DNA of 11,466 nucleotides, from contig JASEGY010000072.1 in the NCBI GenBank assembly GCA_030019105.1, positions 1-11,466 of the forward strand, in the 5' to 3' direction. Of this stretch, positions 1 through 11,466 are shown one piece after another. The notes under the pieces were generated by a model. The model saw nothing but the letters and a program-made list of their open reading frames with translations, was not told the DNA's origin and ran no database searches. The DNA comes from a bacterium. Lineage in GTDB: Bacteria; UBA9089; JASEGY01. Position 1 is the stretch's first letter; each line of letters begins with the position of its first letter. The position numbers were made by a program, and so were the translations under genes.

Positions 1-1
1 G

Positions 2-1026
2 GAAGATGATGAACTCTGTAAGAGATTATCAGAAATAGAAAAGGCCGGCCTTCGGGCAAAGGATTTAACTCAACAATTACTCACTTTCTCCAAAGGCGGA
101 GCGCCGATTAAGAAGCCTGTCTCTGTGCCGCAATTACTGAAGGATGTCATCCCCTTTGCCTTGAGTGGTTCCAATCTCAGGTGCGAATTTTGTATACCGG
201 ATGATCTCTGGCCGGTTGATTGTGATCCGGGCCAGATCAGTCAGGTGCTCAACAATCTGGTCATCAATGCCAGGGACAGTATGTCGGAAGGTGGGATAAT
301 AGAAGTTAAGCCGGAAAATATAATGGTAGAGGCGGGGGGCGCCATGCCCCGCCAGGCCGGCTCGGTCCTGCCAGAGGGTAAATATGTGAAGATTTCGGTT
401 AAAGACCACGGGTCCGGAATACCTCAAGAATATCTTGGCAGGATATTTGACCCCTATTTTACGACTAAAGAAGGGGGAACCGGTCTGGGGCTGGCTACGG
501 CCTTTTCCATTATCAGGAAACATAAGGGATATATTGATGTGGAATCCCGGGTGAGCCGCGGCACAACCTTTGATATCTATTTACCGGCTACTGAGGAAAA
601 AATTGTAATCGAGGAGAAGGAAACACCTGAGATATTTACAGGAAAAGGGAAAATATTGCTGATGGATGATGAGAAGGATATTAGAGATACTATGGCTAAT
701 CTGCTTGAGTATTTGGGTTACGAGGTTGATTTAGCTCAAGATGGTAATGAAGCGATCAATCTGTACAAAATGGCCAGAGAATCCGGCTGCCCCTTTGATG
801 CCGTTATCCTGGATTTAACCATTCCCGGGGGATGGGAGGCAAAACAGTCATCCGGAGACTGGCCGAGATCGACCCTGAAATTAAGGCCATTGTCTCTACC
901 GGTTATTCCGATGATCCGATAATGGCTGACCCGAAAAAATACGGCTTTAGCGGGGTGGTGGCCAAGCCTTTTGAAGTCAATGACCTGAGCCGGATGTTAC
1001 ACCGGATAGTAAACAAGGGACAGTAA
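2..1026 (+). CDS. Hybrid sensor histidine kinase with C-terminal receiver domain (5' partial, frameshifted)
   Basis: The reading frame is open from the first bases of the window, so the sensor region and phospho-accepting histidine lie upstream. What is visible is the end of the dimerisation helix (LTQQLLTFSKGG, about 67-102), then a HATPase domain with N-box NNLVINARDSM, G1 box DHGSGIP, F-box FDPYFTTK and G2 box GTGLGLA (about 240-590). A receiver domain follows, with acidic pair DD after KILLM, phospho-acceptor D in AVILDLT, the T in IVSTGY and the K in AKPF. The receiver is split. A run of five G at 827-831 needs one more base to give the usual IPGGMGGK; downstream residues continue in another frame from 832 to the TAA at 1024-1026. 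All catalytic motifs survive on both sides, so this is either a sequencing or assembly error or a recent mutation. As read, the protein ends early at 922 with an unrelated tail. The signal sensed and the target are unknown. Confidence 0.9.
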
Positions 1027-1027
1027 A

Positions 1028-1051
1028 CTGGCCGAAACGATGACCATCGCT
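1028..1051 (+). repeat. 24-bp dispersed repeat, copy 1
   Basis: This copy matches the family GGCC(G/C)AAACGATG followed by RNCA and a GCC-like end, and begins one base after the kinase stop codon. AAACGATG is invariant in all seven copies in the window. Here the right end is degenerate (CATCGCT). Confidence 0.75.
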
Positions 1052-1052
1052 T

Positions 1053-1140
1053 TCAGGTGGATAGGCTGAAGACTGAAGTTCAATCTTATGCTCACCGTAT
1101 TTGTCCCTAAAAGCCTTCCACCTTCAGTCTATCCACCTGA
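1053..1140. repeat. Hairpin-forming dispersed repeat (CTTCAG type), copy 1; possible bidirectional terminator
   Basis: The outer arms TCAGGTGGATAG (1053-1064) and CTATCCACCTGA (1129-1140) are perfect complements. They continue inward with CTGAAG/CTTCAG units, and the loop contains GTCCCTAAAAGCCTT. The same arm and the same internal motif recur at 6649-6711. It sits between two converging genes, so a transcript from either side would form the stem. A terminator role is inferred only, because there is no clean U tract directly after the stem. Confidence 0.7.
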
Positions 1141-1147
1141 TCGGTAA

Positions 1148-1171
1148 ATGGCCCAAACGATGATCAAGGCC
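1148..1171 (+). repeat. 24-bp dispersed repeat, copy 2
   Basis: This is a direct-orientation copy of the repeat at 1028, with intact GGCC at both ends around CAAACGATGATCAA. It lies 12 bases beyond the pncB stop codon. The two copies bracket the hairpin repeat between them. Confidence 0.75.
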
Positions 1172-1183
1172 GGGATAACAGAA

Positions 1184-2776
1184 CTACTGAATCTCGGTAA
1201 TCGGCGCTTCCTGCATCCAGAGTTCGTGAATAAAGTCATAGAGCCTGTTACTTACCGAGACCTTGTACGGTGTCGGATTTAGCGTCCGCAGGTGGTCATT
1301 TCTCATTAAACCAAGCTGGTCAAGGGTATAGCGCCGCAACTCTTTCACCGAAGGAAGCGGAACATTAATCCGGCCGTCCCAGACACATTGATGTAAGGAA
1401 ATGACTTCAGTTGGGATGACGTATACCCTTTTGGTTTCCTCAAAGGGGTGCCGGCAAAGAATCCGCTCACCAGGCCTGGGGGGGGCTTCGCCAACCGGAA
1501 TCATCAGGTCCAACAAAGCCGTTCCCTCTGAACCAATCAGGCGATACGCTTCCTTTCTACCCGGCAGAGTTACCTTGTCCACGTCTTGAGATAATTTAAT
1601 GCGCTGTTTGCCGTTGACCTCAACCAGTTTGTAAACACAACCCAGGGCAGGCTGTGTCTGGCAAGTGACCAGATGAGTGCCGATGCCGAAGACATCAATT
1701 TCATGTCCCTGTTGTTTCAAAGAGATCAAGGTGGCCTCGTTAATATCGTTGCTGGCGACAATCAACAAATTTGGGAAACCATCAACAGGAAATCGTTCTC
1801 TAACTTGCTGAAACATCTTTTTCGCTTTTTTGGACAAATAGGCCAGATCACCTGAATCCAGTCTAATCCCAATAGGCTTATAACCAATGGCATGGAGGGC
1901 CATGACCACAGAGAGAAAATTCGGCACCCCGGAGTTGAGCGTATCGTAGGTATCCACCAGGGCCAGAAATCCTTCGGGGAAGGCCTGAGCATAAGCGATA
2001 AAAGCCGCCAGCTCTCCTTCGTTCGTATGGTTGAAGCCAAGCTGTTTACGGAATTTGAGGGCCAGGCTAACGAAATCGTGTTTCTTCCCATCCGGATCAA
2101 TAATGGAATTAGTCTTCAGGTCATCAAGTCCGGAAAAAGAAGAGACATAGGAATGGGCATGTGTTCCCTTGACCGTAAGCCCGAAAAGTTTACCGGCCAG
2201 GACATTGCTTGTCCCGTTGAAGCCTCCGATGACGCTGTATCTGGAAGCGGATACAGCCCCATCCGGCCCCTGGGCTCTGCGAGCGCCGAATTCCAGGAGG
2301 ACCTTGCTCTCATCTCCCACGGCCAGCCGGAAACAGGCGGCGTTAGTCGCCACCAGGCCGGCATAATTGACCAGATTAAGTATGGTCGTCTCAAGTAGTT
2401 GGGCAATGGCCAGAGGCCCTTCCACCCGGATCAGAGGGATGCGTGGGAATACCACCGAACCTTCTCTGACAGCGTAGATCTTTATTTTTGAGCAATCCGC
2501 CCTTTTCAGCCAGTCAAAAAATTCCGCATCACATCCGGGCATTAAAGACTTGATATATTCAATATCTTCGTCTGCAAAACGGTAAGCGCTCACAAACCGC
2601 AGAACCTCTTCCAGGCCGGCAAATATAGTGAATGATTTGCCAAACGGATTTTGTCTGAAAAAGACATCAAAAACAGCCGGCTCTTCATGCTTGCCGTCCT
2701 TCCAATAGGCATAGGCCATCGTTAATTGATAAAAATCAGTTAACATCGGGCTTACGAAATTGTTTGCCGGTTTCAT
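1184..2776 (-). CDS. pncB: Nicotinate phosphoribosyltransferase (NAPRT-type)
   Basis: The product joins nicotinate to PRPP, with ATP hydrolysis, to give nicotinate mononucleotide in cytoplasmic NAD salvage. The 530-aa length fits the long NAPRT form found in animals and many bacteria (about 540 aa) better than the roughly 400-aa enterobacterial PncB. The N-terminal motif is DFYQLTMAYAYW (residues 14-25). The core has LLEFGARRAQGPDG (160-173), SNVLAGK (190-196) and GTHAHSYVSSFSG (204-216); His208 aligns with the histidine phosphorylated in this family, and the arginines at 166-167 with PRPP-binding residues. The start is set by AAGGAGG (complement of 2783-2789), seven bases from the ATG. It is the last gene of a tight run, only 18 bases after the CopG-like gene, so it is probably co-transcribed with it unless it has a promoter inside copG. 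The gene appears complete. Confidence 0.95.
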   Translation of the reverse strand: MKPANNFVSPMLTDFYQLTMAYAYWKDGKHEEPAVFDVFFRQNPFGKSFTIFAGLEEVLRFVSAYRFADEDIEYIKSLMPGCDAEFFDWLKRADCSKIKIYAVREGSVVFPRIPLIRVEGPLAIAQLLETTILNLVNYAGLVATNAACFRLAVGDESKVLLEFGARRAQGPDGAVSASRYSVIGGFNGTSNVLAGKLFGLTVKGTHAHSYVSSFSGLDDLKTNSIIDPDGKKHDFVSLALKFRKQLGFNHTNEGELAAFIAYAQAFPEGFLALVDTYDTLNSGVPNFLSVVMALHAIGYKPIGIRLDSGDLAYLSKKAKKMFQQVRERFPVDGFPNLLIVASNDINEATLISLKQQGHEIDVFGIGTHLVTCQTQPALGCVYKLVEVNGKQRIKLSQDVDKVTLPGRKEAYRLIGSEGTALLDLMIPVGEAPPRPGERILCRHPFEETKRVYVIPTEVISLHQCVWDGRINVPLPSVKELRRYTLDQLGLMRNDHLRTLNPTPYKVSVSNRLYDFIHELWMQEAPITEIQ

Positions 2777-2794
2777 GGTTAGCCTCCTTCCGCT

Positions 2795-3100
2795 TCAGGC
2801 TGCCGTCTGTCTTGATAAGTCACCGCTCGTCCTATGGGCCAGTTTTTCCTTTAATATGCCGCTGGCAAGATTCTTCACAGGCGTATTTACTTTTTTGGCG
2901 TATGCGTTTAATGCGAAGAAACTCTCCCTGTCAATCTCAATTTCAAAGTGCCGCCTTTTAATATCAATTGTCATGTCTACTGGTTCCAGATACTCTTCAT
3001 AATCACTTGTACTGTGAGTATCCCAGAACTCTCCTGCCTCCTCCTCGGAGGCAAAAGTATCAGGTAACGGGTCGATGCTTTTACTACTTTTGCTTTTCAT
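2795..3100 (-). CDS. CopG-type (ribbon-helix-helix) antitoxin-like protein
   Basis: This 101-aa protein has the two-part layout of the CopG_antitoxin/BrnA-like group. An acidic N-terminal segment reads FASEEEAGEFWDTHSTSDY (about residues 17-35). A ribbon-helix-helix domain follows, with a strand around DIKRRHFEIEIDRE and helices around SFFALNAYAKKV and PVKNLASGILKEKL. Such proteins usually bind their own promoter and neutralise a partner toxin. No BrnT- or RelE-like partner is visible next to it; instead it follows an unrecognised gene by two bases and precedes pncB by 18. The ribosome site is weak (GGGA, 7 bases before the ATG), so translational coupling to the upstream stop is likely. It may control the operon promoter at 4282-4310, which is inference. 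Confidence 0.75.
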   Translation of the reverse strand: MKSKSSKSIDPLPDTFASEEEAGEFWDTHSTSDYEEYLEPVDMTIDIKRRHFEIEIDRESFFALNAYAKKVNTPVKNLASGILKEKLAHRTSGDLSRQTAA

Positions 3101-3102
3101 AT

Positions 3103-3540
3103 TTATGTCCCAATCTTAATTTCTACCGTGAGATCATTGATAATATTCTGTCGATACAAAAGTCTTCTGCTTTTACTCCAATTATTACTTCTGAGTTTTC
3201 TGTTTTTGGGAGGTTCAAACTCGATGGATTCATCAGCTTTCAATTGTCTGACTTCAACGTGGGCATAATTGGAATCTAAAGGATCGTGACAGGGAGTAGC
3301 CATTCTTTCAAATCGTGAAGTTTCTACCGTGAAAGAATAGCATCCATCCGTAGTATTTATATTTTCCCGAAGTCTGATATCCGCAGGTTTTGAAAATCTG
3401 CTCCAATTACAGGAGAAATCAGGGAAACGAATAGAATGCACCCCTATTTCGGTAGTATCAGGAATCAGGTCTGATTGGTTGAAACTCCTGTAGAGTTTCT
3501 CGTTAGGGTAAAAATCGGAGGGAGAATACTTGTAAGTCAT
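3103..3540 (-). CDS. Conserved-looking hypothetical protein, second gene of the cassette
   Basis: I do not recognise a named family with certainty for this 145-aa product. It opens with YSPSDFYPNEKLYRSF. The middle is DLIPDTTEIGVHSIRFPDFSCNWSRFS in two stretches, pairing a turn-rich F-P-D-x-S-x-N motif with SRFSKP. Near the end is a His/Asn/Glu-containing block HDPLDSNYAHVEVR (about residues 84-97). The C-terminus is basic (KNRKLRSNNWSKSRRLLYR), then a strand-like LTVEIKIG. No signal peptide or membrane segment is visible. It starts nine bases after the stop of the upstream gene, has no obvious ribosome site and ends two bases before copG, so it looks translationally coupled. Pairing with the upstream gene and an antitoxin suggests an accessory cassette, but the activity is unknown. 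Confidence 0.7.
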   Translation of the reverse strand: MTYKYSPSDFYPNEKLYRSFNQSDLIPDTTEIGVHSIRFPDFSCNWSRFSKPADIRLRENINTTDGCYSFTVETSRFERMATPCHDPLDSNYAHVEVRQLKADESIEFEPPKNRKLRSNNWSKSRRLLYRQNIINDLTVEIKIGT

Positions 3541-3549
3541 TCAAAGATA

Positions 3550-3954
3550 TTATCCGTAAAGAAGGTTTACTGTCCGTGTAAAAGAAAAATCCTTTATGTC
3601 TTCACTTACTATAACGTTCTTCCTGGCATCATCATTCACAAGTGCCGCAGTTTCCGCAGTATTGTAAGTTTCCACAATCAAAGAACGATTATTGTTATAG
3701 CTTTTGTAAAAGATAGATATGCCTTCTTCTTTGTTGGGCACTATCTTGATAGGTATAAGGTCGTATTCTTTGTATAGGTAAAAACAGACCTCTTTTGCGA
3801 TCTCTTTTGAAGCAATGTTTGGCTCTGCAATACCTTCTTCCCTCCAACTACGGGGGAAAGGAATGTTGAAAATCAAATTCTCTACGTGACTATAAAAGGG
3901 GTCTCTCTTTTTTACAGGGATGTTATATTTGGTATTTGCAGCCAACTGACTCAT
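3550..3954 (-). CDS. Hypothetical protein, first gene of the cassette
   Basis: The product is 134 aa from the ATG at 3954 and has no family I can name. It contains an FNIPFPRSWREEG segment, a helix EIAKEVCFYLYKEYDL, a strand region PIKIVPNKEEGISIFYKSY, and NRSLIVETYNTAETAALV near the end. It is probably a small soluble alpha/beta protein. I chose the ATG at 3954 because GGGGA (complement of 3963-3967) is seven bases upstream. The longer open start at 4002 would read MAETMDIA from the terminal repeat of the inserted element and has no ribosome site. Before that insertion, the consensus promoter at 4282-4310 would have lain 30 bases from this start. It now has a leader of about 320 bases containing an inverted repeat, so expression may be reduced or altered. 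Confidence 0.7.
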   Translation of the reverse strand: MSQLAANTKYNIPVKKRDPFYSHVENLIFNIPFPRSWREEGIAEPNIASKEIAKEVCFYLYKEYDLIPIKIVPNKEEGISIFYKSYNNNRSLIVETYNTAETAALVNDDARKNVIVSEDIKDFSFTRTVNLLYG

Positions 3955-3978
3955 TGTTATTTCCCCACAGTAGTTATA

Positions 3979-4273
3979 GGCGATGTCCATCGTTTCGGCC
4001 ATTTGAAAATAGGAAGTAAGAAATGGGAAATAGGAAGTAAATCAAGATACTTCCCATTTCCTGATTTCCGGGATGATTCACCTTACTGTGAAAGCTTGCG
4101 GCTAAAAATTATCATTAACTTTCCGGAGTTAATCCTTTAGGATTTCATTAGTTATGAAAGGCTAAAGCCTAAACTCCAGAAAGAACGCAAGGTTTCACAA
4201 GAAAATGGACGATTTTTGAACCGTCCCTGATTTCCCATTTTCGACTTGAGTGGCCGAAACGATGATCAATGCC
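3979..4273. mobile_element. 295-bp non-autonomous insertion element (MITE-like), 24-bp repeat as terminal inverted repeats
   Basis: The ends are inverted copies of the 24-bp repeat (3979-4002 and 4250-4273), both starting GGC from outside and sharing CATCGTTTCGGCCA. TA flanks it on each side (3977-3978 and 4274-4275), as expected of a TA target duplication of the IS630/Tc1-mariner type. There is no coding region. The left internal part is a purine-rich repeat (AAATGGGAAATAGGAAGT and relatives). A 166-bp central part is bounded by 9-bp direct copies of CTGATTTCC (4061-4069 and 4227-4235). It lies exactly between a consensus promoter and the ribosome binding site of the gene at 3954. Confidence 0.65.
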
Positions 4274-4281
4274 TACATTTC

Positions 4282-4310
4282 ATTATAGACTGTGATATTT
4301 GATTTGTCAA
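4282..4310 (-). promoter_or_regulatory. Perfect sigma-70 promoter for the cassette-pncB operon
   Basis: On the minus strand TTGACA (4310-4305), a 17-base spacer and TATAAT (4287-4282) match the consensus at all 12 positions. It points toward the gene starting at 3954. The 295-bp element begins seven bases after the -10 box (just beyond the flanking TA), so transcription would start near or inside the element's right end. Confidence 0.7.
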
Positions 4311-4330
4311 ATCTTTTTTGCCTTCTACAC

Positions 4331-4452
4331 GGCCTTGTCCATCGTTTGGGCCAGTCAAGTCGAAAATGAGAAATGGGAAGTATCTTGATTTACTTCCTAT
4401 TTCCCATTTCTTACTTCCCATTTTTAAAATGACCGAAACGATGGACAAAGCC
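4331..4452. mobile_element. 122-bp short relative of the 295-bp element, inverted
   Basis: The ends are inverted copies of the 24-bp repeat (4331-4354 and 4429-4452). Read on the other strand, it is collinear with the 295-bp element: the purine-rich block 4370-4424 matches 4006-4060 with one difference, and the segment TCATTTTCGACTTGA matches its right part. The central 166-170 bp are missing. It lies four bases beyond the stop of the permease gene at 4457. No TA duplication is evident. Confidence 0.6.
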
Positions 4453-4456
4453 CAAA

Positions 4457-5647
4457 TTACTCATACCTGAGCGCCTCTACCGGATTAAGCCTGGCGGCCA
4501 GATGAGCCGGATAGACGCCAAAGAATATCCCCACTAAGTAGGAGAAGGTAAAGCCTAAAAGAATCGCCCCACCTGAAAGAGAAATGGCCAGATCCATCAC
4601 CTTCGCGATCAAAAGAATCACTCCGGCCGCCGCTCCAATACCAATGATTCCGCCAAAAAGGCAAAGCATCAGGCTTTCGGTCAAGAACTGATAAAGGATA
4701 TTCTGTCTGGTGGCTCCGACCGCTTTTCTTATCCCCACCTCACGGGTTCGCTCCCGGACAGTTACCAACATAATATTCATAATCCCAATCCCACCCACCA
4801 CAAGGGAAATAGCCGCAATGCTGCTAATCACAATAGAGATGATATCCGTCACCTTGTCTACAATCTGGATGAACTCATCCATTGTGGTTACCTCCCAGCC
4901 CTCTCTGTCAGAAAAGAGCTTGAGGAGATGCCTCTTTATCCTCTCTTTAAGAATAGGAACGGACACGCCGTCCTTTGCCCTGATCAAGACCTCATAAATT
5001 TCATCTGCCCCTAACAGCCGCTGAAGAGCAGAGGAAGGTAGAATCAGGGCATTATTAAGGTCCCACGGGCCTAACTTTAATTTATAGGTCATTATCCCAA
5101 TTACCCGGAAGTATGTCCCTTCTACTTCTACATCTTGATGGCCTAATGCCTTTGAGCCGCCAAAGAGAGAATTAAAAAGGTCCCGGCCAATTATGCCAAC
5201 CTTTTGTGAGCTTTTGACCTCATGTTCCGTAAATATCCGTCCTCTGACAATATCCAGCTTCCACATCTCAAACCAATTGGCCGGAACCTCTAAAACCGGA
5301 ATCAATTTGTGCTCGCCTCTTACTTTCATGGTGGTAGAGAGAAAATATTCAGGGGCCACATCTTCAATTCCCGGAATATCCCTCTTCATTGCCCGGACTT
5401 GATCCTCGGTGAGATAGTCCAGCTTATCCTGCCGGGTTTCCATCATGATCTGGTTGCTGTGAGCCACGATCAGGTTGGTTCCTCCTCTGCCTAACTCGCT
5501 AAGGATCAACTCCTTTCCGCCCTGTCCTATGGTAATTATGGCCACAATGGAAAAAACTCCGATCATTACCCCCAGAACAGTCAGGAAGGCCCGTAGTTTA
5601 TATTGCCTTAAGCTTTTTAATGAGAATAGGATATATTCTATTAACAT
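4457..5647 (-). CDS. MacB-like ABC transporter permease (FtsX/MacB_PCD family)
   Basis: This inner-membrane permease of a tripartite exporter has 396 aa from the ATG at 5647. An N-terminal membrane helix (about residues 20-40, after LKSLRQYKLR) is followed by a large periplasmic domain including a MacB_PCD-like core. The C-terminal FtsX domain has three hydrophobic segments, with the typical GGIGIMNIMLVTVRERTREV and GIRKAVGATR motifs and the ending NPVEALRYE. An in-frame ATG 31 codons upstream adds only a Phe/Pro-rich stretch translated from an intergenic repeat. I prefer 5647 because the MLIEYILFSL start matches the family and a GA-rich AGAAGAGAG lies just ahead. The ATPase is a separate gene upstream. 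The substrate is unknown; in this family it ranges over macrolides, peptides and lipoproteins. Confidence 0.92.
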   Translation of the reverse strand: MLIEYILFSLKSLRQYKLRAFLTVLGVMIGVFSIVAIITIGQGGKELILSELGRGGTNLIVAHSNQIMMETRQDKLDYLTEDQVRAMKRDIPGIEDVAPEYFLSTTMKVRGEHKLIPVLEVPANWFEMWKLDIVRGRIFTEHEVKSSQKVGIIGRDLFNSLFGGSKALGHQDVEVEGTYFRVIGIMTYKLKLGPWDLNNALILPSSALQRLLGADEIYEVLIRAKDGVSVPILKERIKRHLLKLFSDREGWEVTTMDEFIQIVDKVTDIISIVISSIAAISLVVGGIGIMNIMLVTVRERTREVGIRKAVGATRQNILYQFLTESLMLCLFGGIIGIGAAAGVILLIAKVMDLAISLSGGAILLGFTFSYLVGIFFGVYPAHLAARLNPVEALRYE

Positions 5648-5679
5648 CTCTCTTCTTTGTAACTGTTCAGGGTGTAATG

Positions 5680-5807
5680 AAGGAAAAAGGGGAAAGTTGG
5701 GAAAAAGGGAAAAGAGGACTAATTTCATTGCAAATTGCAAATTTAGCCAATTAGTATTTCAAATTTAAAATGAATTTTCCATTTTTCCCTCTTTCCCCTT
5801 TTTCCTT
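5680..5807. repeat. Purine/pyrimidine-rich inverted repeat between ATPase and permease genes
   Basis: A 17-base arm AAGGAAAAAGGGGAAAG (5680-5696) is perfectly complementary to 5791-5807. Imperfect G/A-rich and C/T-rich extensions lie inside, with an AT-rich centre holding CAAATTGCAAATTT-like sequence. It forms a long stem in the efflux operon transcript and accounts for nearly all of the 167-base gap. Confidence 0.75.
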
Positions 5808-5814
5808 ATTTACA

Positions 5815-6480
5815 CTACCTTACAATCCGCCCATCTCTTAAGGTAATAATCCTTTTGGCGTAAGAGGCATTCTCGGAATCGTGGGTAACCAGAATAATCG
5901 TTGTCCCATCTTTATTCAACTCACTGAGCATCTCCATTATCTCTCTACTCGTAGCTGTATCTAAATTTCCGGTAGGTTCATCCGCACAAATAATGACAGG
6001 ATTGTTCACTAAAGCCCGCGCCAGGGCGACCCTTTGTTGCTCTCCACCGGAAAGTTCCGTTGGTGTCTGGTTAAACTTGGTCTCCAGGCCAACCCTTTGC
6101 AGTATCTCCTCTGCCTTCTGCGCTCTTTGTCTCCGGGGAACCCTCGAATAGGACAGGGGCAGCGTCACATTCTCTATTAAGGTTGCCCTGGGAAGCAGAT
6201 TGAAAGACTGGAAGGCAAAGCCTATTTTTTGGTTCCTTATCCCGGCCAATTCCAGATCACTTTTGGCCCCGACATCTTCTCCTTCTAATAGATACTTGCC
6301 GGAAGTGGGGCTGTCAAGGCAGCCGATAATATTCATCAAGGTTGATTTGCCCGAGCCGGAAGGGCCCATCACCGCTAAAAATTCACCCCTCTCAATGGAT
6401 AGAGAGATACCGTTTAAGGCAGCAAAACCCTCTTTGCCCATGGGGTAGACCTTTGTCAGGTCCTCTGTTTCAATAAGCAT
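5815..6480 (-). CDS. MacB/LolD-type ABC transporter ATPase
   Basis: This 221-aa ATP-binding subunit powers the neighbouring permease from the cytoplasmic face of the inner membrane. All motifs are present: Walker [10 protein letters not shown] (residues 39-47), Q-loop FQSFNLLP, signature LSGGEQQR, Walker [10 protein letters not shown]-loop GNLDT and switch histidine VTHD. The sequence [16 protein letters not shown] is typical of the MacB/LolD subfamily. I chose the ATG at 6480 over the one at 6486 because GGAG (complement of 6487-6490) is six bases from 6480 and touches 6486. It lies between the adaptor gene and the permease gene in the order adaptor-ATPase-permease. The gaps on both sides are filled with repeats, but the frame is intact. 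Confidence 0.93.
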
Positions 6481-6489
6481 CAACATCTC

Positions 6490-6524
6490 CGGATTGCAGA
6501 TTTCGGATTGCGGATTGCGGATTT
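6490..6524 (+). repeat. Tandem heptamer repeat (GGATTGC/GGATTTC)
   Basis: Four to five imperfect 7-bp units read GGATTGC, AGATTTC, GGATTGC, GGATTGC, GGATTT. The same heptamer family occurs at 9569-9675 in both orientations. Confidence 0.75.
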
Positions 6525-6530
6525 AGCTCT

Positions 6531-6633
6531 GGTCCCCACGCTCTGTGTGGGAACCTCATTCAGGACGCTCTGCCTCATAAATATGTGACGCAGAGCGTCA
6601 CAGTCAGCATCCTCACGCAGAGCGTGGGGACGA
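6531..6633. repeat. Nested inverted repeat (CGCTCTG type)
   Basis: The outer arms GTCCCCACGCTCTG (6532-6545) and CAGAGCGTGGGGAC (6618-6631) are perfect 14-base complements. The inner arms GACGCTCTGC (6564-6573) and GCAGAGCGTC (6590-6599) form a second stem. TGACGCAGAGCGTCA at 6586-6600 is itself a near palindrome. It lies in the gap between the adaptor and ATPase genes and has no coding potential. Confidence 0.75.
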
Positions 6634-6648
6634 GAAGTATCGTACCTA

Positions 6649-6711
6649 CTCAGATAGATAGGCTGAAGGCTGTCCCTAAAAGCCTTCAGCCTTCAGTCTA
6701 TCCACCTGAGT
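6649..6711. repeat. Hairpin-forming dispersed repeat (CTTCAG type), copy 2
   Basis: CTCAG...TAGGCTGAAGGCT pairs with AGCCTTCAGCCTTCAGTC...CTGAG around a GTCCCTAAA loop. The loop motif and the right arm (CCTTCAGTCTATCCACCTGA) are shared with 1101-1140. The right end supplies the last codons and TAG stop of the adaptor gene. Confidence 0.75.
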
Positions 6712-7924
6712 TACCTTTAATCTTGAGCACGGCCCCATCCTTAAGGTCTAAAGGAGGGTTCAGGACAACCTCCTCGCCCTCTTTTACCCCTGACAGGACC
6801 TCAGCTTCATTTGGATTCTTGAGTCCTAAGACTACCTTGCGTTTTATAGCCTTATTATCTTTGATTACGAAGAGAAAGGTTTCATCATCAACATCGACTA
6901 TTGTCTCATGGGGAACCTTCAGAACATCAGTCTTTTGGCTTGAGATGATATTGACATCGGCCAGCATCTCACTTCTTATATCAATATTTGCAGGCTCAAG
7001 GAAAATAGTTACTTCAAAGACATTGAGTTTTTCCTTCAGGACCGGAGATGGGGCAATCTTTGTTATTCTTCCGGAGACAGGTTGCCCCGGAAAGGCATCA
7101 AGCACAATAACGGCCTCCATTCCAGGAGATATCTTGCTGATGTCAACCTCATCCAAATTGGTCTTGACCACAAAGGAGCTGCTTGAAACAACAATACAAA
7201 GTAATCGTCCGGCAGGAACCCAGGCGCCTTCTTTGACTGTCTTCTGAGTAATAATTCCTGAAATAGGGGAGATCACTTTTGTCCATTCGAGTTGCCGGTT
7301 TATGGCAGAAAGGGCTGCCCCGGCGCTTTCTATTTGGGCAGAGATAGTTTCCATCTCCTCTTTTTGTTGTTGGCGATGCTCTTCCAACTGTGTTAAGGCA
7401 AGTTCTTGAGCAAGTTTCGCCCTCTTGTAGTTTACTTCTATCTTCCTGAACTCGTCTTCTGAAAGGGCTTCACGCTCCAGCAACCCTTTCCTGGAGAGGA
7501 GGTTCCGTTCTGTTTCCTCAAATACAATCCCTGCCTCTTCAGCCCTCTTTTCCTGCTCTTTAATCCCAAATCCCCGCTTAAGGAACAGAAGTCTATTCCG
7601 GTAAGTGACTAAATTCGATTCTTCCTGCTTCTTTCCGGCTAAAAGCTCTTTGCTGTCAAAGCCGGCAAGCACTTCTCCTTTCCTTACTTTCGCTCCCTCT
7701 TCTAAAATGGAGGTGATCACCCCTGATGATATCTTGGCATAAATTTCATATCTCTCCCTGGCCTCAATCCTTCCTCTGGCGGTAACCTTAAGCACCAGTT
7801 CGCCTCTATTTACTTCGCCCTTGACTACTTCCACGCTATCTTTTTCTTTTACTTTCACAAAGACCAGGTAGCTGATGCCGATGAGAACAATTAAAATTAA
7901 TCCTGAAACAATCCACTTTTTCAT
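6698..7924 (-). CDS. MacA/HlyD-family periplasmic adaptor of an efflux system
   Basis: The 408-aa protein is anchored by an N-terminal hydrophobic segment (about residues 4-24, WIVSGLILIVLIGISYLVF), followed by a periplasmic adaptor. A split lipoyl/barrel-sandwich half (about 45-95, with ISSGVITSILEEGAKVRKGEVLAGFD) is followed by a long alpha-helical hairpin rich in Glu, Lys and Gln (about 98-215). The second lipoyl half is VISPISGIITQKTVKEGAWV, after which come beta-barrel and membrane-proximal domains. This is the RND/MacA adaptor layout. GAGGG stands ten bases before the ATG. It is the first gene of the adaptor-ATPase-permease run; the outer-membrane channel is not in the window. The last codons (SGG-stop) lie within a dispersed hairpin repeat, so the original C-terminus may have been slightly different. 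Confidence 0.92.
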   Translation of the reverse strand: MKKWIVSGLILIVLIGISYLVFVKVKEKDSVEVVKGEVNRGELVLKVTARGRIEARERYEIYAKISSGVITSILEEGAKVRKGEVLAGFDSKELLAGKKQEESNLVTYRNRLLFLKRGFGIKEQEKRAEEAGIVFEETERNLLSRKGLLEREALSEDEFRKIEVNYKRAKLAQELALTQLEEHRQQQKEEMETISAQIESAGAALSAINRQLEWTKVISPISGIITQKTVKEGAWVPAGRLLCIVVSSSSFVVKTNLDEVDISKISPGMEAVIVLDAFPGQPVSGRITKIAPSPVLKEKLNVFEVTIFLEPANIDIRSEMLADVNIISSQKTDVLKVPHETIVDVDDETFLFVIKDNKAIKRKVVLGLKNPNEAEVLSGVKEGEEVVLNPPLDLKDGAVLKIKGNSGG

Positions 7925-7972
7925 CTTAGAATATCCCTCATAGGGTATCCTCTTTAAAAGTCATGGTAGAAT

Positions 7973-8059
7973 GATCAGGGGTCAGGGGTCAGGGGTTCAA
8001 GGTTGGTCACATTACGCGCCATCTAACCTTGCATCCTGACCCCTGACTCTTGATCCCTG
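7973..8059. repeat. Inverted repeat with tandem AGGGGTC units
   Basis: Three AGGGGTC-type heptamers (from 7977) form the left arm. AGGGGTCAGG (7984-7993) pairs with CCTGACCCCT (8035-8044), and CAAGGTT (7998-8004) with AACCTTG (8025-8031). The repeat starts 15 bases before the point where the toxin-like gene at 8075 is cut off. Confidence 0.75.
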
Positions 8060-8074
8060 CCTTGGCTCTTACCA

Positions 8075-8266
8075 TTAGATTTGAAGAAGATACCGCTCAT
8101 ATACGATCAAGCGAACTGCCCCAGAGGATAGAACTTCACCTCTCAGTTCAGCAAACAACCGCCCACGCTGGGCCAGGACGAGTGTTGAATGCAAAATACA
8201 AGGATATTGTTCCGATAGTGTGTAGACATAGATTTCGTAATCACGCAGAGACCGGAATGGGCTCAC
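8075..8266 (-). pseudogene. Truncated TumE/DUF6516-like toxin gene
   Basis: A 63-residue frame starts at a GTG that overlaps the end of the upstream gene by 26 bases, a usual arrangement for a coupled pair. FRSLRDYEIYVYTLSEQYP, then STLVLAQRGRLFAELRGEV and RLIVYERYLL, resemble the N-terminal half of small proteins grouped as TumE-type (DUF6516) toxins, from my memory of the family. Family members run roughly twice this length, with a Tyr/Trp- and His-rich second half. Here the frame stops just after VYERYLLQI, at the edge of the repeat at 7973-8059. The second half is not seen elsewhere in the window. It is likely an inactive remnant; a functional short form is possible but less likely. Confidence 0.6.
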
Positions 8267-8537
8267 GGCGCGCTGTCCTTTCGATCATCCCTGCAATCGT
8301 TTCAGTCTGGCCTTGCAAGGATTTAATGGCTGCCTGATATTGACCCCGTCGCCGCAGCCAGATACTGTAAGCGCTCGCCCAGGCTGTCCAATCTCTCACC
8401 CAGCTCTCTGAGGGCGGTTCTTCACCGCCTGTGTAACCCTCATAAAAAGTTTCCGAGAGCACCCCGTATTTGCGCTCGTAGGTTCGCATTTCATCTTCGA
8501 GAGTGTAGATGTCCTGCAGGATGTCATCGAGTGTCAT
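8241..8537 (-). CDS. Small conserved hypothetical protein, likely partner of the TumE-like gene
   Basis: This 98-aa, mostly helical and charged protein opens LDDILQDIYTLEDEMRTYERKYG, in two helical stretches. A short segment with SETFYEGYTGGEEP and WVRDWTAWASAYSIWLRRR follows, then a second amphipathic helix (QYQAAIKSLQGQTETIAGMIERTA). I recall similar small proteins encoded immediately before DUF6516-type genes, which would make it the antitoxin-side partner; no DNA-binding motif is apparent. AGGTGG lies seven bases before the ATG. Its last 26 bases overlap the downstream GTG start. The gene is complete although its partner is truncated. Confidence 0.65.
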   Translation of the reverse strand: MTLDDILQDIYTLEDEMRTYERKYGVLSETFYEGYTGGEEPPSESWVRDWTAWASAYSIWLRRRGQYQAAIKSLQGQTETIAGMIERTARREPIPVSA

Positions 8538-8667
8538 CGCATTACCACCTTTGCCAATATTGGAGTAGAGATGGCTTGAATAGGAACTGCTTATCGGGAA
8601 GGTCTTCCGGATAAATCTCCCTAATTGTATGCCCGGTTTTCCTTACCTTGCGCCCAACTTTTATTTA

Positions 8668-8697
8668 ATGTTATCATAGCCGAAAGCCTCTTGTCAA
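8668..8697 (-). promoter_or_regulatory. Possible sigma-70 promoter for the 98-aa gene
   Basis: On the minus strand a perfect TTGACA (8697-8692) is followed, 18 bases on, by TAACAT (8673-8668), which matches TATAAT at four of six positions. It lies in the 193-base gap upstream of the gene at 8537, about 130 bases from its start. The rest of that gap shows nothing else recognisable. Confidence 0.35.
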
Positions 8698-8730
8698 GGA
8701 TAAAAATAGCTTCCAGAGGTCTCCACTCTT

Positions 8731-9561
8731 TTACCTCCATTCCGCCATAATTTCCTTCTGCTCCTGGAGATCAAGCTTCCTTATCCCGTCTTTAATGATC
8801 CACCGGGTGTGACGGTCGTCTGTTTCCTTCCATCTATTAACAAACTCTATCAGGTTGGCCTTGTAATGTTTGGTCATATGCCTTAAGGCGATACCGACTC
8901 CCTTCTTGACATCCCTGTCTCCATCTTCCATCAATATATCTAAGACAGCCGCTGCCTTCTCAATGTCTCTCCCCTGCTTCAGGAGAAAAGATGTTATTCC
9001 ATAAGTGGCTGCCCGTCTTAGCCATTTATTCCTGCTACAGGCCCAATCTTTCAGGATACCCAGGATGCAATCAGTGTCCTCGTCAAAGATATCCCTGAAG
9101 GCATAATATCCGACAGCATCAACCGCAGACCAGTATTGGGTTTCAAGGATATATCTTCCCGCTGACTCCACCACCCTTTGAGGATACTGTTGGCCCATTA
9201 CCTTAAGAGCGAATGAGATAATCACCCCCCAAGCGCCATAAATCAAGCCTTTCCTCTTCTTCTCTGTCTCTCTTAGCTCCTTAGCGTTGTAGCTATATTT
9301 TCCATCTTCAGTAAAGAGGCTCTCCAAGAAAGCAAGCCATTTGTCCGGCTCAACAAGCCCTTTTTTCCCAATCTCCTCACCTACAATGCGGAGGAGGGCA
9401 AAAGGGGTTTTTGATTGAAAGAGGTAGTTGACTTCCTCAACCAATCTCTTCTGAAAATCTTCTTTCTGCAAGGCAAACAGAGTCCATCTTCTGATCTCAG
9501 CAGCCTTTAAAGGCCTTTTCCCACAGCTCTTCTTAGCGCGGCGAAGCCGCAACCAAACCAT
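8731..9561 (-). CDS. AlkD-like HEAT-repeat protein (DNA alkylation repair family)
   Basis: This 276-aa, all-helical protein looks like the AlkD group of HEAT-repeat DNA glycosylases, which remove positively charged alkylated bases. The most telling block is YWSAVDAVG (Trp144, Asp148), which fits the AlkD Trp/Asp pair spaced by four. CSRNKWLRRAATYGI follows, with an Arg exactly 35 residues after that Asp, as in Bacillus cereus AlkD (Asp113, Arg148). The later family motif GWxLR is here GIALR (Ile224), so one expected aromatic pocket residue is missing. The N-terminus is uncertain: there is no ribosome site before the ATG at 9561, a heptamer repeat directly precedes it, and the first 15 or so codons are Arg/Lys-rich with a GCGGCTTCGCCGC palindrome. 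The gene may have lost its original 5' end. The stop is followed by an apparently empty gap. Confidence 0.75.
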   Translation of the reverse strand: MVWLRLRRAKKSCGKRPLKAAEIRRWTLFALQKEDFQKRLVEEVNYLFQSKTPFALLRIVGEEIGKKGLVEPDKWLAFLESLFTEDGKYSYNAKELRETEKKRKGLIYGAWGVIISFALKVMGQQYPQRVVESAGRYILETQYWSAVDAVGYYAFRDIFDEDTDCILGILKDWACSRNKWLRRAATYGITSFLLKQGRDIEKAAAVLDILMEDGDRDVKKGVGIALRHMTKHYKANLIEFVNRWKETDDRHTRWIIKDGIRKLDLQEQKEIMAEWR

Positions 9562-9568
9562 TATATTA

Positions 9569-9675
9569 TTTCGGATTTCGGATTTCGGATTTCGGATTTA
9601 AAAACCTCCAGTCCGCAATCCGCAATCCGCAATCCGCAATCCGCAATCGTAACACTACAATCCGCAATCGTAACA
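9569..9675. repeat. Opposed tandem heptamer repeats
   Basis: About four TTCGGAT units (9570-9599) are followed by a 12-base spacer and five TCCGCAA units (9612-9646). Then come two direct copies of TCCGCAATCGTAACA (9640-9654 and 9661-9675). The two heptamer blocks are near complements, so the region can fold. It forms the present 3' end of the helix-hairpin-helix fragment and the 5' border of the AlkD-like gene. Confidence 0.8.
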
Positions 9676-9984
9676 TTCTCGCGGACAACGCAAATGTTGC
9701 GGGGTAATAGTATAATATCGGCACCTTCTTTGAATAACTATCTCCTTGATTAAGGAAGAGATAACCTTGCCCACCCCAGGGATTTCAGAGAGGCGGTCTT
9801 CTTCTGCCAAAGTCACTAAATCATAGGGCTGTTTTTGCAGATTAAAAGCCACCCGCTGATAAGCGGTTCGCTTCTTTCCTTGAAGATAAAGCAGGTAAGT
9901 GATCTGCAAGAGCAGCAAAGCCACCTCATCCCTCAGAGAAACCCTGTCCTTGAATAGTCGGTAGGGGATGCGAGTAGTACACAT
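9655..9984 (-). pseudogene. Detached C-terminal helix-hairpin-helix domain of the radical SAM protein
   Basis: The frame carries RIPYRLFKDRVSLRDEVALL, then the family-like YLLYLQGKKRTAYQRVAFNLQ and DLVTLAEEDRLSEIPGVGKV with SSLIKEIV. This is a Pol X-type N-terminal helix-hairpin-helix domain (IPGVGK hairpin, about residues 68-73), which binds DNA. Some SPL-type radical SAM proteins carry such a domain at their C-terminus. The fragment is in a different frame from the radical SAM gene because of the element at 9978-10103; removing the element and one GTAG copy fuses the two exactly (HYKIPTRIPYRLF). The only ATG (9984) belongs to the element and has no ribosome site, so separate expression is doubtful. 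The last residues (YDCGL) are translated from the heptamer repeat, so the true C-terminus is lost or altered. Confidence 0.75.
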
Positions 9985-10945
9985 CGGCAGAAGTTCCCCG
10001 CCGGTTTATGAGAAGTTCTCGTGGCTGGAAGTCTTTGCCACAAGATATGATACGCAAAATAGGCCTACCCTCGAAACCGACGGGGAACTTCCGCCGAGCT
10101 GTAGTAGGTATCTTGTAATGGTGGCAGATATTTCTTGCCCTCTCTTCGACTATAGCGGAATATTCTATTTCAGGAGCGCCCCACTTATTCTCCCGGTAAA
10201 TCTTGTGGTAGATCGGCACCAGGTCTGGAAATCCGGCCTCAAGAACCTTCATAAAGCAGTCCTTCTGCCATCCTTCTTTCAAGGTCATCAAAGCAGGCAG
10301 GATAAAATCCACCCCTGCTTCGGAGCAGGCAGATACGACCTGCTCGATACTCTTCTCATCATCACAGATATAAGGGATAAGCGGCATAAACCAGACACCG
10401 GTGGGGATGCCTTCTTTAGCAAACGTCCTTAATGCCTCTATTCGTTCTACGGGAGGGCCGGCTTTAGGCTCAAATATCCGGCAGGTATCCTCATTGAGGG
10501 AAGAGATAGAGAAGGAGACAATAGCCTGTGACCTTTTATTTATCTCTTTAATTAGCTCAAAGTCACGAAGGATAAGGCTGGATTTGGTCAGGATATGGCA
10601 GGGGAGTCCAAACTCTAAGATTAGCTCCAGGATTTTTCTGGTAAGTTGAAACTCTTTCTCAGCGGGCTGGTAGAGATCACCCACCCCACCGCCGACCATA
10701 ATGATTATCGGCTCTTTGATTCGGCCAAACTCTTTTCTCAGGAGTTGGGGGGCATTTCCCTTGACCCTGATCTCTAAACCAAAGTCCCCCTCTATCTGAT
10801 ACTTTTCTGTCCGGCCATCGCAATAGACACAGGCGTGTTCACATCCACGATAGAGATTAATGCTTGTGCGGCCGGCCGTCCAATCATCAATGAACCTGTG
10901 CCTGTTTAAGATCGACTTGGCCTGAATAGGGATATATTGGGCCAT
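9926..10945 (-). CDS. SPL-family radical SAM protein, C-terminus replaced by inserted element
   Basis: This iron-sulfur radical SAM enzyme resembles spore photoproduct lyase and the Rv2578c-like group. The N-terminal KSILNRHRFIDDW is typical, and the cluster motif is C35-x3-C39-x2-C42 within YRGCEHACVYCDGR. Later blocks include GVGDLYQPAEKEF, LTRKILELILEFG, ILTKSSLILRDFELI and SFSISSLNEDTCRIFEP, which follow the family order. Residues 1-280 are native. From 281 the frame runs into the inserted element (TARRKFPVGF to SADVYYS) and then ends out of frame at 9926, so about 58 tail residues are foreign. The catalytic barrel is complete and could still fold, but the DNA-binding C-terminal domain is detached. 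There is no clear ribosome site before the ATG at 10945, which lies against the Fic remnant. Confidence 0.85.
   Translation of the reverse strand: MAQYIPIQAKSILNRHRFIDDWTAGRTSINLYRGCEHACVYCDGRTEKYQIEGDFGLEIRVKGNAPQLLRKEFGRIKEPIIIMVGGGVGDLYQPAEKEFQLTRKILELILEFGLPCHILTKSSLILRDFELIKEINKRSQAIVSFSISSLNEDTCRIFEPKAGPPVERIEALRTFAKEGIPTGVWFMPLIPYICDDEKSIEQVVSACSEAGVDFILPALMTLKEGWQKDCFMKVLEAGFPDLVPIYHKIYRENKWGAPEIEYSAIVEERARNICHHYKIPTTARRKFPVGFEGRPILRIISCGKDFQPRELLINRRGTSADVYYSHPLPTIQGQGFSEG
9978..10103. mobile_element. 126-bp MITE-like element (TACA-ended family), copy 1, flanked by GTAG duplications
   Basis: The inverted ends are TACACATCGGCAGAAGTTCC (left) and, read inward from the right, TACAGCTCGGCGGAAGTTCC; both continue into CCCG. 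GTAG abuts each end (9974-9977 and 10104-10107). Length plus one duplication is 130 bp, which shifts the host frame by one. No gene is encoded. The same ends occur at 11052-11155 with a different interior. Confidence 0.85.
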
Positions 10946-11051
10946 CTAACAAAATCTTTTCAAAATCTGCCTCAGCAAGGGGATTACCCTCAATGGCTGC
11001 TGTGCCAAAGATAGATTTCCGAATCACCTCTTCTTCTATTTGTGAGGCTAA

Positions 11052-11155
11052 TACACGTCGACGGAAGTTCCCCGCCGGCTACAGAAACCAGGTTTTTTGA
11101 AAAAACCTGGTTTCTCAGACTCCTCAAACCGACGAGGGATTTCCGCCGAGCTGTA
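11052..11155. mobile_element. 104-bp MITE-like element (TACA-ended family), copy 2, flanked by CTAA duplications
   Basis: The left end TACACGTCGACGGAAGTTCC and the right end (inward TACAGCTCGGCGGAAATCCC) match copy 1 at 9978-10103. CTAA abuts both ends (11048-11051 and 11156-11159). The interior differs from copy 1 and contains a perfect 33-bp palindrome. The insertion adds 108 bp (36 codons) to the Fic remnant. Confidence 0.85.
11083..11115. repeat. 33-bp perfect palindrome inside the second TACA element
   Basis: The arm AGAAACCAGGTTTTTT, a single G at 11099, and the exact complement AAAAAACCTGGTTTCT follow one another. The stem is 16 bp with a one-base centre. It could act as a terminator or be a nested palindromic repeat. 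Copy 1 of the element lacks it. Confidence 0.85.
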
Positions 11156-11167
11156 CTAAGTCCGGCA

Positions 11168-11191
11168 GTGGCCGAAACGATGAACAAGGCC
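11168..11191 (+). repeat. 24-bp dispersed repeat, copy 7 (single)
   Basis: GGCC, then GAAACGATGAACAA, then GGCC: a full-match copy with no partner nearby. It marks the 5' edge of the recognisable Fic remnant and lies 27 bases beyond the stop of the XRE-type gene. Confidence 0.75.
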
Positions 11192-11218
11192 GGAAAAACA
11201 ATAATTCTCCTCCAGCCC

Positions 11219-11395
11219 TCAGGCGACTTCCAACCTGAGATGTTTGCCAAGGGCGCGTACAAACTTCTCAAGAGTCGAGAGCTTGATGTCCTCGGCGTGA
11301 TTTTCGATCCTGGATATAGCAGATTTTCTTGTATGAAGCCTGGTGGCAAGTTCTTCTTGCGTGACACCAGCTTCTTCCCGGGCTCGCTTGAGCAT
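11219..11395 (-). CDS. XRE-family helix-turn-helix protein, HigA-like antitoxin (start uncertain)
   Basis: From the ATG at 11395 this gives 58 aa: [19 protein letters not shown], then [20 protein letters not shown], ending [10 protein letters not shown]. It is a compact Cro/C1-type helix-turn-helix, with [10 protein letters not shown] leading into the recognition helix around [10 protein letters not shown]. This is the pattern of antitoxins paired with HigB/RelE-type toxins. The frame stays open upstream to about 11461 ([16 protein letters not shown]), and those residues resemble the linker seen before this domain in longer members, but no ATG occurs there and a stop lies at 11462-11464. GTG at 11398 is an alternative start. 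The gene may therefore be 5'-truncated or frameshifted. Any partner toxin would lie beyond the window. Confidence 0.7.
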
Positions 11396-11466
11396 CACTC
11401 CGATTTTAAACCGGATGTTCCTGAAGGAAGGCGCGACATCTCTTTTACAACATTTTTGCTGTCAGC

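Follow-up and report, generated by a model that had tools for sequence, protein, structure and literature searches.

Correia elements are accompanied by a TA target duplication. In Neisseria gonorrhoeae, one such element lies just 3' of the mtrCDE promoter, where RNase III cuts its ends and where it carries an IHF site (PMC10969869, PMC2649163). The short intergenic repeats BOX, RUP, and SPRITE of Streptococcus pneumoniae are nested in one another, and ERIC reaches 711 copies in Photorhabdus (PMC10969869). In this study, we analyzed a stretch of bacterial DNA of 11,466 nucleotides (hereafter, the window), in which a perfect promoter and several repeats lie between a macB-like gene and a gene cassette. 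An initial annotation had read a 295-bp repeat between the promoter and the cassette as a single insertion. Copies in the own genome and the duplication flanking the inner element indicate two nested MITEs, M1-A and M2, instead of one, and the annotation had overlooked a second, inverted M1 copy across the promoter (M1-B, 4331-4452). The features of the locus are listed in Table 1.

Table 1. Features of the locus between and around the macB-like gene and pncB
Feature	Position in the window	Strand	Evidence or remark
pncB, nicotinate phosphoribosyltransferase	1184-2776	-	Pfam NAPRTase domains; old neighbor of macB
copG, CopG-type antitoxin gene	2795-3100	-	PF12441 CopG_antitoxin, 33 bits (cut-off, 28)
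hyp2	3103-3540	-	No Pfam family; NCBIfam and PADLOC matches at chance level only
hyp1	3550-3954	-	No Pfam, NCBIfam, or PADLOC match; frame open from upstream ATG 4002 in M1 end
GGGGA ribosome site of hyp1	3962-3966	-	5' of the ATG at 3954
M1-A, outer MITE carrying M2	3979-4273		Ends 3979-4001 and 4251-4273; inverted repeat, family copies
M2 target duplication, left copy (TGATTTCC)	4062-4069		Flank comparison
M2, 158-bp MITE, ends GGGATG/CGTCCC	4070-4227		30 distinct full-length copies
M2 target duplication, right copy (TGATTTCC)	4228-4235		Flank comparison
Putative promoter relic of a RAYT-like transposase element	4274-4330	-	-35, 4310-4305; -10, 4287-4282; consensus score and G001 homology
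M1-B, second M1 copy, inverted relative to M1-A	4331-4452		Ends 4 bp from the macB stop codon
macB-like ABC transporter permease	4457-5650	-	MacB_PCD and FtsX

Results

As initially annotated, a run of four genes begins at position 3954 behind a GGGGA ribosome site; it comprises two ORFs without a Pfam family (hyp1 and hyp2), a CopG_antitoxin gene (PF12441), and a nicotinate phosphoribosyltransferase gene. The alternative start that had been proposed for hyp1 (MAETMDIA) does exist as an in-frame ATG at 4002, but no ribosome site is visible upstream of it, and for this reason we rejected it as the main start. ATG codons in an outward open frame (ATGGCCGAAACGATG) are found in the M1 end (window 3979-4002 and others), so that M1 copies in the neighborhood of genes can supply further starts upstream in frame, of which that at 4002 is an example. 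With respect to toxin-antitoxin pairing, a CopG_antitoxin is present, and searches of Pfam, NCBIfam, and PADLOC gave no credible family match for hyp1 or hyp2.

Among 61 genomes, hyp1 was detected in its own genome only (none in the 60 others), and the protein search with hyp1 returned hyp1 itself alone among 31 candidates. Relatives of hyp2 were found at 12 loci in named genomes from distant phyla; 11 of the 12 carry a hyp1 relative just upstream, and copG is absent from all of these loci. Since hyp1 and hyp2 are paired in distant phyla and hyp1 occurs in no other of the 61 genomes, the pair was probably acquired. The uncharacterized hyp1-hyp2 pair (L062 to L072) is common to Nitrospirae, Methylobacter, Spirochaetes, and other taxa. 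In L062, hyp1 directly adjoins a further gene, of 202 aa; in L072, there is no such contact. The scanned sequence upstream of these 11 hyp1 relatives held no promoter of 12/12; the best score was 11/12 (L065).

The perfect minus-strand promoter of sigma-70 type that had been noted upstream of hyp1 (TTGACA-17-TATAAT at 4310-4282) is real and scored 12/12, and the promoter scan revealed no other minus-strand site of at least 9/12 between 3800 and 4600. In the 4.34-Mb own genome (G000), we counted 39 exact instances of this pattern versus one of the control read backwards, which makes chance an unlikely source of this promoter. The 57-bp spacer between M1-A and M1-B, in which the promoter lies, matched contig C29 of the genus-mate G001 when stretches of both genus genomes were searched by BLAST (86% over 50 bp; E value, 1.4e-9). 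The matching segment is itself a repeat, found by a separate repeat search at seven places in G001 (C29, C81, C30, C201, C62, C135, and C26), although the same repeat search overlooked the window's own spacer; the seven copies are 94 to 100% identical to the C29 segment over its first 126 to 128 bases. Compared over 52 positions, the spacer showed 46 identities with five of the copies and 45 and 44 with the other two, and local scores ranged from 54 to 64 against a shuffled maximum of 31. The -10 box reads TATAAT in six copies and CATAAT in one, an ATG stands six bases past the box in 7 of 7, and an mRNA from these promoters would be almost leaderless. The copies lie on contigs other than that with the macB-pncB junction. 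In G000, no further spacer copy was found outside the window, an absence that is not firm, as the same search overlooked five alignable copies in G001.

We translated five of the G001 copies; two (C135 and C26) read MPRKPRLDAPGALHHVIVRGIE or nearly so, and three are frameshifted. This peptide resembles the start of a RAYT-like Y1 transposase. The 64-aa piece from C135 gave a weak match to NCBIfam REP_Tyr_transpos (E value, 0.00097, below the cut-off) and no Pfam match. In the own genome, a complete relative (C175) scored 50.7 bits with Y1_Tnp (cut-off, 23) and 68.2 with REP_Tyr_transpos (cut-off, 80); it is the one Y1_Tnp gene over the cut-off in G000, and none was found in G001, where several element copies stop at contig ends. 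The region upstream of the C175 gene scored 20 against the spacer, inside the shuffled range, so that the RAYT link of the spacer comes from the genus-mate. At the level of nucleotide sequence, the promoter segment of G000 proved homologous to the RAYT-type promoters of G001. It holds the promoter only, without a transposase frame, and looks like what is left of a transposase gene, not like a start signal that belonged to the operon from the outset.

Miniature RAYT elements of 233 bp (L207 and L209, on C81 and C30 of G001) are bounded by inverted ends (GGGGGACATGGGGGACGGTGG) and contain a perfect promoter. Besides, an orphan copy on contig C194 of G001 (L219:270-298) aligned to the spacer with 44 identities, 7 mismatches, and 1 gap, and it also holds a perfect promoter. 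It has no transposase and lies 82 nt 5' of the ATG of an aldehyde-dehydrogenase-family gene (L219:381-1643), which we take to be proA-like; this gene gave no tblastn match in the examined part of G000. In the own genome, an M1 end also lies 38 to 83 nt downstream of three other perfect promoters (L091, L090, and L102, on C129, C92, and C206), and the order of promoter, M1, and gene is therefore not unique to the window. When 33 of the 39 exact promoters were taken into account, M1 lay within 100 nt downstream of 4 and within about 210 nt upstream of 4, with the window in both counts, a proximity counted without a shuffle control and not clearly above chance.

The inverted ends of the 295-bp element, reported to be 24 bp, are present at 3977-4001 and 4251-4275 (25 nt, 84% complementary), and TA stands on both sides, as had been stated. 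When the own genome was searched with the 295-bp sequence, at least 94 matches were listed; 40 of 651 candidates were scored, and the copy numbers are lower bounds. Among the matches listed, one outside the window covered the full length (C159, 88%), 27 fell within query positions 79 to 262, and at several places query positions 1 to 91 and about 249 to 295 stood side by side, with the middle absent. M2 is nested in M1-A, flanked in the window by a perfect 8-bp repeat, and M1-A without M2 and one repeat copy would measure 129 bp, the same length as family member L056.

At the loci examined, 30 distinct full-length copies of M2 were compared, namely, that of the window, 28 with 98 to 99.4% identity to it, and one with 87%. 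The 8-bp flank repeat is exact in 24 of the 30, the window copy included, matches at 7 of 8 positions in one, and matches at fewer in five. M2 accordingly shows the inverted ends, multiple copies, and target duplication of a MITE. As judged by flank motifs, 6 of the 30 copies lie inside M1-like interiors (L001, L002, L003, L004, L026, and L027) and 5 inside GGTTTCTT/AAGAAACC GGTTTCT hairpins (L014, L015, L021, L025, and L026); M2 may prefer hairpins as sites, these being counts without a control.

Allowing at most 1 mismatch, we counted 515 occurrences of the 14-base core of the M1 end in the own genome and 108 in G001, and none of 19 other relatives had more than one; thus far, this search places M1 in two genomes of one genus. 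Paired M1 elements at 116 own-genome loci represent 49 distinct elements, of which 41 measure 73 to 170 bp and 8 measure 286 to 612 bp. Their 8-bp flanks are identical in 18, match at 7 of 8 positions in 7, and fall below this in 24; in the control, in which left and right flanks were taken from different M1 elements, none of 2352 pairs reached 7 of 8. The target duplication of the M1 family is 8 bp and not TA, and TA/TA flanks were found at 1 of the 49 elements, the window's copy, with 0.19 expected. Short, bounded by terminal inverted repeats, devoid of a transposase gene, and present in many copies, M1 is a MITE. We rejected its assignment to the Correia elements for want of a TA rule, and Rfam gave no family in the window or in L177:1-300.

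Both M1 copies beside the promoter depart from the family rule: the flanks of M1-A share 4 of 8 bases and those of M1-B share 2 of 8, and neither copy has an 8-bp duplication. The arms at 4002-4060 and 4370-4428 are 97% complementary over 59 nt, and further arms of 44 nt are 86% complementary. An inversion between M1-A and M1-B was considered as the cause of the missing duplications and was rejected, as the flanks, compared by hand, do not swap-match. Since 24 of the 49 paired copies are without a duplication at 7 of 8 positions, a missing duplication alone is no proof of recombination, and the duplications may have decayed. Elsewhere in the window, two M1 ends of the same orientation lie about 120 bp apart at 1029-1171 and a single end lies at 11169-11191, all without their usual inverted partners.

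Searches for two families of possible partner transposases of M1, ISL3 and IS1595, found neither in G000 or G001, and no transposase of M1 or M2 was found among the candidates examined. A 2010-bp M1-bounded candidate in G001 was dropped as the autonomous partner, because it carries genes that are presumably rapZ- and hprK-like and is not an IS. Among the other M1 copies, 6 of 49 had both flanks placed in the examined G001 DNA; three of these were aligned, and divergence of the intergenic DNA prevented the recognition of an empty site at base level in any of them.

At the locus itself, pncB of G001 (protein 89% identical) adjoins macB (protein 92% identical), and homology with the window extends 10 bp past the start of pncB on one side and as far as the stop codon of macB on the other. 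This junction has no cassette, no M1, and no promoter: the 168 bp between macB and pncB showed no similarity to the window insert above that of shuffles and no promoter of at least 9/12. No site with the window promoter joined directly to hyp1 was found in the 61 genomes searched for hyp1.

Folding agreed with the earlier claim of a long, structured leader. The element transcript is predicted to form one closed domain of -119.4 kcal/mol, whereas 200 shuffles gave a mean of -66.3 (standard deviation, 4.8), corresponding to a z score of -11.1. From the SD to the ATG of hyp1, the mean unpaired probability was 0.57 both with and without the element, and GGGGA was mostly paired in both cases. Predicted pairing at the ribosome site is thus unchanged, and the element need not alter translation; it could attenuate transcription or be cut by RNase III. 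Six terminator-like sites were found in 3800-4600, compared with 0.9 expected. Two of them are on the minus strand inside M1-A and have weak T tails, which makes read-through of the element uncertain.

Discussion

We consider it probable (about 0.7) that the DNA separating macB from hyp1 is a mosaic comprising M1-A with its nested M2, a 57-bp RAYT promoter relic, and the inverted M1-B, with the following history and use. The relic would have come to lie beside the acquired hyp1-hyp2 (copG) cassette through recombination or deletion between dispersed M1 copies and not through the plain insertion of an element behind a gene's promoter. Such an event would explain why both M1 copies are without a duplication and have unlike flanks and why the RAYT fragment is cut on both sides. 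The relic might now serve as the promoter of the cassette. Transcripts would then begin close to 4275, some two bases ahead of M1-A, and cross the nested MITEs, which would fold into a closed hairpin domain and leave the predicted pairing of the hyp1 ribosome site unaffected. This domain may be cut by RNase III, as the Correia element is in the mtrCDE leader. In short, mobile-DNA scrap seems to have supplied the cassette with its control region.

It is conceivable, although rather unlikely, that the same pieces are inert, that is, that the relic promoter fires and the nested hairpins stop or degrade its transcript, with the cassette silent or read from macB. The excess of terminator-like sites, including the minus-strand pair in M1-A, and the very stable fold would fit such an outcome, but a strong T run is present at neither minus-strand site and the cassette ORFs are open.

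A bolder proposal, to which we give little weight, is that RAYT-type promoters are, in this genus, portable promoters captured by host genes (the presumed proA-like gene in G001 and the hyp1 cassette here) and that recombination between the inverted M1 arms could flip the promoter, thereby switching the cassette on or off. Among open-licence papers, we found no report in which a host gene had captured the promoter of a RAYT gene.

The model of the initial annotation, in which one element entered a TA that separated hyp1 from a promoter belonging to the cassette and can be removed again by excision, is very unlikely. The promoter is perfect, TA is found on both sides, and the arithmetic was correct in that deletion of the element and one TA leaves a leader of 30 bases from the -10 box to the ATG. 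However, two nested elements are involved, the family rule is 8 bp, with TA/TA at 1 of 49 elements, the promoter has counterparts among transposase promoters at other sites in the genus, and the hyp1 relatives show no 12/12 promoter in the scanned upstream stretches, where L065 came closest. Because of the nesting and the missing 8-bp duplication at M1-A, the proposed excision restores no known ancestor. An assembly error, by which M1 or M2 copies joined unlike pieces, is least credible of all, since a random misjoin in this draft of 1053 contigs, even with short, multi-copy M1 and M2, would hardly reproduce the adjacency of the outer neighbors pncB and macB that is also seen in G001.

If the locus is a mosaic with a relic promoter, as we prefer, it is an example of an acquired cassette whose control region is seemingly made of mobile-element pieces, including a transposase promoter that has outlived its gene. 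What merits further attention is the captured RAYT promoter, of which the genus shows two cases. Should the promoter work, the locus would be a clean system for the cost or protection conferred by nested MITE hairpins in a leader. It also carries a caution: an insertion should not be reconstructed from two flanking bases, and the length of the duplication must come from the family (here 8, not 2).

Compared with described systems, the structure is a mosaic mostly of known kinds, made up in part of MITE families newly named here, M1 and M2. Its arrangement resembles that of the Correia element at mtrCDE in that a MITE lies just 3' of a promoter in an operon leader and gives a stable hairpin RNA (PMC10969869). 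It differs in that M1 duplicates 8 bp and in that M1-A carries a second MITE. The nesting recalls the repeats of S. pneumoniae, although the families are others and both M1 and M2 show 8-bp duplications at the level of the family. Like ERIC and other high-copy MITEs, M1 is short and intergenic and reaches several hundred copies in a single genome, whereas, unlike ERIC, it keeps common ends around varying interiors (73 to 170 bp in 41 of 49 elements). As for RAYT genes, the spacer corresponds to the promoter segment of such an element in G001, of which the window keeps the promoter and not the transposase frame.
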